Assembly: GCF_004011505.1 (NCBI RefSeq)
Contig: NZ_SAUN01000001.1
Coordinates: 3,782,001-3,846,000, forward strand
Direction of reading: 5' to 3'
Source: Nonomuraea polychroma
GTDB lineage: Bacteria > Actinomycetota > Actinomycetes > Streptosporangiales > Streptosporangiaceae
Length of the DNA stretch: 64,000 bases
Each line of letters opens with the position of its first letter. Position 1 is the first letter of the stretch. The notes below the pieces were generated by a model. That model was given only the letters and a program-made list of their open reading frames with translations. It was not told the origin of the DNA and searched no databases. Shown here piece after piece: positions 1-64,000 of the stretch. The translations under genes were made by a program, and so were the position numbers.

Positions 1-987
1 ACCGCGGCACTCGGGCTGCCCGAACTCAGGCAGGCGATCGCGCGGTTCTACCTGAACGAGCACGACGTCGAGGTCGACCCTTCACGGGTCGTCGTGACGG
101 CAGGAGCCTCGGCCGCCTTGGTGCTGGCCACCGCGGCACTCGTCAACACCGGTGACGAGGTGCTGATCGCAGACCCGTCGTACCCCTGCAACCGGCAGAT
201 CGTCGAAAGCTTCGGCGCCCACGTCACGCTCATCCCCGCCACAGCCGAGACCCGCTTCCAACTGGACGCGGCATCGGTGAAGTCGAACTGGACGGACAGG
301 ACCCGCGGGATCATGATCGCCACCCCGTCGAACCCGACGGGCACCTCGGTTCCGGCCGACGAGCTGGCAATGATCTGCGAACTCGCACGCGAGCGTGATG
401 CGTGGCGCATCGTCGACGAGATCTACCTCAACCTGAGCGACCACGACAACCAGGGCCGGCCACCGCAGAGCGTGCTGTCGTTCGATCCCGACGCCGTCGT
501 CATCAACAGCTTCTCGAAGTACTTCGGCATGACCGGCTGGCGACTCGGATGGTGCGTCGTTCCGGAGATCCTCGTGCCGGCGATGGAGCGCCTGGCCCAG
601 AACTACTTCCTGTGCGCGTCCGCGCCCGCCCAGCACGCGGCTCTGGCCTGCTTCACCCCCGACTCCCTGGCGGTCTGCGAGGAACGCCGCGTCGAGTTCG
701 CCAAGCGGCGCGCGCTCGTCCTCGAGGGGCTGTCGCGGATCGGGCTGCCGGTGCCCGTCCCGCCCGACGGCGCGTTCTACGCGTACTTCGACGTCAGTCA
801 CACCGGGCTCACCTCCTGGCAGTTCTGCGAGCGAGCGCTGCACGAGGCACACGTGGCCCTCACCCCGGGGAGAGATTTCGGCACACACACTGCGGAGACA
901 CACGTCCGTCTGTCGTACGCGGTGTCAACCGACGATCTCCACGAAGGGATCGCCCGGCTTGGGAAGTTCGTGGCGACTCTTCGATGA
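1..987 (+). CDS. PLP-dependent class I/II aminotransferase, 5' end outside window
   Basis: The frame is open from base 1, so the N-terminus lies upstream; about 328 residues are visible. Hallmarks of fold-type I aminotransferases are present: a glycine-containing cofactor loop (VTAGASAAL), the NPTG substrate/cofactor motif, an acidic D-E-I-Y segment whose Asp would contact the pyridine nitrogen, and SFSKYFGMTGWRLGW, whose Lys would form the internal aldimine. A C-terminal Arg in HVRLSYA would bind the substrate carboxylate. Family members transfer amino groups between amino acids and 2-oxo acids in the cytoplasm; the substrate cannot be told from sequence. The gene ends before a decayed remnant and is convergent with the minus-strand cupin gene. 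Confidence 0.9.
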   Translation, partial: TAALGLPELRQAIARFYLNEHDVEVDPSRVVVTAGASAALVLATAALVNTGDEVLIADPSYPCNRQIVESFGAHVTLIPATAETRFQLDAASVKSNWTDRTRGIMIATPSNPTGTSVPADELAMICELARERDAWRIVDEIYLNLSDHDNQGRPPQSVLSFDPDAVVINSFSKYFGMTGWRLGWCVVPEILVPAMERLAQNYFLCASAPAQHAALACFTPDSLAVCEERRVEFAKRRALVLEGLSRIGLPVPVPPDGAFYAYFDVSHTGLTSWQFCERALHEAHVALTPGRDFGTHTAETHVRLSYAVSTDDLHEGIARLGKFVATLR

Positions 988-1029
988 AGGGATCTGCCAC
1001 TTCGGCGTCGGTGCCATCGCCCGCGGTGA

Positions 1030-1124
1030 CTGGCACACCGACAGCACCGACCTGCAGCAGCTCATCGGCCGACCAGCCAACTCCCCTCGCGAACGTCGTC
1101 ACCGCCGCGCTCAGGGCCCTCTGA
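1030..1124 (+). pseudogene. C-terminal remnant of an NmrA-like/SDR protein (tentative)
   Basis: Two adjacent frames read DWHTDSTDLQQLIGRP and then TPLANVVTAALRAL followed by a stop. Joined by a frameshift they resemble the last residues of NAD(P)H-binding NmrA-type proteins, which end in a D-L-x-x-L-x-G-R-P segment and a short amphipathic helix. No start or Rossmann fold is present, so this is a fragment at most. Confidence 0.3.
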
Positions 1125-1156
1125 GACGCGGGCGTCCTGCCCGCCGGCCCGCGATG

Positions 1157-1570
1157 TCAGCCGATCGTGGGGTGGGCGCGGTACTCCTCATCAGTGACCT
1201 GCTCACCCCACTCGGTTTCGGGTACGCCCGCATCGCCGGTGCCCTCCCACATGGCCAGGTGGGCCATGAAGTGGTCGGGGGCGGCTCCGTGCCAGTGCCA
1301 CTCGCCGGGCGGGGTGCGGACGGTGTCGCCGGGCCGCATGACGACGATCTGGCCGCCGCGGGACTGCGCCAGGCCGATGCCCTCGGTGACGTGCAGGGTC
1401 TGCCCGGTGGCGTGGCGGTGCCAGGCGGTACGCGAGCAGGGCGCGAAGCGCACGATGTTGACCCGCATCCGCGAAGGCTCGGCGCCGGCGTAGATGACGT
1501 CGAACCACACGTCACCGGTGAACCATTCGGCCGGGCCCTTACTGGTGGGGCGTTTTTTCAGGACTTCCAT
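1157..1570 (-). CDS. Cupin-domain protein (quercetinase-like single-domain cupin)
   Basis: A protein of about 137 residues with the conserved cupin motifs: motif 1 around WHRHATGQTLHVTEG gives two His and a Gln in place of the usual Glu, and motif 2 around PGEWHWHG supplies the further metal-binding His. Such small cupins bind a divalent metal and often accompany aldo/keto reductases and carboxymuconolactone-decarboxylase-like proteins. I chose the second ATG (MEVLKK) because an AAGGAA ribosome-binding site lies just upstream; nine extra residues would result from the first ATG. It is the last gene of a minus-strand series that includes a broken aldo/keto reductase. Substrate unknown. Confidence 0.85.
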   Translation of the reverse strand: MEVLKKRPTSKGPAEWFTGDVWFDVIYAGAEPSRMRVNIVRFAPCSRTAWHRHATGQTLHVTEGIGLAQSRGGQIVVMRPGDTVRTPPGEWHWHGAAPDHFMAHLAMWEGTGDAGVPETEWGEQVTDEEYRAHPTIG

Positions 1571-1630
1571 ACGCGATTCCTTACCGAGGATCGGCATCTC
1601 GACGGTGCGGTTTGTAGAGGGAGGCGGCGG

Positions 1631-2183
1631 TCAGCGCTCGATCATTTGCATGTGCTCCTCGTTGTGGTGCTCACCGGCGGCCGGCGGGAGGTTGTCGAGC
1701 TTGGCGATCTGCTCGGCCGTCAGCTGGATGCCGTCGGCGGCGATGTTCTCCTCCACATCCCGCGTCCACAGCGAGTACTCCTCTCCTCGATCGGCGTGTT
1801 CGGGTCGACCCGGTGCTGGTAGTACAGGCCGATGTGGTCGGTGCCGAGCCGCTCGAGCGAGCCCTCGACGGCGGTACGGATGTTGGCCGGGCTGCTGTCG
1901 AGCCGGCCCGGGCCCCCGCGCGAGTGCGAGACGAAGCCGAACTTCGTCGCCAGCACGACCTGGTCCCTGTGGCCCTTCAGCGCCCTGCCGACCAGCTCCT
2001 CGTTGACGTACGGGCCGTAGATCCCGGCGGTGTCAAGGAATGTGACGCCCGGCTCCAGCGCCCGGTGGATGGTGCGGATGGACTCGGCGTCGTCGCTCAC
2101 GCGCCGGTGCAGCCGAAGGACATGCCCACCGTGCCCAGGCCGATGCGCGAGACGTCCAGATCTCTCAGCGTGGTGTGCTTCAT
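1631..2183 (-). pseudogene. Aldo/keto reductase, frameshifted and internally deleted
   Basis: The start [20 protein letters not shown] is typical of the AKR11/12 group. A frameshift follows after SFGCTGA, after which [19 protein letters not shown] and [16 protein letters not shown] continue in another frame with the catalytic Asp and Tyr. After [11 protein letters not shown] about 170 residues are missing: the sequence jumps with another frame change to [20 protein letters not shown] and the normal C-terminal end (LPPAAGEHHNEEHMQMIER). The (beta/alpha)8 barrel cannot form. The start codon lies 2 nt beyond the DUF2255 stop, so this was part of the same operon. Confidence 0.88.
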
Positions 2184-2185
2184 GG

Positions 2186-2563
2186 TCACCTCTCGGGAAC
2201 GAGCTTGATCGTCGCGGCTCGCGACTCAGGGTTCACGACGCCGCCGATGACGTTGGCGCCGTAACGGCGGTACTTGGTGCGGTAGACCTCGTCGATCTCG
2301 TCGTCGAGGGCATGGTCGGCGTCTTCGAACGTGACGTCCGCCTGCACGCCGCCGGCCGAGATGCGGCCTTGGCGGCGGGTCTGGGCGCCGCGGTACCAGG
2401 CGCCGGAGCGGCCGTTCATGCAACGGACGTACAGGTCGTCGCCGACGCGGACAACCCACATCGTCACGGGCCGCCGCAGCGTGCCGTCGTCGCGGCGGGA
2501 GGCGAGGTCCAGTTCGTCCGTCTCGCCGATCGCGGTGAGTTCGTCGTCGGTCCAGGCGGTCAT
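2186..2563 (-). CDS. DUF2255 family protein
   Basis: A 125-residue protein matching the DUF2255 pattern: an N-terminal W-T-x-x-E-L segment, a central [18 protein letters not shown] strand pair, SGAWYRG, and a C-terminal YRTKYRRYG helix. The fold is predicted to be a flavin-reductase/PNPOx-like split barrel and the proteins often sit beside oxidoreductases, as here. No catalytic function is established. An ATG with upstream GGAGAA is used as start. It is followed 2 nt later by the aldo/keto reductase pseudogene. Confidence 0.85.
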
Positions 2564-2574
2564 CGTTCTCCTTC

Positions 2575-2735
2575 GGGTCCGGGCTGGATGAGGACGGCCC
2601 GCAGGCCGCCGCGCCGAATGCGCTCGCCCTGCTCGGTGGCCGGCCGGGACTTGTAGGGCCTACCCGCGGCCGGTCGAAGGTCGGTGACCGACACGCCTGG
2701 TGCGGGTCCGTTGTCGGCAAATCCGCCCCGCCGGG
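2575..2735 (-). repeat. Truncated second copy of the dehydrogenase locus (upstream repeat plus C-terminal scrap)
   Basis: Bases 2661-2735 closely resemble 3811-3880 upstream of the dehydrogenase (shared core CACGCCTGGTG-GGGTCCGTT followed by ATCCGCCC). Just beyond, at 2581-2615, the minus strand reads R-x-x-L-R-A-V-L-I-Q-P, like the end of the intact dehydrogenase (R-T-A-L-K-V-L-I-Q-P). This is what remains if the promoter plus dehydrogenase unit was duplicated in tandem and one copy lost nearly all of its coding region. Confidence 0.6.
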
Positions 2736-2738
2736 TGG

Positions 2739-3776
2739 TCAGGGCTGGATGAGCACCTTGAGCGCCGTACGCTCGTCCATCGCGCGGTAGCCGTCGGGCA
2801 CCTGCTCCAGGACGATCGCCTGGTCGAACACCCGGCCGGGCTCGACCCGGCCCTCCAGCACGTCGGGCAGCAGTTGGTCGATGTAGGCGCGCACCGGGGC
2901 CGGGCCGCCGGTCAGCGTGATGTTGGGGCCGAACAGGCTGGCGAACCCGATCGCGGCGTCCTCGTACTGCGGCACGCCGACGCGGCTGATCACGCCGCCG
3001 GGACGGACCACGCCGACCGCCGTCTCGTAGGCGTTCATGTAGCCCACCGCCTCCAGCACCGCGTGGACGCCCTGGCCGCCGGTCAGCTCCCGCACCTTCT
3101 CGACGCCTTCGGCCCCGCGCTCGGGCACGACGTCGGTGGCGCCGAAGTCGATGCCGAGCTTGGTACGGGCGTCGTGGCGGCCCATCAGGATGATCTGCTC
3201 GGCGCCGAGCCGCTTGGCCGACAGCACCGCCATCAGCCCGACCGCGCCGTCGCCGATCACCGCCACCGTGGTGCCTGGATTGACGTGGGCCTGCTTGGCG
3301 GCGTGGTAGCCGGTGCCGTACACATCCGCCAGGGTCAGCAGCGACGACAGCAGCTCGCTGTCCTCGCCGACGGGCAGCTTGACCAGCGTGCCCTGCGCCT
3401 GCGGGACGCGGATCGCCTCGGCCTGACCGCCGCCCACCCCGCCGGATGCCCAGAAGCCGCCGCTGAGGCACGAGGTGTGCAGGCCCTCGCGGCAGAAAGC
3501 GCAGGTGTTGTCGGAGTAGGCGAACGGCGCCACCACCACATCGCCGCGCCTGAGCCCGGACACCTGCGAGCCGAGGTCCTCGATCACGCCGAGGAACTCG
3601 TGCCCCATCGGGGTTCCCCGCTCCGAAGCAGGCAGGGAGTGGTACGGGTGCAGGTCGCTGCCGCAGATGCACGAGCGCACAATGCGCACGATCGCGTCGG
3701 TGGGCTGCTGGATGGCCGGGTCGGGCGCGTTCTCCACGCGCACGTCACCGGCGCCATACATGAAAGTGGCTCGCAT
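2739..3776 (-). CDS. Zinc-dependent alcohol dehydrogenase family (MDR) protein
   Basis: A 345-residue medium-chain dehydrogenase. Catalytic-zinc ligands are visible in SCICGSDLHPYH (Cys) and GHEFLGVI (His-Glu). The structural-zinc loop reads DNTCAFCREGLHTSC, so only three of the usual four Cys remain. The NAD(P)-binding Rossmann motif is AVIGDGAVGLMAVLSAKRLG. It would oxidise an alcohol or reduce a carbonyl in the cytoplasm; substrate unknown. The gene is flanked by imperfect direct repeats (2661-2735 and 3811-3880), evidence of a past tandem duplication. It lies between an XRE regulator and a DUF2255 gene on the same strand. Confidence 0.9.
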   Translation of the reverse strand: MRATFMYGAGDVRVENAPDPAIQQPTDAIVRIVRSCICGSDLHPYHSLPASERGTPMGHEFLGVIEDLGSQVSGLRRGDVVVAPFAYSDNTCAFCREGLHTSCLSGGFWASGGVGGGQAEAIRVPQAQGTLVKLPVGEDSELLSSLLTLADVYGTGYHAAKQAHVNPGTTVAVIGDGAVGLMAVLSAKRLGAEQIILMGRHDARTKLGIDFGATDVVPERGAEGVEKVRELTGGQGVHAVLEAVGYMNAYETAVGVVRPGGVISRVGVPQYEDAAIGFASLFGPNITLTGGPAPVRAYIDQLLPDVLEGRVEPGRVFDQAIVLEQVPDGYRAMDERTALKVLIQP

Positions 3777-3810
3777 CAGAGTTTCCGCATCTCGTATTCG
3801 ATCGCCGGAC

Positions 3811-3880
3811 CCACCCGCGGCCGGTTGACCGGCACGCCTGGTGAGGGTCCGTTACGGGTGGATCCGCCCTGCCGCCGCAA
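3811..3880 (-). repeat. Direct repeat upstream of the dehydrogenase
   Basis: This leader segment recurs in imperfect form at 2661-2735. Both contain ACCCGCGGCCGGT, then CACGCCTGGTG-GGGTCCGTT and ATCCGCCC. The copy here lies directly upstream of the intact dehydrogenase and probably includes its promoter region; the other is upstream of only a C-terminal scrap. Confidence 0.65.
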
Positions 3881-4026
3881 CGGCTTGGCGGCGGACGTTC
3901 CGGCCGCCGTGGGGGTCGAGGTTCTCCCTGGTCAACCCCTATTCAACGCGCATGCTCGGACGCGCGGCAGGGCCTGCTGTTACAGGTAATGGCAGAACCC
4001 CCCAGCGGGGTTCACCGGCCCGCGGA

Positions 4027-4917
4027 TCACGTCTGGTCTGGGGACGCCTGCTGCGCCTCGGCGAGGTCCTGGGTGGCCGCCCAGCTGGCGAGCATCTTGA
4101 GTCCGTCGGCGGCAGGGCTGCCGGGGGTGGCGGTGTAGACGATGAGGGTCAGGCCGGGCTCAGACGGCAGCTCCATCGATTCGAAGTTCAGGTCGAGCTG
4201 GCCGACGACCGGGTGGCGCAGCCGTTTCTGACCGCTGCGGTGAAACTGCACGTCATGGGAGGCCCAGCGCTGCCGGAAGACCTCGCTCTGCGTCGAAAGC
4301 TCACCGACCAGCTCGATCAGCGCCCGGTCGTGCGGGTCGCGACCCGCCTCCAGTCGCAGCATGGCGGCGGCGTCATTGGCGACCCGGTCCCAGTCGACGA
4401 AGAACTCCCGCGCGGCCGGGTCGAGGTAGACGAACCGGGTGGTGTTCGCCGGGCGGCGAGGATCGGCCAGGACGGGAGCGTAGAGCGCGCGGGCGAGGCG
4501 GTTCATGGCGACGATGTCGTGGCGGCCGTTGCGCACCCAGGCCGGTGCGTCGGTGATGGCGTCGAGCACCTGCTGGATCGCGGGCCGCACAGTGGCCGGC
4601 GGCGTACGGCGGCGGCGAGGACCCGGGCTGACGGCCCGGGCCAGCGAGAACAGGTGCTCCCGCTCGGCCTCGTCCAACCGCAGGGCCCCGGCCAGGGCGT
4701 CCAGCACGCTGTCGGAGGCACCGGCGAGGTTCCCCCGCTCCATGCGGACGTAATAGTCGATGGAGACACCGGCGAGCATCGCGACCTCCTCCCGCCGCAG
4801 TCCTTTGACGCGGCGGTTGCCTCCGTAGGCGGGTAGTCCCGCCTGCTCGGGGGTGATGCGCGCCCGCCGCGAGCTGAGGAACTCGCGGACCTCGGCACGG
4901 TGGTCGATCTGGCCCAT
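4027..4917 (-). CDS. XRE-family regulator with MmyB-like ligand-binding domain
   Basis: A 296-residue protein. Residues about 10-75 form the helix-turn-helix (RRARITPEQAGLP, then GLRREEVAMLAGVSIDYYVRMERG). Residues about 105-280 form the MmyB-like domain (WVRNGRHDIVAMNRLARALYAP, FVDWDRVANDAAAMLRLEAG, HDRALIELVGELS), a PAS-like fold thought to bind a fatty-acid-like ligand. These regulators commonly repress an adjacent dehydrogenase or SDR gene; here the next same-strand gene is the zinc dehydrogenase. A paralogue lies at 40947-41846. Confidence 0.92.
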   Translation of the reverse strand: MGQIDHRAEVREFLSSRRARITPEQAGLPAYGGNRRVKGLRREEVAMLAGVSIDYYVRMERGNLAGASDSVLDALAGALRLDEAEREHLFSLARAVSPGPRRRRTPPATVRPAIQQVLDAITDAPAWVRNGRHDIVAMNRLARALYAPVLADPRRPANTTRFVYLDPAAREFFVDWDRVANDAAAMLRLEAGRDPHDRALIELVGELSTQSEVFRQRWASHDVQFHRSGQKRLRHPVVGQLDLNFESMELPSEPGLTLIVYTATPGSPAADGLKMLASWAATQDLAEAQQASPDQT

Positions 4918-5220
4918 TACCCCAGGGTATGCAAGGTGGCGGGAGCAAAGAAGGTAACGCCAGTACCCCGAACAAGGGTCAAGGTCCTGGTGCCCCGCTT
5001 GACCGGCAGCTCCAGGACGGCGAGTTCGTCGGCAACACTCCTCGTCATGAATGACCTCCCAGCAAGAGATCGGGCTGAGTTTGTTTCCGCTTGTCGGCGA
5101 CCTCGGGAGCGTGAGAAGCCCTTACGCCGGCCGCGGGCTCCAGAGCCCCTTGCCGGGGCTCGTCCGGGGGTGATGCCAGACGGGGTGCCTGGTCAGCCGC
5201 GGCTGTTCCGCCACCGGTGT
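4918..5220. other. Intergenic stretch of about 300 bp
   Basis: It separates the start of the XRE regulator from the end of the ECF41 sigma gene. A short minus-strand reading frame (5048 to 4919, beginning MTRSVADELAVLELPVKRG) is present but has no recognised relatives and no clear ribosome-binding site. I see no convincing gene or element. Confidence 0.4.
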
Positions 5221-6162
5221 TCATCGCAGGGTGAGCGGGGTCTCGGATTCGATGCGGGTCAGCTTTTCAGGGTTGCGGACGTAGTAGAGGCCGGAGATGC
5301 GGGCGTCCTCGACACGGATCGCAATGACGCCGTCGAGCTCGCCGTCCACGCGGAGGAGGAGTGCCGGGTTGCCGTTGACCACGGTGGGCTCGCTGGTGAG
5401 CGTGACTTGGGCCTTGCCGAGGCCGCCGACGATGAAGCGGACCACCTTGCCGGCACCGATGATCGGCCGCGGCGCGGCCTGCTTGATGCCGCCGCCGTCG
5501 CTCACCAGGACGACCTCAGGGGCGAGCACGTCAAGCAGGCCCTGCAGGTCCCTCGTTTCGAGCGCGCGCTGGAACGACTCCAGAGCCGCCCGGGCCTGGC
5601 TCGGGGAGACCACCTCGCGAGGGCGGCGGGCATCGACGTGCCGGCGGGCGCGGTGCGCGATCTGGCGGACGGCCGCGGGGCTCTTGGCGACGGCAGCCGC
5701 GATCTCGTCGTAGCCGACATCGAAGACCTCGCGCAGCACGAAGACGGCGCGCTCGGTCGGCGACAGCGTCTCCAGGACCAGCATCAACGCCATCGACACA
5801 CTCTCGGCGAGCTCGACGTCCTCGGCCACGTCGGGCGCGGTGAGCAGCGGCTCGGGCAGCCAGGGACCGACGTAGGACTCCTTGCGCCGGCCGAGCATGC
5901 GCAGCCGGTCCAGCGCCTGGCGGGTGGTGATCCGGACCAGGTAGGCACGCTGGTCGAGCACGGTGTCGAGGTCGACGCCCGCCCACCGCAACCAGGTCTC
6001 CTGCAGGACGTCTTCGGCGTCGGCGGCCGAGCCGAGCATCTCGTAGGCGACGGTGAACAGCAGGTTGCGGTGGGCGACGAACGCCTCGGTGGCGGAGTCC
6101 ATGCGGGCGCCACGAGCAGGCGGCTCCGCTGCGTCCGTTGTCCGCTCGCTGCGCTCGCTCAT
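5221..6162 (-). CDS. ECF41-family RNA polymerase sigma factor (SigJ-like, SnoaL-like C-terminal extension)
   Basis: A 313-residue sigma factor. Sigma-2 (about 15-85) includes RNLLFTVAYEMLGSAADAEDVLQETWLRW; sigma-4 (about 115-180) includes LSPTERAVFVLREVFDVGYDEIA and a helix-turn-helix. The rest (about 195-310) is a SnoaL-like domain ending in the GLYYVRNPEKL motif, which in ECF41 factors replaces a separate anti-sigma factor and modulates activity. I chose ATG 6162 (MSERSER) because GGGAG precedes it; a later ATG (MDSATEAF) is possible. Its upstream region contains a perfect ECF41 promoter, so it is probably autoregulated and controls the divergent SDR gene. Confidence 0.93.
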   Translation of the reverse strand: MSERSERTTDAAEPPARGARMDSATEAFVAHRNLLFTVAYEMLGSAADAEDVLQETWLRWAGVDLDTVLDQRAYLVRITTRQALDRLRMLGRRKESYVGPWLPEPLLTAPDVAEDVELAESVSMALMLVLETLSPTERAVFVLREVFDVGYDEIAAAVAKSPAAVRQIAHRARRHVDARRPREVVSPSQARAALESFQRALETRDLQGLLDVLAPEVVLVSDGGGIKQAAPRPIIGAGKVVRFIVGGLGKAQVTLTSEPTVVNGNPALLLRVDGELDGVIAIRVEDARISGLYYVRNPEKLTRIESETPLTLR

Positions 6163-6206
6163 GCCTGGCTCCCGCCTGTTCGCTCTCGACTGTGCTACAC
6201 GCACAA

Positions 6207-6233
6207 GACGCCAGTCTCCACCGCTTTGTGACA
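6207..6233 (-). promoter_or_regulatory. ECF41-type promoter of the sigma gene
   Basis: On the minus strand the -35 TGTCACA (6233-6227) and -10 CGTC (6210-6207) are separated by exactly 16 bp. This is the known ECF41 consensus. The -10 lies about 45 bp from the sigma start codon, which supports autoregulation. Confidence 0.8.
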
Positions 6234-6268
6234 CCCCGCGGCCGGTGGTGTATGTCACACAGCCGCGC

Positions 6269-6295
6269 CGTCACAGGGGTTGGGTCGCCGGCGTC
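6269..6295 (+). promoter_or_regulatory. ECF41-type promoter of the SDR gene
   Basis: CGTCACA (6269-6275), a 16-bp spacer and CGTC (6292-6295) match the ECF41 consensus with one change in the first base. It points at the SDR gene about 100 bp downstream, the kind of oxidoreductase target known for ECF41 sigma factors. Confidence 0.75.
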
Positions 6296-6398
6296 TCCAT
6301 GCCGTCAGGACGCCGCGCGAACGATCGGCGAGGCACACGCCTCCACCAGTGGTGTCCACCATGGAAATCCGCCACCGCAGAAAGAACGGGAAGACATC

Positions 6399-7250
6399 AT
6401 GAGCAAGGTCTGGTTCGTCACCGGTTCGTCGCGCGGCTTGGGCCGCAACTTCGTCGAGGCCGCCCTGTCGCGCGGTGACAAGGTGGCCGCGACCGCCCGG
6501 AACACCGGAAGCCTTGATGAGCTGGTTTCCACCTATGGCGACGCGGTGCTCCCGCTTGAGCTGGACGTGGCCGACAAGGCCGCCGTCTTCGAGGGCGTGA
6601 AGCGGGCCAAGGAGCACTTCGGCCATCTCGACGTCATCGTGAACAACGCCGGCTACGCCCAGATCGGCGCGGTCGAGGAGCTGACCGAGCGGGAACTGCG
6701 CGACCAGCTGGAGACCAACCTGTTCGGTGCGGTATGGGTCATCCAGGCCGCGCTGCCCTACCTGCGTGAGCAGCGCTCGGGGCACATCATCCAGCTGTCC
6801 TCGGCGGCCGGGGTCATCGCCATGCCGCTCGGCGGCGCATACCACGCCTCCAAGTGGGCCCTCGAGGGCTTGAATGAAGCTCTCGCCGGCGAGGTCGCCG
6901 ACTTCGGCGTCAAGGTGACCATCATCGAGCCCGGCGGCTTCGCCACCAGGTCCGGCAAGAACCCGGATCCGCTCGCCAACGGCCACATGGCCCAGACCGA
7001 CCCGGCCTACGACGGCCTCCGCCGCCGCCTCGGCGCGGTCGCCGGAAAGCAGCCCGCCGGCGACCCGGCCGCCGCGGCCCAGGCACTCCTCAAGCTCGTC
7101 GACTCCGACAACCCACCCCTGCGGGTGCTCTTCGGCCAGGGCTTCTACCCGATGATCCAGCAGGTTTACGCCGACCGGCTCAAGACCTGGGCCGACTGGC
7201 AGGACCTTTCGGCGGAAGCCCACGGCAACCTCGATCAAGAAGATCGGTGA
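6399..7250 (+). CDS. SDR-family oxidoreductase (ECF41 target)
   Basis: A 283-residue classical short-chain dehydrogenase. The cofactor loop is TGSSRGLGRNF; NNAG, a Ser in QLSSAAG and the YHASK catalytic Tyr/Lys pair are all present. The fingerprint resembles the oxidoreductase/retinol-dehydrogenase-like SDRs of actinomycetes that end with GFYPMIQQVYADRLKTW. The start at 6399 (MSKVWFVTG) immediately precedes the first Rossmann strand and follows GGGAAGA. It is divergent from the ECF41 sigma gene and has its own ECF41-type promoter. It probably detoxifies or modifies a small carbonyl compound; the substrate is unknown. Confidence 0.93.
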   Translation: MSKVWFVTGSSRGLGRNFVEAALSRGDKVAATARNTGSLDELVSTYGDAVLPLELDVADKAAVFEGVKRAKEHFGHLDVIVNNAGYAQIGAVEELTERELRDQLETNLFGAVWVIQAALPYLREQRSGHIIQLSSAAGVIAMPLGGAYHASKWALEGLNEALAGEVADFGVKVTIIEPGGFATRSGKNPDPLANGHMAQTDPAYDGLRRRLGAVAGKQPAGDPAAAAQALLKLVDSDNPPLRVLFGQGFYPMIQQVYADRLKTWADWQDLSAEAHGNLDQEDR

Positions 7251-7667
7251 CCCCGGTCTGAGGTGCGAGGTTTCTGGAGGATGTCAGTGCTGGATGCCAC
7301 GGCGTCCGAGAACGTAGAGGTCGTCGGCCAGACCCCGCCGGACAACCTCCCGACGTATACCTCCAGGCGCCCTGCCCCCTGCCCCACGGCACCACGAGGA
7401 CCCATTGAGCGGCACCGTCGCCTACGCGCGGGTCTCGGGGTTGGGAACGAACGGACACCGTCCGGTACAAGGGTCTGTTCCTGGAGGACCCGCTGGCGGT
7501 GACCTGGCCGGTGGTGGACTGACGACCGAGACGGCCAGCAGGGCGGCAGCTGACGCGCCCGTTCCGCACCTTCGTGCACGGCCGGGCCCGGACACACGCC
7601 GAGGGGCCGGTGGCGGTGTTCGGTGAACGGAGGGCCATCGTGGATGCGGAGGCGGCGGAGCGTGGGG
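7251..7667. other. Intergenic region with possible gene scrap
   Basis: About 420 bp between the SDR gene and a minus-strand regulator. The only protein-like piece is a short plus-strand tail around 7459-7521 reading VRYKGLFLEDPLAVTWPVVD then stop, which could be the end of a lost gene (faintly like sugar-nucleotide epimerase C-termini). No start or promoter is recognised. Confidence 0.3.
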
Positions 7668-8303
7668 TCAGGCTTCCGCGTGCCGGTCGAGGCCGAGCGT
7701 GGCGATGAGGTCTTCGTGAAGCTCGAACCAGACACGATGGCAGGAGTCGACGTCGGTGCGGTCGACCCAGGTGCTCTCCCCGGCTCGGGCGCGCGCCAGG
7801 GCTGTGGTGAATCGTGTGTCGTATCCGCGGAACCGTGTGAGGACGCTCCTGAGCCGGTCCGCGAGTGGCGTGAGTGCGCGGTCGATGCCGGCGAGCTCGA
7901 AGAGGACTCGGGCGTCCCAGGCGTAATCGGAGTGGTCGTTGACGGCGAGCCGATCGCCGGCGGTGGGCCGGAGTTGCCAGTCGGTGCAGGCTCGTAGCAG
8001 GAGGGCGTTCAGCGGGAGGAACTCGCGGTAGACGTCGTGGACCTCGTCGGCGCCGCCGACGCGTGCGAGCTCGGCCGCGAGCTGGCGCTCGTTCTCGGCT
8101 CGGCCCCGTTCGGTCAGCGACCAGCCTCCGGTGCCGGCGAAGGCGGTGTGCTCGACCCAGCCGCGTGCCTCGGCGTCGAGCAGCAGCTCTTTCGTCTCGG
8201 CCGGGTCGAGCCCGTACCGATGAGCGATCACTGGGGTGTCCGCGAACCCGGTGATGCGAACGGCGTGCAGGACCAGGAGGCCGGGCGGAGAGTCGCGCGT
8301 CAC
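7668..8303 (-). CDS. Winged-helix transcriptional regulator (MarR/PadR-like N-terminus)
   Basis: A 211-residue protein starting at GTG 8303, whose GTGA overlaps the stop of the upstream gene by 4 bp. Residues about 5-65 read as a winged helix (LLVLHAVRITGFADTPVIAHRYGLDPAETKELL then GWVEHT and GGWSLTERGRAENERQL). The remaining all-helical region (DWQLRP, DVHDVYREFLPLN, WFELHEDLIATLG) is not assigned to a known ligand domain. Translational coupling with the 8300-8716 gene and the divergent PEP-synthase-like gene suggest a local regulatory unit. Confidence 0.75.
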   Translation of the reverse strand: MTRDSPPGLLVLHAVRITGFADTPVIAHRYGLDPAETKELLLDAEARGWVEHTAFAGTGGWSLTERGRAENERQLAAELARVGGADEVHDVYREFLPLNALLLRACTDWQLRPTAGDRLAVNDHSDYAWDARVLFELAGIDRALTPLADRLRSVLTRFRGYDTRFTTALARARAGESTWVDRTDVDSCHRVWFELHEDLIATLGLDRHAEA

Positions 8304-8707
8304 GAGCCGGCGTCCTGTCGTGCCGTCAGGCGGGTGTAGTGCTGCTGGCACGCCTGCGGGGAGTTGAACCCCATCACGTGCGCCATCTGCGCCCAGGTCA
8401 GACCTGCGCTCCGGGCCATGAACAGCAGAGCGGATTCGAGTCCTTCGACCTCGGCTCGTGCGGCGGGCAGGAGGGCGAGCGCGCTCAGGATGTCCTCCGG
8501 GTCCAGGTCGGCGTTGCGCCAGACGGCGAACTGCACAAGGTCGACCGCCGACGGCGGGACGGGTGGGGGTCGCCACGGACGGGCGTCGAGCGCATCCGCG
8601 CCCAGGCCCAGAAGATGCTCACGCGCGTCCCGCTCACGCTGGGCCTGGACGTGGTCGGCGTGCGCGCTGTGAGCGGTGATGTCCTGCTTGCGTGCCATGC
8701 GACTCAT
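8300..8707 (-). CDS. Small HTH DNA-binding protein
   Basis: About 135 residues. A basic N-terminus is followed by a helical region (DLVQFAVWRNADLDPEDILSALALL) and a C-terminal helix-turn-helix, AGLTWAQMAHVMGFNSPQAC, ending HYTRL. This resembles HSP18-type regulators of actinomycetes. Starts at 8716, 8707 or 8698 are possible; 8707 (MSRMARKQ) is taken here. The start region lies next to the double palindrome at 8717-8745, so the protein or its coupled partner probably autoregulates and controls the divergent gene. A shorter relative of the HTH occurs at 23969-24124. Confidence 0.75.
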   Translation of the reverse strand: MSRMARKQDITAHSAHADHVQAQRERDAREHLLGLGADALDARPWRPPPVPPSAVDLVQFAVWRNADLDPEDILSALALLPAARAEVEGLESALLFMARSAGLTWAQMAHVMGFNSPQACQQHYTRLTARQDAGS

Positions 8708-8716
8708 GATGCACAA

Positions 8717-8745
8717 TCAACAAAATGTTGTCAACAATCTGTTGA
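8717..8745. promoter_or_regulatory. Double palindromic operator CAACA-N3-TGTTG
   Basis: Two 13-bp palindromes, CAACAAAATGTTG (8718-8730) and CAACAATCTGTTG (8732-8744), sit one base apart between divergent genes. The AT-rich block stands out in this GC-rich DNA. The arrangement fits two repressor dimers bound side by side over both promoters. Confidence 0.75.
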
Positions 8746-8757
8746 AAGGCAGGGCGG

Positions 8758-10002
8758 ATGATCGTACCCCTCATGGAGGCTGTCGCCGACACCTGCGGAG
8801 GCAAGGCCGCCGCGCTCGGCGCGTTGCTGCGCGCGGGCCTGCCGGTTCCTGATGGCTTCGTCGTCCCGTTCGCCGCTTACCTCGCCGCCGTACGCGAGCT
8901 GGACCTCGGGCGGCTCGCCGGGGAGCCGGACGATCTCGACGCGGCGCGGCAGGCGATCGAGGCCCGCCCGGTCCACGCCACCGTGGTCGACGCGCTGGGA
9001 CGCGCACTCGGCGAGCTCGGCGATCCGCCCGTGGCGGTGAGATCATCGGCGGCGAACGAGGACACCGGTCAGGCATCGGCGGCCGGTCAGCACGAGAGCT
9101 TTCTCGCCGTGCACGGGGTCAGCGAGGTCGCCGATGCCGTACGTGCCTGCTGGGCCTCGCTGTTCTCCCCACGTGCCGTTCACTACCGGGGTGCCGCCGT
9201 CGGCGACGACCGGCCGTCCGACGACCTTGTGATGGCCGTCATCGTCCAACGCCATCTGGACGCCGAGGTGTCCGGGGTCATGTTCACGCCCGCGGACCCG
9301 AAAGACGCGACCGAGATCGAGGCGTCCTGGGGCCTCGGACCCAGCGTCGTCGGGGGCACGGTCACTCCTGACGCCTACCGCGTCGCCGCGGACGGGGCGG
9401 TCACCCGCGCTGTCGCGGACAAACGGACCCGCCTTGACCGGCGCGGCAAGCGGCTCGTCATGAGCGACGTGCCCACCCGTGCCCGGGACCGACCGGCGAT
9501 CGACGACGCGACCGCCACGCAGCTCGCCGAGCTGGGCAAGGAGATCGCCGCCGTATTCGGCGGACCGCAGGACATCGAGTGGGCGATCGTTGACGGCCGC
9601 ACCTGGGTCCTGCAGGCACGGCCGGTGACCGCCGCACCCCCGCCGCCGCCATCGCCTTCCGGCGCCTCGCACACCCCGGCCACACTCACCGGGACACCGG
9701 GCAGCCGCGGGACCGTGACCGGCACCGCGAGGATCGTCCGGGGCCCGGGCGACTTCGCGCGCGTGCACCCGGGCGACATCCTCGTCTGCCCCTTCACCGA
9801 CCCCGCTTGGACACCGCTGCTGCGCATCGCCGCCGGCGTCGTCACCGAAACCGGAGGCGTGCTCTCCCACGCCGCGATCGTCGCCCGCGAGCACGCCATC
9901 CCCGCCGTCCTCGGCATCCCGAACGCGACAACCAGGCTCCACGACGACACCCTCATCACCATCGACGGCACCACCGGCACCGTCACGGCGACGAACGCGT
10001 GA
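8758..10002 (+). CDS. Minimal PEP-synthase/rifampin-phosphotransferase-like protein (ATP-grasp plus His domain)
   Basis: A 414-residue protein. Residues 1-300 form the pyruvate,phosphate-dikinase ATP-binding domain (GGKAAALGALLRAGLPVPDGF, AVRSSAANEDTGQASAAGQ, SGVMFT, IEASWGLG, DIEWAIVDG). Residues about 320-410 form the swivelling phospho-His domain (DPAWTPLLRIAAGVVTETGG then LSHAAIVARE, whose His would be phosphorylated). The substrate domain between them is absent: rifampin phosphotransferases are about twice as long, with about 430 residues inserted here. The missing acceptor site may be on another protein. Start ATG 8758 follows AGGGCGG. Divergent from the two-regulator operon across the palindromic operator. 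Confidence 0.85.
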   Translation: MIVPLMEAVADTCGGKAAALGALLRAGLPVPDGFVVPFAAYLAAVRELDLGRLAGEPDDLDAARQAIEARPVHATVVDALGRALGELGDPPVAVRSSAANEDTGQASAAGQHESFLAVHGVSEVADAVRACWASLFSPRAVHYRGAAVGDDRPSDDLVMAVIVQRHLDAEVSGVMFTPADPKDATEIEASWGLGPSVVGGTVTPDAYRVAADGAVTRAVADKRTRLDRRGKRLVMSDVPTRARDRPAIDDATATQLAELGKEIAAVFGGPQDIEWAIVDGRTWVLQARPVTAAPPPPPSPSGASHTPATLTGTPGSRGTVTGTARIVRGPGDFARVHPGDILVCPFTDPAWTPLLRIAAGVVTETGGVLSHAAIVAREHAIPAVLGIPNATTRLHDDTLITIDGTTGTVTATNA

Positions 10003-10264
10003 CCGATCACTTCCGTCCCTGGCCGGGAGTCACTCCCAGAAGCCGCACGCCGCCGACCTAGCAAGAATGTCGGCAAGTCGCAACGGCACCCGCCCCGCCC
10101 CGTTCGCCGACGACGATCGCGCCACCCGGCCGCGCACGGTCTGCTCGGACTCCGCCAGACCAACGGCCGGCCCCACCCAAGCATCCCGCCGCCGAACCCA
10201 CACCTGCGGATCGAAAGGAGAGGGGGAAGCGGTCCCGCACGGGCACCGCGCCCCCCAACTGCTG

Positions 10265-10879
10265 ATGGCAACCCGACACCTCTACCTGGCACGCCACGGC
10301 GTGGCCGACGCGTTCGGGGAGCTCACCGACATCGGGCGCCGGCAGGCGGGCCTGCTGGGCGAACGGCTCGCCGGCGTACCGGTCGACGCCGTGTGGCACT
10401 CTCCGCTGCCGCGCGCCGTGGCAAGCGCGCACGAACTCGCCCGGCATCTGCCGAACGTGCCCGTGACCGAGGCCGCCGAACTCGTCGACCACGTGCCCTA
10501 CGTCCCCAGCGCGGCCGAAACACCTCCGTCCTGGGCCGGCTTCTTCGACGGCTACGACGACACCGAGGCAGCCTCGGGCCAAAGGCTCGCCGAGGCTCTG
10601 GTCGCCCGGTTCGCGAAGGCCCCCGACACGACCACGGAAGGGACCCGTCCCGACACACACGAGGTCCTGGTGACGCACGCCTACCCGATCGCGTGGCTGA
10701 TGCGGCACGCGCTGGATGCGCCGCCGTCCCGGTGGCTCGGGCTGAACAGCGCCAACACCGCGCTGACGGTCATCGAGTACCGCACCGGCCTGCCGCCCGC
10801 GATCGTGATGTTCAACGACATGAGCCACCTTCCGGCCGACCTGCGCTGGACCGGGTTCCCCGAAAGCGTGAGGCCGTGA
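10265..10879 (+). CDS. Histidine phosphatase family protein
   Basis: A 204-residue member of the phosphoglycerate-mutase-like superfamily. The catalytic motif is LYLARHGVAD (normally R-H-G), with the second Arg in HSPLPRAVASA and the second catalytic His in EVLVTHAYPIAWLM. Such enzymes transfer a phosphate through a phospho-His intermediate; the substrate cannot be deduced. The frame is open upstream to 10067, but the RHG motif starts only a few residues after ATG 10265, as is usual in the family. It follows the PEP-synthase-like gene by about 260 bp in the same direction. Confidence 0.88.
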   Translation: MATRHLYLARHGVADAFGELTDIGRRQAGLLGERLAGVPVDAVWHSPLPRAVASAHELARHLPNVPVTEAAELVDHVPYVPSAAETPPSWAGFFDGYDDTEAASGQRLAEALVARFAKAPDTTTEGTRPDTHEVLVTHAYPIAWLMRHALDAPPSRWLGLNSANTALTVIEYRTGLPPAIVMFNDMSHLPADLRWTGFPESVRP

Positions 10880-10984
10880 GGTGGCTCCTTCCGGGCACCA
10901 GGGGCCAGCCCGCCACCGAGGCCGCCCGGCTCACGCTGCGCGCCTACAAACGCCGGCGCGCCGAAGACGGCGGCCGCGGCCAGC

Positions 10985-11873
10985 GCGAGGGCAGCAGCGC
11001 CAATCTTGGCCGCCGACGTCAGTCCCTGGCTACGGCCGGACGCCGCCACCAGCCCGGACCGATCCTTCTGCCACACCTACGGTCGCAGCGCGAAGACCAA
11101 GCATCAGCTGATCCCCGGCTGGCCTTTCTCCATCGTCGCCGCGCTGGAGGGGGCCCGTACCTCGCGGACCGCGCTGCTGGACGCCGTTCGTCTGATGCCC
11201 GGCGCGAACGTCGCCGCCGTCACCGCCAACCAGCTCCGCGCCCGACGGGGGTCGCCCGCCCAGGCATGGCGCCGAGTTCTTGTTCGGCGACCCTACTACC
11301 TGGGGCGATCCCGACACCGCAACGGTCGCCGACACGACCCGGTACGGCAGCGCGACCGCGATGGCATGGGATCGGCTGCACCCGATCCTGACCCACCGGG
11401 CCGCCTGGCACGACTTCCCCGGCGACCTGCCCTTCATCGAGGGCACGGCCATCCGGCTGCAGGTCGACCACCTGCCCTCCGGCGGCGACCCCAAGCCGCT
11501 GTGGCTGTCGTGGTCAGGCACCGACGCGACCGAGCACGACGTCGACCGGCTCTGGCAGGCGTTCCTGCGAAGATTCGACCTGGAGCACACCTCGGCTGGA
11601 CCAAGCCCCGGCCTGTGCGCCCCGCACGCCGCCGCCACCTGGACCCTGCTCATCCTCGCCGTCCACACCCGGCTCCGCCTCGCCCGCGGCCTGGTCCAGG
11701 ATCTACGCCGCCCCTGGGAAAAGCCGCTGCAGGCGGCCGAACTCACCCCGGCCCGAGTCCGGCGGGGTTTCGGAACCTGCGCACCAAGACGCCGCCGATT
11801 GCCCGTGTGCCCAAACCCTCCAGGCCCGGTCACGGACGACCTTCCAGGTACCGAACCGCGCCGCACCACCTGA
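10985..11873 (+). pseudogene. IS701-family transposase remnant
   Basis: Pieces in two frames match the IS701 DDE transposases of actinomycetes. First comes LAADVSPWLRPDAATSPDRS, CHTYGR and QLIPGWPFSIVAALE. After a deletion and frameshift near 11250-11280 come FGDPTTWGDPDTATVADTTR, AMAWDRLHP, WLSWSGTDATEHDVDRLWQ and RRFDLEHT. A second disruption removes the segment after LEHT. The N-terminus and inverted repeats are missing, so the element is dead. Confidence 0.85.
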
Positions 11874-11923
11874 CCAGCTAAACCCAGTCACAGCCGGCAT
11901 ATCCACCAAGCCCAACACGAAGA

Positions 11924-12472
11924 TCAGAGGTCGGCCTTCAAAGCAGGCTTCCACTCCTGGACGAGAAGCCCGAGCAGCACCTCGTCCAGGAACTCGCCCA
12001 TCACCCAGGCCGAGGAGCGCAGCACGCCCTCGCGGACGAAGCCGTTGCGCTCGGCGGAGCGCAACATCGCGGCGTTGTCCGCCAGCGTCTCGATCTGCAG
12101 TCGCTGCAGGCCGCGCACGACGAAACCGTAGTGGCACAGCACCGCGACCACGTCGGTGCCGTAGCCCTTGCCGCGGGCCGACGGCAGCAGCCCCAGCCCA
12201 ATGTGCGCGGACCGGTGATGGTTGTCGATCCCCCACAGCGTCGCGGTGCCGACCAGCGTGCCGCCATCCAGCTCCACGACCGAGAACGGCACGTGCCCTT
12301 GCTCCGTGTCGTCCACCACGAGCCGCGGATCCTTCGAGCCGGGTGTGATCGGCCGCCACGGCCGGCTTTCGGCCCGCGAGGAGTTGACCACGTCGTCGTA
12401 GAGCTCGGCCCGCAGGATCGGAATGTCGTCCTCGTACCGGGCCCTGAGCCCGACCTTGTTACCTCTTAGCAT
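11924..12472 (-). CDS. GNAT-family N-acetyltransferase
   Basis: A 182-residue GCN5-related acetyltransferase of the RimJ/RimL type. The acetyl-CoA binding motif A is IGLGLLPSARGKGYGTDVVA (Arg/Gln-x-x-Gly-x-Gly/Ala pattern RGKGYG). The motif-B segment ETLADNAAMLRSAERNGFVREGVLR is typical of protein- or antibiotic-modifying acetyltransferases. Start ATG 12472 lies close to a remnant on the opposite strand. The acceptor is unknown. Confidence 0.9.
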   Translation of the reverse strand: MLRGNKVGLRARYEDDIPILRAELYDDVVNSSRAESRPWRPITPGSKDPRLVVDDTEQGHVPFSVVELDGGTLVGTATLWGIDNHHRSAHIGLGLLPSARGKGYGTDVVAVLCHYGFVVRGLQRLQIETLADNAAMLRSAERNGFVREGVLRSSAWVMGEFLDEVLLGLLVQEWKPALKADL

Positions 12473-12492
12473 GCAAGCTTCCTATCCGACCG

Positions 12493-12693
12493 GGCGTCCG
12501 GCGGCAAACCAAGCCCATCCTGACCGGCGCTCTGGTCGGCACCCCGCATCCGGCCTTGATCGGTGCCGCCAGGACGACTAGCCTGATCGCCGTTCTGCCG
12601 GAAGGCGGGGCCGAGGCGATCGCGTCACGCGGGAAGAGCCCCGACCACGACGAGCTGCTCGACCACCCCGCCATGGAGTTTGGGACCGACTGA
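12493..12693 (+). pseudogene. C-terminal fragment of an unidentified protein
   Basis: A 66-residue open segment ends in DHDELLDHPAMEFGTD then stop, 2 nt before the next start codon. It has no start of its own and abuts the GNAT start region, so it looks like the tail of a truncated gene that once preceded the TfoX-like gene. Family not recognised. Confidence 0.35.
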
Positions 12694-12695
12694 CG

Positions 12696-13013
12696 ATGAG
12701 CGCGGAAGAGGATTTCAAGCAGGTCGGCGCCGAGCTGGCCGACCTGGGTGTACGGATCTCCACGATGATGGGGAGTCCCGCGCTCAAAGATCAGGCGGGG
12801 AAGGTGTTCGCGAGCCTGCAGCGCGACGGCGCGATGGTGTTCCGGCTGGTCAGGGACACCCCCGAACACACAGCCGCGCTCCAGCTGGCCGGGGCGTCCC
12901 TGTTCGACCCCTCGGGGCAGGGCAGGGCGATAAAGGACTGGGTGGTCGTGCCCCACTCCTCGGCCGAGAAATGGACGGATCTGGCCGAGGCCGCCCTCAG
13001 CCGCCCACGCTGA
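12696..13013 (+). CDS. TfoX N-terminal-domain/YjbR-like small protein
   Basis: A 105-residue protein. The pattern GKVFASLQRDGAMVFRLV, a central FDPSGQGRAIKDWVVVP and a final W-x-x-L-A-E-A-A-L helix match the single-domain TfoX-N/YjbR-like proteins of actinomycetes. In these the F-D-P-x-G-x-G-R-x-x-K-x-W-V-V-V-P stretch is the signature. They are cytoplasmic and of unknown biochemical role. The start overlaps the end of the preceding fragment's region by a 2-nt gap. Confidence 0.7.
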   Translation: MSAEEDFKQVGAELADLGVRISTMMGSPALKDQAGKVFASLQRDGAMVFRLVRDTPEHTAALQLAGASLFDPSGQGRAIKDWVVVPHSSAEKWTDLAEAALSRPR

Positions 13014-13522
13014 TCAGTAGGCCACGTCGACGGTGTGGCGGTGGGTGCCCGAGTCAGGCAGGACGCGGAGCACGGCGTCGGCGAGGTTAGGGCGAGCAGC
13101 TCGTTACCGCGGCAGGAACGGACGAGGTCGCGGCTGTGGTCTGGCCGGAGCGGAGGCGGTGTGAGCCGGATGATCGTCACCGGCGCACAGACGGGATCAG
13201 GGATTCCGTCCGCATACGACCAGGTATCCGTCGATGGTGATGATCCGATCGGAGACGAGGTCGTCGGGCAGGGCGTGGCCGAGGTCGCGGGTGCGAACCT
13301 CCCGATCCAGCGGTCGTGCTGGTACTCGTGGTTGATGATCGCCATGAGCAGCGACTGCGCGTCGATCCTGAGCTGGGCGGAGGCACCGACGTCTCCGGCT
13401 CCGAGCAGGCCGACCCTGGCGCCAGAGCACCACGGCAGATGCTGCTTCCAGCCTTCCGATGGTCAGTCGCTACTGGCCGTTCCGATCCTTCTCACGGGCG
13501 CCTTTCGGTTGCTCAGGCGAAA
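13014..13522 (-). other. Region with remnant of an unidentified gene
   Basis: About 500 bp between the TfoX-like gene and the end of the flavoprotein gene. On the minus strand, 13440-13197 reads GLLGAGDVGASAQLRIDAQS, IINHEYQHDRWIGRF and, after a frame change, RDLGHALPDDLVSDRIITID then GYLVVCG. The codon bias looks genuine, but I do not recognise the family. It is probably a frameshifted fragment. Confidence 0.35.
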
Positions 13523-15220
<1,698 letters not shown>

Positions 15221-15267
15221 CTACAAGCCCGAGCATCACCCCGTCCAATCCTTTCCCGGCCACGTGA

Positions 15268-15490
15268 TCAGGACTCCGAACGGGCCCGTGCGGTTGCAGG
15301 GCGCATCCGGGGTGGCGGAATTGATCCGTACCCGCGACCGGCTGGAAGAGGCGGGCGGAACCTGCACCTGGTCGCCGTGCAACCGCGCGTCCTGCGCCTG
15401 TTGCACATCACCCTGGTCGCTTCGACGCTCAACGTGCACGCTGATGTGGCCCACGCCAGCGCCGCTGCGCAGCAATACGCCGCATCCCGC
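15268..15490 (+). pseudogene. STAS-domain (anti-sigma-factor antagonist) remnant
   Basis: One frame reads VAELIRTRDRLEEAGG and the next frame continues NLHLVAVQPRVLRLLHITLV and HADVAHA, the pattern of the second half of STAS domains. A frameshift at about 15358 separates them and no N-terminal half or phosphorylatable Ser segment is found. It is therefore a non-functional fragment next to the IS256 insertion. Confidence 0.5.
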
Positions 15491-15623
15491 ACCGCTCGAC
15501 GGCCCTCGCCGATCGGCCTGGTCCTGCCGCCCGACCATTGGGTCACCGGCGACACAGCCCCCGCCCTCCACGCCTGGGCCTGCCCCGCGGTCTCGACCAT
15601 GACCGCGTCCTCCGCGGGATCCA

Positions 15624-15681
15624 ACGTCTGGCGCCTAACTGTTGTTATACGGCCGAATAACAACAACAAGGCGCCAGACGT
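15624..15681. repeat. Near-perfect 58-bp palindrome
   Basis: Arms ACGTCTGGCGCCT (15624-15636) and AGGCGCCAGACGT (15669-15681) enclose a second inverted repeat, TGTTGTTAT/ATAACAACA, around CGGCCG. Only a few central and junction bases break symmetry. There is no following T-tract. It lies 100 bp left of the IS256 insertion. Confidence 0.85.
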
Positions 15682-15773
15682 CGCTGCCCAGGTCTCTCGC
15701 CACAAGATCAGTCGCGCGCTCATCGGCAGGACGGGCCGATCAATGCCGATGTCGGTGACGCTCTGTAGCGCTC

Positions 15774-15781
15774 GGTTTCGT
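15774..15781. repeat. Left 8-bp target-site duplication of outer IS256 element
   Basis: GGTTTCGT directly precedes the left end GGGGGTATCAC and recurs exactly at 18776-18783 after the right end. Eight base pairs is the usual IS256-family duplication. Confidence 0.85.
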
Positions 15782-15866
15782 GGGGGTATCACTCTAAGTG
15801 TGGAAGTGATCACTAAGGGTAGATGAATCAAGGTAGATCATCTAACGCTTCGGGGGAGCGTCAATC

Positions 15867-17318
15867 ATGTCGAACACACGAGGAACATCGGCTCTGACCA
15901 CTGCTTTCGCGCAGGAACATGAACGGGCGGGAGGCTTGGCACGGGCTGCTCATCATGGCGGGGAAAAATCCCCCCTTCACCAAGGGAAGGTGCCGCTGCG
16001 GGAATTGCTCGGCGATGAGGTGCTGGACCTGCTGCTGGAGCGCTCGAGAGACGGGGCGGGCGGGCTGCGGCTGACCGGCCAGGGCTCGATGCTCGGCGAG
16101 CTGGTCAAGGCGGTGCTGGAGCGGGCGCTGGAGGCCGAACTGTCGGCGCATCTGGGCTATGGCAAGCACGATCCGGCCGGCCATGGCTCGGGCAACTCCC
16201 GCAACGGCAAAATCGGCAAGACCGTGCAGACCGGGGTGGGGCCGGTCCGGCTGGCCGTGCCACGGGACCGGGAGGGCAGCTTCGAGCCGGTGCTGGTGCC
16301 CAAGCGGGCCGGGCGCGTCTCCGGCGGCCTGGACGACATGATCATCAGTCTGTACGCGCACGGCATGAGCGTGCGCGACATCCAGCACCACCTGCGCCAG
16401 ATCTACGACACCGAACTGTCTCATGAGGCCATCTCCAACATCACCGACGCGGTGCTGAGCGAGGCCCGCGCCTGGCAGTCACGCCCGCTGGAGGCGGTCT
16501 ACCCGGTGGTGTTCCTGGACGCGATCGTGGTCAAGGTTCGCGACAACAACACCGTGCAAGCCAAGCCCGCGTATCTGGCGGTCGGCATCGACACCGACGG
16601 CGAAAAACACGTGCTGGGCATCTGGCTGGCCAAGACCCCGCTCGATGCCGCAACCGCCGGCGAAGGCGCCCGGTTTTGGGCCTCGGTCATGACCGACCTG
16701 AAGAACCACGGCGTGCGCGACATCCTCATCGCCTGCACCGACGGCCTGGCCGGCTTCGAAGACGCGGTGCACCAAGCCTTCCCGCACACCACCGTCCAGA
16801 CCTGCGTCGTCCATCTGATCCGCAACGCACTGCGCCCGGTCGCCCGCAAGGATGCCGCCGCGGTGGCCGCCGAACTGCGCACCATCTACACCGCGGCCAA
16901 CGCCGAAGCCGCCTTCGACGCGCTGGCCGCCTTCGCCGACGGCCAATGGGGCCGCAAATACCCCCAAGCCGTCCGCGTTTTCGAGAGCGCCTGGGACCGC
17001 TTCACTCCCTTCTTCGCCTTCACCGGCCCGGTGCGCAAGCTGCTCTACACCACCAACGGCATCGAAAGCCTGAACTACCAGCTGCGCAAGGTCACCAAAG
17101 CCCGCGGGCACTTCCCCGGCGACGACGCCGTGATCAAACTGCTCTGGCTGGCCATCATCAACATCGAGGACAAACGCGCCCGCGAACGCGCGCTCAGGAA
17201 GGAGAAGACCGGCAAACGCGCCGACCAGCCCGCCCGCCTCATCGAAGGCCAGCGCACCATGGGATGGCGTGAAGCCCTCAACGAACTCGACCTCGCCTAT
17301 CCAGGACGGATCAGGTAA
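15867..17318 (+). CDS. IS256-family transposase (outer element)
   Basis: A 483-residue mutator-type DDE transposase. The catalytic residues lie in FLDAIVVKVRD (Asp), ACTDGLAGF (Asp) and TTNGIESLNYQLRK (Glu). The GYGKHDPAG/SRNGKIGKTVQTGVG segment is typical of the family's DNA-binding N-terminus. It cuts and pastes the element by a circular intermediate. The reading frame is complete even though the element's right terminus is interrupted by another IS256, so the protein could still act in trans on the copy at 46 kb. Confidence 0.95.
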   Translation: MSNTRGTSALTTAFAQEHERAGGLARAAHHGGEKSPLHQGKVPLRELLGDEVLDLLLERSRDGAGGLRLTGQGSMLGELVKAVLERALEAELSAHLGYGKHDPAGHGSGNSRNGKIGKTVQTGVGPVRLAVPRDREGSFEPVLVPKRAGRVSGGLDDMIISLYAHGMSVRDIQHHLRQIYDTELSHEAISNITDAVLSEARAWQSRPLEAVYPVVFLDAIVVKVRDNNTVQAKPAYLAVGIDTDGEKHVLGIWLAKTPLDAATAGEGARFWASVMTDLKNHGVRDILIACTDGLAGFEDAVHQAFPHTTVQTCVVHLIRNALRPVARKDAAAVAAELRTIYTAANAEAAFDALAAFADGQWGRKYPQAVRVFESAWDRFTPFFAFTGPVRKLLYTTNGIESLNYQLRKVTKARGHFPGDDAVIKLLWLAIINIEDKRARERALRKEKTGKRADQPARLIEGQRTMGWREALNELDLAYPGRIR

Positions 17319-17354
17319 AGAGGGTTCTCCATCACCCAGAAACGATCTTTACAC

Positions 17355-17362
17355 ACTTCAGG
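17355..17362. repeat. Left target-site duplication of inner IS256 element
   Basis: ACTTCAGG occurs here and again at 18758-18765, directly flanking the inner element. The duplicated bases belong to the right terminal repeat of the outer element. Confidence 0.85.
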
Positions 17363-18757
<1,395 letters not shown>

Positions 18758-18783
18758 ACTTCAGGTGACAAGCTCGGTTTCGT
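18758..18783. repeat. Right target-site duplications of the nested IS256 pair
   Basis: ACTTCAGG (18758-18765) closes the inner element. The last 10 bp of the outer element (TGACAAGCTC) follow, and then GGTTTCGT (18776-18783) closes the outer one. Confidence 0.85.
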
Positions 18784-18870
18784 AAACACGAGCGGATGTT
18801 TGTGGTGTTGTGGTGGGTCGGCCCCGCGCGGTGGGTGGGCCGCGGGGGCCGGGCGGGTGGGTGGCCGGGG

Positions 18871-19935
18871 TCAGATGGTGATGGCGACTTTGCCGGCGGG
18901 TTGGCCGGTTTTGAGGTAGTCGATGGCGTCGGGGGTTTGGGCGAGGGGGTAGGTGCGGTCGAGGACCGGGGTGAGGGCGCCGGAGTCGATGAGGTCGGCC
19001 AGGGTATGCAGGTCGGCGGCGGGCTCGGTGGACATGAGGCCGGTCAGGCGCTGGCCGACGAAGGGCGACAGCAGCATCGCCCGGATTTGGCGGTCGGCGC
19101 CCTGGAGCACGCGTCCGCCTCCGGGCCCGCCGACGATGACGAGCGTGCCGCGGGGGGCGAGGGCGCGGCGTAGCTGGGTTAGGGGGCGGTTGCCGGCCGT
19201 GTCGAGGATGAGGTCGTACCGGTCGGTGCCGGTGGTGAAGTCCTCGCGGGTGTGGTCGATGACGTGGTCGGCGCCGAGGGAGCGGACCAGGTCGGTCTTC
19301 GCGGTGCGGCACACGCCGGTGACTTGGGCGTCGTAGGCCTTGGCGAGCTGGACGGCGAAGCTGCCCACGCCGCCGCCGGCGCCGGTGACGAGGACCCTCT
19401 GCCCGGCGGTGAGCTGGCCGGCGTCGCGCAGTCCTTGGAGGGCGGCGCAGGCGGAGATGGGCACGGTGGCGGCCTGGGCAAAGGTGAGGGTGGCCGGTTT
19501 GGGGGCGAGCTTGTCCTGGTGGGCGCGGGCGTACTCGGCGTATGCACCGTCGCAGGTGCCGTAGACCTCGTCGCCGGGACGGAACCGAGTGACGTTGGCG
19601 CCGACGGCTGCGACGCGGCCGGCAACGTCCATGCCCGGGACGGGGTTCTTGGGCCGGCGTAGCCCGAAACCGGCGGCGCGCACCATGTAGGGCAGGCCGG
19701 TGATGACGTGCCACACACCCTGGTCGACGCCGGCGGCCTCGACGCGGACGAGCACGTCGTCGGCGCCGATGGTCGGGACGGCCATGTCGCGCAGCTGGAG
19801 CTGTGCCGGTGCGCAGTAGGTGTCGCGGGTGATCGCGATCATCGTCGTCTTCGTCATGGTCGTCTCGATCCTGGTCGGGGTGCTCGTGCGGGTGGTCGTC
19901 CGGACGGTGACCGGAGTGATCGTCGGGTTGGTCAT
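18871..19935 (-). CDS. NAD(P)-dependent MDR oxidoreductase (quinone-oxidoreductase-like, zinc-free)
   Basis: A 354-residue protein with a GroES-like N-terminal domain and the cofactor motif VLVTGAGGGVGSFAVQLAKA. No zinc-binding Cys/His clusters are present, as expected for the quinone-reductase branch. Segments PGMDVAGRVAAVGANVTRF and HVIDHTREDF are typical. ATG 19935 (MTNPTI) has GAGAGGA upstream; the alternative ATG 19857 would remove a Thr-rich leader of 26 residues. The gene ends about 90 bp from the IS256 insertion and follows a broken XRE gene on the same strand. Confidence 0.88.
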   Translation of the reverse strand: MTNPTITPVTVRTTTRTSTPTRIETTMTKTTMIAITRDTYCAPAQLQLRDMAVPTIGADDVLVRVEAAGVDQGVWHVITGLPYMVRAAGFGLRRPKNPVPGMDVAGRVAAVGANVTRFRPGDEVYGTCDGAYAEYARAHQDKLAPKPATLTFAQAATVPISACAALQGLRDAGQLTAGQRVLVTGAGGGVGSFAVQLAKAYDAQVTGVCRTAKTDLVRSLGADHVIDHTREDFTTGTDRYDLILDTAGNRPLTQLRRALAPRGTLVIVGGPGGGRVLQGADRQIRAMLLSPFVGQRLTGLMSTEPAADLHTLADLIDSGALTPVLDRTYPLAQTPDAIDYLKTGQPAGKVAITI

Positions 19936-19975
19936 GGGGAGTGGTCCTCTCGGATGAGGTGGGGCCGGGCCCGGC

Positions 19976-20298
19976 TCAGGCGGCGGTGGGGACGAGCCGG
20001 TTTCGTGGGGTGGCGGGTCGTTTTGGGTGTGGCGGTCCGGGCCCGCCAAGCGGTGGCTCGCGCGCTGGGCCGGGTTGGGGATGTGTGTCGGTGTCGCGGT
20101 AGCCGAAGACGTCGTCGAGCGGCACGTTGAAGACACGGGCGATCTGGAAGGCCACCTCCAGCGAGTGGCGGCCCTGTTCGGTGGCGATGACGGTCTGGCG
20201 GGTCACGCCGAGGCGGTCGGCCAGGTCGGCCTGCGTCATCTCGCCGTGGGGAACCGCAGCGCCCTGATCGAGTTGGTCACCCTGGTCGGCTTGGCCAT
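19976..20298 (-). pseudogene. Frameshifted XRE regulator (paralogue of 21329-21553)
   Basis: From ATG 20298 the sequence MAKPTRVTNSIRALRF matches the intact regulator. A 1-nt deletion in F-[A-N]-G-E then shifts the frame, and MTQADLADRLGVTRQTVIAT followed by GRHSLEVAFQIARVFNVPLD continues. The C-terminus is replaced by a Pro-rich unrelated tail. Translation could restart at ATG 20239 and give an 87-residue protein with most of the HTH, but its first helix would be missing. Confidence 0.8.
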
Positions 20299-20300
20299 CG

Positions 20301-20447
20301 CTAGAATCCCTGCCGGTAGGCGACGATCTTCACGACCGCCGAGACGAACGCGGCCGGTACGAACGACAGGACAGCGTGTTGGCGATCCAGAACTGCTCAG
20401 CCTCCGCCATGGTCAGGCCGAGCGGGACCGATCGCCGCGACGCTCAT
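20301..20447 (-). pseudogene. Remnant of membrane-protein gene (paralogue of 21556-21975)
   Basis: The last 49 codons of the paralogous membrane protein can be traced (start of the match MSVAAIGP, end KIVAYRQGF then stop) through at least two frameshifts. The spacing to the XRE start, 2 nt, is the same as in the intact pair, which shows that the two-gene unit was duplicated and one copy decayed. Confidence 0.75.
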
Positions 20448-20542
20448 GACATGCCTCCGTCATGACCACGCTGCTGTTCGCCGCGACCGGAGTGTGGCTC
20501 CGCGCGGCGCACCCGGCCACAGCGGCGCTTTCGCGGTGAGGG

Positions 20543-21250
20543 TTACGCGGCAGCGACGGTGGCGGGACGGTCGCGCTGCGGGGCCTTGACGCCCTTCACG
20601 AGCAGCCAGAGGATCATCGATACCTCCGCGATGGCGGCCGGGGTGACGACAAAGGGGCTCAGCGCCGCGCCCAGGTCGGGGGCGGTCAACCGGGCGAACG
20701 TGTCGACGAGGTAGCCGAAGCAGCCAACCATCAGCAGTACGCCGATCACGCGCGGGACCATGCCCGACCGGTAGACGAGGTATCCCATCGGCAGCAGCCA
20801 CAGGCCGAAGAAGATCTGCGTCATCAGGTACCCGTGGTGGTGCAGGTCGAGCATGAGCAGCACCAGTGCGTCGGATCCCTGCGCGCCGAAGGCGCTCGTG
20901 TAGGCGGCGTCGCTCACGTGCAGCGCCTGGAACTGGTGAGCCAGGTTGAGGGCCATCATGGCGGCAGCGACCGCCAGGAAGGCCACCATCGCCCGGGCGG
21001 CGTTGGCGTGCACGTGTTTGAGCAGCAGGTACAGGGCCATGGCCGTCAACAACCCGGTCACGGTAGTGACGAGGTCGGCCACGACGCTGGCCCGAACGAG
21101 GCCGGCATGGGTCGCGACGTTCTTCGCGGTCGTGGCGGCGTCGCCGGCCTCGTACACCGTGACGCGCACGATCTCGGCGAAGGCGCCGCCGATGCCGACG
21201 ATGAGGTAGAGCAGTCCCGCGATACGGGCGAGGCGTTGAGGGGCGTGCAC
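20543..21250 (-). CDS. DUF4386 family membrane protein
   Basis: A 235-residue integral membrane protein with six or so hydrophobic segments. The opening RLARIAGLLYLIVGIGGAFA, the central ALHVSDAAYTSAFG and LMLDLHHHGYLMTQIFFGLW, and PMGYLVYRSGMVPRVIGVLL are the DUF4386 signature. It starts with GTG 21250 preceded by AAGGAG. Function is unknown. It lies between the degenerate and intact copies of the XRE/membrane-protein pair, on the same strand, and may be part of the same transcription unit. Confidence 0.9.
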   Translation of the reverse strand: MHAPQRLARIAGLLYLIVGIGGAFAEIVRVTVYEAGDAATTAKNVATHAGLVRASVVADLVTTVTGLLTAMALYLLLKHVHANAARAMVAFLAVAAAMMALNLAHQFQALHVSDAAYTSAFGAQGSDALVLLMLDLHHHGYLMTQIFFGLWLLPMGYLVYRSGMVPRVIGVLLMVGCFGYLVDTFARLTAPDLGAALSPFVVTPAAIAEVSMILWLLVKGVKAPQRDRPATVAAA

Positions 21251-21328
21251 GGCTTGCTCCTTGATTTCGGGCGTGACGGGCCAGGCCCGCGAGGCGATCT
21301 CTCGCGCGCCGGGTGCGGTTGTGGGTGA

Positions 21329-21553
21329 TTAGTCCTCGGAGTCGGGGTACTGGAAGACGTCGTCGAGCGTCACGTTGAAGACGCGGGCTATCTGGAAGGC
21401 CATCTCCAGCGACGGCGAGTAGCGGCCCTGCTCGATGGCGATGACGGTCTGCCGGGTTACCCCGACGCGGTCGGCCAGCTCCGCCTGCGTCATCTCGCCG
21501 TTCGCGAACCGCAGGGCTCGGATCGAGTTCGTGACCTTCGTGGGTTTGACCAT
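21329..21553 (-). CDS. Small XRE-family transcriptional regulator
   Basis: A 74-residue single-domain helix-turn-helix protein. The sequence from MVKPTKVTNSIRALRF through MTQAELADRVGVTRQTVIAI and SLEMAFQIARVFNVTLDDVF matches the YozG/XRE group that partners with a small membrane protein. It starts 2 nt after the stop of the upstream membrane gene, so the pair is translationally coupled. The probable operator is the 20-bp palindrome at 22000-22019 inside the operon promoter. A degenerate paralogue is at 19976-20298. Confidence 0.92.
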   Translation of the reverse strand: MVKPTKVTNSIRALRFANGEMTQAELADRVGVTRQTVIAIEQGRYSPSLEMAFQIARVFNVTLDDVFQYPDSED

Positions 21554-21555
21554 GG

Positions 21556-21975
21556 CTAGAAGCCCCGGCGGTACAAGACGATCTTCGTGATCGACGAGGC
21601 GAGCATGGCCAGGACGAACGCCAGGTACAGCGCGTTGGCGATCCAGAAGTGGGCGGCCTCCGCCATGGCCAGGGCGAGCGGGACGATCGCGGCGATGCTC
21701 ATGACGTAGAACCCGACGTACTCGCCCAGCCGGTGGATCTGCCGGTCGCGCTCGTCGGTCCGGCCGGCCTCCCTCGGCGAGGCGATGGCCGCTGCGATGC
21801 TGGCGACGATGCCCAGGCCGATCCCGGCACCGATGGCAATGAGCATCGGCCGCACATAGGCGATCCGCGCGACGTCCGCGCCCGGCACCTTCGACAGGAC
21901 GGTGACGAAGTAGACGGCGGCGACGCTGACGCCGAACACGACGTAGATCCACGAACGTTTCTCTTCGGAGGACAT
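21556..21975 (-). CDS. Four-helix membrane protein paired with XRE regulator
   Basis: A 139-residue protein with four predicted transmembrane segments (IYVVFGVSVAAVYFVTVL; MLIAIGAGIGLGIVASIAAA; EYVGFYVMSIAAIVPLALAM; ALYLAFVLAMLASSITKIVL). A charged cytoplasmic loop EAGRTDERDRQIHRLG separates the pairs. This arrangement resembles DUF2178/DUF3796-type proteins encoded with XRE regulators. ATG 21975 is chosen because the upstream in-frame ATG lies inside the promoter. Function unknown; it may sense or modulate the coupled regulator. Confidence 0.8.
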   Translation of the reverse strand: MSSEEKRSWIYVVFGVSVAAVYFVTVLSKVPGADVARIAYVRPMLIAIGAGIGLGIVASIAAAIASPREAGRTDERDRQIHRLGEYVGFYVMSIAAIVPLALAMAEAAHFWIANALYLAFVLAMLASSITKIVLYRRGF

Positions 21976-21999
21976 GTCCCACTCCCATGTACAAAAACT

Positions 22000-22040
22000 T
22001 TGACATTTGCCAATGTAAAGCAGCGCAGACATGATGTCAA
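22000..22040 (-). promoter_or_regulatory. Promoter with embedded 20-bp palindromic operator
   Basis: Minus-strand -35 TTGACA (22040-22035) and -10 TACATT (22017-22012) are spaced 17 bp, near the vegetative consensus. A dyad TTNACATTNGCNAATGTNAA at 22000-22019 covers the -10, so a bound dimer would block transcription. This is the likely autoregulatory site of the XRE protein. Confidence 0.8.
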
Positions 22041-22404
22041 TAATTCTTTACCCTGATGTCCCGGCCGCACGTGCCAAACGAGCTGAGGCGCGGATCTGAC
22101 CCAGCCGAGGCGAACCCCTCGGCACTCGACGGCCACGATGACTTGGCGCCGTCGGGTCCTGGGAGATGCGACCGTGGCCGACCGGCACGAACGTCGATGT
22201 CTCAACTTCCTGCCATCGACAGAAGAGGGCGTCCGATCATGGAAGCTGCGCCATCTTGAAGTAGCTGATCAGGGTGGTGGCGTGAGGGTCGTTCGGGGTG
22301 CTCGTGCTGGTGCTGGGCGGCAGTCTGAGGTGTAGATCGCCTGGCAGGGTTGGTTCTGCGGGTTCTCGTCCGTCGGGATCGGCGCCGCTCGTACGCTCCG
22401 GCGC

Positions 22405-22851
22405 ATGATGGACCCCGAGATACAGGAACGGATCGCCGCGCGTCGTGCGGAGCTGGACGGACTCAAAGAACAGCTGGTCAAGCAGCTGGCGGAGGTGCGG
22501 GCCGAGCGGGATGAGCTTGCCGTGGCCGAGCGGGTGTGGCAGCGGATGAGTGAGCAGCTCGCCGACGAGCGGGCCCAGGCCGGATCGCCGGTGGTTCAGG
22601 TGGCGGGTCGGGCAGTGAGGGTGGTCCCGGAGCGTGGGCCGGGAGTTTTGGAGTCCGCGTTGCCGGCGGAGTATCAGCGCATCCTGGCTGCCGTGCGGGC
22701 GGCCGGCAGTCCGGTCGCTACCCGGCAGATCGGCGAGGCGCTGGGCGTGGGCACCGGGGTGCGGGGCAAGCTGGAGCCGCTACGCGGGAAGCTGGCCGAC
22801 CGCGGCTGGCTGCACAAACGGCCCGACGGGAAGTTCACCGTCCGCCCGTGA
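22405..22851 (+). CDS. Coiled-coil/winged-helix accessory protein of an IS element
   Basis: A 148-residue protein. Residues 1-60 are a highly charged coiled coil (IAARRAELDGLKEQLVKQLA, then EVRAERDELAVAERVWQRM). Residues about 85-148 look like a winged helix (LPAEYQRILAAVRAAGSPVA, TRQIGEALGVGTGVRGKLEP, GWLHKRPDGKFTVRP). Similar proteins occur beside IS5-like transposases in actinomycetes, to my recollection. Here it is the only complete gene between two long inverted repeats. It may be a regulator or accessory DNA-binding factor of the element; its role is inferred from context. Confidence 0.75.
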   Translation: MMDPEIQERIAARRAELDGLKEQLVKQLAEVRAERDELAVAERVWQRMSEQLADERAQAGSPVVQVAGRAVRVVPERGPGVLESALPAEYQRILAAVRAAGSPVATRQIGEALGVGTGVRGKLEPLRGKLADRGWLHKRPDGKFTVRP

Positions 22852-22904
22852 CCGGCCGCACGGACGGCAGGGCGTAACCAAGGTGCCCCCGGCGGCTGTT
22901 GGAA

Positions 22905-23025
22905 TTGTGTGACGAAAACCAATCAAGAACTGGCGGATCCTCACCAAGCTCCGCACCGATCCCGCCCGCGCGACCGGCCTGCTGCGCGCCTGTTCGTCCT
23001 GACGAACCTCGAAGAAGCCCGCTGA
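22905..23025 (+). pseudogene. C-terminal scrap of an IS5-like transposase
   Basis: The plus strand reads KNWRILTKLRTDPARATGLL, then with one frame change LFVLTNLEEAR and stop. This matches the end of IS5/DDE_4 transposases (W-R-I/V-L-T-K-L-R... R-A-x-x-L-L-x-A). Everything upstream, including the catalytic residues, has been deleted. Confidence 0.65.
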
Positions 23026-23201
23026 CAGATGATCTACACCCGAGACATCCGCCCAACACCAGCATGACCACCCCGAACGACCCTCACGCCACCACCCTGA
23101 CCAGCTACTTCAAGAGGGCGCAGCTTCACTGAAGCTCGCAGCCACGGAGCGTCACGGAGTCCACGTAGGCTTCCGAAGCTCGATCGCCGGTTACCGGAAA
23201 G

Positions 23202-23765
23202 TCATATTCGGCGCGGTACGGCTCCGTCCTGCCAGCGGTAGAGGTCGCGCAGCAGGGAAATCTCGGCGCCGTGATGGATCAGCTCCCTGTTGACGTGCAG
23301 GACGATGCCCTCCATGGGAAACCGCTCGGGACCCACCGTGGGCGGATTATCCAGGTCAGCGTCCGAGAGCTCGCGGACCCCCGCGTTCCATCTCCCATAC
23401 ATCTCATCGAGCTGTTTTAGCGCCTCGTCAGCGGTCCCCGCGTAGGCGAATGTCTGGGAGTCGACGTCCTGGCCGCCGAAGTGCCATCCGACCCGATAGC
23501 CCAGGCAGGAGACGATGATGTGCGCCAGCCGCCAGGCAATCGTGGCCACCGGCGCCGGCACCGGGTCAGGGGACGCGGAGTCCATCGTCCATTCCCCCGA
23601 ACCTGCCGACATCGGTGCGGCCGACGTGCCACGTGGGCGGATGCTCCAGCAGCCGCGCACCGGTTCCCAGAAGTACTCCTCATCGGCAAGACCGTGCAGC
23701 CGCGGCCGCAGGTTCTTGTGCCAGTGCCGGTCCAGCTGGTCCGCGAGTCGCTCGCTTCTTGTCAT
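23202..23765 (-). CDS. DinB-family protein
   Basis: A 187-residue four-helix protein. The opening ERLADQLDRHWHKNLRPRLH, the conserved GLADEEYFWEPV, then TIAWRLAHIIVSCLGYRVGW and LHVNRELIHHGAEISLLRDL provide the three His that bind a metal in DinB/YfiT-like proteins. Some members are thiol-dependent S-transferases using mycothiol or bacillithiol, so a mycothiol link is plausible in an actinomycete, but the substrate is unknown. It starts with ATG 23765. Confidence 0.9.
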   Translation of the reverse strand: MTRSERLADQLDRHWHKNLRPRLHGLADEEYFWEPVRGCWSIRPRGTSAAPMSAGSGEWTMDSASPDPVPAPVATIAWRLAHIIVSCLGYRVGWHFGGQDVDSQTFAYAGTADEALKQLDEMYGRWNAGVRELSDADLDNPPTVGPERFPMEGIVLHVNRELIHHGAEISLLRDLYRWQDGAVPRRI

Positions 23766-23968
23766 TTCCGCACACTACATACAACGGAGACCTGGCTGCG
23801 GCCCTCGCGGACGCCGTCGCCGGCCGTGGGCCGCGAGAGCGTACCGCACCGGGAGATGACGCTGGGGGCTGTGGATCGGGTTCCGTTCGCCGCGCTCTGG
23901 TGTAGCGGGCGCGGCCTCGGAGGGGGTGTTCCAGCACCCTCCCGGGGGCCCGTCCAAGTGGACGGCGC

Positions 23969-24124
23969 CTACTCGCAGAAGCCACGCAAATGGTCCTCGC
24001 CGGCGTCGAGGGCCTGGCGGTCGCGGGCGGCCTGCAGCAGGCGGGCGTGGCGGCGCTGGGCGGCGCGGCGGTCGCCGACCCGCAGCACCGGCGCGAGCTC
24101 GTCCCACGTGATGGGCTCACCCAT
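23969..24124 (-). CDS. Short HTH peptide, possibly a fragment of an HSP18-like regulator
   Basis: A 51-residue frame from ATG 24124: ITWDELAPVLRVGDRRAAQR then RHARLLQAARDRQALD and a stop after RGFCE. The first part resembles the helix-turn-helix of the 8300-8707 protein (LTWAQMAHVMGF). Since the family has about 80 more N-terminal residues, this is either a truncated gene or a stand-alone HTH micro-protein. It lies downstream of the DUF1048 genes on the same strand, 33 bp after their stop. Confidence 0.45.
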   Translation of the reverse strand: MGEPITWDELAPVLRVGDRRAAQRRHARLLQAARDRQALDAGEDHLRGFCE

Positions 24125-24156
24125 CAAAGAACTTCGCCAGCACCGGTCGACGGGTG

Positions 24157-24483
24157 TTACTTCTCGGCCGTGCCGGGTTTCCCGCTGATGGACTCCTGAT
24201 AGATGTCCGCGTAGGTGCGCGAGTCCTTGATCAGGTCGTCGCAGAAGGCAGCGACATCGTTGCCGATGAGTTCCAGGACTCCCCTGTTGGCCGCGACGCC
24301 CTCCTCGAAGAAATCGATGATCCCTGAGAGCAGGGGCCCGTCAAGCAAGTCGATCGGTCCAACCTTGAAGAGGTACCTCTGAATCTCCTTGTAGACGATC
24401 TGATAGTCCGGCGGGAGCGCCTTGACCCGCGCCATGTGCGCCCGCCACTGCTTCTTGCCCTCGATGATGTCTTGGATGCCCAC
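24157..24483 (-). CDS. DUF1048 protein, second copy
   Basis: A 108-residue helical protein with the DUF1048 signature: KKQWRAHMARVKALPPDYQI, VYKEIQRYLFKVG and a central IDFFEEGVAANRGVLELIG. The C-terminal part, DVAAFCDDLIKDSRTYADIY, carries the conserved aspartates. These proteins resemble bacterial DUF1048 structures made of helices and always travel with a PadR-type repressor, as here. It begins 1-2 nt after the preceding DUF1048 gene, so the three genes form an operon. Function unknown. Confidence 0.9.
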   Translation of the reverse strand: MGIQDIIEGKKQWRAHMARVKALPPDYQIVYKEIQRYLFKVGPIDLLDGPLLSGIIDFFEEGVAANRGVLELIGNDVAAFCDDLIKDSRTYADIYQESISGKPGTAEK

Positions 24484-24484
24484 G

Positions 24485-24841
24485 TCAGCCTCCTAGCCGG
24501 CCCAATTTCCTTGCGACGTTCCTGTTCAGCTGCTCGCGCCACCGATCGCGATAGCACCGAGCCCCTTCTCCGCCGGCCAGCGCCGCACAGAAGCCCTCGA
24601 TGTCGTCACCCAGCACCTCGTGAATGCTCTGCCCATCGGACGCTGTCTCCTCGAGCAGCCCCAGAGCACCGTCGAGAATCGGCATCAGGTTTCGACCCGT
24701 GAAGTCCCCGTAGGGGAAGAGGTGGGCCTTGATCTCTTCCCACGCCGCCCGGTAGTCGGCCGGCAATGCCCCGGCCCGAGCTTCGAACGCCTTCCATTCC
24801 CTGGTGAGATCGCTGCCTGTCATGGTCTCCCAGAAGTTCAT
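24485..24841 (-). CDS. DUF1048 protein, first copy
   Basis: A 118-residue protein that aligns with the neighbour: [60 protein letters not shown] and [20 protein letters not shown]. The ATG at 24841 overlaps the PadR stop (ATGA). The pair probably arose by tandem duplication and may form a heterodimer. Membrane segments and catalytic motifs are not seen. Confidence 0.9.
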
Positions 24842-25164
24842 CTCCCGCCCTCCCTGAGCTTGTCGATCCGTGATGAGACGTACTCCCATTTCGCCCAGAA
24901 CTTCGCGAGTTCTTCGCGCCCCGCGTCGTTGAGCGCATAGAACTTGCGCGGCGGGCCCAGCCCGGACGGTCGCTTCGTCACCTGGACGAGCCCGTTCCTC
25001 TCCAGCCGCAGCAGGATGGTGTAAACCGTCCCCTCGACGACATCGGCGAAGCCGAGTTCGTTCAGCCGGCGCGTGATGGCGTACCCGTAGGTCTCCTCGC
25101 TGCCGATGATCTCAAGCACGCAGCCCTCAAGCGTGCCCTTCAGCATCTCCGTCAGGTCGTCCAT
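24838..25164 (-). CDS. PadR-family transcriptional regulator
   Basis: A 108-residue PadR protein: [60 protein letters not shown] and [20 protein letters not shown], followed by the dimerisation helix [15 protein letters not shown]. It would repress its own operon (PadR-DUF1048-DUF1048) until an inducer binds. The frame is open further upstream into a truncated ABC ATPase, but ATG 25164 begins the family's normal N-terminus and follows an operator-like inverted repeat at 25187-25224. Confidence 0.93.
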
Positions 25165-25186
25165 CGTGGGTCCTCTTCGGTTCTCC

Positions 25187-25224
25187 TGGTACCCTGTAGC
25201 ACCGAGTACCACTACACGGTACCA
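25187..25224. promoter_or_regulatory. Candidate PadR operator
   Basis: TGGTACCCTGTAG (25187-25199) and CTACACGGTACCA (25212-25224) are inverted arms with one mismatch and a 12-bp centre that holds another GTACCA half-site. The block ends 23 bp from the PadR start, where a repressor would cover the promoter. Confidence 0.7.
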
Positions 25225-25234
25225 CAGAGTAGCG

Positions 25235-25638
25235 AACCAATGCCCAGCAAGCTTGGTGGGGTCGAGGTCGAAGCGTTCCAGCAGAGTGGCTCGGCGGCTC
25301 GGGCCGAGGCCGCCGCGCAGGCGGCCGAGCAGGTCGATGATCTCCCCGCCGGACAGGTTCGGCCACAGTGCCACGTCGCCGGGCACGTACGCCAGGCGGC
25401 GGTGCAGCTCGACCGCGTCGTGCCAGGGGTGGCCGCCGAGGAGCTCGGCGTGCCCGGAGTCGGGGCGCAGCAGCCCGAGGAGGATCCGTAATGTGGTTGT
25501 TTTTCCTGCCCCGTTGGGGCCGAGGAAGCCGTGGATCTCGCTCGCCTGCACGGTGAGGTCGAGGCCGTGTCGTCGCGGGCTCAGTTTCCGTACGGTGCCG
25601 TCGATGCCCCTGTGGGCCCCCGCTCGGGTCCGCGTCAC
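25235..25638 (-). pseudogene. ABC transporter ATPase, 3'-truncated
   Basis: From about GTG 25638 the N-terminal half of a drug-exporter-type ATPase is clear: Walker [22 protein letters not shown]-loop-region [20 protein letters not shown] and [20 protein letters not shown]. It stops at DLDPTKLAG, exactly where the signature and Walker B motifs should follow, and runs into the PadR promoter region. The rest and any permease are missing here. Confidence 0.85.
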
Positions 25639-25890
25639 CAGCCGCAAAGTAACGATGAGTAATCGTCGCCACTTTGTGTGGCCGCGGGGTTGTTGGGGTG
25701 CCGTTAAGAAGCATGCGATGAGCCGCCAAACCGCATCTGAGCTGGGATCGGCGTTGTGGTCAAGCCCGGTTCCTCGCCGCGGCACGCCATCGGGATGGGG
25801 TGGCAGAGATGCGGCAGGGAGCTGACCGGGCGACTCCGGTAATGCGGTCGAGTCGCCCGAGGCCCGCTGAAGTACCCTATGCGCGTCTCC

Positions 25891-26499
25891 TCAGCGTAGA
25901 TCCCGGCTCGCCCAGTTCAGCGCGACAAGCACGGGCAGCAGCACGGCCAACCACCCGTAGTGCACGATCTCCCAGTTCTCCTCGTCCGGATAGAGCCAGG
26001 GCCAGTACGGTCCGCGCAGAACCAGGCTCACCGAGACGATCACTAGCAGACTGCCCATGCCCGCGAGGGCGGCCGCCTTGCCCTGGTGCATGCGCCCGGC
26101 GATCGATGCCGTCAGTAGGCCGATCGCGATGCACACCGCAGCCTCCACCGCCATCCCCGCCACTCTGAGCTGTCCACCCTGGGGCAGTCTGGTTGCGGCG
26201 ATGGCGCACGCCATCCCCCACAACAGTCCTGCGGTAAGGCCCCCGAAGCCGCAGCGCAGCCACTGGCGGGGCACCGGGGTCGCGTCCGTACTTGCCGTCA
26301 TCTCGTCGATCACGGCGAATCCGGCGGCGGCGCCTAACATCACCCCCATCATCCTGAGCAGGGTGAAAGCGGTTCCGACGCTTAACGTGGAACCCGCCTC
26401 GATCACTGAGGCCATGACCACGGCGAGCGTTCCGGTGACCGCGAGGGGAATCCAGTCGATCGCCCGCACGATCGGCCTGATCAGCTGGATCACGAGCAT
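25891..26499 (-). CDS. Integral membrane protein of an ABC-like operon
   Basis: A 202-residue protein with about six hydrophobic helices (for example WIPLAVTGTLAVVMASVIEA, LLRMMGVMLGAAAGFAVIDE, LTAGLLWGMACAIAATRLPQ, AVCIAIGLLTASIAGRM). Its ATG overlaps the stop of the upstream membrane gene by several bases, so it is translated as part of that operon. I do not recognise the family; it may be a second permease subunit. Confidence 0.7.
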   Translation of the reverse strand: MLVIQLIRPIVRAIDWIPLAVTGTLAVVMASVIEAGSTLSVGTAFTLLRMMGVMLGAAAGFAVIDEMTASTDATPVPRQWLRCGFGGLTAGLLWGMACAIAATRLPQGGQLRVAGMAVEAAVCIAIGLLTASIAGRMHQGKAAALAGMGSLLVIVSVSLVLRGPYWPWLYPDEENWEIVHYGWLAVLLPVLVALNWASRDLR

Positions 26500-27965
26500 G
26501 GCTGCCCCTTCACGGGCTCGGCGGTGAACTCCGGGCGCAGGCCGAGCAGGGGCAGCGCTTGTTCGACCGTCGTTTCGGACTTGAGCAGGGTGTCCCAATG
26601 TGTCCAGATTCGTTGCCGGGCATCCGGCATCGCGAGCAGCTTGCGGGCATATCCCAGTTCGGCCGCGCCGTACCGGATCATGCCCAGCTGGGACTGCTCT
26701 GGCATGAAGCTGGAGGAGGCTATCTGGATCTCCCGGTCCTCGGGCGCACCGGGCGCGATGCTCTGGCCGAGCAGCCACAGCGCCACGAGTGCCCTGCTCT
26801 GACCCCGTATGTCACAGCCCGTCCTCGGCGGTCGCAGTCCCAGCACGGAGCGAATGATCTGGGAGGCGAGCACGGCGCGATAGTCGTCTTCGGCTCCGGC
26901 TCGTCCCCACATCATGAATGTGCGGATGGACTGCTCCTCATCGCCGTCCGCGTTGAACCAGCTGTCGGTCATTTGCCGGACGACTGGTAGCCGGTCACGC
27001 TCCGCTGGGGGCAGCGCCTGGGCCACGGGGTTTACGGCCGACACCCACGACGGGATCCAAGTGGCGTAGTCGTGGAAGGCGCAGTAGGTGATGGCATCGT
27101 GCTTCTCGCACCGCTGAGCGTCTGGCCCGAAATAGCGTTGCCGGACCGTGGGATCCATGTCGCCGAGCACCGCGGCTGGAGTCCCCTGCATAAATCGGCG
27201 GTTGATCTCCTCCCCTGGAGCGGCGGCGGTCGCGGTGGCCCCCGCCGGCACCGTCACGGCCGCGGCGGTGAGGACTGTGATCAGGCGCACCGGCCTGGCC
27301 CCGTGCCGGAGCAGGGCCAGGGCCGCGAAGAGCGCGATGGCGGCCAGGAGGTAGACGACGTGCAACACCGATGGGCGCTGCGGCCAGTCGGGTCCGTGAA
27401 AGAGCACCACGGGCAGAAACCAGCTCCCGTAACCGCTCTGCTGACTGTTCAGCCATGTAAAAGCACCGATCAGGAAGGCCGTCACGGGAACGGCGACCAA
27501 CCAGGGAGTCCACCTGCCGAGCATCGCGCCGAGGGCCGCAGCGAAGGGCACGGCCAGCACTCCACCCAGTGCTTCGAAGGGATCGAATACGCCCGCGACC
27601 GGGCCCATGGCCAGCCGCACCAGCAGATAGCAGAGCATGACGGGCAGCGCGATCCCGGTACCGACGACCAGGGCCGCCAAGGTCGCGGTCTTGGTCCGCT
27701 CCTTAGCGCGGCCGGGAAGCGCTTCGAGCATCTCCGCGATGCCGTTCCGGGTGTCCCGGGATGTCGCGAGGTTGGTCGTGGTCATCACCGCCACCGCAAG
27801 AAGCAGCATCGCGCCCGACGTGCTCGTCGGATCGACACTCATATCGGGCAGCCACGGCCAGGTCGCCATGAGCCGCAACCCCAGGCAGAGTACGGCGGCA
27901 CCCCACAGAATCGGGCTGCGCAGCAACCTGTGGGCCTCGAACAGGAACAATGAACGAAAGATCAT
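26490..27965 (-). CDS. Large membrane protein, ABC-2-like permease with soluble C-terminal region
   Basis: A 491-residue protein. Residues 1-260 contain six or more membrane helices (SPILWGAAVLCLGLRLMATW, AMLLLAVAVMTTTNLATSRD, GIALPVMLCYLLVRLAMGPV, VLHVVYLLAAIALFAALALL, LITVLTAAAVTVPAGATATA). The region after about 270 is soluble and probably extracytoplasmic (YCAFHDYATWIPSWVSAVNP). The RDTRNGIAEMLEALPGRAKE loop is like that of ABC-2 permeases. Its ATG overlaps the stop of the adjoining ATPase gene (ATGA). With the ATPase truncated, export activity is doubtful. Confidence 0.75.
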   Translation of the reverse strand: MIFRSLFLFEAHRLLRSPILWGAAVLCLGLRLMATWPWLPDMSVDPTSTSGAMLLLAVAVMTTTNLATSRDTRNGIAEMLEALPGRAKERTKTATLAALVVGTGIALPVMLCYLLVRLAMGPVAGVFDPFEALGGVLAVPFAAALGAMLGRWTPWLVAVPVTAFLIGAFTWLNSQQSGYGSWFLPVVLFHGPDWPQRPSVLHVVYLLAAIALFAALALLRHGARPVRLITVLTAAAVTVPAGATATAAAPGEEINRRFMQGTPAAVLGDMDPTVRQRYFGPDAQRCEKHDAITYCAFHDYATWIPSWVSAVNPVAQALPPAERDRLPVVRQMTDSWFNADGDEEQSIRTFMMWGRAGAEDDYRAVLASQIIRSVLGLRPPRTGCDIRGQSRALVALWLLGQSIAPGAPEDREIQIASSSFMPEQSQLGMIRYGAAELGYARKLLAMPDARQRIWTHWDTLLKSETTVEQALPLLGLRPEFTAEPVKGQPCS

Positions 27966-28640
27966 GCCTCCGCCCCGACCGGCTCGCCAAGCAGCAGCAG
28001 GTATCCGTCCTCCACCGTCGGCGTGGCAGGCGCCGCGCCCGGCGGACGGTCTCCCAGAGTGCGGTAGCGGCCATCCGCGGTCCGCCAGAACAAGCGGGAA
28101 TCGGAGGGAGACGCATCGGAGATCCACACTTGGCTGGACGCGACGGCGGCGAGCTCACGCGGAGTTCCCTGGAACACCGCGCGCCCGCCGTTCATCACGA
28201 TCACGCGCTCGCACAGAGCGGCCACGTCCTCGGTCTGGTGGGTGGAAAGCAGCACGGTACAGCTCTCGCCGAGCCGGGAGACCAGCGCCCGAAACCGCAT
28301 ACGTTGTTCGGGGTCCAGGCCGACCGTGGGCTCGTCCAGGATGAGCAGATCGGGCTCGCCGAGCAGCGCCTGGGCCAGGGCCAGACGCTGCTTCATGCCA
28401 CCGGACAGCTTGCGGACCTTCGTTCTGGCACGGTCGATCAGGTCGACCTCCGCGAGGACCCGCCGCACCTCCCGATGGCGTTCGCGCCGATCCGTCAGCT
28501 CCTTGAGGATCGCCACGTACTCGACCAGCTCGAAGAGCGTGAAGTGAGGGTAGAAGCCTGGGGCCTGCGGGAGGTATCCCAGGCGGCGGCGCAGGTCGGT
28601 GCGCTGGCCCGGATCCGCGAACCACCGAGCCGCGTTCGAC
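27962..28640 (-). pseudogene. ABC transporter ATPase, 5'-truncated by Tn3 debris
   Basis: The visible part runs from about DPGQRTDLRRRLGYLPQAPG (Q-loop region) through the signature KLSGGMKQRLALAQALLGEP, Walker B DLLILDEPTVGLDPEQRMRF and the H-loop LLSTHQTEDVAAL. Walker A and the first 60-70 residues are missing: at about 28615-28645 the sequence switches into the Tn3 transposase fragment. Internal ATGs could produce a protein without an ATP-binding loop, which would not hydrolyse ATP. The gene overlaps the membrane gene that follows. Confidence 0.85.
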
Positions 28641-30465
28641 GTGCCAGTACACCAAGATGCCGCGGCCGCCGTAGCGGGAGTGCCACTCGGTGAACAGGTT
28701 TTGGTCCCACGCGCGGAAGTGGGTGGAGTCGGAGGCGACCGCGGTCGAGCCTTGCCCCCACAGGCCGGTGTCGCGGGCGGCGAAGGTGGCGTTGGCGATC
28801 TCGACCGCGATGGTGCGGGCCACCTCCGGGGTCAGGTAGCGGCGGCGGACGTAGCGCAGGTCTTCCTCGCTGTGGGCGTGCACGCCGGAGATCATCTGTC
28901 GGATGCCGCAGTTGGTGCCGTAGGCGTAGATGACCAGCATGAGCCGTTCGGCGAGCACCTCGGGGCTCATGTGGCCGGTGCCGGTCGCTGCGGTCACCTT
29001 GGCCAGGCAGCCGGTGCGCAGGATCGCCTCCTTGAGGATGTCGATCAGCGGGACCGCGCTCCACTGGCGGGCCACCTCGTTCTTGATCCGGCGCAGGTTC
29101 CGCGGTTCGTCGGCGGCCTCGATCGGCGTCAGCTTGATCGCCCCAGCCTTGCGATCGCTGATCTCCAGCCACTTTAGGGAGGGCAGCGCGTCGTTCAGCT
29201 CGGTCAGGGCGGTGGTCATCTCCTCGCGAAGGGTGTCGCAGAACTCTGTCGCATCCAGGGGCTTGCGCAGCTCGCGGTAGTGCTCGGCGCAGCGTGCCTC
29301 GAAGTCGGTGGGCAGGTCCTCGTCCGGGTTGCGCCACCGGTCGGCGCCGACGACCCAGATCTCCTTGCAGCGCAGTTGCTCCCGCAGGGTCTGAAAGGTG
29401 GCCACCTCGTACACCATGCGCGCCACGCGGCGTAGGCCGCGGGTGTCGGTGCGGTAGACCAGGTCGGCCCAGTCCTTGAGTGTGCCCTTGTGCTCGGGCG
29501 TGGTCTCGCCGAGCGGGTAGTAGGTGGTGTTGCCGGCGTTGGCGTAGCGCTTGACCAGCTTGAGCGCGTCGATGACGGGCTGGTGGGCGGTGTTGTTGGA
29601 GCGGAACTCCAGGACCTCCAGCAGCTCGATCAGGCCGCGCCGGTAGTGGTTGGTGTAGGAGGCCTTCAATGTGGTCTGCACGGTGCGCCGGTAGACCGGG
29701 CCCTTGGTCTTGAACTCGTGCACCAGCTCGCGCAGCGTCTGTTCGCCGCCGCGCACCGCGGGGAAGACGACCTCGCGCACCGTGCCGTCCGGACTGGTCA
29801 ACGAGGCGTCGGCGATGGTGAACAGGAGGTTCTCCTTGCCTGAGACCCGCTTGAAGGCGTTGACGAGTTCCTCGGTGACCTTGCGTTCGGCGCGGGCGCC
29901 TACCCGGTGCACGGTGGCGATCAGCAGGTCGACCAGGTTGTCGGTGACCTCGCGCTCCCGCTCGGCCAGCAGCGCCGCCAGCAGGGTAACGGTGGCCTCC
30001 GGCATCGTACGGGCCCGCGTGCGCAGGTGCGAGGGCGATTCCACCGCGGCCCGGAACCGCCATCCGGCCAGCACCTTCGGTGCCACGTCGGCGAACAGGC
30101 TGGCGGGTAAGCCGACGACTCGGATGGCGTTGAGCTTGCGGATCTCGGTGAGCATGGAGTCCAGGCTCACGTTGCCCGGGATCGCCTTGATCAGCGACAA
30201 GACCGAGCCTTGGTCTTCGTCCAGGTCGTCCTCGCGCTCTTGCTCCTCGGCCTCCTGGGCCTGTTCGGAGGCGACCAGGGCGAGGAGGCGGGCCGTCTTC
30301 TCGGCGTCCAGTCGTGCCGCGATCCGGGCGAACCAGGTCTGTTCGGCGTTGTGCAGCGCCGAGCGGACCATTCTGGTGACCTGGCCGGGTGAGGGCGGCT
30401 CGATCCGCTCGGCCCGGCACTGCTTGAGCAGTTCCTCGCGCACCCGCTCTGGTTGCCGCTCAGCG
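28620..30465 (-). pseudogene. Tn3-family TnpA fragment, first
   Basis: About 600 codons of a Tn3-type transposase are open: RMVRSALHNAEQTWFARIAA, LSLIKAIPGNVSLDSMLTEI, RRGLIELLEVLEFRSNNTAH, and near the end VASDSTHFRAWDQNLFTEWH with the first catalytic Asp, then YGGRGILVYWHVER. It is cut there, so the other catalytic residues are lost. The N-terminal 120 or so residues are also missing. The fragment joins a truncated ABC ATPase at one side and a second, opposite TnpA fragment at the other. Confidence 0.85.
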
Positions 30466-32035
30466 TGTGCGACGTTGACGGCCACCAGTCGATCAGCTTG
30501 TCGCCGTCGGTGCTGGCGGCCATCGACTTCCAGGGCGCGCAAGCCCGCTGATGCGGCCGAGGCGATCGAGCAGGGCAAGGAGGAGCTGCACACCGCGCTG
30601 GTGCAGCTGGACCAGACGCTGGCCCAGGCGCTGCCGGACGACACCGGCGCGGTCCGGCTCGATGACGACGACAAGCTCGTCATCCCGCCGCTGTCGGCCG
30701 AGGACATGCCGGGCGAGGCCAAGGAGCTGAGGGCGGAGCTGGCCGGGATGCTGCCGTTCGCGCCGATCGCCTCCCTGCTGATCGAGCTGGACGTGCGCAC
30801 GCACTTCCTGGACTGCTTCACTCACGCCGGCGGGCGCAAGCAGGCCCGCTCGGTCGATCTCAAGCGCAACATCCTCAGCGTGCTCATTGCCAACGCCACG
30901 AATCTGGGGTTGTCCAGGATGGCGGAGGCCTGCGGCATCCCCTACGACGTGCTGCGCTGGACGCAGGAGTGGTATGTGCGGGAGGAGACGCTGCGCGAGG
31001 CCAACACCTGCATCGTCAACCATCACCACGGACTGGACCTGTCACAGGTGTTCCGCGGCGGCACGATGTCGAGCTCGGACGGGCAGCGTTTCCCGGTCCG
31101 CGGCAAGAGCACGACCGCCCGGGACCTGACCATCCACGGCGGCCAGGTGCTGTCCACCTACACGCACGTGTCCGACCAGCACTCCACCTTCGGAACCAAG
31201 ATCATCGTGCCGAGCGCCCGCGAGGCGCACTTCGTGCTGGACGACTTCCTAGGCAACGCCACCGATCTGCCCCTGTTCGAACACGCGACCGATACCCACG
31301 GCGTCACCCTGATCAACTTTGCCCTGTTCGACCTGGTGGGCAAGCTGCTATCCCCGCGCATCCGCGACCTCGGCAAGATCACTCTGATCCAGAACGAGAC
31401 GCCCACCGAGACAGTCAAGCGATATCCACACGCCGGACCGCTGCTGAGCAGCCCGCTGGAACGAAGGCCTCATCACCGAGTGCTGGCCCGACCTGCTACG
31501 CATGGCCGGATCGCTGAAGTACGGCCAGGCCACCGCCTCGCTGGTGGTGGGCAAATGGTCGGCCGCCTCCCGGCAGAACACCCTGACCGCAGCGCTCAAG
31601 GAATGGGGCATGCTGCGCCGCACCCTGCACGCGGCGAAGTACCTGTCGGACCCGGCCTACCGGCGCAAGATCGCCCGCCAGCTCAACAAAGGCGAGAGCC
31701 TGCACGCGCTGCGCCGCGACCTGCACTACGCCCAACAGGGCGCCATCACGAAACCGGCCCTGGCCGACCAGACCGACCAGGCATGGTGTTTGACCGTATT
31801 GACCAACTCTGTCATCACCTGGACGACCGAGTACTACTCGCTCGCCGTGCGGCAACTACGGGCAGCCGGCCGGGACGTCCCTGACGAACTGCTGGCCCAC
31901 ATCTCCCCGGCGCACAGCGAGAACATCAACTTCTTCGGCCTGATCACCGTGGACGTCGAGGCGGAGCTGGCCAAACTGGACGGCGGCGGCTGGAGACCGC
32001 TGCGCCCGGCGGTGGCGGACCTGGATCGGATGTGA
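30466..32035 (+). pseudogene. Tn3-family TnpA fragment, second, frameshifted
   Basis: The plus strand encodes the second half of a different Tn3-family TnpA: ELRAELAGMLPFAPIASLLI, LKRNILSVLIANATNLGLSR, TMSSSDGQRFPVRGKSTTAR with a catalytic Asp, THVSDQHSTFGTKIIVPSAR, and after a frameshift near 31440-31460 WNEGLITECWPDLLRMAGSL, KYGQATASLVVGKWSAASRQ and the C-terminal YYSLAVRQLRAAG. The N-terminal half is absent. It lies head to head with the first fragment. Confidence 0.85.
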
Positions 32036-32185
32036 CCTCCGCTTCCGTGCGGCCCTTTCGCGGAGCCGACGGGCTGCCCGCACAGGGAGGCGCGAGGTGC
32101 ATGCCGGGAGGTGAAGGAGCGTGGGAGGAGCAGCGGCGCCGTGGCCCCGTGCCTACGGCGTCGTGATTTACGGTAGGAAGGCATC

Positions 32186-32875
32186 GTGACTGACGATCAG
32201 CAGCGTGGCAGTCGATGGCAGGACCGCCCACGTGTGACGCGTCCCGTAGAGATCCTGGTGAGCTCCCTGGTGGTCGGAGCGGGATTCGGCGTGGCAACCT
32301 CCCTCGTGAACGCCCTCTCCCACAGCTACGCCGACCTTGAAAACCATGCCTATACCACCACCGGGTGGTCAATCGCGGAAATCATGAGCGTGCTGCTCGA
32401 CTCCGGCTGGGCGTGGGCGGGTTTGGCGGTCGCAGTGGGGTGGCTGGTCACACGCGCCAGAGAGAGCAGCCCTGCAGCGCTAGCGCTGGGCGGTGCTACC
32501 GCTGGCGCACTGGTCCTGCTTGCCGCCACGGTCGCCTACAGCATCGTGGACACCATCCGTAGCGGTGGGCTGCTGCCTTGGTACGAGTTCGAATGGCCCT
32601 GGTTGTTCGCCAGTGTTGTCTTCGGAGCCCCCTTGGGTGCTGTTGGCGCGTGCGTCAAGCGATCGGGAGCGATCGGTTTGCTCGCACGATTGACCGTGCC
32701 GGTCGGCGCCGCCGTACAGATGGTCGTGCTCCCGCCTGGCAGGAACGAGGTGGTCGAGACCATAGGGAGGACGATCGTATGGACAGCGGCTACCGCGAGT
32801 ATCGGCTCAATCGTCGTCTTTTTCCTCCTCGTGGAGCGACGTCGGCGCTCTCTGGCAGCTGCGGAGTCGCCGTAA
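32186..32875 (+). CDS. Hypothetical membrane protein
   Basis: A 229-residue protein with five to six hydrophobic segments (ILVSSLVVGAGFGVATSLVN, WAWAGLAVAVGWLVTRARES, ATAGALVLLAATVAYSIVDT, WPWLFASVVFGAPLGAVGAC, LLARLTVPVGAAVQMVVLPP, TIVWTAATASIGSIVVFFLL). It starts at GTG 32186. I recognise no family. It stands alone between Tn3 debris and a convergent sigma-factor operon. Confidence 0.7.
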   Translation: MTDDQQRGSRWQDRPRVTRPVEILVSSLVVGAGFGVATSLVNALSHSYADLENHAYTTTGWSIAEIMSVLLDSGWAWAGLAVAVGWLVTRARESSPAALALGGATAGALVLLAATVAYSIVDTIRSGGLLPWYEFEWPWLFASVVFGAPLGAVGACVKRSGAIGLLARLTVPVGAAVQMVVLPPGRNEVVETIGRTIVWTAATASIGSIVVFFLLVERRRRSLAAAESP

Positions 32876-32969
32876 GGCTTATGCGCACTATTCCTTGTCG
32901 CTCATCTCACAGGCGGGGGCGAGGACCGAACCAAGGCATTGTCCCCGACCCCCACCCGTCAAGGGCTGG

Positions 32970-34136
32970 TTACCAGGCCGCATGGATCTCTGGTAGGAAT
33001 CCCAGGGCATCAGGAGATCCGAGGGGGATCAAGGACGTGACCCGTCCGTCGTCGACCCTGCTCAGTGGAGCGAAGTTCCCCGCGAGCAGCAGATGGTTCC
33101 CGGTGCCGTCGTAACGGATCAGGTTCCAGCGCGCGATGCTGTTGCCGTCGTGGCTTCTGCTCACCAGAGTGCGGATCTTGCGTCCGTCCGGGACGGAGTA
33201 CTCGTCTATGGTGTAGCGATGCGGTTGCCGGCCGTCGGCCAGTTGGATGTGGCCGATCAGCATGCTGCGTCCGTCCGGGTGGATCGTCGAGGCGGTGGCA
33301 TCGTTTCCTGGAGCTATGACCTGACTGGTCGCGAGGGTGGTGCCGGAGGCGGTCGTGTCCAGAACCCGAGCCTCAGATTTGACCACCAGACCGAGCGTGC
33401 GACGATCGGCCGCCCAGGAAAGGCTCTGGATCTGCTCTGCGTTGGTCGTCCATGTTCGTGTCGTTCCCGCGGGCAGATCGACGACCGTGAGCTGGGCCCC
33501 GGGGCAGAAGCGCAACGTTTTCCCTTGACCGCACACCTTGCCATCGAGGCTGTAGGCAAGTCGAGTGCCGTCACTGGTAACGGCAAGGGAGCTCGCTGTC
33601 GTACCGAACACCTCAGGGATCACGTCCCGAACCAACTCGACTGGTTTGCCTTGTTCATCGACCCGAGCCCGGTAGAACCTCGTGCTGCTTACCTGAGTTT
33701 CGCGGGACCGCACGCTCTGGGCGACATAGAAGGTCTCACCATCTCCGGCGCCCGCGAGCAGGTATCCGCCGGGCTCCCGGAAGCTTCCCTCCGGGGTCGG
33801 GGGCAGACCGAGTCGACTCGCCACCTTCCCGTTGCGGGCGTCGTGGACCGTCACGCCGTCATTGCCGGCGATCAGCAGGAACCGCGGACCACCAAGGGTT
33901 TGCGTTGCAGGCCCGGTCGGGGTCGTTCCGCTTGTTCCGGCCACCAGGGCGGCGCCTGCGCCGATGACCACGACGACGAGCGCGGCCGCGAGCGGAATCG
34001 CCAGGGCGAACCGGCGCGTGGGAACGACGGTCTTTGTTCGCGCCGCCTGTTTGGCAGGGCGCAAGGTTTCCGGGCGGATCTGCTCGGCGTCGGCGGTGAG
34101 GGCATTCCGGAGCTGATCTTCGAGCCATGACGTCAT
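32970..34136 (-). CDS. Membrane-anchored beta-propeller-like protein coupled to SigE-family sigma factor
   Basis: A 388-residue protein. A short cytoplasmic N-terminus (MTSWLEDQLRNALTADAEQI) is followed by one transmembrane helix at about 45-70 (FALAIPLAAALVVVVIGAGA) and a large outer region of repeated WD40/TolB-like strands (LLIAGNDGVTVHDARNGKVA, SLAVTSDGTRLAYSLDGKVC, QSLSWAADRRTLGLVVKSEA). ATG 34136 overlaps the sigma-factor stop (ATGA). This topology and linkage suggest an anti-sigma-like signal-transducing partner, though no zinc-binding anti-sigma motif is seen. Confidence 0.75.
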   Translation of the reverse strand: MTSWLEDQLRNALTADAEQIRPETLRPAKQAARTKTVVPTRRFALAIPLAAALVVVVIGAGAALVAGTSGTTPTGPATQTLGGPRFLLIAGNDGVTVHDARNGKVASRLGLPPTPEGSFREPGGYLLAGAGDGETFYVAQSVRSRETQVSSTRFYRARVDEQGKPVELVRDVIPEVFGTTASSLAVTSDGTRLAYSLDGKVCGQGKTLRFCPGAQLTVVDLPAGTTRTWTTNAEQIQSLSWAADRRTLGLVVKSEARVLDTTASGTTLATSQVIAPGNDATASTIHPDGRSMLIGHIQLADGRQPHRYTIDEYSVPDGRKIRTLVSRSHDGNSIARWNLIRYDGTGNHLLLAGNFAPLSRVDDGRVTSLIPLGSPDALGFLPEIHAAW

Positions 34137-34708
34137 CGCTTTCCCTCCAGTTTGACGGTGAGTGCCTTCAGGGCTCGAAAGACGGTCGATTTCACCGTGC
34201 CACGGCTGATTCCCATGGCTTCGGCGATTTCTGCCTCGGACAGGTCGAGGTAGTAGCGCAACACCACAGCTTCTCGCTGGCGGCGGGGTAAGGCGCGTAC
34301 TGCCTCCGATACCTCCCGGCGCGTCTCGCCGAGCAGCGTGGCGGCCTCCGCCGACCGAAATGGCGTCTGCCGCTCGCCGGTGAACCTGCTCATGATGGAC
34401 CGGCGCCGGTGAACCATGCGGCATCCGTTCACCACACTCGCCCGAAGGTAGGGCAGTGCTCGATCATGGTGGGTCAACCGGCTCCATCGGCGGTGCAGTG
34501 CTGTGAAGGCGTCCTGGACGACGTCCTCGGCTGTTTCCTGATCGCCCACCAGCAGGAACGCCAACCGGACCAGGTGTAGCCGGTGAGTCAAGAACAGTTC
34601 GGCCACGACAGCCTCATCCATGGCCGCAGCAGGCGGCGCTCCCTGCGGCGGTGGCGCTGGTTCTTCCACCGCTCGTTGAATCGCGAATCGCATACCTCTT
34701 CCATGCAT
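34133..34708 (-). CDS. SigE-family ECF RNA polymerase sigma factor
   Basis: A 191-residue ECF sigma factor. Sigma-2 includes LFLTHRLHLVRLAFLLVGDQ and ETAEDVVQDAFTALHRRW; sigma-4 includes ALPRRQREAVVLRYYLDLSE and the recognition helix region IAEAMGISRGTVKSTVFRAL. The Y-L-R-A-S-V-V-N segment is the SigE-family (SigM-like) trademark of actinobacteria. ATG 34708 is used; ATG 34693 (MRFAIQ) is possible. The downstream coupled gene probably encodes its membrane partner. Confidence 0.92.
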   Translation of the reverse strand: MHGRGMRFAIQRAVEEPAPPPQGAPPAAAMDEAVVAELFLTHRLHLVRLAFLLVGDQETAEDVVQDAFTALHRRWSRLTHHDRALPYLRASVVNGCRMVHRRRSIMSRFTGERQTPFRSAEAATLLGETRREVSEAVRALPRRQREAVVLRYYLDLSEAEIAEAMGISRGTVKSTVFRALKALTVKLEGKR

Positions 34709-34958
34709 ACTCGCTGTCCAGGTTGCCTTGTGAGACGGAAGTCACATTTGCCGAAAAGCTGGTCCAGCAAAACTCAGGATCGCCCGGCGGCATCGCCCCA
34801 CGGCCGCGGAAAAATGGTCGAGTAGTTGGCCCTTCGGGCAGGTGATAGCGGAGCAGCGTTGGCAGGGCGTCCGACGACTCATGCAGCCTGGGCCTGACGA
34901 CCTTTCGCCGGGCCGATTCTCTTCAGGAAATGGCCCTTCCGTGAAGTAATCTGGCCGC

Positions 34959-36134
34959 ATGCCGTCCCCCAACCCCAGCTCGGCTACCCCGCCCGCCAGG
35001 CCGGATCGCGCCGAAATCACTTCACGAAAGGTGGTCGGGCTTCCCGAACGCCTCGATCCGGCCGACGACAGCCTCCCAGTCTGGACGGAGCACTACCTCG
35101 ATCTCGCCGTGCGTGGAGTCCGCTCAGCTGAGGTCACCGCCAAGATCTCCCGGCATCTGGAGCGCTTCGGTGCCTGGATCACGGGCGGCCTCGGGCATGA
35201 CCGGCTTTCGACCGTCACCCCGCGCGAGATCACCGCCTGGCGCGATCACCTGGCCACCGCCGGCAACCGCGGCCGCGACAAGTCGCCCGCGCCGATGGCG
35301 CCAGCGACTGTCAACAACCACCTCGCGCACCTGTCAGCGCTGTTCACCTGGATCACCGCGCACGCCCCCGAAGGGCTGCTGCGCAACGGCGACCCGACCA
35401 AGAAAGTCGCCCCATTGCCGCTGCCCGCCCCGCAGCCGCGAGCGCTGGCCGCCGCTCAGGTGCGCACCGTCAAGAACGTCGTGGACCGGATCGAGACCTT
35501 CCACGAGCTCAAGGGCCCCCGTCACCGCGGCGCCGCCACGCCCCGGGTGCACGCCCACGCCCGCCCGCTGCGCGACCGGGCCATCATCTACCTGCTGTTC
35601 GGCACTGGGCTGCGCCGCGCGGAGCTGGTCGGCCTGAACCTGGACCAACTGAAGCCGGCCGAACCCGAGCGGCTGCGCAAGGTCAAGAAGGCGCGCCTCG
35701 TTGGCGTGCGCGGCAAGGGCCGCACCAGCCGCACCGTCTTCCTTGGCCGCGACGCCCGCCAGGCCCTGGCCGACTACCTTGACCAGGAGCGGCCCGGCGA
35801 CGCCGCCGCCAGCACCGGCTCGGCCGCGCTGCTGCTGTCCGCCGCCTCCATCGCCGCCCGCCACCCCGACGGCCGCCTCTCGGCCCGCTCCATCAACGCC
35901 ATCGTCGGCGAGATCGGCCGCCTGCACGACGCCTAGATGCCCGACCCCGACCGCAAGCTCGGCACCCTCCGCCCGCACGACGCCCGCCACACCTTCGCCT
36001 ACGGTCTGTCGCAGGCCTCCGGCCACAACCGCGCCGAACTCGAGCGCCGCCTCGGCCACGCCAACGACCGCTACCTGCGCCTGTACACCAACCCACCCGA
36101 CGACATCGCCGCCGACTACGTCGAAGACCTATGA
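34959..36134 (+). pseudogene. Tyrosine recombinase (integrase) with internal amber codon
   Basis: Two in-frame segments, 34959-35936 and 35937-36134, together give a full 391-residue phage-type integrase. The N-terminal SAM-like DNA-binding part is at about 40-120 (WTEHYLDLAVRGVRSAEVTA). The first catalytic Arg is in IIYLLFGTGLRRAELVGLNL. The box II residues H-x-x-R are in LRPHDARHTFAYGLSQ and the nucleophilic Tyr in NDRYLRLYTNP. A TAG at 35934-35936, followed directly by ATG, separates Arg-I from the remaining active site. A GAG-to-TAG change would explain it. It is convergent with tniQ. Confidence 0.85.
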
Positions 36135-36259
36135 CCGCGAGACCTGGACACCCCAACACGACGAAAGCGTGGCAGGAATAGCGACGCTAACTGCGGCACG
36201 TCACAGCCAGGACCGTACGAACCGTAGCGGAAGTGATCGACAAACGGAGCCTGACGGCA

Positions 36260-37249
36260 TCAGTGCAGGTCAGCGAAATTCGACCAAAATTTCCCCGGGA
36301 CTACATGAACCCCGGGAATGATCCTCCCGTCCGCGGCCAGTTGCACTGCGGTGGCCGCCGCCTGCAGCATCGCTTCCTGACGCGACGGGCTCAGCCGCTC
36401 GTACGGCCGCCAGAGGTTCAGGCCCGCCCGGAACGGCAAGTCCACGGCGTCCCAGACCTGGTGCAGCATGGCGGCCGAGCCGGGGCCGGCCCGGGAGGCG
36501 ACCATGCTGACCTCGTCCAGCAGCGTACGCAGCAGACGCAGCCACTCCCCAACGTGCACCGTGCGCGAGGGCAGCGTGACGCTCCCGGTGGCGATGCCCT
36601 CGAAGGTGAGCCGATCCAGCGCGGCAACGGCGTCCGGGACCGGGCCGGGGGTCATCGGCTCGCCGTGGCGGTGGGCCCGGCGAACCTCGTGGACTCTTTC
36701 CAGACGGCATCCGTGTTCCGCGCAGCTGATCATGAGGGGGAGCGCGGCGAGCAGGAGGATGCCGCGGTCGGCTGGGCAGGTGGGGCAGACCCGTCGTGCC
36801 GTCCGCCACGGGCGGCTCCGCGCTGGCAGCCAGGGCACCCAGCGGTTGACGACGTGGTAACCGGCCCGGCCGGGTGCCAGTAGCACCGAGTCCTGCCGGA
36901 CGTAGGCAGAGAAGGCCTGCCAGCCGTCGGCGGGATTCAGGGTGTCGGCCAGCCACGGCACACACCCGGAGATCGTCATCCGGCGCAGCCGGCCTACCGC
37001 GACGCCGGTCCGCGCGGCGAGCGCGCGCAAGACGGCAGCGGGCACCTGGTAGTCAAGGTCCGCATCGCGTAGGCGCACGACGTCGAGCTGCGCTGACGCC
37101 GGGCCGAGGTTATGGGTCAGCAGCTGCTCGACCGACAGGCGGTACAGCCCGGCCAGACGGCCCAGCCAGGAGGTGAGCGCCTCGCCGGGGCCGGGCTCGG
37201 GGTGAACGGGCCAGCGGCGCACACCATTCGGCACAGGCGCGGACCTCAC
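36260..37249 (-). CDS. tniQ: TniQ-family transposition protein
   Basis: A 329-residue TniQ/TnsD-type protein. The N-terminal RRWPVHPEPGPGEALTSWLG and RLAGLYRLSVEQLL motif is diagnostic. Zinc-binding clusters follow (RRVCPTCPADRGILL and ISCAEHGCRLERV). These proteins direct target choice for the TniA/TniB transposase. It begins at GTG 37249, overlapping the tniB stop (GTGA), so the three genes are coupled. The frame is complete, but its partner tniB carries two lesions. Confidence 0.9.
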   Translation of the reverse strand: MRSAPVPNGVRRWPVHPEPGPGEALTSWLGRLAGLYRLSVEQLLTHNLGPASAQLDVVRLRDADLDYQVPAAVLRALAARTGVAVGRLRRMTISGCVPWLADTLNPADGWQAFSAYVRQDSVLLAPGRAGYHVVNRWVPWLPARSRPWRTARRVCPTCPADRGILLLAALPLMISCAEHGCRLERVHEVRRAHRHGEPMTPGPVPDAVAALDRLTFEGIATGSVTLPSRTVHVGEWLRLLRTLLDEVSMVASRAGPGSAAMLHQVWDAVDLPFRAGLNLWRPYERLSPSRQEAMLQAAATAVQLAADGRIIPGVHVVPGKFWSNFADLH

Positions 37250-38194
37250 ACCAGCTCGCGTTCGAACTTGCGGCGCCGCTCGGTCGGGCCGGCGTAGGAG
37301 GCCATGAGCAGGGTGCGCTGGTTGATGGCCTCCTCGCCGGACTCGATCGCCGCGACGGCGGCCTCGGTGAGCAGCGCGGCCAGCTCCCCGATGGTGCCCT
37401 CGCTGCGGGTCAGCAGGTAGTCGGTCATCTCCGGGGGTGGCCAGGTGGGAGGGGCGGCGCAGCGGGAAGGCGGCGGCGAAGCTGGCCAGCAGGGTGCTCG
37501 CCTCCCGGTCGGGCTGCCAGCGCGGCAGGACGAAGGGGGCGAAGCGGTTCTCCAGTTGGTCGTCGGAGCGGATCTCCAGGTAGGCGTCTCGGGTGCCGAC
37601 GCCGACCAGCGGGATCTTCAGTTCGTTGCCCAGGAAGCGCAGCAGGTTGAGGAACTCGCGGCGCGCCTCGCCGCGTCCGGCCAGCACGTTGTGCAGTTCG
37701 TCGATCATCAGCATGCGCGCGCCGGCCTGGCGCAGCAGCCGCACCGCGATCTGCTCCAGTTCGGCCAGCCGCTGGCGGGGGCGCAGCGGCGCGCCGAGCG
37801 CGGTCAGCAGCGCGGTGTAGAAGCGGGCCACGTGCGGGTCGGAGGGCATCTGCACCATCAGCACCGGGATCTCCTCCCGGTCCGAGTGCGAGGTCGGCGG
37901 GTGCAGGCGCCGGAACTTCTCCAGGATCATCGACTTGCCGTTGTTGGTCGGCCCGATCACCAGCAGGTTCGGCATCCGTTGCTTGGCCGGTCAGCCCAGC
38001 AACGTGTTCAGCTGGTCCAGTGCCTGCGTGGCGCGGGTGTAGCCGATCCACCGATCCGCTCGCACCCGGGCCAGCCGTTCGGCGGCGGGCAGCCGGGCCA
38101 CCGGCCGGGCGCTTTCATGCAGGTGCGACAGGTCCTCTGCCGGCCCCGGCTCCAGCTCGATCTCCGGCCCGGTCTTCGGTTCGCTGTTCACCAC
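37246..38194 (-). pseudogene. tniB: TniB AAA+ transposition ATPase, one nonsense and one frameshift
   Basis: The protein matches TniB over its length: RADRWIGYTRATQALDQLNT, Walker A VIGPTNNGKSMILEKFRRL, Walker B ARMLMIDELHNVLAGRGEAR, sensor region IPLVGVGTRDAYLEI, and C-terminal TDYLLTRSEGTIGELAALLT. A TGA at 37991-37993 interrupts it where Trp is expected (LNTLLG-stop-PAKQRMPNLL). A run of five G at 37433-37437 carries one base too many for the frame. ATG 37975 could restart translation and leave Walker A intact, but the frameshift would remain. Confidence 0.85.
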
Positions 38195-39867
38195 TGCTCG
38201 ATCACCTCGAACGGCCGCACGGGCTCATCGTCCGCGCAACCCTCGGCCGGCGGCGAGGTCGGCGGAGGAGGCGCCGGCGAAGCTGCTCGCGGCGCGGGGG
38301 GCGCCGAGCGGCGCTCGACCTCCCGGCGGGCCCGGCGGGTCTTGGCCGCCGCGGTCTCGGTGATCTGCCGCATCTGCTCCACCATGGCGAAAAGGGCGTT
38401 CTCATCGACCTGGGCGCGGCCGTCCTGGCGCAGCCGGGCGATCGCGGCGCGCTGTTCCCACACGCTGATCGGCGGGCGCGACAGCGTCCGGTACGGCACC
38501 GCCAGGTAGGCGTGCCCGTCAGGGTCCAGCACACAGATCCGGGAGATGTCGCGCGGGTCACGGCGCAGCACGAACTTCTCCAGCCGATCCCGGCGGGCGA
38601 TCCAGGGCTTGAGCACGTCGCTGTAGTACTGCACGTGATCGACCGTGAAGCCGGTCCTCCTCAGCGCCCGCCGGATCACCGGCAAGAAGTCGACCAGGAA
38701 CGCCGTCTCGCTGGTCACCGTCGCGGGGCGGCCGCCAGCCGCGACGCCCTCCGCCCACCGCCCGGCCGGGGTCTGCCCCAGCGTGGCGTGCACCTGGCCG
38801 TGGTAGGCGGCCACTGCCAGGGCCAGCCACCGGTTCAGCTCGGCGACGGTCAGCACCGCGCTGGCCTGGCTGTCGTAGCTGCCGCGCTCGGCCGCGTTGG
38901 AGAAGGTGGTGCCGGGCAGTTCGTGCACCATCTGCATCATCGTGCCGATCAGCCGCTCGATGACGCCGCCGAAGTGCGGCATGCCCTTCGGCCGGTACGC
39001 CAGCGTGATCCCATGCTGAGCGCAGCCCCGGCGCAGCGCCTCGCTGCGGAACTCGGCGGCGTTGTCCACGTAGATCTCCTGCGGCTTGCCGCTCATCGGC
39101 CAGGCCACCGCCTCCATCCCGAGCCGCTCCAGCCACAGCCGCTTGTCACACACCGTGTGCGCCAGGCACAGCCCGGCCGACAGCGCCGAGGGCGCCTCCA
39201 GCGTGACCACCAGGCCAACCACGCAGCGGCTGGCCACATCGATCGCCGCGGTGACGTACGGGCGGCCGATCGGCAGCCGATGCCACTCATCGACCACCTC
39301 CAGATCGACCGGCGTGTGGTCGATCTGCACCTGCTGCAGCAGACCCTCGATGCTCGGCGGTTCCCCGCCCGCCGAACGCAGACGGCGCGCCCCGTCTGCG
39401 CCCTCCCGCGCCGCGGCGGCCGCCGCCGGATCCAGCACCTCGATCCTCCGTGCCAGGGTGTTGCGCGCCGGGACCGGCAGCCCGCCGGCCCGGCACCGGC
39501 GTACGACCTCCCGGTAGACCGCCGCCACCGAGCGCCGCTGCCGGTTCAGATACCGCGAACGGATCACCTCGACCATCACCGTCTCGACCGCCGCCGGCAC
39601 CCGGCCGAGCCTCCGGCCACCGCTGGAGCGCCGGGGCAGCAGATCTGAGACGACGCCCTCACCCGCACGCCACCACCCCAGCAGCACGTACACCTGACGC
39701 CGCGAAAGGCCCAACTCGGCCGCCGCCGCGTCCGCGGCCGCCCATCCCACCCGCGGCCCGGCGGCCAGCCGGCCGATCACCTCGGCCCGGCGTACCGCCA
39801 CGTCCCACGTCTCATCCGGGGCGGTCAGCACGCCCCGCTCGACGATCTGCGCCCGCCCGCTGTCCAT
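38188..39867 (-). CDS. tniA: TniA DDE transposase
   Basis: A 559-residue Mu/TnsB-type transposase. An N-terminal helix-turn-helix (AAAAELGLSRRQVYVLLGWW) precedes the retroviral-integrase-like core. The catalytic residues are in QVQIDHTPVDLEVVDEW (Asp), PQEIYVDNAAEFRSEAL (Asp) and PHFGGVIERLIGTMMQM (Glu). A beta-barrel region follows (YYSDVLKPWIARRDRLEKFV) and the Arg/Pro-rich tail would contact TniB. The reading frame is intact and overlaps tniB. It is the first gene inside the element's right end at about 40011. Confidence 0.93.
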   Translation of the reverse strand: MDSGRAQIVERGVLTAPDETWDVAVRRAEVIGRLAAGPRVGWAAADAAAAELGLSRRQVYVLLGWWRAGEGVVSDLLPRRSSGGRRLGRVPAAVETVMVEVIRSRYLNRQRRSVAAVYREVVRRCRAGGLPVPARNTLARRIEVLDPAAAAAAREGADGARRLRSAGGEPPSIEGLLQQVQIDHTPVDLEVVDEWHRLPIGRPYVTAAIDVASRCVVGLVVTLEAPSALSAGLCLAHTVCDKRLWLERLGMEAVAWPMSGKPQEIYVDNAAEFRSEALRRGCAQHGITLAYRPKGMPHFGGVIERLIGTMMQMVHELPGTTFSNAAERGSYDSQASAVLTVAELNRWLALAVAAYHGQVHATLGQTPAGRWAEGVAAGGRPATVTSETAFLVDFLPVIRRALRRTGFTVDHVQYYSDVLKPWIARRDRLEKFVLRRDPRDISRICVLDPDGHAYLAVPYRTLSRPPISVWEQRAAIARLRQDGRAQVDENALFAMVEQMRQITETAAAKTRRARREVERRSAPPAPRAASPAPPPPTSPPAEGCADDEPVRPFEVIEQW

Positions 39868-40011
39868 GCCAGGACCTCACCGTCGCGCACACGAGTACGG
39901 AACAAAACGCACAGTAGCGCACAGGACTATGGACGCACCGGATGTTCGTAGTCCTCTGCACAGATCCCGGAAGGCCCAGGACAGCCGTGCACACGACTTC
40001 GAAAAGTGACA
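39868..40011. mobile_element. Right end of the tni element with terminal repeat and internal repeats
   Basis: Read inward from 40011 the end is TGTCACTTTTCGAAGTCG followed by TGTGCAC, much like the Tn402/Tn5053 end TGTCATTTTCAGAAGACG-x-CTGCAC as I recall it. Further inside are repeats with a TGTGC core (near 39990, 39961, 39926, 39916 and 39892) that could be TniA-binding sites. The opposite end was not found. Confidence 0.55.
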
Positions 40012-40299
40012 GGAGTTTTTGAAGGCTTGGGAGGCCTTCGTCGGCCCGTTTTCAAGATCTTCAAAAAACGAAGGTTTTCTGAAGCGTCCGCCTTTCTTGT
40101 CGGTCCGCCGTGTAGCCGTCTGCAGTGATCTCGACAAGCTCATCACCAACGGGGGGAACTGGACGCAGTCAGACCAACCCGGCAGATCCCACGGCAGGAA
40201 CTCCGAGGCGCGTTACGGTGCTTGCATGCTGGTGCGGTTGCTGTGGAAGCCGCTGCCCGAGTCGTGGCCGGCAGCAGCACCCAAGCGCCCGGCTGGGCT

Positions 40300-40720
40300 G
40301 CGTGGGCTGATCGCCTGGGTGCGAGAGATGACCGCGGGCGTGCCACAGCGCGACGACGTCGAGCGGCGGGCGTGCTGGAGGCCGAACCGGCGGCCGAGGT
40401 GCTGGTGGCCGACGCCCACGGCCCCTACCGCAACATCCTGCCCGAGGACCTGGACCGGCGGGCCCGGCTGATCCGCGGCAAACCCCGAGAACTCGGCATC
40501 CTCGCGGGCCTGCAGGCCGGCGCCCACGCGGCGATGTTCGTGGGCTACCACGCCCGCGCCGGCGTCGGCGGCGCGGTGCTCGCCCACACCATGGCCGAGG
40601 CCGTCCTGGACGTGCGCATCAACGGCGCTTCACACGGCGAGATCGGCATCAACACCCTGCTGGCCGGCTCCTACGGTGTGCCCGTCGTGCTGGCCAGCGG
40701 CGACGACGCGGCCATCGTTA
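40300..40720 (+). pseudogene. M55 D-aminopeptidase (DppA-like), truncated at both ends
   Basis: The middle of an M55 zinc peptidase is readable: EVLVADAHGPYRNILPEDLD, LAGLQAGAHAAMFVGYHARA, VLAHTMAEAVLDVRINGASH and GEIGINTLLAGSYGVPVVLA, with the metal-binding His of the ADAHG and GYHA motifs. The N-terminal S-x-D-x-E-G metal site is missing; the upstream frame REMTAG breaks by a frameshift. The C-terminus is cut at GDDAA, directly before the TTATCTGGGG motif of an att-like repeat. Confidence 0.8.
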
Positions 40721-40790
40721 TCTGGGGTTGTTCGCATCTTCTCGCAGGTCAGGGAGATGTGATCTTGTCAGGCACGTAAGGCACGTTGGC
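40715..40790. repeat. att-like repeat, site A (split)
   Basis: TTATCTGGGGTTGT (40718-40731) is the core of the sites at 43.6 and 53.2 kb, here with its left arm replaced by peptidase sequence. The arm-type sequence TTGTCAGGCACGTAAGGCAC begins 34 bp further on (40765). This looks like a recombined or partly deleted site. Confidence 0.55.
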
Positions 40791-40946
40791 TGGTGTGCTG
40801 GCATGCTGGGGTGAACGCGTGTTCAGGTGTTCAGGTGTTCCGGTCGTGGTGATGTCCGTTCAATGCATGCCCGCTGGGCCCGGTCAGGGTGGCGGCTCGC
40901 CGTAGCTATAGATGCCCGAGCTGCAGGCCGTGAGCAGGTCGGCGCT

Positions 40947-41846
40947 TCAACCCGGCTGGCTGGTGGGGTATGCCGGCTGGGTGGCTGCCAGGCTGGCCAG
41001 GAGCTTCAGCCGCTCTTCTGAGGTGCTGCCCGGTTCGGCGGTGTAGATGGTGAGGTCGTACACCGTCCGGCTGGACACGGGCAGGTCGAGGGACTGGTAG
41101 GTCAGCTCCAGGTCGCCGACCTGCGGGTGCCACAGCCGCTTGCTGCCAGCGTGGCGGATGCGCACGTCGTGGGCAGCCCACTGGCTGCGGAACGCGGTGC
41201 TGAGCGTGGACAGCTCGCCGACGAGGTCGCGTAGCGCCCGGTCGTGGGGCTCGCGTCCGGCCTCGGCGCGCAGCAGCGCGGCGCTGACGGCGGTGGCCGC
41301 GTCCCAGTCGACGAAGAACCGCTGGGAGCCCGGGTCGAGGAAGACGTAGCGGGCGAGGTTGGCGCGGCCGTTCCGTGTGGTGGCAGGGCTGTCGAAGACC
41401 GGCGCGAGCAGGGCCCGGGCCAGCGCGTTGTGGGCGACGAGGTCCTGGCGGCCGTTGCGTATGAACGCCGCCGACATCGTCATCGAGTCCAGCAGCCACT
41501 GGACCGGCGGCGGGACCTGGACGTCCTTGCGGCGCGAAGGCGCGCGACCGGCGGGCCGGGCGGCGTGGGCCAGATCGAACAGGTAGGTGCGTTCGTCCTG
41601 ATCCAGGCGCAGGGCCTGGGCCACCGCGTCGAGCACCTCTTCCGATACGCCGCTGATGTGGCCCTTCTCCAGCCGGGTGTACCACTCGGTGCTCACACCG
41701 GCCAGCACCGCGACCTCCTCGCGGCGCAGCCCGGGGACCCGGCGCCGGCCGCTGGTGGGCAGCCCGACCTGCTCCGGGGTCAGCTTCGCGCGCCGGGTGG
41801 CGAGGAAATCCCGGATCTGGGCACGGTGGTCGGGCCGGTCGTCCAT
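40947..41846 (-). CDS. XRE-family regulator with MmyB-like domain (second copy)
   Basis: A 299-residue paralogue of the 4027-4917 protein. The HTH region contains AKLTPEQVGLPTSGRRRVPG and LRREEVAVLAGVSTEWYTRL; the ligand domain contains FIRNGRQDLVAHNALARALL and FVDWDAATAVSAALLRAEAG. It is divergent from an SDR gene at 42089, the usual arrangement in which the regulator controls the neighbouring reductase. The 240-bp gap between them holds GGGGG/CCCCC half-sites around TTGAACTTAT that could be an operator. Confidence 0.92.
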   Translation of the reverse strand: MDDRPDHRAQIRDFLATRRAKLTPEQVGLPTSGRRRVPGLRREEVAVLAGVSTEWYTRLEKGHISGVSEEVLDAVAQALRLDQDERTYLFDLAHAARPAGRAPSRRKDVQVPPPVQWLLDSMTMSAAFIRNGRQDLVAHNALARALLAPVFDSPATTRNGRANLARYVFLDPGSQRFFVDWDAATAVSAALLRAEAGREPHDRALRDLVGELSTLSTAFRSQWAAHDVRIRHAGSKRLWHPQVGDLELTYQSLDLPVSSRTVYDLTIYTAEPGSTSEERLKLLASLAATQPAYPTSQPG

Positions 41847-42088
41847 GCCCCCACGGTAACCGCAGGGTTCGCGCAGGCGCTGGCGGTAAGGGGGTTGAAC
41901 TTATCCCCCCTATAAACGCGCTCTGCCTCGCGCCCGGCCAGGCGGGTTTCCTGGGATCAGCAAATCGAACGCGACCTGCGACACGGAGATGGACCCTGTC
42001 CGACCAGCTCTTGTAGCGGTGATCGGCCCGCCCATCACCGTCGAAGCCCTCCTGTGATGCACCACCAGGACCTCCAGCACCCGGGATT

Positions 42089-42793
42089 ATGACCATGACC
42101 GGCAAGACCGTACTGATCACCGGCGCGACCAGTGGCATCGGCGCCCACACCGCACGGTTGCTCCTCGAGCGCGGCCACCGCGTGGCCGTCACCGGCCGCG
42201 ACGAGAGCAAACTCAAGTCCTTCCTCGACGAGACCGGCCACCCCGACCGGCTGCTCGGCATCATCGCCGACGCCGCCGACTGGCAGGCCACCCAATCCGC
42301 CGTGACCCGCACCGTGGCACACTTCGGCGCCCTGCATGCCGCGGTGGCCAACGCCGGCTTCATCCCCGCCGACCACCCGCGCACCATCGCCGACGGCGAC
42401 CCGGAACTGTGGGCGCCCATGGTCCTCACCAACGTCCTCGGCCCCGCCCTGCTGGCCAACGCCGCCCTGCCCCACCTCGAGACCACGGGCGGGCGGCTGG
42501 TGCTCATCGGCAGCGTCGCCGGCCTGAAGAACAGCCCCGCCAACCTCTACTCCGCCACCAAGTGGGCCGTCACCGGCATGGCGGAGAACCTGCGGATGTA
42601 CGCCACCAGCCGCGGCGTCGGCGTCACCCTCGTCAACCCCGGCATGACCGACACCGCCTTCTGGCAAGGCGGCGTCCCGCCCTTCGCCCTGTCCCCCGAG
42701 CCCGTCGCCGAGGCCATCTGCTTCGCCCTCGGCCAGCCGGCCGGCGTCGACCTCAACACCCTGACCATCCGGCCGATCGGCCAGCCCGCCTGA
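42089..42793 (+). CDS. SDR-family oxidoreductase
   Basis: A 234-residue classical SDR. The NAD(P) loop is VLITGATSGIGAHTARLL, followed by AVTGRDESKL, VANAGF, the Ser of VLIGSVAG and the YSATK catalytic pair. The C-terminus is short (LNTLTIRPIGQPA), which is typical for the family's reductases that act on small carbonyls. Start ATG 42089 (MTMTGKTVLITG) is immediately upstream of the fold. It is divergent from the MmyB-type regulator. Confidence 0.92.
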   Translation: MTMTGKTVLITGATSGIGAHTARLLLERGHRVAVTGRDESKLKSFLDETGHPDRLLGIIADAADWQATQSAVTRTVAHFGALHAAVANAGFIPADHPRTIADGDPELWAPMVLTNVLGPALLANAALPHLETTGGRLVLIGSVAGLKNSPANLYSATKWAVTGMAENLRMYATSRGVGVTLVNPGMTDTAFWQGGVPPFALSPEPVAEAICFALGQPAGVDLNTLTIRPIGQPA

Positions 42794-43055
42794 GGCAGCT
42801 CTGACACCCTGTGGCGTCGCATCCTGTCGTGAGCCGTGGTGTTCCTATGGGAAGCGAGACAGCCACCCCGGCAGGTGGCCAGAGACCTCCTGGCCAAGTC
42901 CGCGCGGATAGTCCGGCTCCATGCCCGCCCATACGGCAAAAGCGTGAGCGGCCCGTGCCCGTGAAGTGTCACCGAGCACGAGATCGGCGATCGTGCCAGC
43001 CGCCCTATTGATAATGCCCTACCGCACTACTCAACCACCGAACAAGGGAACAGGT

Positions 43056-43454
43056 ATGAACCAGACACTCAAGCGGACGTTGCAGGTCGTCCGCAAGACC
43101 CTCACCGCAGGCGCAGCAGTAGCGCTGTCGGCGGCCACGCTGACCTTAATCACCGCCGCGCCTGCGCACGCCGCCGTCGGGAGAGTGCCTTGTGACGGTC
43201 AAATCCACGCCTGGGTCAAAACAAAAGACGGACATAATCTCTGCTTTAGAGGTACCGGCGTACTTGACGTGGCCATCTACAACATAGGGCTTGTGTCCTC
43301 AAGAGATCGATGGGTCACGGTTTACTACATCAGAAATGCCGGTGGCCCAGTGGAGGGCCAACTCATCCCTCCCATCACCAGGCCAGACCTGGGGTTTCAC
43401 GTTTGGCCCGAAATGGTGACCCACATCCATATGATCACTCGAATTGCAATATAG
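43056..43454 (+). CDS. Small secreted protein, possibly beta/gamma-crystallin-like
   Basis: A 132-residue protein. The signal peptide (basic start KRTLQVVRKTL, hydrophobic core AGAAVALSAATLTLITAA, cleavage after APAHA) gives a mature form of about 93 residues. That form has two Cys and strand-like segments (DGHNLCFRGTGVLDVAIYN, DRWVTVYYIRNAGG), which resemble the killer-toxin-like crystallin proteins of streptomycetes. The similarity is weak. It has AAGGGAAC upstream and a strong terminator downstream, so it is probably expressed as a single-gene unit. GC content is lower than that of its neighbours. Confidence 0.7.
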   Translation: MNQTLKRTLQVVRKTLTAGAAVALSAATLTLITAAPAHAAVGRVPCDGQIHAWVKTKDGHNLCFRGTGVLDVAIYNIGLVSSRDRWVTVYYIRNAGGPVEGQLIPPITRPDLGFHVWPEMVTHIHMITRIAI

Positions 43455-43472
43455 AAATCTTTAGTTAGATCT

Positions 43473-43513
43473 GCAAGCAGTCCTCGTCAACCAAGCTGAC
43501 GAGGACTGCTTGC
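43473..43513 (+). terminator. Strong intrinsic terminator
   Basis: A perfect 17-bp stem (GCAAGCAGTCCTCGTCA with its exact complement), a 7-nt loop and a trailing TTTGT lie 19 bp after the secreted-protein stop codon. Confidence 0.88.
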
Positions 43514-43579
43514 TTTGTGTGCGAACTGCTGGTCTTTGCGGCCGGGCATAAGCGAGATCCTTGAGATCTGCAGGTGACC

Positions 43580-43618
43580 AACGTGCCTGACAACCCTAGA
43601 TAACTTGTCAGGCACGTT
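43580..43618. repeat. att-like inverted repeat, site B (13-13-13)
   Basis: Arms AACGTGCCTGACA (43580-43592) and TGTCAGGCACGTT (43606-43618) are perfect inverted repeats around a 13-bp centre, ACCCTAGATAACT. The centre read on the other strand, AGTTATCTAGGGT, matches the cores at 40718 and 53215. This is the geometry of a tyrosine-recombinase crossover site. Confidence 0.75.
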
Positions 43619-44109
43619 CGTCGAAAGCCCGCTTGCCTTACATGCCTTCTCTGAACTACTAAACGATCATGAATGCTGCTGGTTGTCAGGCCGTTGCCTG
43701 CACGTCCCGAAGCGGAGCTCTCCTGAGAGGAGGTGAGGTCTGGGCCAGGTCGCGATAGGTGGGCATGCCCAGATCGACGGCGGCGTTGCGGCGGGCGATG
43801 AACCCGGTCGACTTGCCTTGTTCGCCGGCGATCCGGCGTGGGACCTCGCCGCCGCGTGGGTGCTGCTCCCCGCGGGCGCGGCCGCACGGTTCTTCGACGC
43901 GTACGGGCACGCGGACGAGGCGGCGATCCGGCGCGCCCGCGGGCTGGCCGCTATGAACGGGTCGAGCCGAGATAACGGGAATTCCGGCCATGGATGGATC
44001 TTGAGCGCTCTGACCTGCTGCAACGTCGAGGGGGTTCGAGCTCCGCCGTACGACTCAGGGCCCCGAATAACTGCCGGCCTCCGCTCAGCGCTTCCGCCAG
44101 TGCTTCCGC

Positions 44110-44463
44110 TCAGCTCTTCCGCTCACCCAGGACGCAGAACTCGTTGCCCTCCGGGTCGAGGAGGGTCACCCAGTGCTGCTCGTCCTGCACGGTGTCGACG
44201 CGCCGGGCACCGAGGGAGAGCAGCCGGGCGACCTCGGCCTCCTGGTCGTCGGGGCGGAAGTCGGGGTGGAGCCGGTTCTTCGACGTCTTGCCCTCGGCGA
44301 CAGGCACGAAGAGCAGCCCCGGCATCCGGTCCGGCTCAGGCCGGATCTCGATGATCTCCTCAGATTCGTCGACCACAACCCAGCCGAGAGCCTCGGCCCA
44401 CCAGCGCCCGAGAGCGACAGGGTCGGCGGAGTCGACGATGATCTGTTCCCATTCCAGTGCCAT
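44110..44463 (-). CDS. VOC-family (glyoxalase-like) protein carried by a cassette
   Basis: A 117-residue single-domain vicinal-oxygen-chelate protein: WEQIIVDSADPVALGRWWAE and ALGWVVVDESEEIIEIRPEP, then the second half NRLHPDFRPDDQEAEVARLL and WVTLLDPEGNEFCVLGERKS. Two such chains normally make a metal or ligand site; related proteins act as dioxygenases, bleomycin-type sequestration proteins or methylglyoxal enzymes. No resistance activity can be claimed. ATG 44463 is chosen, with an alternative at 44475. It sits between perfect 99-bp terminal repeats. Confidence 0.88.
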   Translation of the reverse strand: MALEWEQIIVDSADPVALGRWWAEALGWVVVDESEEIIEIRPEPDRMPGLLFVPVAEGKTSKNRLHPDFRPDDQEAEVARLLSLGARRVDTVQDEQHWVTLLDPEGNEFCVLGERKS

Positions 44464-44554
44464 GGGCTTGAGCATAGACAGGACCGGCGGCCCGGCCCCG
44501 GAGGGGTCGAGCCGAGATACGAGCGGAAGCGGCCAACGGTCGATCATGTTCGTG

Positions 44555-44652
44555 ATCTCGGAAGTGGACTGGGCGAGTTTCGGAGTTCTGGAGTGCGGAA
44601 TCTCGGAAGTACGGCCTGGAATCCACTTCCGAGATTGGCTCATCTCGGAAGT
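44555..44652. repeat. Four iterons ATCTCGGAAGT inside the cassette
   Basis: The 11-mer occurs at 44555-44565, 44600-44610, inverted at 44625-44635, and at 44642-44652, between the VOC start and the right terminal repeat. Such a cluster suggests binding of a regulator or recombination protein. Confidence 0.75.
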
Positions 44653-44888
44653 ACGGCTGGCCCCGAGTCGTACGGCGGAGCTCGAACCCCCTCGACGTTG
44701 CAGCAGGTCAGAGCGCTCAAGATCCATCCATGGCCGGAATTCCCGTTATCTCGGCTCGACCCGATGAAGAGCCTCTTCCTGATGCTCATGGGGCAGAACG
44801 GAGATCGGGGCCTTCCCGGCGGCAAGCCGAACTGGGGACCTGCAGGCCGGGCGGCACTTGATCGTGTTCTGAAGGGCGTTTGATGCAG

Positions 44889-45137
44889 TCAGCCCGTCTT
44901 GTCCCGGTTCTCAGCTTCCCGAACTACGAGCTGGCCGATCGGTGGCATGCCGATGAACACCGGCGAGTCCTTTCGTCGCTCCCTGGCGTCAATCTGGCTG
45001 ATCTTGTCATCGGTGGCGGCGAGGCTGACGGTTAGTTGCTCGACGTCGCCTAGCCATCCTTCCCGTTCGGCTTCGGCGATCCTGGCATGGAGGTTCTCAC
45101 GGATCTCTTCCAGGCGGGGCCGCTCGCCTGGCCCCAC
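44889..45137 (-). pseudogene. C-terminal fragment of a site-specific integrase
   Basis: An 82-residue frame: RPRLEEIRENLHARIAEAER, EGWLGDVEQLTVSLAATDDK and ISQIDARERRKDSPVFIGMP. This matches the helical tail found after the catalytic domain of a group of streptomycete tyrosine integrases, to my recollection. The catalytic part is missing upstream. It lies 1.3 kb from the att-like site B. Confidence 0.55.
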
Positions 45138-45286
45138 GATCAGTACCGGGCATCGAACGTCCCGTTGACCGAACTAACTCTTCGTCGGCGTGCGTGGCGG
45201 AACGGGCTAGGCCGACGGCGGGGGTGCCTGGTGTCCTGTCTCACCTGACTTGAGGCAGTCTCATCGATCATGAGGCATCCCACCGA

Positions 45287-45814
45287 TCAGTCGCGGAGTT
45301 CGCCTTCAAGGAGGCCCATAAGGATCATGTCGTGCCACTTGCCATCACGACGGAAGCACTCGCGGACGCGGCCCTCCTCGACGAAGCCCACCTTCTCGTA
45401 AACGCGGCGCGCGGCAGTGTTGTCTGCTGCGAAGTCCAGAGTGATCCGGTGCAGGCGCATTTCATTGAAGCCGTACCTACACATCAGGCGCATCGCCTCA
45501 GTGGCGTAGCCACGACCCCAGACATCCTTTTCGCCAAGCTGGATATCCAGCTCAGCATTCCCGACCTCCGGCTTGGCGTCCCTGAGCCGGACGAACCCGA
45601 CGGCACGCTGATCGTGGAGCGACTCGATGATGAATCGGCAGTTCTCGTAGCTGTTGCGCGGCGCCGCTGCCAGCCGCTCCTGCGCCTGCACGAACGACTC
45701 GGGATAGCCGCTGCTCATCCAGCGCATCACCTCGGGGTCGTGACTCCAGCGCCATATGCTCTCGAAATCCGTGGGTTCGACGGCACGTAGGCGGACAAGC
45801 TTTCCAGTCAGCAT
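45287..45814 (-). CDS. GNAT-family N-acetyltransferase
   Basis: A 175-residue RimJ/RimL-type acetyltransferase: LVRLRAVEPTDFESIWRWSH, the acetyl-CoA motif A LGEKDVWGRGYATEAMRLMC (G-R-G-Y-A), and motif B LHRITLDFAADNTAARRVYE with KVGFVEEGRVRECF. It is one of two such genes in the window but is not closely similar to the first. The acceptor is unknown. It lies just left of an IS256 copy. Confidence 0.92.
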   Translation of the reverse strand: MLTGKLVRLRAVEPTDFESIWRWSHDPEVMRWMSSGYPESFVQAQERLAAAPRNSYENCRFIIESLHDQRAVGFVRLRDAKPEVGNAELDIQLGEKDVWGRGYATEAMRLMCRYGFNEMRLHRITLDFAADNTAARRVYEKVGFVEEGRVRECFRRDGKWHDMILMGLLEGELRD

Positions 45815-45968
45815 CGCCGAGTTCTACCAGCGTGCGATCCGGACAATCAACTGGATTCACTCTCCCTTATGGGGATCAGTTCAGACGCAGGCGCTGAGGC
45901 ATCCATGTAGATGCCCCAAATCGATAAGACAGTCCGCAGTATGGCCAGGTACGACGGATCGACCACGC

Positions 45969-47578
45969 GGGGGTATCACCCTAAGTGTGGAAACGATCAC
46001 TCTGGGTAGATGATCGAAGGTAAAGATCAACCACGCGACATTCGGGGAATGTGGATCATGTCTATCACACGGGGAACCGCTGCTCTGGCCTCTACGCGCG
46101 GGTCGGCTCAGGAGGGCGACCACAGGCTCGGAGTGGCCGCTGCCTCTCATCATGGCGGGCAGAACCCCCCGTCCGAGGCGGTGGAGGTTCCGCTGCGGGA
46201 GTTGCTCGGCGATGAGGTGCTGGACCTGCTGCTGGCCGGCTCGCGGGACGGCAAGGGCGGGCTGCGGCTGACCGGTGAGGGCTCGATGCTCGGACAGTTG
46301 GTCAAGGCGGTGCTGGAGCGCGGGCTGGAGGCCGAGCTGACCGCGCATCTGGGCTATGGCAAGCACGATCAGTCCGGCAACGGCTCGGGCAACTCCCGTA
46401 ACGGGAAGATCGCCAAGACGGTGCAGACCGGGGTCGGCCCGGTCCGCCTGGCGGTGCCCCGTGACCGGGCCGGCACGTTCGAGCCGGTGCTGGTGCCCAA
46501 ACGGGCCGGGCGCGTCTCCGGCGGCCTGGACGACATGATCATCAGCCTGTACGCGCACGGCATGAGCGTGCGCGACATCCAGCACCACCTGCGCCAGATC
46601 TACGAGGTCGAACTGTCGCACGAGGCCATCTCCAACATCACCGACGCCGCCCTGGAAGAGGCCCGCGCCTGGCAGAGCCGGCCGCTGGACCCGATCTACC
46701 CGGTGGTGTTCCTGGACGCGATCGTGGTCAAGGTCAGAGACAACCACGTCGTGCAGGCCAAGTCCGCCTATCTGGCGATCGGCATCGACACCGACGGCGA
46801 CAAGCACGTGCTGGGCATCTGGCTGGCCAAGACCCCGCTCGATGCGGCGGCCGCCGGCGAATCGGCCCGGTTCTGGGCGAGCGTGATGACCGACCTGAAA
46901 AACCGCGGCGTGCGCGACATCGTCATCGCCTGCACCGACGGCCTGCCCGGCTTCGAAGACGCCGTGCACGCGGCATTCCCGCACACCACCCTCCAGCGCT
47001 GCGTCGTGCACCTGATCAGGAACGCCCTGCGGCCGGTGGCCCGCCGCGACCGCACCGCGGTGGCGGCCGAACTGAAGAAGATCTACACCGCGCCCACGGC
47101 CGAGGCCGCCTTCGACGCCCTGGCCGACTTCGCCGCCTCACCCTGGGGCGCGAAGTATCCGCAGGCGGCCAAGGTGTTCGACAACGTCTGGGACACCTTC
47201 ATCCCGTTCTTCGCCTTCAGCCCGGCGGTGCGCAAGCTGCTCTACACCACCAACAGCATTGAAAGCCTGAACTACCAGCTGCGCAAGGTCACCAAGGCCC
47301 GCGGCCACTTCCCCGGCGACGACGCCGTGGTCAAGCTCCTGTGGCTCGCCATCATCAACATCGAGGACAAACGCGCCCGCCAACGGCTCGCCAACCGCGC
47401 CAAAGAGGGCAAGCGCAACGATCAGCCCGCCCGTCTCACCGAGGGGCAGCGCACCTTCGGCTGGCGTGAAGCGCTCAACGAGCTCGAGATCGCCTACCCG
47501 GGAAGGATCAAGTAAACCAGGCAAAGAACACTCTTCATTACTCAGAGTAAGGTTTTACACACTTAAGGTGACAAGCTC
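45969..47578 (+). mobile_element. Third IS256-family element, 1610 bp, without target duplication
   Basis: Left end GGGGGTATCACCCTAAGTGTGG and right end ...CACACTTAAGGTGACAAGCTC are inverted relatives of each other and of the outer element at 15.8 kb. The bases outside (GACCACGC on the left, CCCCTGAT on the right) do not match, so the original duplication is lost. Confidence 0.85.
46058..47515 (+). CDS. IS256-family transposase (third copy)
   Basis: A 485-residue transposase closely similar to the one at 15867-17318 (same catalytic blocks FLDAIVVKVRD, ACTDGLPGF, TTNSIESLNYQLRK). Start ATG 46058 (MSITRGTAALAST) is chosen by alignment to that copy (MSNTRGTSALTT); an upstream ATG at 46010 lies in the element's leader. 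The frame is intact and the element has both ends, so it is likely to be active. Confidence 0.95.
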   Translation: MSITRGTAALASTRGSAQEGDHRLGVAAASHHGGQNPPSEAVEVPLRELLGDEVLDLLLAGSRDGKGGLRLTGEGSMLGQLVKAVLERGLEAELTAHLGYGKHDQSGNGSGNSRNGKIAKTVQTGVGPVRLAVPRDRAGTFEPVLVPKRAGRVSGGLDDMIISLYAHGMSVRDIQHHLRQIYEVELSHEAISNITDAALEEARAWQSRPLDPIYPVVFLDAIVVKVRDNHVVQAKSAYLAIGIDTDGDKHVLGIWLAKTPLDAAAAGESARFWASVMTDLKNRGVRDIVIACTDGLPGFEDAVHAAFPHTTLQRCVVHLIRNALRPVARRDRTAVAAELKKIYTAPTAEAAFDALADFAASPWGAKYPQAAKVFDNVWDTFIPFFAFSPAVRKLLYTTNSIESLNYQLRKVTKARGHFPGDDAVVKLLWLAIINIEDKRARQRLANRAKEGKRNDQPARLTEGQRTFGWREALNELEIAYPGRIK

Positions 47579-47598
47579 CCCCTGATCGCTGCTGAGCC

Positions 47599-47775
47599 TC
47601 AGGTCGCTGGAGAACGGGTAGGTCCCGAGCCCTCGGTGCCCGCAGATGTGTTGCCGTCCCCAGGAACGTGCCTGCGCAGCAGATGAACACCCACGGCGAT
47701 GATCCAGGAAATGCCGGTCAGCAGTGAGAGGTGTTCGAGGAGGCCGCGGGAGCCGGCTGCCAGCGGCCGGACCGA
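47599..47775 (-). pseudogene. C-terminal fragment of a membrane protein
   Basis: The minus strand reads LAAGSRGLLEHLSLLTGISW, IIAVGVHLLRRHVPGDGNTS and ends RSPAT then stop. This is one membrane helix and a tail, resembling the end of a DUF998-type protein. No upstream portion is intact. Confidence 0.35.
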
Positions 47776-48044
47776 TCTCCGATCTGGTCAGGCGCGACTT
47801 CACCGCCGGGGCGCCGAGTTCCGCCTGCTCTTCGGGGGTGGGCTCGCCCGGTGGCCGGGCGGGCTATGACGTGCCGCCGATAAGATCGGTCGCCAGGCCG
47901 ACGAACTCGTCGTTGCCGGGGAGGTTTGAGCACCAGCGCGTGGGGCGGGGGTTCGACGGACCCTCACTCTCCGTGGGCCATGGCTCGTTGACGGTTGTGG
48001 GTACGTTCGGGGAAGATCGCCGTGCTACAGCGGGGCGGGGTCCA

Positions 48045-48299
48045 CTCCGGGATGGTGACAAGGACGCGGCCGCGGCCACCCACGTCGACCCGTTCACGGG
48101 ATTTGGCGATCTCCTCCAGCGGGAAGCGGTCGCCGATGGGCACCTTCAGGGCGCCGACGGCGGCCGCGGCCGCCAGGTCGCAGGCGGCGTGCTGTTTGGC
48201 CTGGAGGGGAAAGTCGTCGCTGCCGAGCAGGCGCACTTTCACGTTGGCGAACAGCAGGGGCCAGAACGGCAGTTCGGGCCGGTCGGCGCAAGCGCCCAA
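48045..48299 (-). pseudogene. C-terminal fragment of a quinone oxidoreductase
   Basis: LPFWPLLFANVKVRLLGSDD, FPLQAKQHAACDLAAAAAVG, ALKVPIGDRFPLEEIAKSRE and VDVGGRGRVLVTIP match the last 80 residues of NADPH:quinone reductases (MDR). The Rossmann domain is missing, and the start abuts the 3' end of the membrane gene at 48309. Confidence 0.75.
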
Positions 48300-48308
48300 G
48301 GTTAAAGA

Positions 48309-49283
48309 TCAAGTTGGCGGAGCGGTGCGGCGGAGCCGTACCACCGCAAAGGCGAGCAGCCCGAGGGCGGCCAGAGCGAAGACCGCGTTGCCGATGAGGT
48401 CCACATTCGCGGGCGCTGGGAAACTCGGCGGCTGAGGGAAGCCGTGCCAGGCGTAGGTGACCAGGCCGGCAGCGCCCAGGGCGAACCTGTGCCAGGGTCC
48501 CCAGCCCATGCGCCGGGACCAGCGCAGGATGAGCAGCGTCATCGTGGCGTAGAGCGCGAGGTAGAAGCCGACCGTGATCCACGCGGGCACGATGGACTGC
48601 AGCTTGCCCGCCATGGTGGGGAGCCAGAACGCCAGCCCGGCCGCGATGGTGATCGCGAAGACGGTCCACGGGCCGGCCGGCGTGGCCGGGAGGAGGGGGC
48701 GGCGGAATCGAACGGACAGGAACGCGGCGATGATCAGGGCGACGGCCGTGATCAGCGTCCAGGTGACCTGAGCGGCCGACAACGGGTAGATGGCCGGACC
48801 TGCCAGGGCGATGGGCACCGCGCCGCCTAACAGGAACAGGACGGCTGACACGGTGAGGCCGACCTTGCCGAGCCAGGGCGTGTCCGGCTGGCGTGAGCCC
48901 GCCTCTACCATCGAGATCGGCACCGCGATGCTCCACACCCCATGGATGGCCAGAACGAACACGGTCCAGTAGGCGCCGATGCCCAGTGCCGGAATGAACC
49001 CATAGTCGAGCAACCGCAGCCCGACATAGTCGGGATTGAACAGCGACCGGGTGAGCAGGCCCTCCTCGATCACGGCATAGGCGAGCCCGAGCAGGGTGAT
49101 CCCCGGCCACCCCAGCTGCCACCGGCGGGCGACCTCACGGATCAGCAGCGCGCCACCGCCATAGAGCGGAATCAGCCCGATGATCATCGGTAGGGCGTTG
49201 ATGGCGATGTTGCCCAGCAGATACTCACCGACCAGCGGCGCGAGAACCAGCAGGCCAAGTGCTGGAAGAAGGCGTTTGAACAC
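48309..49283 (-). CDS. Polytopic membrane protein, CPBP-like, last gene of the P450-ABC operon
   Basis: A 324-residue protein with about eight membrane helices. The segment AYAVIEEGLLTRSLFNPDYV carries the E-E-x-x-x-x-R pattern of CPBP intramembrane proteases, with FVLAIHGVWSIAVPI as a possible second motif. The third motif is not certain, so activity is doubtful. It starts at GTG 49283 and overlaps the DrrB stop. It may be an immunity- or export-linked protein. Confidence 0.7.
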   Translation of the reverse strand: MFKRLLPALGLLVLAPLVGEYLLGNIAINALPMIIGLIPLYGGGALLIREVARRWQLGWPGITLLGLAYAVIEEGLLTRSLFNPDYVGLRLLDYGFIPALGIGAYWTVFVLAIHGVWSIAVPISMVEAGSRQPDTPWLGKVGLTVSAVLFLLGGAVPIALAGPAIYPLSAAQVTWTLITAVALIIAAFLSVRFRRPLLPATPAGPWTVFAITIAAGLAFWLPTMAGKLQSIVPAWITVGFYLALYATMTLLILRWSRRMGWGPWHRFALGAAGLVTYAWHGFPQPPSFPAPANVDLIGNAVFALAALGLLAFAVVRLRRTAPPT

Positions 49284-49291
49284 GTCTACCC

Positions 49292-50050
49292 TCACCGGTT
49301 GTAGAGCCTGCGTGCCGACAGATAACTGACCAGGGCGATGCCCGCACTCCACACAGCCGCCTCCAGGAAGCTGGACCCGGCCGGACGCCCGGCCAGCAGC
49401 GCGCGCAGCGTCTCGATGACAGGGGTGGCCGGCTGGTGCTCGGCGAACCAGCGCAAACCGGCCGGCATCGACTCGGTCGGGACGAAGCCGCTGCCGAGGA
49501 ACGGCAGCAGCATCAGCGGCATCGGCAGGTTGCTGGCCGTGGCCACGTTCTTGGTGACCATGGCGAGCGCGACCGACAGCCAGGTGATCGCGAAGGTGAA
49601 CATGGCCAGCACACCGACCACGCCGAGCCAGTCCAGCACCGAGGCGGACGGGCGGAACCCGATCAGCAACGCCACCACGGTCACCATGGCAATCGCGAGG
49701 AACGTCTGCACCATCGCCCCGAGTACGTGCCCGGTGAGCACCGAGACGCGGGCGATGGCCATGGTCTTGAACCTGGCGATGATGCCCTCGGTCATGTCGG
49801 TCGCCACCGAGATCGCGGTCCCCTGCGCGGCCCCGACGATCGTCGTGATCATGATGCCGGGGGTGAGGTAACCGACGTAGGCGGCGCGGTCGGCGCCGAT
49901 GCCCGCACCGATGGTGCCGCCGAAGACGTAGACGAACAGCAGCAGGAACACCACGGGCACGGACGCGAACGTGAGGATCAGCGTGGGGTAGCGCCAGATG
50001 TGTTTGACCTGGCGCCGCAGCATCGTCGCCGAGTCGGTGATCGCTCTCAT
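49292..50050 (-). CDS. ABC-2 permease, DrrB-like drug exporter subunit
   Basis: A 252-residue permease with six helices (LILTFASVPVVFLLLFVYVF, YVGYLTPGIMITTIVGAAQG, LGAMVQTFLAIAMVTVVALL, VVGVLAMFTFAITWLSVALA, MPLMLLPFLGSGFVPTESMP, EAAVWSAGIALVSYLSARRL). The TDMTEGIIARFKTMAIARVS loop is the coupling region of DrrB-type transporters. Its ATG overlaps the ATPase stop (ATGA). Together they would extrude a hydrophobic drug or lipid-like metabolite. Confidence 0.92.
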   Translation of the reverse strand: MRAITDSATMLRRQVKHIWRYPTLILTFASVPVVFLLLFVYVFGGTIGAGIGADRAAYVGYLTPGIMITTIVGAAQGTAISVATDMTEGIIARFKTMAIARVSVLTGHVLGAMVQTFLAIAMVTVVALLIGFRPSASVLDWLGVVGVLAMFTFAITWLSVALAMVTKNVATASNLPMPLMLLPFLGSGFVPTESMPAGLRWFAEHQPATPVIETLRALLAGRPAGSSFLEAAVWSAGIALVSYLSARRLYNR

Positions 50051-51000
50051 CGGGAGGGCTCCTTGGTCGAGGGCTCCTGCGTCAGGGTGAGGAAGACGTC
50101 GTCCAGGTCGGGGGTGTGCACCGACAGTTCGGCGACGTCGATGGCCTGCGTGTCCAGCCACTCCAGGAGCTTCCTCAGCGTCCTGACTCCGCCGGAGTCG
50201 GGGATCTGGACGGTGAGCGCCGCGTCGTTGCTGGAGGTGGCGCCGACGTGGCCGGCCGCCCTGCGGTACCCGTCGGGGTCGGCGAAGCGCACGACGATGT
50301 GGCCGCCGGGGACCATTCGCTTGAGCTCCTCAGGGGTGCCTTCGGCCACCAGGCGGCCCTGGCTGAGCAGGGCGATGCGGTCGGCGAGTTCGTCGGCCTC
50401 CTCCAGGTATTGGGTGGTCAGGAAGATGGTCACGCCGTCCTGCTGGACGAGGTCCCGGACGATCTGCCACATGGTGCGGCGGCTGCGCGGGTCCAGGCCT
50501 GTGGTCGGTTCGTCGAGGAAGATGAGGCTGGGTGTGCCGACCATGGTCATGGCAAGGTCGAGCCGGCGGCGCATGCCGCCCGAGTAGGTGACCGCGGGCT
50601 TGCGCGCGGCGTCGGTGAGGTCGAAGCGCTCCAGCAGTTCGCGGGCGCGCCTGCGGCCCTTGGCGCGGCCGAGGTGGAGCAGGTCGGCCATGAGTCGCAG
50701 GTTCTCCTCGCCGGTGAGGAAGCTGTCGACCGCGGAGAACTGGCCGGTGACGCCGATCGCGGCACGCACCTTGTCGGGTTCCTTGGCCAGGTCGTGCCCG
50801 GCCACCCAGATCTCGCCCGCGTCGGCCTTGATCAGGGTGGACAGGATCTGCACTGTGGTGGTCTTGCCCGCGCCGTTGGGGCCGAGCAGCGAGAAGACGG
50901 TGCCCTGCGGGATGGTGAGGTCGATGCCGTCCAGGACGCGGTGGGCGCCGTAGGACTTGCGCAGCCCCGTCACCGAGACGAAGGTTCGCATCGCGTTCAC
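50047..51000 (-). CDS. ABC transporter ATPase, DrrA-like
   Basis: A 317-residue ATPase. Walker A is [20 protein letters not shown], the Q-loop is in GVTGQFSAVDSFLTGEENLR, the signature in PAVTYSGGMRRRLDLAMTMV, Walker B in PSLIFLDEPTTGLDPRSRRT and the H-loop region is FLTTQYLEEADELAD, with Gln replacing the usual His. The C-terminal DrrA domain ends with TPDLDDVFLTLTQEPSTKEP. GTG/ATG start at 51000 overlaps the P450 stop. It powers the DrrB-like permease. Confidence 0.94.
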   Translation of the reverse strand: MNAMRTFVSVTGLRKSYGAHRVLDGIDLTIPQGTVFSLLGPNGAGKTTTVQILSTLIKADAGEIWVAGHDLAKEPDKVRAAIGVTGQFSAVDSFLTGEENLRLMADLLHLGRAKGRRRARELLERFDLTDAARKPAVTYSGGMRRRLDLAMTMVGTPSLIFLDEPTTGLDPRSRRTMWQIVRDLVQQDGVTIFLTTQYLEEADELADRIALLSQGRLVAEGTPEELKRMVPGGHIVVRFADPDGYRRAAGHVGATSSNDAALTVQIPDSGGVRTLRKLLEWLDTQAIDVAELSVHTPDLDDVFLTLTQEPSTKEPSR

Positions 51001-52202
51001 CTCCGATCCCAGGTGACGGGCAGGCTGTGCAGGCCGTAGACCTGCGAGGGGTCGGTGCGCAGCGACAGCTCTTCAGCCGGTACGGCGAGCCGCAGCGTCG
51101 GGAAGCGGATGAGCAGCGCGGGAAACGCGACGCGCATCTCGATGCGGGCAAGCTGCTGACCGAGGCACTGATGGACGCCGTGGCCGAAGGCCAGATGCCC
51201 GGCGGCCGAGCGGCGCAGATCGAGCACGTCGGGGTCGGAGAACCTGGCCGGGTCCCTGTTGGCGGCGTTGATCGCGATGACGACCGTGTCGCCCGCCTTG
51301 AGCTGCCTGCCGCCGAGCTCCACGTCCTCCAGCACGCCGCGCATACCGGTGGCGGCGACGGACAGGTAACGCAGCAGCTCCTCCACGGCGCCGACGGCTA
51401 GGTCGGGGTCGCCGCGCAGGGCGGTGAGCTGGGCCGGGTTGCGCAGCAGGGCGAAGGTGCCGAGTGCGAGCATGTTGGCGGTGGTGTCGAGCCCGGCGCC
51501 GAGCAGGAACGCGGCCACGCCGCCGAGTTCCTCGTCGGTCAGGTCGCCGCCGGTGGCCAGGTCGCTGAGCAGGTCGTCGGTCGGCTTGGCCCGCTTGGCG
51601 AGCGCCAGCTCCCGCAGGTAGGTGCCGAGCTCGGCGAAGGCGGCGTACTGCGCCTCAGCGGTCCCGGCGTCCGGCAGGGCCCGGGTGGAGCTGTGGAACT
51701 GGTCGCGGTCCTCGTACGGCACGCCGAGCAGCTCACAGATCATCAGCGCTGGAACCGGCTGCGTGAAGACCTCGACGAGGTCGGCGGGCGGCCCTTGTCG
51801 CTCCATCGCGTCGAGCCGCTCACGGGTGATCTCGGTGACCCGCTCGGTGAGCAGGTTCATCCTGCGGACGGTGAACTTGCCCGCCAGCAGCTTGCGGAAG
51901 CGGGTGTGCTGGGGTGCGTCCATGCCGGTCAGGTCGCCGACGGGGGCGGGCGGCAGGTGCCCGCCCGCCAGGGGGTGGTAGTGGGTTTCGTAGCGGGAGC
52001 TGAAGCGCGGGTCGGCGAGGATCTGGCGGACCAGGTCGTATGCGGTGATCATCCAGACGCCGGGGGCGCCCTCGGGCGCGGCCACGCGGGCGATTGGCTG
52101 CTCTGCGCGCAGGGCGGTGAGCGAAGGGGCGGGATCGAAGGGACAGGCGGGTGAGCGGTCGAAGGACGGAGTGACCGGCTCGTCGCGATAGAACGTGTTC
52201 AT
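50997..52202 (-). CDS. Cytochrome P450 monooxygenase
   Basis: A 401-residue bacterial class I P450. The I-helix is AAFLLGAGLDTTANMLALGT (A-G-x-D-T-T oxygen-activation motif), the E-x-x-R is in VEELLRYLSVAATG, and the haem-binding loop is LAFGHGVHQCLGQQLARIEM with the axial Cys. The sequence is CYP105/107-like, families that hydroxylate macrolides and other natural products or xenobiotics. No ferredoxin gene lies nearby. It is first in a four-gene coupled operon with a drug exporter, which suggests detoxification or tailoring followed by export. Confidence 0.94.
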   Translation of the reverse strand: MNTFYRDEPVTPSFDRSPACPFDPAPSLTALRAEQPIARVAAPEGAPGVWMITAYDLVRQILADPRFSSRYETHYHPLAGGHLPPAPVGDLTGMDAPQHTRFRKLLAGKFTVRRMNLLTERVTEITRERLDAMERQGPPADLVEVFTQPVPALMICELLGVPYEDRDQFHSSTRALPDAGTAEAQYAAFAELGTYLRELALAKRAKPTDDLLSDLATGGDLTDEELGGVAAFLLGAGLDTTANMLALGTFALLRNPAQLTALRGDPDLAVGAVEELLRYLSVAATGMRGVLEDVELGGRQLKAGDTVVIAINAANRDPARFSDPDVLDLRRSAAGHLAFGHGVHQCLGQQLARIEMRVAFPALLIRFPTLRLAVPAEELSLRTDPSQVYGLHSLPVTWDRR

Positions 52203-52209
52203 CACAATT

Positions 52210-52241
52210 GAAAGCTACGTTGCTTTCAGAAATTCTGTCAA
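52210..52241 (-). promoter_or_regulatory. Promoter/operator of the P450 operon
   Basis: GAAAGC (52210-52215) and GCTTTC (52222-52227) are inverted around TACGTT. A TTGACA at 52241-52236 (minus) is 17 bp from a -10-position hexamer overlapping the palindrome. The start codon is at 52202, so the leader is extremely short. Confidence 0.6.
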
Positions 52242-52277
52242 TCAATCAATACACATAAGTACAGGTCAAAGCCGATA

Positions 52278-52323
52278 AATTGATGCGTTGACGCTGAAGC
52301 TAAATGCAATGAAACGTTGCATT
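52278..52323 (+). promoter_or_regulatory. Promoter/operator of the divergent regulator
   Basis: TTGACG (52278-52283), 17 bp, TAAATG (52301-52306) resembles a vegetative promoter. AATGCAA (52303-52309) and TTGCATT (52317-52323) form a perfect inverted repeat over the -10. Both this and the opposite palindrome contain ACGTTGC, which suggests a common regulator. Confidence 0.65.
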
Positions 52324-52351
52324 GTGTGGCGCCGAACGCAATAGTGGTGTC

Positions 52352-53035
52352 ATGCCAGAAGGAAGGTTGACCCTGCAGGACCGCCAGCGCATCGCGACCG
52401 GCCTCGCCGAAGGCCGCTCCTACGCCGAGATCGCCAGGCGGCTGGACCGGCCGACCTCGACGATCAGCCGTGAGGTCGGCCGCAACGGCGGCCCCGGCGA
52501 CTACCGCCCCGAGCGGGCGCACCAGGCGGCAGCGCGGCGGGCGCGGCGCGGCACCCCGGCACGTTCGCCCGAGGCCGAACCTCAGGATCGCAAGGTATTC
52601 GAGGTGGAAGAGGGAGCCGTCGAGATGGCGGTCGGGATGGGCCTGCCGAAAATGGTGGCGCGCGTGCTCATCGGCCTGTGGCTGAGCGAGGACGGCAGGC
52701 TCACTGCGGCCGAGCTTTCGCGCGGGCTGAAAGTCAGTCCCGCCTCGATCTCCATGGCGGTGGGCTATCTGACCCAGCAGGGGCTGATCAGGCGCGAACG
52801 TGATCCGCAGCGGCGGCGCGACATCTACGTGGTCGACGACGACGCCTGGTACCACTCGACGGTGATCAGCGCGCGGCAGACGCTCGCGGCGGCTGAGATC
52901 GCGAAGGCGGCGGGGCAGACGCTCGGGCTCGACACGCCCGTGGGACGCCGCCTGGCCAGGGGCGGTGCGTTCCTGGAGCGGATCAGCCTGGACGCTCTGG
53001 CGTCGGCCGAACGCTGGCGCGACCTCCCGCCGTGA
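52352..53035 (+). CDS. Two-domain regulator: IS30-type HTH fused to GbsR/MarR winged helix
   Basis: A 227-residue protein. Residues 1-50 are an HTH_38/IS30-type helix-turn-helix (LTLQDRQRIATGLAEGRSYA, EIARRLDRPTSTISREVGRN). Residues about 85-180 are a GbsR/MarR-like domain (MGLPKMVARVLIGLWLSEDG, RLTAAELSRGLKVSPASISM, GLIRRERDPQRRRDIYVVDD). A helical tail follows. It is divergent from the P450-DrrAB operon and likely represses it, relieved by the exported compound. The effector is unknown. Confidence 0.88.
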   Translation: MPEGRLTLQDRQRIATGLAEGRSYAEIARRLDRPTSTISREVGRNGGPGDYRPERAHQAAARRARRGTPARSPEAEPQDRKVFEVEEGAVEMAVGMGLPKMVARVLIGLWLSEDGRLTAAELSRGLKVSPASISMAVGYLTQQGLIRRERDPQRRRDIYVVDDDAWYHSTVISARQTLAAAEIAKAAGQTLGLDTPVGRRLARGGAFLERISLDALASAERWRDLPP

Positions 53036-53164
53036 TCAGATCGCTGGGATTGTGCCCCGGATTTCACGTGCTGTGGTCAAATCGCCCCCTCAACGCCCAC
53101 GAGGCCCTGTTCGACCCCGTAACGAAACTCCCGCACCCAGCGCCGCGCTTATCTCGGGTCCGTC

Positions 53165-53245
53165 TGAACCGTCGGGCAAGTAAGGCAAGTGGCCTTCTGT
53201 GAACTTGCCTGACGGATTATCTGGGGTTGTCAGGCAAGTAGGTCA
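53165..53245. repeat. att-like inverted repeat, site C, with accessory repeats
   Basis: ACTTGCCTGAC (53203-53213) and GTCAGGCAAGT (53229-53239) are perfect inverted arms around GGATTATCTGGGGTT, matching site B's geometry and core. GGGCAAGTAAGGCAAGTGGCC (53174 onward) resembles the arm-type repeat at 40771. The integrase remnant begins about 110 bp downstream. Confidence 0.7.
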
Positions 53246-53351
53246 CGTCAGGGGACGTGAAGTGATCTTGGGTGACTCTTGGTAGTCAGACATGTGTGGC
53301 ATGTAGCGTGATCGCGTCTTGCCTCACGAGTGACTTCGGGGGTCTTCCGGC

Positions 53352-53579
53352 ATGTCAGCCATGTCAGGTGGACTGCCTCGGTTCTACCGGCCTGAGCGGG
53401 CAGTGGCCGCCGATGAGTCGGTGTCGTGGGTGGTGGTCGATGAGGACCTGGAGCTGCAGGTCGAGGCGTGCGCGTACCTGGCAGGGCTGCGGGGGCGGGC
53501 CGGGGTTCAACACCTTCTTGCGGCTGTCTCGCTCAAGCCGCCGTCGCGTCCCCGAAACGGGTCGGGCATCAGGGCCTAG
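53352..53579 (+). pseudogene. N-terminal remnant of a tyrosine integrase
   Basis: The frame opens MSAMSGGLPRFYRPERAVAA and continues VSWVVVDEDLELQVEACAYL and AGLRGRAG, like the SAM-like N-terminal domain of phage-type integrases. A neighbouring frame reads GFNTFLRL, so a frameshift is likely. The catalytic domain is absent and the IS5 element begins at 53579. Confidence 0.55.
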
Positions 53580-54602
53580 GCCGTGTTTCAAAAGGGTCTT
53601 TGAGGGCTTGCGGCGTGGCGGTCATCGATAAACGACGAGGTCTCCGGTAGTTGGTTCAACGACCAAGAAGAGCCAAGTACCGGAGACCTCGTGGCCAGCG
53701 TAGCGGTGACGAGGCGGCATGACCTGACCGATGGGCAGTGGGCAGCGCTGGAGCCGCTGTTACCCGCCGCCTCGGGCCGCGGTCGTCCGCCGAAGTGGAG
53801 CAGGCGGCAGTTGATCGACGGGATCCGGTGGCGGATCCGGACCGGCGCGCCGTGGCGGGACGTCCCCGAGGTGTACGCGCCCTGGTCAACGGTGTACGGC
53901 CGGTTCCGCCGCTGGCAGCGTGATGGCACCTGGGCCAAGATCCTGGCCGCGATGCAGGCGCACGCGGACGCCGCCGGAAAGATCGGCTGGACGGTGAGCG
54001 TGGACTCCACCATCAGCCGCGCCCATCAGCACGCCGCCGGGGCACGCCGGGACAGTCACCTGCAGAAGGAACCGCCTGGCGGGGTGCAGAGCGAACCGGA
54101 CGATCATGCGCTGGGCCGCTCACGCGGTGGGCTGACCACCAAGACGCACCTGGCCTGCGAGCAGGGCCGCAAACCCCTGGCCCTGCTGGTGACGGCCGGT
54201 CAGCGCGGTGACAGCCCGCAGTTCATCCCCGTGCTGAGCAAGATCCGGGTCGCTCGTCTTGGCGGCGGCCGGCCCCGGACCCGCCCCGATCGAGTCCTGG
54301 CCGACAAGGCCTACACCAGCAAGGCCAACCGCGGCCATCTGCGCCGGCGTGGGATCAAGGCGTGCATCCCGAGTAAGGCCGACCAGGACGCCAGCCGGCG
54401 CGCCAAGGGTTCCAGGGGCGGGCGACCTCCTGCCTTCGATCCCGCTCTTTACCGTCAGCGGCACGCTGTGGAATGCGGCATTAACCAGCTCAAACGCAAC
54501 CGCGCCATGGCCACCCGGTACGACAAGCTCGCTGTCCGTTTCGAGGCCACACTCACCATCGCCGCGATCAACGAGTGGCTCAATGCCTTATGAAACACGG
54601 CC
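53579..54602 (+). mobile_element. IS5-family element, 1024 bp, inserted at TA
   Basis: The ends GGCCGTGTTTCA (left) and TGAAACACGGCC (right) are perfect inverted repeats. TA flanks both sides (53577-53578 and 54603-54604) as a 2-bp duplication. It lies between an integrase remnant and the 3' end of hxlR. Confidence 0.85.
53691..54593 (+). CDS. IS5-family transposase
   Basis: A 300-residue single-frame DDE transposase. An N-terminal DUF4096-type domain ([40 protein letters not shown]) precedes the catalytic core: [18 protein letters not shown] (Asp), [17 protein letters not shown] (Asp) and [20 protein letters not shown] (Glu, Y-R-like region). GTG 53691 is the start; no ATG fits. The frame appears intact. 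It ends just 9 bp before the right end of the element. Confidence 0.95.
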
Positions 54603-55005
54603 TAGTGGCGGTGTGGTCCCGGTGTTCGCGGATCTGGCCGTGGTGGTCGGCGACCCAGGTGATCAGGGACGTGACGATGTGGTGGAGGCTGCGGCCCAGG
54701 GGGGTGAGTGCGTACTCCACACGCGGTGGCACCTCCGCGTAGGCGGTCCGGGTCACCAGGCCGTCCTGCTGGAGCTGGCGCACGGTGAGGGTGAGCATCC
54801 GCTGGGAGATGCCAGGGACTTCGCGCTGCAGGTCGGTGTAGCGCAGGGGGCCGGCCTCCAGTACGGCGATCACCAGCAGGCTCCACTTGTCGCCGACCCG
54901 GTCCAGTATCTGCCGGACGAAGTCCATCTGCTCGGCGGGGATGCCGGCGCACGGCCCCCGGCCTGCGGCGGCATCAGGTCGGTCTGCGGTGTCCATGGCG
55001 CACAT
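54580..55005 (-). CDS. HxlR-family transcriptional regulator with IS-derived C-terminus
   Basis: A 141-residue HxlR regulator: [60 protein letters not shown] and [20 protein letters not shown]. It would respond to aldehydes or redox stress and control a neighbouring oxidoreductase, here perhaps the DsbA-like pseudogene or the SDR gene. The last residues, after RDHTAT, come from the IS5 right end (RPCFIRH then stop). The core domain is unaffected, so it is likely functional. Confidence 0.88.
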
Positions 55006-55100
55006 TCCCTTCCGGCACGCACATCGATGTGCCTTTTGTACGGCCTTCCGTACTGGTCCATCATGGCGCTGCGCACAAACAGTAGGAATTGGAGTTAGCT

Positions 55101-55441
55101 GTGAGAGTCGAGATCTGGTCCGAGATCACCTGGCCCTGGTGCGGCCTGGGCGCCACCGTCTGGACCGCGCCGTGGAGCGGTTCGAGCACGGCGACGAGGT
55201 GGAAGTAATCCACCGCTCGTTCCCGCTGAGCGACGGTTTCACCGTCGGCAGCACGATCAGCGTCCGCGAGGTCACGTTGCGAAAGTACGGCCTGGCCGAC
55301 GAGATCGGCCTGGAGCGCGAGAAGACCCGGCGCGTGCTCAGCCAGGTCTGGAACGAGACCCACCCAACCGTTCTCGTTGCCGACAACGACGCGGCGATCT
55401 GCGGCCCGGACGGCTGCGCGGTTCCCGCCGACCACGCCTGA
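55101..55441 (+). pseudogene. FrnE-like DsbA family oxidoreductase, frameshifted and internally deleted
   Basis: GTG 55101 begins VRVEIWSEITWPWCGLG, the family's start with the C-P-W-C motif degraded to W-P-W-C. A frameshift follows, then HRLDRAVERFEHGDEVEVIH, RSFPLSDGFTVGSTISVREV and GLADEIGLERE. About 120 residues are then missing before the usual C-terminal LVADNDAAICGPDGCAVP. The thioredoxin fold cannot be complete. Confidence 0.85.
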
Positions 55442-55522
55442 TGTACACACCTGATCCACACGCCTGCCGGGCATCCGATCTCCGCATGTCCCCGGCGGTC
55501 ACAACACGAAAGAGATCTCACT

Positions 55523-56203
55523 GTGCCCACTCTCGCCATCGTCGGCGCCGGCCCCGGCATGGGCCTGGCCATCGCCCGCACCTTCGGTAGCCGCGGCTTC
55601 GACGTCGCCCTGATCGCCCGCACCAAGGAGAAGCTGGAAACGCTGGTCGACCAGCTCGGCCAGGAAGGCATCACGGCCGCCGCGTTCCCCGCCGACGTCC
55701 TCGACCGCGCCTCACTGACCGATGCCCTGGACGCGGCCAAGGCCCGCTTCGGCGGCATCGAGGTACTGGAGTACTCCCCTGCCCCGCACGCCCGGGTGCC
55801 CGGCCTCACTCTGGCCGCTCCCTCGGAGGTCACGGTGGACAATCTGCAGCCGATGATCGAGTACGCCTTCTATGGCGCCATCACGGCGGCCCAGACGGTG
55901 CTGCCCGCGATGCGCGAGGCGGACGCCGGGACCCTGCTGTTCACCACCGGCGGCGGTTCCGTGGACCCGGTACCGATGTTCGGCAACGCCAACCCGGCCC
56001 AGGCAGCTCTGCGCAACTGGGTGCTCAACCTGAACAAGGAACTGGCGGGCAGCGGCGTGCACGCCGCCCACGTGGCGATCAACGTCTGGATCGGCGAGGG
56101 CGGCCAGGCGGGATTTCCGGCGGCCACGCCCGAGCAGATCGCTCCCCTGTACTGGGACCTGTACGAGAACCGCGACCGCTCCGAGGCCGTCTTCAACGCC
56201 TGA
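55523..56203 (+). CDS. SDR-family NAD(P)-binding protein lacking YxxxK
   Basis: A 226-residue protein with a Rossmann loop LAIVGAGPGMGLAIARTFGS and the second strand VALIARTKEKLETLVDQLGQ. The catalytic Tyr/Lys pair of classical SDRs is not found; FGNANPAQAALRNWVLNLNK stands in its place. This branch is common in actinomycetes beside HxlR regulators. It may be a non-classical reductase or binding protein. It lies downstream of the DsbA pseudogene in the same direction. Confidence 0.85.
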   Translation: MPTLAIVGAGPGMGLAIARTFGSRGFDVALIARTKEKLETLVDQLGQEGITAAAFPADVLDRASLTDALDAAKARFGGIEVLEYSPAPHARVPGLTLAAPSEVTVDNLQPMIEYAFYGAITAAQTVLPAMREADAGTLLFTTGGGSVDPVPMFGNANPAQAALRNWVLNLNKELAGSGVHAAHVAINVWIGEGGQAGFPAATPEQIAPLYWDLYENRDRSEAVFNA

Positions 56204-56256
56204 CCAGCCGGCCCGGCCCGCTCCGGCGAGGGGTCATTCGCCCGCAGGCAGTCCGG

Positions 56257-56331
56257 CAGGAGAACACCAGCTTGCTGTCCCAGATGATCGCCGATCTGGA
56301 GGCCCGGCTCGCCGAGCCGGCAGCAGGCTGA
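56257..56331 (+). pseudogene. C-terminal remnant of a MerR-type regulator (tentative)
   Basis: The frame ENTSLLSQMIADLEARLAEP then AAG and stop resembles the coiled-coil end of MerR-family proteins. No DNA-binding domain precedes it. Confidence 0.3.
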
Positions 56332-56405
56332 CCAGGACGGCCTTGGCGTCATGGCGGCCGTCCCCGGACCGCGCCGCACCCCCAAACCGGCCAGGAGCCC
56401 CGATC

Positions 56406-56660
56406 ATGACCACGCTCGAACGCACCCTCGCCAAAGCGCTCACGGAGATCGTCATCAGGCTGGACCTCGGCGAGGACGACGCCCTCGCCGAGGTCTCGAT
56501 GCAGCTGCTGGAGCCGGTGATCGCCCTCTTGCAGAGCCTGTCCGAGCAGGACCGGCGGGCACTCGCCGAGCTGATCAACCAGTGCGCGCAGGAGGAAACC
56601 GACCCTGAGCGGCATCTGACGGCCTGGGAAACGCCCGAAACCCTGGGTCTCCTGGTCTGA
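56406..56660 (+). CDS. Small helical hypothetical protein
   Basis: An 84-residue protein of almost continuous amphipathic helix (LERTLAKALTEIVIRLDLGE, DDALAEVSMQLLEPVIALLQ, SLSEQDRRALAELINQCAQE). Start ATG 56406 is chosen because it opens the helical part. It is rich in acidic residues and has no membrane segment. Its family is unknown; it could be a small binding or regulatory protein. It follows a decayed MerR remnant. Confidence 0.6.
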   Translation: MTTLERTLAKALTEIVIRLDLGEDDALAEVSMQLLEPVIALLQSLSEQDRRALAELINQCAQEETDPERHLTAWETPETLGLLV

Positions 56661-56798
56661 GGGCATCGCTGCTCAAAGCGTCCTGACCGACAGCGCACAC
56701 TCCTGGGTCCGGCGGCGCGCGAGCTTCCCGCGAGTCCGCTGCGCCCGGCCCGCAGCGCCGAGGGTCTCCTAGCATGGGCAGTGAGGGGGATGGTCTGC

Positions 56799-56999
56799 AT
56801 GCAGCTTCGCAGCACCGCCGCCGGGCTCATCATCGGAGCAGTCGTGGGTGTTCTGACTGGTGTTCCATCCGCAGCCTGGACACTCGCCCAGATGCCCGCC
56901 GACCCGCCGAGAACCGGCGAACATGACCGCATGATGGCCGACTGCCACCGGATGATGGGCATGGGTGAGCACATGGCAGGACAAGATTCGGCTCAGTGA
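56799..56999 (+). CDS. Small secreted Met/His-rich protein
   Basis: A 66-residue protein. The N-terminus is a signal-like hydrophobic helix (LRSTAAGLIIGAVVGVLTGV). The rest contains HDRMMADCHRMMGMGEHMAG, with six Met, three His and one Cys within 20 residues. This is a potential copper-binding motif similar in composition to small copper chaperones and CopC-type tails. ATG 56799 is used because GAGGGG lies at the right distance; ATG 56781 would be an alternative. Function is inferred from composition only. Confidence 0.55.
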   Translation: MQLRSTAAGLIIGAVVGVLTGVPSAAWTLAQMPADPPRTGEHDRMMADCHRMMGMGEHMAGQDSAQ

Positions 57000-57034
57000 A
57001 GCGGAGAGGGATCCACCACCCAAGCTCTGCACAT

Positions 57035-57070
57035 CAAGATCCCGGTAACCATCACGTTGCTGGGATCTTG
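57035..57070 (+). terminator. Hairpin downstream of the Met/His-rich gene
   Basis: CAAGATCCC (57035-57043) pairs perfectly with GGGATCTTG (57062-57070) around an 18-nt loop. No T-tract follows, so it may be a weak or factor-assisted terminator. Confidence 0.5.
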
Positions 57071-57525
57071 GCGCTTCCACCGGTCTTTCGCCCTAGCCCC
57101 ACAGGCCGCCGGTGACGGAGCCGCGACTGCGACAGATCGGGACGAACCCTCCGCTCAACAATGACCACGCAAGCAGCCGCGGGCTGCCTCCTTGCCTTAC
57201 GTGATTTACAGACCTTCAAGCGGCTGACCAGACGAGGTCCCTTCCGGCAGCAGTCATCACCTGGGTTTCCGCGGCGACTTCGTCGCGCGCGGATTGATCG
57301 CGATGCCTTGCCTCCGTCGGGGGGTGGTCCAACGATAGGTTTAAGTAAAATATCTCGCAAGATGTGTTAACTTCTGCGGTGATTTCTGGTAACAATACTC
57401 CTTACCAGCTCAACCCCTCCCTCTCCGGAGTATGGATTCCGTAGGTCATGACGCCGCGGAATCCGGGAGCTCCCGCCCTTCGTCGACACCCCCACCAGAA
57501 CCCCGCCAGGGAAGGACCCCTCGTC
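57071..57525 (+). promoter_or_regulatory. Upstream region of the polyol operon
   Basis: About 450 bp without a gene. The part around 57340-57400 is AT-rich relative to its surroundings (TTTAAGTAAAATATCTCGCA and AAGATGTGTTAACTTC), with ATCT-CGCA-AGAT as a small dyad. A promoter and a DeoR-type operator are likely to be in this segment, but no consensus can be assigned. Confidence 0.4.
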
Positions 57526-58884
57526 ATGCCATCGACCAGACATGCCCTCATCGCCGGCATAGCCGGCATAGCCGTCCTCGTCACCGGATGTGCCGGCGCC
57601 GGAGGCGGCAGCACATCCGGCGACGGCGGCGAGGGCGCGAGCATCAACGTCCTGATGGTCGGCAACCCGCAGATGGAAGACATCGCGAAGCTGACGAAGG
57701 ACACGTTCACGAAGGACACCGGGATCACGGTGAACTTCACGATCCTTCCCGAGAACGAACTGCGCGACAAAGTGACGCAGGACATCGCCACCCAGGCCGG
57801 CCAGTACGACGTCGCCACCATCGGCGCCTACGAGGTACCCATCTGGAATGAGAACGGCTGGCTGCACGAGCTGGGCACCTACGCCGGCAAGGACCCAGGC
57901 TTCGACACAGCCGACCTGCTCAAGCCGATGGTGCAGTCGCTGTCCGGATCGGACGGCAAGCTCTACGCCCTCCCGTTCTACGGTGAGTCGTCCTTCCTCA
58001 TGTACAACAAGGAAATCATGGCGGAGAAGGGCGTCACGGTGCCCGAGCGTCCGACCTGGGATGAGGTCGCCGACATCGCCGCCAAGGTCGACGGTGCCCG
58101 CCCGGGGATGAAGGGCATCTGCCTGCGCGGCCTGCCCGGCTGGGGCGAGCTCGGCGCGCCGCTGACGTCCGTGGTCAACACCTTCGGCGGCACCTGGTTC
58201 ACCAAGGACTGGCAGGCGCAGGTCAACAGCCCGGCGTTCAAGAAGGCGACCAACTTCTACGTCGACCTGGTCAAGAAGCACGGTGAGGCAGGCGCCCCGC
58301 AGGCGGGGTTCACCGAGTGCCTGAACGCGATGAGCCAGGGCAAGGTCGCAATGTGGTACGACGCGACCAGTGCGGCCGGGTCGCTGGAGGACCCCAGCGT
58401 CAGCAAGGTCGCCGGCAAGGTCGGCTACGCGTACGCACCTGTGATGGAGACCAAGAGCAGCGGCTGGCTGTGGGCCTGGGCGTGGGCGATGCCCAAGACC
58501 ACGAAGAAGGCCGATGCCGCCTCGAAGTTCATGCTCTGGGCGTCCGGCAAGGAGTACGAGAAGCTGGTCGGCGAGAAGCTGGGCTGGGCGAGGGTGCCCG
58601 CAGGAAAGCGGGCCAGCACCTACGAGATCCCGGAGTACAAGAAGGCCTCCGCGGCGTTCGGTGACATCACCCTGAAGTCCATCGAGGAGGCCGACCCGGC
58701 CAATCCGGGCGTGCAGCCCAGGCCCACGGTAGGCATCCAGTTCGTGGCAATCCCCGAATTCCAGGATCTCGGGACCAAGGTGACGCAGGAGATCTCCGCG
58801 GCCATCGCCGGCAAGACCAGCGTGGACGAGGCGCTGAACAACGGCCAGAAGCTCGCCGAGGAAGTCGCGAAGAAGCAGCAGTGA
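57526..58884 (+). CDS. Polyol/sugar ABC transporter substrate-binding lipoprotein
   Basis: A 452-residue family 1 solute-binding protein. A lipoprotein signal peptide (ALIAGIAGIAVLVTGCAG) has its lipobox Cys at residue 22. The mature part shows VTQDIATQAGQYDVATIGAY, YALPFYGESSFLMYNKEIMA and the long C-terminal IEEADPANPGVQPRPTVGIQ that is typical of the SmoE (sorbitol/mannitol) type. It would bind a polyol outside the membrane and deliver it to the two downstream permeases. ATG 57526 is selected because it opens the signal peptide. Confidence 0.92.
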   Translation: MPSTRHALIAGIAGIAVLVTGCAGAGGGSTSGDGGEGASINVLMVGNPQMEDIAKLTKDTFTKDTGITVNFTILPENELRDKVTQDIATQAGQYDVATIGAYEVPIWNENGWLHELGTYAGKDPGFDTADLLKPMVQSLSGSDGKLYALPFYGESSFLMYNKEIMAEKGVTVPERPTWDEVADIAAKVDGARPGMKGICLRGLPGWGELGAPLTSVVNTFGGTWFTKDWQAQVNSPAFKKATNFYVDLVKKHGEAGAPQAGFTECLNAMSQGKVAMWYDATSAAGSLEDPSVSKVAGKVGYAYAPVMETKSSGWLWAWAWAMPKTTKKADAASKFMLWASGKEYEKLVGEKLGWARVPAGKRASTYEIPEYKKASAAFGDITLKSIEEADPANPGVQPRPTVGIQFVAIPEFQDLGTKVTQEISAAIAGKTSVDEALNNGQKLAEEVAKKQQ

Positions 58885-58960
58885 CCCGGACGTGCCCCGG
58901 CCGGCCTCGGCGCCGGCCGGGCACCGACCACGACCCGGCCGTCACCGGCGGAGGAAGTCC

Positions 58961-59920
58961 ATGACCACGCTCATCGATACACCCAAGCCAGCGCCGCCGC
59001 CCGCCCGCCCGCGGACATCCGCCGGCATCGAAAAGTGGCGGCGTCGCGTTCCGCTGCTGCCGGCGCTGATCTTCACCATCGCCGTCACGCAGCTGCCGTT
59101 CGTGGCCACGCTCGCCATCTCCACCTTCCAATGGAACATCCTGCAGCCGGGAGAGCGGCACTTCACCGGCCTGTCCAACTACGCGTTCGTCTTCACCGAC
59201 GAGCGGCTGCGCGCGGCGGTGCTCAACACCATCGTGCTCACCGCGTCGGTGGTGCTCATCAGCGTGCTCCTCGGACTCGGTCTGGCGCTGCTGCTCGACC
59301 GCCGGTTCGCCGGCCGGGGACTGGCGCGCACCCTGCTCATCGCTCCGTTCCTGGTCATGCCGGTCGCATCGGCGCTGCTGTGGAAACACGCCATCTACAA
59401 CCCCGACTACGGCCTGCTGAACGGTACGCTCAACGCCGTCTACCGGTTCTTCGGAGCCGCCAACGGTCCCACGGTCGACTGGGTCTCCTCCTTCCCCATG
59501 CCGGCCGTCGTGCTGTCGCTGGTGTGGCAGTGGACCCCGTTCATGATGCTGATTCTGCTGGCAGGCCTGCAGGCGCAGCCCCATGACGTGCTGGAGGCCG
59601 CCGGGGTGGACGGGGCGACGCCGCTGGAGACCTTCCGCTTCATCACGCTGCCGCACCTGCGGCGCTACATCGAGCTGGGCATCCTGCTCGGCACCATCTA
59701 CGTCGTGCAGACCTTCGACGCGGTCTTCACCATCACCCAGGGCGGTCCCGGCTCCGAGACGACGAACCTGCCCTACGAGATCTACCTGACCATGTTCCGC
59801 AAGTACGAGTACGGCGAGGCGGCCGCTGCCGGAGTCGTCGTGGTGATCGGCTCGATCATCATCGCGACCTTCGCCCTGCGCACCATCGCATCGCTGTTCC
59901 GCGAGGAGGCGTCGCGATGA
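58961..59920 (+). CDS. ABC sugar permease, MalF/SmoF type
   Basis: A 319-residue inner-membrane permease with six helices (LLPALIFTIAVTQLPFVATL, LNTIVLTASVVLISVLLGLG, LLIAPFLVMPVASALLWKHA, AVVLSLVWQWTPFMMLILLA, LGILLGTIYVVQTFDAVFTI, GVVVVIGSIIIATFALRTIA). The EAA loop (EAAGVDGATPLETFRFITLP) contacts the ATPase. ATG 58961 follows GGAGGAAG. It pairs with the following permease, with a 4-bp overlap. Confidence 0.94.
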   Translation: MTTLIDTPKPAPPPARPRTSAGIEKWRRRVPLLPALIFTIAVTQLPFVATLAISTFQWNILQPGERHFTGLSNYAFVFTDERLRAAVLNTIVLTASVVLISVLLGLGLALLLDRRFAGRGLARTLLIAPFLVMPVASALLWKHAIYNPDYGLLNGTLNAVYRFFGAANGPTVDWVSSFPMPAVVLSLVWQWTPFMMLILLAGLQAQPHDVLEAAGVDGATPLETFRFITLPHLRRYIELGILLGTIYVVQTFDAVFTITQGGPGSETTNLPYEIYLTMFRKYEYGEAAAAGVVVVIGSIIIATFALRTIASLFREEASR

Positions 59921-60801
59921 GCGATCAGGGAGCGACCGGCACCGTCATCCAGAGATTCCGGGCCCGCCGGCACCCCGCCGACCACGGGAAAGAGCTGCGG
60001 CTGTCGCCGATGTGGACCTTCGTGGCCTGGCTCGCCACACTGGCCTTCTTCGCCCCCGTCGCCTGGATGGCGCTCACCTCCTTCCACCAGGAAGCAGACG
60101 CGGCGACCAACCCGCCCAGCCTCCTCGCGCCCCTCACCCTGGACCAGTACTCGCTGCTGCTCGGCCGGGACGTCACTCCGTTCCTCATCAATTCGGCCAC
60201 CGCCAGCATCGTCTCGACGCTGCTCGTCCTGCTCCTCGCGGTGCCGACGGCCTACGCGCTGTCCATCAAGCCGGTCGAGAAGTGGACCGACGTGATGTTC
60301 TTCTTCCTGTCGACGAAGTTCCTCCCGGCCATCGCGGCGCTGCTGCCGGTGTACCTGATCGTCAAGGACATCGGGATGCTGGACAACGTGTGGACGCTCG
60401 TCGTCCTCTACACCGCCATGAACCTTCCGATCGCGGTGTGGTTGATGCGCTCGTTCCTCGCCGAGGTGCCCAGGGAGATCCTGGAGGCGGGAGAGGTCGA
60501 CGGCGCCCGCCTGCCCACCGTGCTCTTGCGGGTCGTCGCGCCGGTCGCGATGCCCGGAATCGCGGCCACCTCGCTGATCTGCTTCATCTTCAGCTGGAAC
60601 GAGTTCATGTTCGCCGTCAACCTCACCGCGACCAGGGCGTCTACCGCGCCGGTGTTCCTGGTGGGCTTCATCACCAACGAGGGCCTGTTCCTCGCCCGGC
60701 TGTGCGCCGCCGCCATGCTGGTGTCCCTGCCCGTGCTCATCGCGGGCTTCGCCGCCCAGGACAAACTCGTCCGCGGCCTCTCCCTGGGGGCTGTGAAATG
60801 A
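59917..60801 (+). CDS. ABC sugar permease, MalG/SmoG type
   Basis: A 294-residue permease with six helices (MWTFVAWLATLAFFAPVAWM, TASIVSTLLVLLLAVPTAYA, FLPAIAALLPVYLIVKDIGM, VLYTAMNLPIAVWLMRSFLA, AMPGIAATSLICFIFSWNEF, CAAAMLVSLPVLIAGFAAQD). The EAA loop is in ILEAGEVDGARLPTVLLRVV. It overlaps the first permease (ATGA) and the dehydrogenase that follows (ATGA). No ATPase gene is present; a shared ATPase of the MsiK type would be needed. Confidence 0.94.
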   Translation: MSDQGATGTVIQRFRARRHPADHGKELRLSPMWTFVAWLATLAFFAPVAWMALTSFHQEADAATNPPSLLAPLTLDQYSLLLGRDVTPFLINSATASIVSTLLVLLLAVPTAYALSIKPVEKWTDVMFFFLSTKFLPAIAALLPVYLIVKDIGMLDNVWTLVVLYTAMNLPIAVWLMRSFLAEVPREILEAGEVDGARLPTVLLRVVAPVAMPGIAATSLICFIFSWNEFMFAVNLTATRASTAPVFLVGFITNEGLFLARLCAAAMLVSLPVLIAGFAAQDKLVRGLSLGAVK

Positions 60802-61805
60802 GAGCAGCCGTCATCACGCGGCCTGGCGCCGTCGAGATCGCCACCGTCGACGACCCGGCCCCCGGTCCGCGTCAGGTCGTCGTCAAGGTGTCCGCGTGCG
60901 GGCTGTGCGGCACCGACCTGCACATCCTGCAAGGGGAGTTCGCGCCCAAGCTGCCCATCATCCCCGGCCACGAGTTCGCCGGGGAGGTCGTCGCCGCCGG
61001 CACCGCCGTCACCGAACTCCCCGTCGGAGCGCGGGTCGCGGTGGACCCGTCGCTGTACTGCTTCGAGTGCCACTACTGCCGCATCGGCCGCAACAACCTG
61101 TGCGAACGATGGGCCGCGATCGGGGTCACCGACCCAGGCGGAGCCGCCGAGTTCGTGGCCGTTCCCGTCGCCAACTGCACGGTCCTGCCCGAGACCGTAC
61201 GGACCGAGGACGCGGCTCTGATCGAACCGCTGTCCTGCGCGGTGCGCGGCTACGACATCCTGCGCGCCCGCCTCGCCTCCCGCGTCCTGATCTACGGCGC
61301 CGGGACCATGGGCCTGATGATGCTTCAGCTCGCCAAGGCCACCGGCGCCGCCCGGGTCGACGTCGTCGACATCAACGCCGAGCGGCTGTCCACCGCCGGA
61401 CAGTTGGGCTGCTCGGCCGCCGCCGCGTCCGCCGACGAACTGGACCGGCCACGCCACGGCTGGGACCTCGTCATCGACGCCACGGGCAACGCCAGGGCAA
61501 TTCAGGACGCCCTCGGCCGGGTCGGCAAGGGCGGCACGTACCTGCAGTTCGGCGTCGCCGACTACGCCGCTCGCGCGACCATCGAACCGTACAAGATCTA
61601 CAACCAAGAGATCACCATCACCGGCTCCATGGCCGTCCTGCACAGCTTCGAACGCGCCGCGGACCTCTTCGCCACCGGCGTCATCGACCCGGAGATCTTC
61701 ATCAGCGACCGCCTCCCCCTGGCGGCGTTCCCGGACGCGATCAGCCGCTTCCGGACAGGTATAGGCCGCAAGATCCAGATCCAGCCCGGCCTCGCCACCG
61801 CGTGA
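60798..61805 (+). CDS. Zinc-dependent polyol dehydrogenase (sorbitol-dehydrogenase-like MDR), first
   Basis: A 335-residue MDR enzyme. The catalytic zinc ligands are in SACGLCGTDLHILQ (Cys) and PIIPGHEFAGEVV (His, Glu). The structural zinc quartet is CFECHYCRIGRNNLC. The Rossmann loop is RVLIYGAGTMGLMMLQLAKA. It would oxidise a polyol to a ketose with NAD+. Start overlaps the permease stop (ATGA), so it is part of the operon. A second dehydrogenase follows in 30 bp, which may act on a related polyol. Confidence 0.94.
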   Translation: MRAAVITRPGAVEIATVDDPAPGPRQVVVKVSACGLCGTDLHILQGEFAPKLPIIPGHEFAGEVVAAGTAVTELPVGARVAVDPSLYCFECHYCRIGRNNLCERWAAIGVTDPGGAAEFVAVPVANCTVLPETVRTEDAALIEPLSCAVRGYDILRARLASRVLIYGAGTMGLMMLQLAKATGAARVDVVDINAERLSTAGQLGCSAAAASADELDRPRHGWDLVIDATGNARAIQDALGRVGKGGTYLQFGVADYAARATIEPYKIYNQEITITGSMAVLHSFERAADLFATGVIDPEIFISDRLPLAAFPDAISRFRTGIGRKIQIQPGLATA

Positions 61806-61834
61806 ACGCCTGAGCCGAACGGAACCCCGTCACC

Positions 61835-62869
61835 ATGAATCAGCAGATCCGCCGCGTACTCGTACGATCGATCGACGACATCCGGATCGAACGGGTGCCA
61901 GCCCCCGTGCCCGGCGACGGCGAACTCCTCGTCCGCACAACCCTCGTCGGCGTGTGCGGCTCCGACACTCACGCCGCCCTCGGCCACCACCCCTTCATCG
62001 ACCTGCCCTACCACCCTGGGCACGAAGCGGTCGGCGTGGTGATCGCCGCGGGAGAGAACGTCGAGGGCTTCGCAGCCGGCGACCGGGTGGTCATCGAGCC
62101 CAACATCTCCTGCGGCCAGTGCCCCCAGTGCCGCTCCGGCCGCTACAACATCTGCCAGGAGTTGCAGGTCTTCGGCTGCCAGACACCTGGCGCCATGGCG
62201 GACCAGTTCACCGTTCCCTCCGACCGCGTTCACCGCATTCCCGAAGGCATGACCGATGTGGCGGCCGCTCTCATCGAGCCGCTGGCCACCCCGGTGCACG
62301 CTGTGGCGAAAGCCGGTGATCTCACCGGCCGCAGCGTCGTCGTCCTCGGCGCCGGGCCCATCGGCCTGCTCACCCTCATCGCCGCCCGGCACGCGGGCGC
62401 CGGCCGGATCATGGTCACGGACCTGATGGCCGACAAACTCAACCGGGCGCTGCGCCTCGGTGCCGACGTGGCCCTGCCCGCCGACGACCCCGATCTGGTC
62501 ACCCGGGCCCATGCCGTACTCGGCGGGCCCGTCGACGTCGTCTTCGACTGCGTGGCCCGGGAACAGTCCATGGCTCAGGCCACCGACCTGGTGACCAAGG
62601 GCGGGCGGATCATCGTCGTCGGTGTCGGAGCCGCCGGCTCCACCCCCATACGCCTGGACCTCGTCCAGGACCGGGAGATCCGTGTGGAAGGCACCCTCAT
62701 GTACACCGCCGAGGACTACCGCGCCGCCATTTCCCTCATTACGTTGGGCGCCGTTGACACCAGCGAAATCGTCACCGCCACGTATGCGTTGGAGGATGCA
62801 GGCGATGCCTTCGCCGCATCCCTCGACCCGCAACACGTCAAGGTCCTGGTCACCCTGGAAGGTCCGTAG
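61835..62869 (+). CDS. Zinc-dependent polyol dehydrogenase, second
   Basis: A 344-residue MDR enzyme with VGVCGSDTHAALG (catalytic Cys), YHPGHEAVGVVIAAG (His, Glu), the four-Cys structural zinc loop CGQCPQCRSGRYNIC and the Rossmann loop VVLGAGPIGLLTLIAARHAG. It resembles L-iditol/xylitol dehydrogenases. With the preceding enzyme it shares the operon, but the two are not closely similar, so they are probably not recent duplicates. ATG 61835 follows the first dehydrogenase by 29 bp. Confidence 0.94.
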   Translation: MNQQIRRVLVRSIDDIRIERVPAPVPGDGELLVRTTLVGVCGSDTHAALGHHPFIDLPYHPGHEAVGVVIAAGENVEGFAAGDRVVIEPNISCGQCPQCRSGRYNICQELQVFGCQTPGAMADQFTVPSDRVHRIPEGMTDVAAALIEPLATPVHAVAKAGDLTGRSVVVLGAGPIGLLTLIAARHAGAGRIMVTDLMADKLNRALRLGADVALPADDPDLVTRAHAVLGGPVDVVFDCVAREQSMAQATDLVTKGGRIIVVGVGAAGSTPIRLDLVQDREIRVEGTLMYTAEDYRAAISLITLGAVDTSEIVTATYALEDAGDAFAASLDPQHVKVLVTLEGP

Positions 62870-63036
62870 CAGTGCACAGGCGTCGAGCCGATCTTTTGGG
62901 CCGGTCTTCTGGGGCCGGGGAGGCTGGCCCGCAGCCCCCGACGCCCTTGTGCGAAACTTCAGAGCCGGAATCGTCCGGCACGGCCCGCCAGCGGTCGCAC
63001 GACAGACACAGGACCCGGAAAGGAAGGAGAGCCGCA

Positions 63037-63843
63037 GTGCCCGCCAGGACACGGCTGTCGCAGGCCGCTGTCGAGGAGCGGCGTCAGGCCGTCCTGCGAT
63101 ACGTCGTCGAACACGGCGAGACCCGCATCGACGACCTCGCCGACCGCTTCGAGGTCAGCCTGATGACGATGCACCGCGACCTCGACGACCTCGCCAAGCG
63201 TTCCCTGCTGCGCAAGGAACGCGGCCGAGCCGTCGCCTTCCCCGCCCTCACCATGGAGACCGCCACCCGATTCCGTGAGAGCGTTGGCGTCCCGGTCAAG
63301 GCGGCGCTGTGCGCGGCCGCCGTCGACCGTATCAAGCCGGGCAGCACAGTGCTCATGGACGACTCCACCACCCTTTTTCCCCTGGCCCCTGCCCTCGCCC
63401 GGCTCGACCAGGTCACCGTCGTCACCAACTCGGTCGGCCTGGCGCAGCGCCTGGGATCCGTTCCCGGCGTGGACGTCACCCTGCTCGGCGGGCGCTATCA
63501 CGGCGACTTCAGCTCTTGCACGGGACCCGCTGTCACCCGCGCCCTGTCCCACATCCGCGCCGATCTCGCCCTGTTGTCCGCCACCGCGGTCCTTTCTGGC
63601 CGGCTCTTCCACCCCTTGAGCGAGTACATCGAGGTGAAGCTGAGCATGCTCGCCTCCGCCGAGCAGGCTCTGCTCCTCGTGGATCATTCGAAATTCGGCA
63701 AGACCGCCACCTACGGGTACGGCACCGTGGCCGACTACCACGCGGTCATCACTGACACCAGTACCTCCGACGCGGAGATCGCGGCCATCCGCGGCTTCGG
63801 AGTCCCCGTACACGCAGTCGACCCTGAAACCCCTGCACCGTGA
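63037..63843 (+). CDS. DeoR/GlpR-family transcriptional regulator
   Basis: A 268-residue regulator. The N-terminal winged helix (about 10-65) reads RRQAVLRYVVEHGETRIDDL, ADRFEVSLMTMHRDLDDLAK and LRKERGRAVAF. The DeoR sensor domain contains VLMDDSTTLFPLAPALARL, VVTNSVGLAQRLGSV and LLLVDHSKFGKTATYGYGT. It would bind a phosphorylated sugar or polyol intermediate and control the operon. Start GTG 63037 follows GGAAGGAG. It is followed by a HAD gene with a 4-bp overlap. Confidence 0.93.
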   Translation: MPARTRLSQAAVEERRQAVLRYVVEHGETRIDDLADRFEVSLMTMHRDLDDLAKRSLLRKERGRAVAFPALTMETATRFRESVGVPVKAALCAAAVDRIKPGSTVLMDDSTTLFPLAPALARLDQVTVVTNSVGLAQRLGSVPGVDVTLLGGRYHGDFSSCTGPAVTRALSHIRADLALLSATAVLSGRLFHPLSEYIEVKLSMLASAEQALLLVDHSKFGKTATYGYGTVADYHAVITDTSTSDAEIAAIRGFGVPVHAVDPETPAP

Positions 63844-64000
63844 TACAGACTCTGTTCGAAACCCCCAGCGCATATCGCCTCACCGCCGCCGAGACGGCCG
63901 CTCCCCTGCCACGGGTCGAAGCCGTGCTGTTCGACTTCAGCAACACGATCTTCCAGATGATCGATCTGGAGACGTGGCTGCACCGGATCGGAGAGGCCAC
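63840..64000 (+). CDS. HAD-family hydrolase, 3' end outside window
   Basis: GTG 63840 overlaps the DeoR stop (GTGA). The first 53 residues include PRVEAVLFDFSNTIFQMIDL, the HAD motif I with the nucleophilic Asp (D-F-S-N-T, the second Asp replaced by Ser as in some dehalogenase-like members). It probably hydrolyses a phosphorylated sugar intermediate of the pathway. The frame is open at the window's edge. Confidence 0.8.
   Translation, partial: MIQTLFETPSAYRLTAAETAAPLPRVEAVLFDFSNTIFQMIDLETWLHRIGEA

Follow-up and report, generated by a model that had tools for sequence, protein, structure and literature searches.

Introduction

Tn3-derived miniature elements (TIMEs) lack a transposase gene and, in the sections of two papers that treat them, are built on a basic unit of 209–262 bp, as in IS101, TIME244, MITESen1 and TIME1-4 (PMC4133298; PMC13367494). 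In the same sections, TIMEs and TIME-COMPs that carry genes are already on record, and a resolution site is known for IS101 and proposed for TIME244. The sections of PMC13367494 (2026) that treat this point describe functional resolution sites in TIMEs as unclear in most cases, IS101 excepted. A larger miniature element, TIME-RES (1,186 bp), encodes a predicted resolvase, according to the part of PMC4133298 that deals with it. Among Tn3-family transposons with the tyrosine recombinase TnpI, the figure legend in PMC7157771 places an inverted pair and two direct repeats at the tnpI gene of Tn4430, and in the part of that paper that presents a tree of 190, the only carriers of TnpI to be named are Tn5401, TnBth4 and Tn4430. 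Here, we compare these systems with a small mobile unit in a 64-kb stretch of Nonomuraea polychroma DNA (the window) that spans G000:C1:3782001–3846000.

The mobile unit and its insertion site

The unit occupies 806 bp of the window (43958–44763) and is bounded by inverted arms and by the 5-bp target-site duplication ATGAA, which is present at 43953–43957 on the left and at 44764–44768 on the right (no strand assigned). The left arm (43958–44062, plus strand) and the right arm (44659–44763, minus strand) are alike over 105 nt (99%), and the single mismatch at arm position 100 leaves the first 99 bp perfect. A VOC-superfamily gene of 117 aa lies between the arms (44113–44463, minus strand) and belongs to Glyoxalase_6 (PF18029, Pfam E=1.4e-30); its protein has no match in PDB and none in NCBIfam. 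No transposase-sized frame is found among the open reading frames listed within the 806 bp. A 501-aa frame (46010–47515), separated from the right side of the insertion by about 1.2 kb, presumably resembles transposases of the IS256 (mutator) type. The original prediction had given this outline, a non-autonomous 806-bp unit with 99-bp perfect repeats, exact ATGAA duplications and a VOC gene, and its outline holds, as does its judgment that the insertion is recent or maintained; it overlooked the motif array at 44550–44657 and the internal end at 44504, which are described below.

The unit sits in a phosphotransferase gene, remnants of which remain to the left (43814–43957, plus strand) and, up to the stop codon, to the right (44764–44883, plus strand). 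With the window segment 43400–45300 as query (flank pieces 415–558 and 1354/1365 onward, rows counted by hand), the two insertion flanks adjoin each other in at least 34 of 54 Nonomuraea genomes, including a paralogue in the same genome (10714629–10714886), so that the empty phosphotransferase genes sought in relatives exist. Three of them were read base by base: L125, L126 and the own-genome paralogue L127 each contain ATGAA once, and L126 reads ...CTGGCCGCTATGAAGAGCCTC... across the site. Removal of the unit had been expected to restore the phosphotransferase reading frame. The frame is indeed continuous across the insertion site for its last ~85 codons, but a complete gene is not restored. 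Compared with the gene of G042 (L125, 1428–2330, 300 aa), ~959 bp that hold the start and the first ~214 codons are absent from the window, and the host gene is therefore, judged from this alignment, a 5′-truncated remnant with or without the insertion. The own-genome paralogue encodes 298 aa (L127:987–1883).

A small family of copies in Nonomuraea

The window unit belongs to a small family that is present in several Nonomuraea species. We searched a genus set of 54 Nonomuraea genomes, the own genome included, and a family set of 297 genomes. The 105-nt arm matches some sequence in 13 of the 54 genus genomes (E<=0.001), and arms of at least 95% identity occur in five of them (the own genome, G006, G023, G045 and G048); the 99-bp end, which would have been suspect as a singleton, recurs in four other Nonomuraea genomes. 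Five complete copies were found, and they sit in different flanking sequence from genome to genome. Three have 5-bp duplications: the window copy (806 bp, ATGAA), G045:C63 (818 bp, AACAT) and G048:C219 (794 bp, TGCTC). G045:C64 (738 bp) and G006:C381 (806 bp) are without a 5-bp duplication. A further copy, G006:C542, runs into the contig end inside the unit, and G023 retains one arm and part of the VOC gene. A collection of plasmids searched with the 105-nt arm gave no match.

Two further readings of these copies were discarded. An internal flip of the G006:C381 element is ruled out, as the entire unit merely lies on the other strand. Two variants are common to both arms of one copy, at column 38 in the window copy and at column 75 in G045:C64; most variants are private to one arm, the shared ones are only a hint, and arm-to-arm conversion was dropped.

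Tn3-type ends and an autonomous relative

An nhmmer profile of 12 ends from Tn3-type loci, assembled with the window left out, was scanned over the 64 kb. It matches 43958–44004 and 44717–44763 with E=9.5e-9 each, and an internal end at 44504–44547 with E=6e-6; the next hit has E=0.45. These matches, together with the 5-bp duplications, agree with the Tn3-family type proposed in the original prediction. The profile covers no more than 47 bp at the outside of each arm, which sets the length of the terminal repeat at ~47 bp; the remainder of the arm is adjoining DNA. The inner ~58 nt of the left arm are subterminal DNA of a miniature element. The corresponding ends share 46 identical bp in a G035 transposon and measure 44–51 bp in related transposons. 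The perfect repeats, which had seemed too long for the Tn3 family, are as long as reported, but they do not represent a new kind of end.

The G035 transposon is intact (8,154 bp, with AGGTA on either side), and its ends differ at the first base and agree at the 46 bp that follow. Its TnpA of 1,026 aa, which accords with the ~1,000-aa DDE transposase of Tn3 transposons with TnpI, matches DDE_Tnp_Tn3 (PF01526, E=3.6e-133) and, above cutoff, the NCBIfam Tn3 transposase model NF033527. As in such transposons, it also encodes a tyrosine recombinase (330 aa; Phage_integrase PF00589, E=9.3e-30) with an adjacent four-subsite site; all NCBIfam Xer-type matches of this recombinase are below cutoff, and TnpI is applied to it as a name by analogy. 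It further carries genes for a MerR regulator and a carboxylesterase. The search for related ends next to a full Tn3 transposase was thus successful in part: related ends with TnpA exist in G035, but the VOC-element ends differ from them in the middle. Given this difference, the actual partner of the unit could be a transposon outside the set analysed, the expected end of which is AACGGGAATTCC.

No intact close TnpA is present among the candidates scored in the carrier genomes. The own genome contains a 286-aa TnpA fragment at 92%, an intact TnpA at 51%, around which no ends of the window type were found, and more distant ones besides; its nearest match to the G035 recombinase is 51% identical. 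G023 has TnpA fragments at 88–90%, and the best pieces in G006, G045 and G048 reach at most 65%. The AACNGGAATTCC-type end pattern occurs in 10 of the 54 genus genomes and 11 of the 297 family genomes. No closer autonomous partner with such an end was found, and on reading, three loci outside the genus are without a transposase among the listed frames.

A 17-base end pattern, allowing one mismatch at most, gives 54 matches in 32 of the 54 genomes; the reversed control has 8, in 7 genomes. Several of the 30 end-pattern loci (L083–L112), for example L084, L086, L092, L094, L100 and L102, share little beyond the 17 bases and are probably chance matches. By comparison with the G035 proteins, L091 (91%) and L104 (100%; the G035 locus) include the first part of a close Tn3 transposase, L093, L097–L099, L108 and L109 contain a close recombinase gene, whole or in part (72–96%), and L089 contains a distant transposase piece (26%). 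Outside these 30 loci, recombinase DNA is found in L062 (Microbispora) and L064 (Sphaerisporangium), and pieces of both transposase and recombinase in L117 (G014).

Several related loci were seen in passing. The Tn3 transposase loci L163 and L165 have inverted ends of 44–51 bp, GGGGGTCAGCCCACATAAGCCC...GATCTTGA, with the layout of the window ends. Two other Tn3-transposase loci of the own genome carry longer inverted repeats: 105 nt at 92% in L168:2651–10246, which also has GTCGATCTTGA ~32–42 bp from its listed end, and 65 nt at 94% in L167:1878–10543, with CTATG duplications.

A putative tyrosine-recombinase resolution site

The 11-mer ATCTCGGAAGT occurs exactly only four times in the 64-kb window, and all four copies fall within 44555–44652, at 44555(+), 44600(+), 44625(−) and 44642(+), one of them inverted. 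A resolution-site profile built from four other loci matches 44550–44657 (plus strand) with nhmmer E=1.7e-14, and the next hit outside the array has E=2.8. In G035, the corresponding array (L113:9728–9827) adjoins and overlaps the beginning of the recombinase frame. It has the same order in mirror orientation, with a spacing of 45/26/18 compared with 45/25/17 in the window, and its fourth subsite has one mismatch. On the strength of the motif array, the likeness to G035, the profile match and the description of Tn4430, we read 44550–44657 as a putative internal resolution site (IRS-like) of the tyrosine recombinase type. With its ends and this array present, the unit would retain both cis sites that such transposons need. 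Alignment of the shorter copy G045:C64 reveals that two of the four subsites were lost via a 42-bp deletion between motif copies.

Gene-less miniature elements and the origin of the long arms

The right part of the unit resembles a miniature element in its own right: the 260 bp at 44504–44763 (plus strand), with their own left end at 44504–44547, are the candidate ancestral gene-less TIME. A 260-bp unit without cargo is present in G265, which belongs to another genus, and matches query positions 1–259 at 85%; no VOC match is found in its ~1.5-kb flanks. G257 and G205 contain gene-less units of ~250 bp with both ends. None of the three gene-less units has a 5-bp duplication, and the missing duplications may mean age. 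Matches to the 260-bp unit occur in 19 of the 297 family genomes (E<=1e-6), mostly in part.

By alignment, the outer end of this 260-bp element recurs in inverted form as the left arm, which explains the long repeats. The simplest history would be two inverted TIMEs around the VOC gene, the left one later shortened, an order of events that we infer from the arrangement of the parts. A 260-bp TIME (44504–44763) would have arrived beside the VOC gene, and a second, inverted copy on the other side would have produced a TIME-COMP. The left copy would then have been cut down to its outer 105 nt, after which the outermost ends would have travelled jointly, as a unit, between Nonomuraea species.

The VOC cargo

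The VOC gene is a passenger of the element. Its 117-aa frame is intact in all five complete copies and differs by only 0–4 nucleotides among the element copies; because these differences are too few to separate constraint from youth, an argument for selection was dropped. The captured segment has approximate borders at 44060 and 44500 (minus strand) and is 93–97% identical to loci in G002, G044, G009, G028 and G049 and to Streptomyces plasmid records. Among these five genome loci, the end profile finds an end only in G028 (E=9.2e-5), and the alignment of G049 retains short traces of both borders. The cargo block matches five Streptomyces plasmid records at 95–97%, with flanks that differ from those of the window. 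The VOC loci of G002, G044 and G009 were considered as the native source and dropped; as Streptomyces plasmid records carry the gene in other contexts as well (~96%), we name no source.

On these plasmid records (L199–L203, 95–97% identity), the VOC gene lies in at least two contexts. In four of the five records fetched, the annotation places a recombinase family protein next to it, with an integrase on the other side in two; the fifth record lists no genes there. Since the gene block of ~380–390 bp is constant and its flanks vary, the VOC gene may move by more than one route.

Related ends around a kinase gene

A search for the ends with other passenger genes found diverged ends of the same type around a phosphotransferase-family kinase gene in L038 (3079–4297; PF01636, E=2.6e-34), with ATCTT on both sides as a duplication. 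The L038 element retains only a trace of the resolution array. The same kinase gene is accompanied by one recognisable end each in L035, L036 and L037. These kinase-carrying relatives are weaker evidence for repeated gene capture. A Streptosporangiaceae lineage of minimal carriers, each with one gene and both cis sites of TnpI-type Tn3 transposons, in which different genes were captured (VOC here, a kinase in L038), is a tentative proposal to which we give somewhat less than an even chance. If it is true, actinomycetes would have in such carriers a standing means of shuttling genes that is itself free of transposases. Annotation of genes only would show just a VOC gene at the window locus, and the mobile unit is visible only by comparing ends across genomes. 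The arrangement suggests how an element of ~250 bp could make one gene transposable, as a cassette of less than 1 kb.

Two side observations concern the kinase gene. In the own genome, a gene of the L038 type adjoins a decayed unit of ~170 bp with two weak ends (L042:3092–4425, G000:C1:3849091–3850424), ~22–24 kb from the window element, and the right flank of this locus matches the left flank of the L038 insertion. In L037 (2600–4100), inverted sequences like GGCTCAGYGAARCTGATGC enclose the kinase unit, and a tyrosine-recombinase-like frame and a short inverted repeat were read upstream; this is possibly another, outer mobile unit.

Proposed mechanism and alternative explanations

The unit appears to move with borrowed Tn3-type machinery, to judge from its sequence. 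A Tn3-family TnpA supplied in trans would act on the ends and copy the unit into the target via a cointegrate, and a TnpI-like tyrosine recombinase in trans, or homologous recombination, would resolve the cointegrate at 44550–44657. We favour the reading that the unit is a TIME turned carrier of one gene, with a probability of about 0.88. Several findings count against it: the candidates scored in the carrier genomes include no intact close TnpA, the ends depart from those of G035 in the middle, 5-bp duplications are missing from the complete copies G045:C64 and G006:C381 and from the three gene-less units, and G045:C64 is down to two subsites.

A simpler origin would be internal deletion from an autonomous Tn3 transposon that already had the VOC gene beside its resolution site. 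The ends and the resolution site of the unit are both like those of such a transposon, and G035 does have passenger genes. However, a deletion derivative would retain two different subterminal regions, whereas both arms here are the same 105 nt. The third, different end at 44504, the 260-bp part without cargo in G265 and the cargo block found elsewhere without recognisable ends also speak against it, and we consider this origin unlikely. It is even less probable that an unrelated transposase that makes 5-bp duplications moves the unit and that the likeness to Tn3 ends is incidental. This idea draws on the failure to find a cognate TnpA among the candidates scored in the carrier genomes, but in the 64 kb the Tn3-type end profile ranks the two ends of the unit above every other hit, and the unit also contains the resolution array that these Tn3-type transposons carry. 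An assembly artefact or a chance inverted repeat is barely credible: misjoined contigs might account for the break of G006:C542 within the unit and for the two other copies that have no duplications, yet the unit is present in five species-level genomes with exact duplications at three copies, the own genome is a single 11.5-Mb contig, and relatives have empty sites.

Comparison with known systems

The TIME-carrier reading places the unit beside published elements. It has one VOC gene and no transposase-sized frame listed, terminal repeats akin to the ends of a Tn3-family transposon (E=9.5e-9 per end) and, in three of five complete copies including that of the window, the 5-bp duplications typical of TIMEs, in which 6 bp sometimes occur. 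Its arms, internal end, cargo and outer duplications correspond to passenger DNA that moves as a unit between TIME-derived ends, as in a TIME-COMP; a full TIME is present on the right only (260 bp), and the left retains just the outer 105 nt. We would class the unit as a TIME with cargo, in effect a condensed TIME-COMP. The possible new class of gene-carrying miniature element raised in the original prediction does not stand, given the gene-carrying TIMEs and TIME-COMPs in the relevant sections of PMC4133298 and PMC13367494.

What is new in the window unit is the tyrosine-recombinase site and the host group. The stem “actino” is absent from the main texts of PMC4133298 and PMC13367494, and “tyrosine recombinase” from that of the latter. 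A literature search on Tn3-type miniature elements and TnpI in actinomycetes, with subscription papers mostly outside its reach, returned no title that names such an element. The window unit is an example of a TIME-type element whose tyrosine-recombinase resolution-site array is complete, and because autonomous and non-autonomous elements share these four subsites, the function of a TIME resolution site is directly testable.

Like the TIMEs and TIME-COMPs in the sections cited, the unit combines the absence of a transposase with Tn3-type ends, 5-bp duplications and a passenger between TIME-derived ends. In contrast to them, its left TIME is only 105 nt and the whole carrier 806 bp, its four-subsite array belongs to the tyrosine-recombinase rather than the TnpR type, and its host is a Nonomuraea. 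TIME-RES, as described in part of PMC4133298, is likewise a miniature Tn3 element that joins ends with a site-specific recombination module, whereas only the site is retained here and the gene carried encodes a VOC protein. Tn4430 and Tn5401, in the part of PMC7157771 that covers them, share with the G035 transposon a Tn3 transposase, a tyrosine recombinase and a resolution site at the recombinase gene; G035 TnpA matches the solved Tn4430 TnpA by sequence (7qd4, E=3.4e-52). Unlike these transposons, the window unit has no transposition gene, and its putative resolution site is likened to theirs by description.
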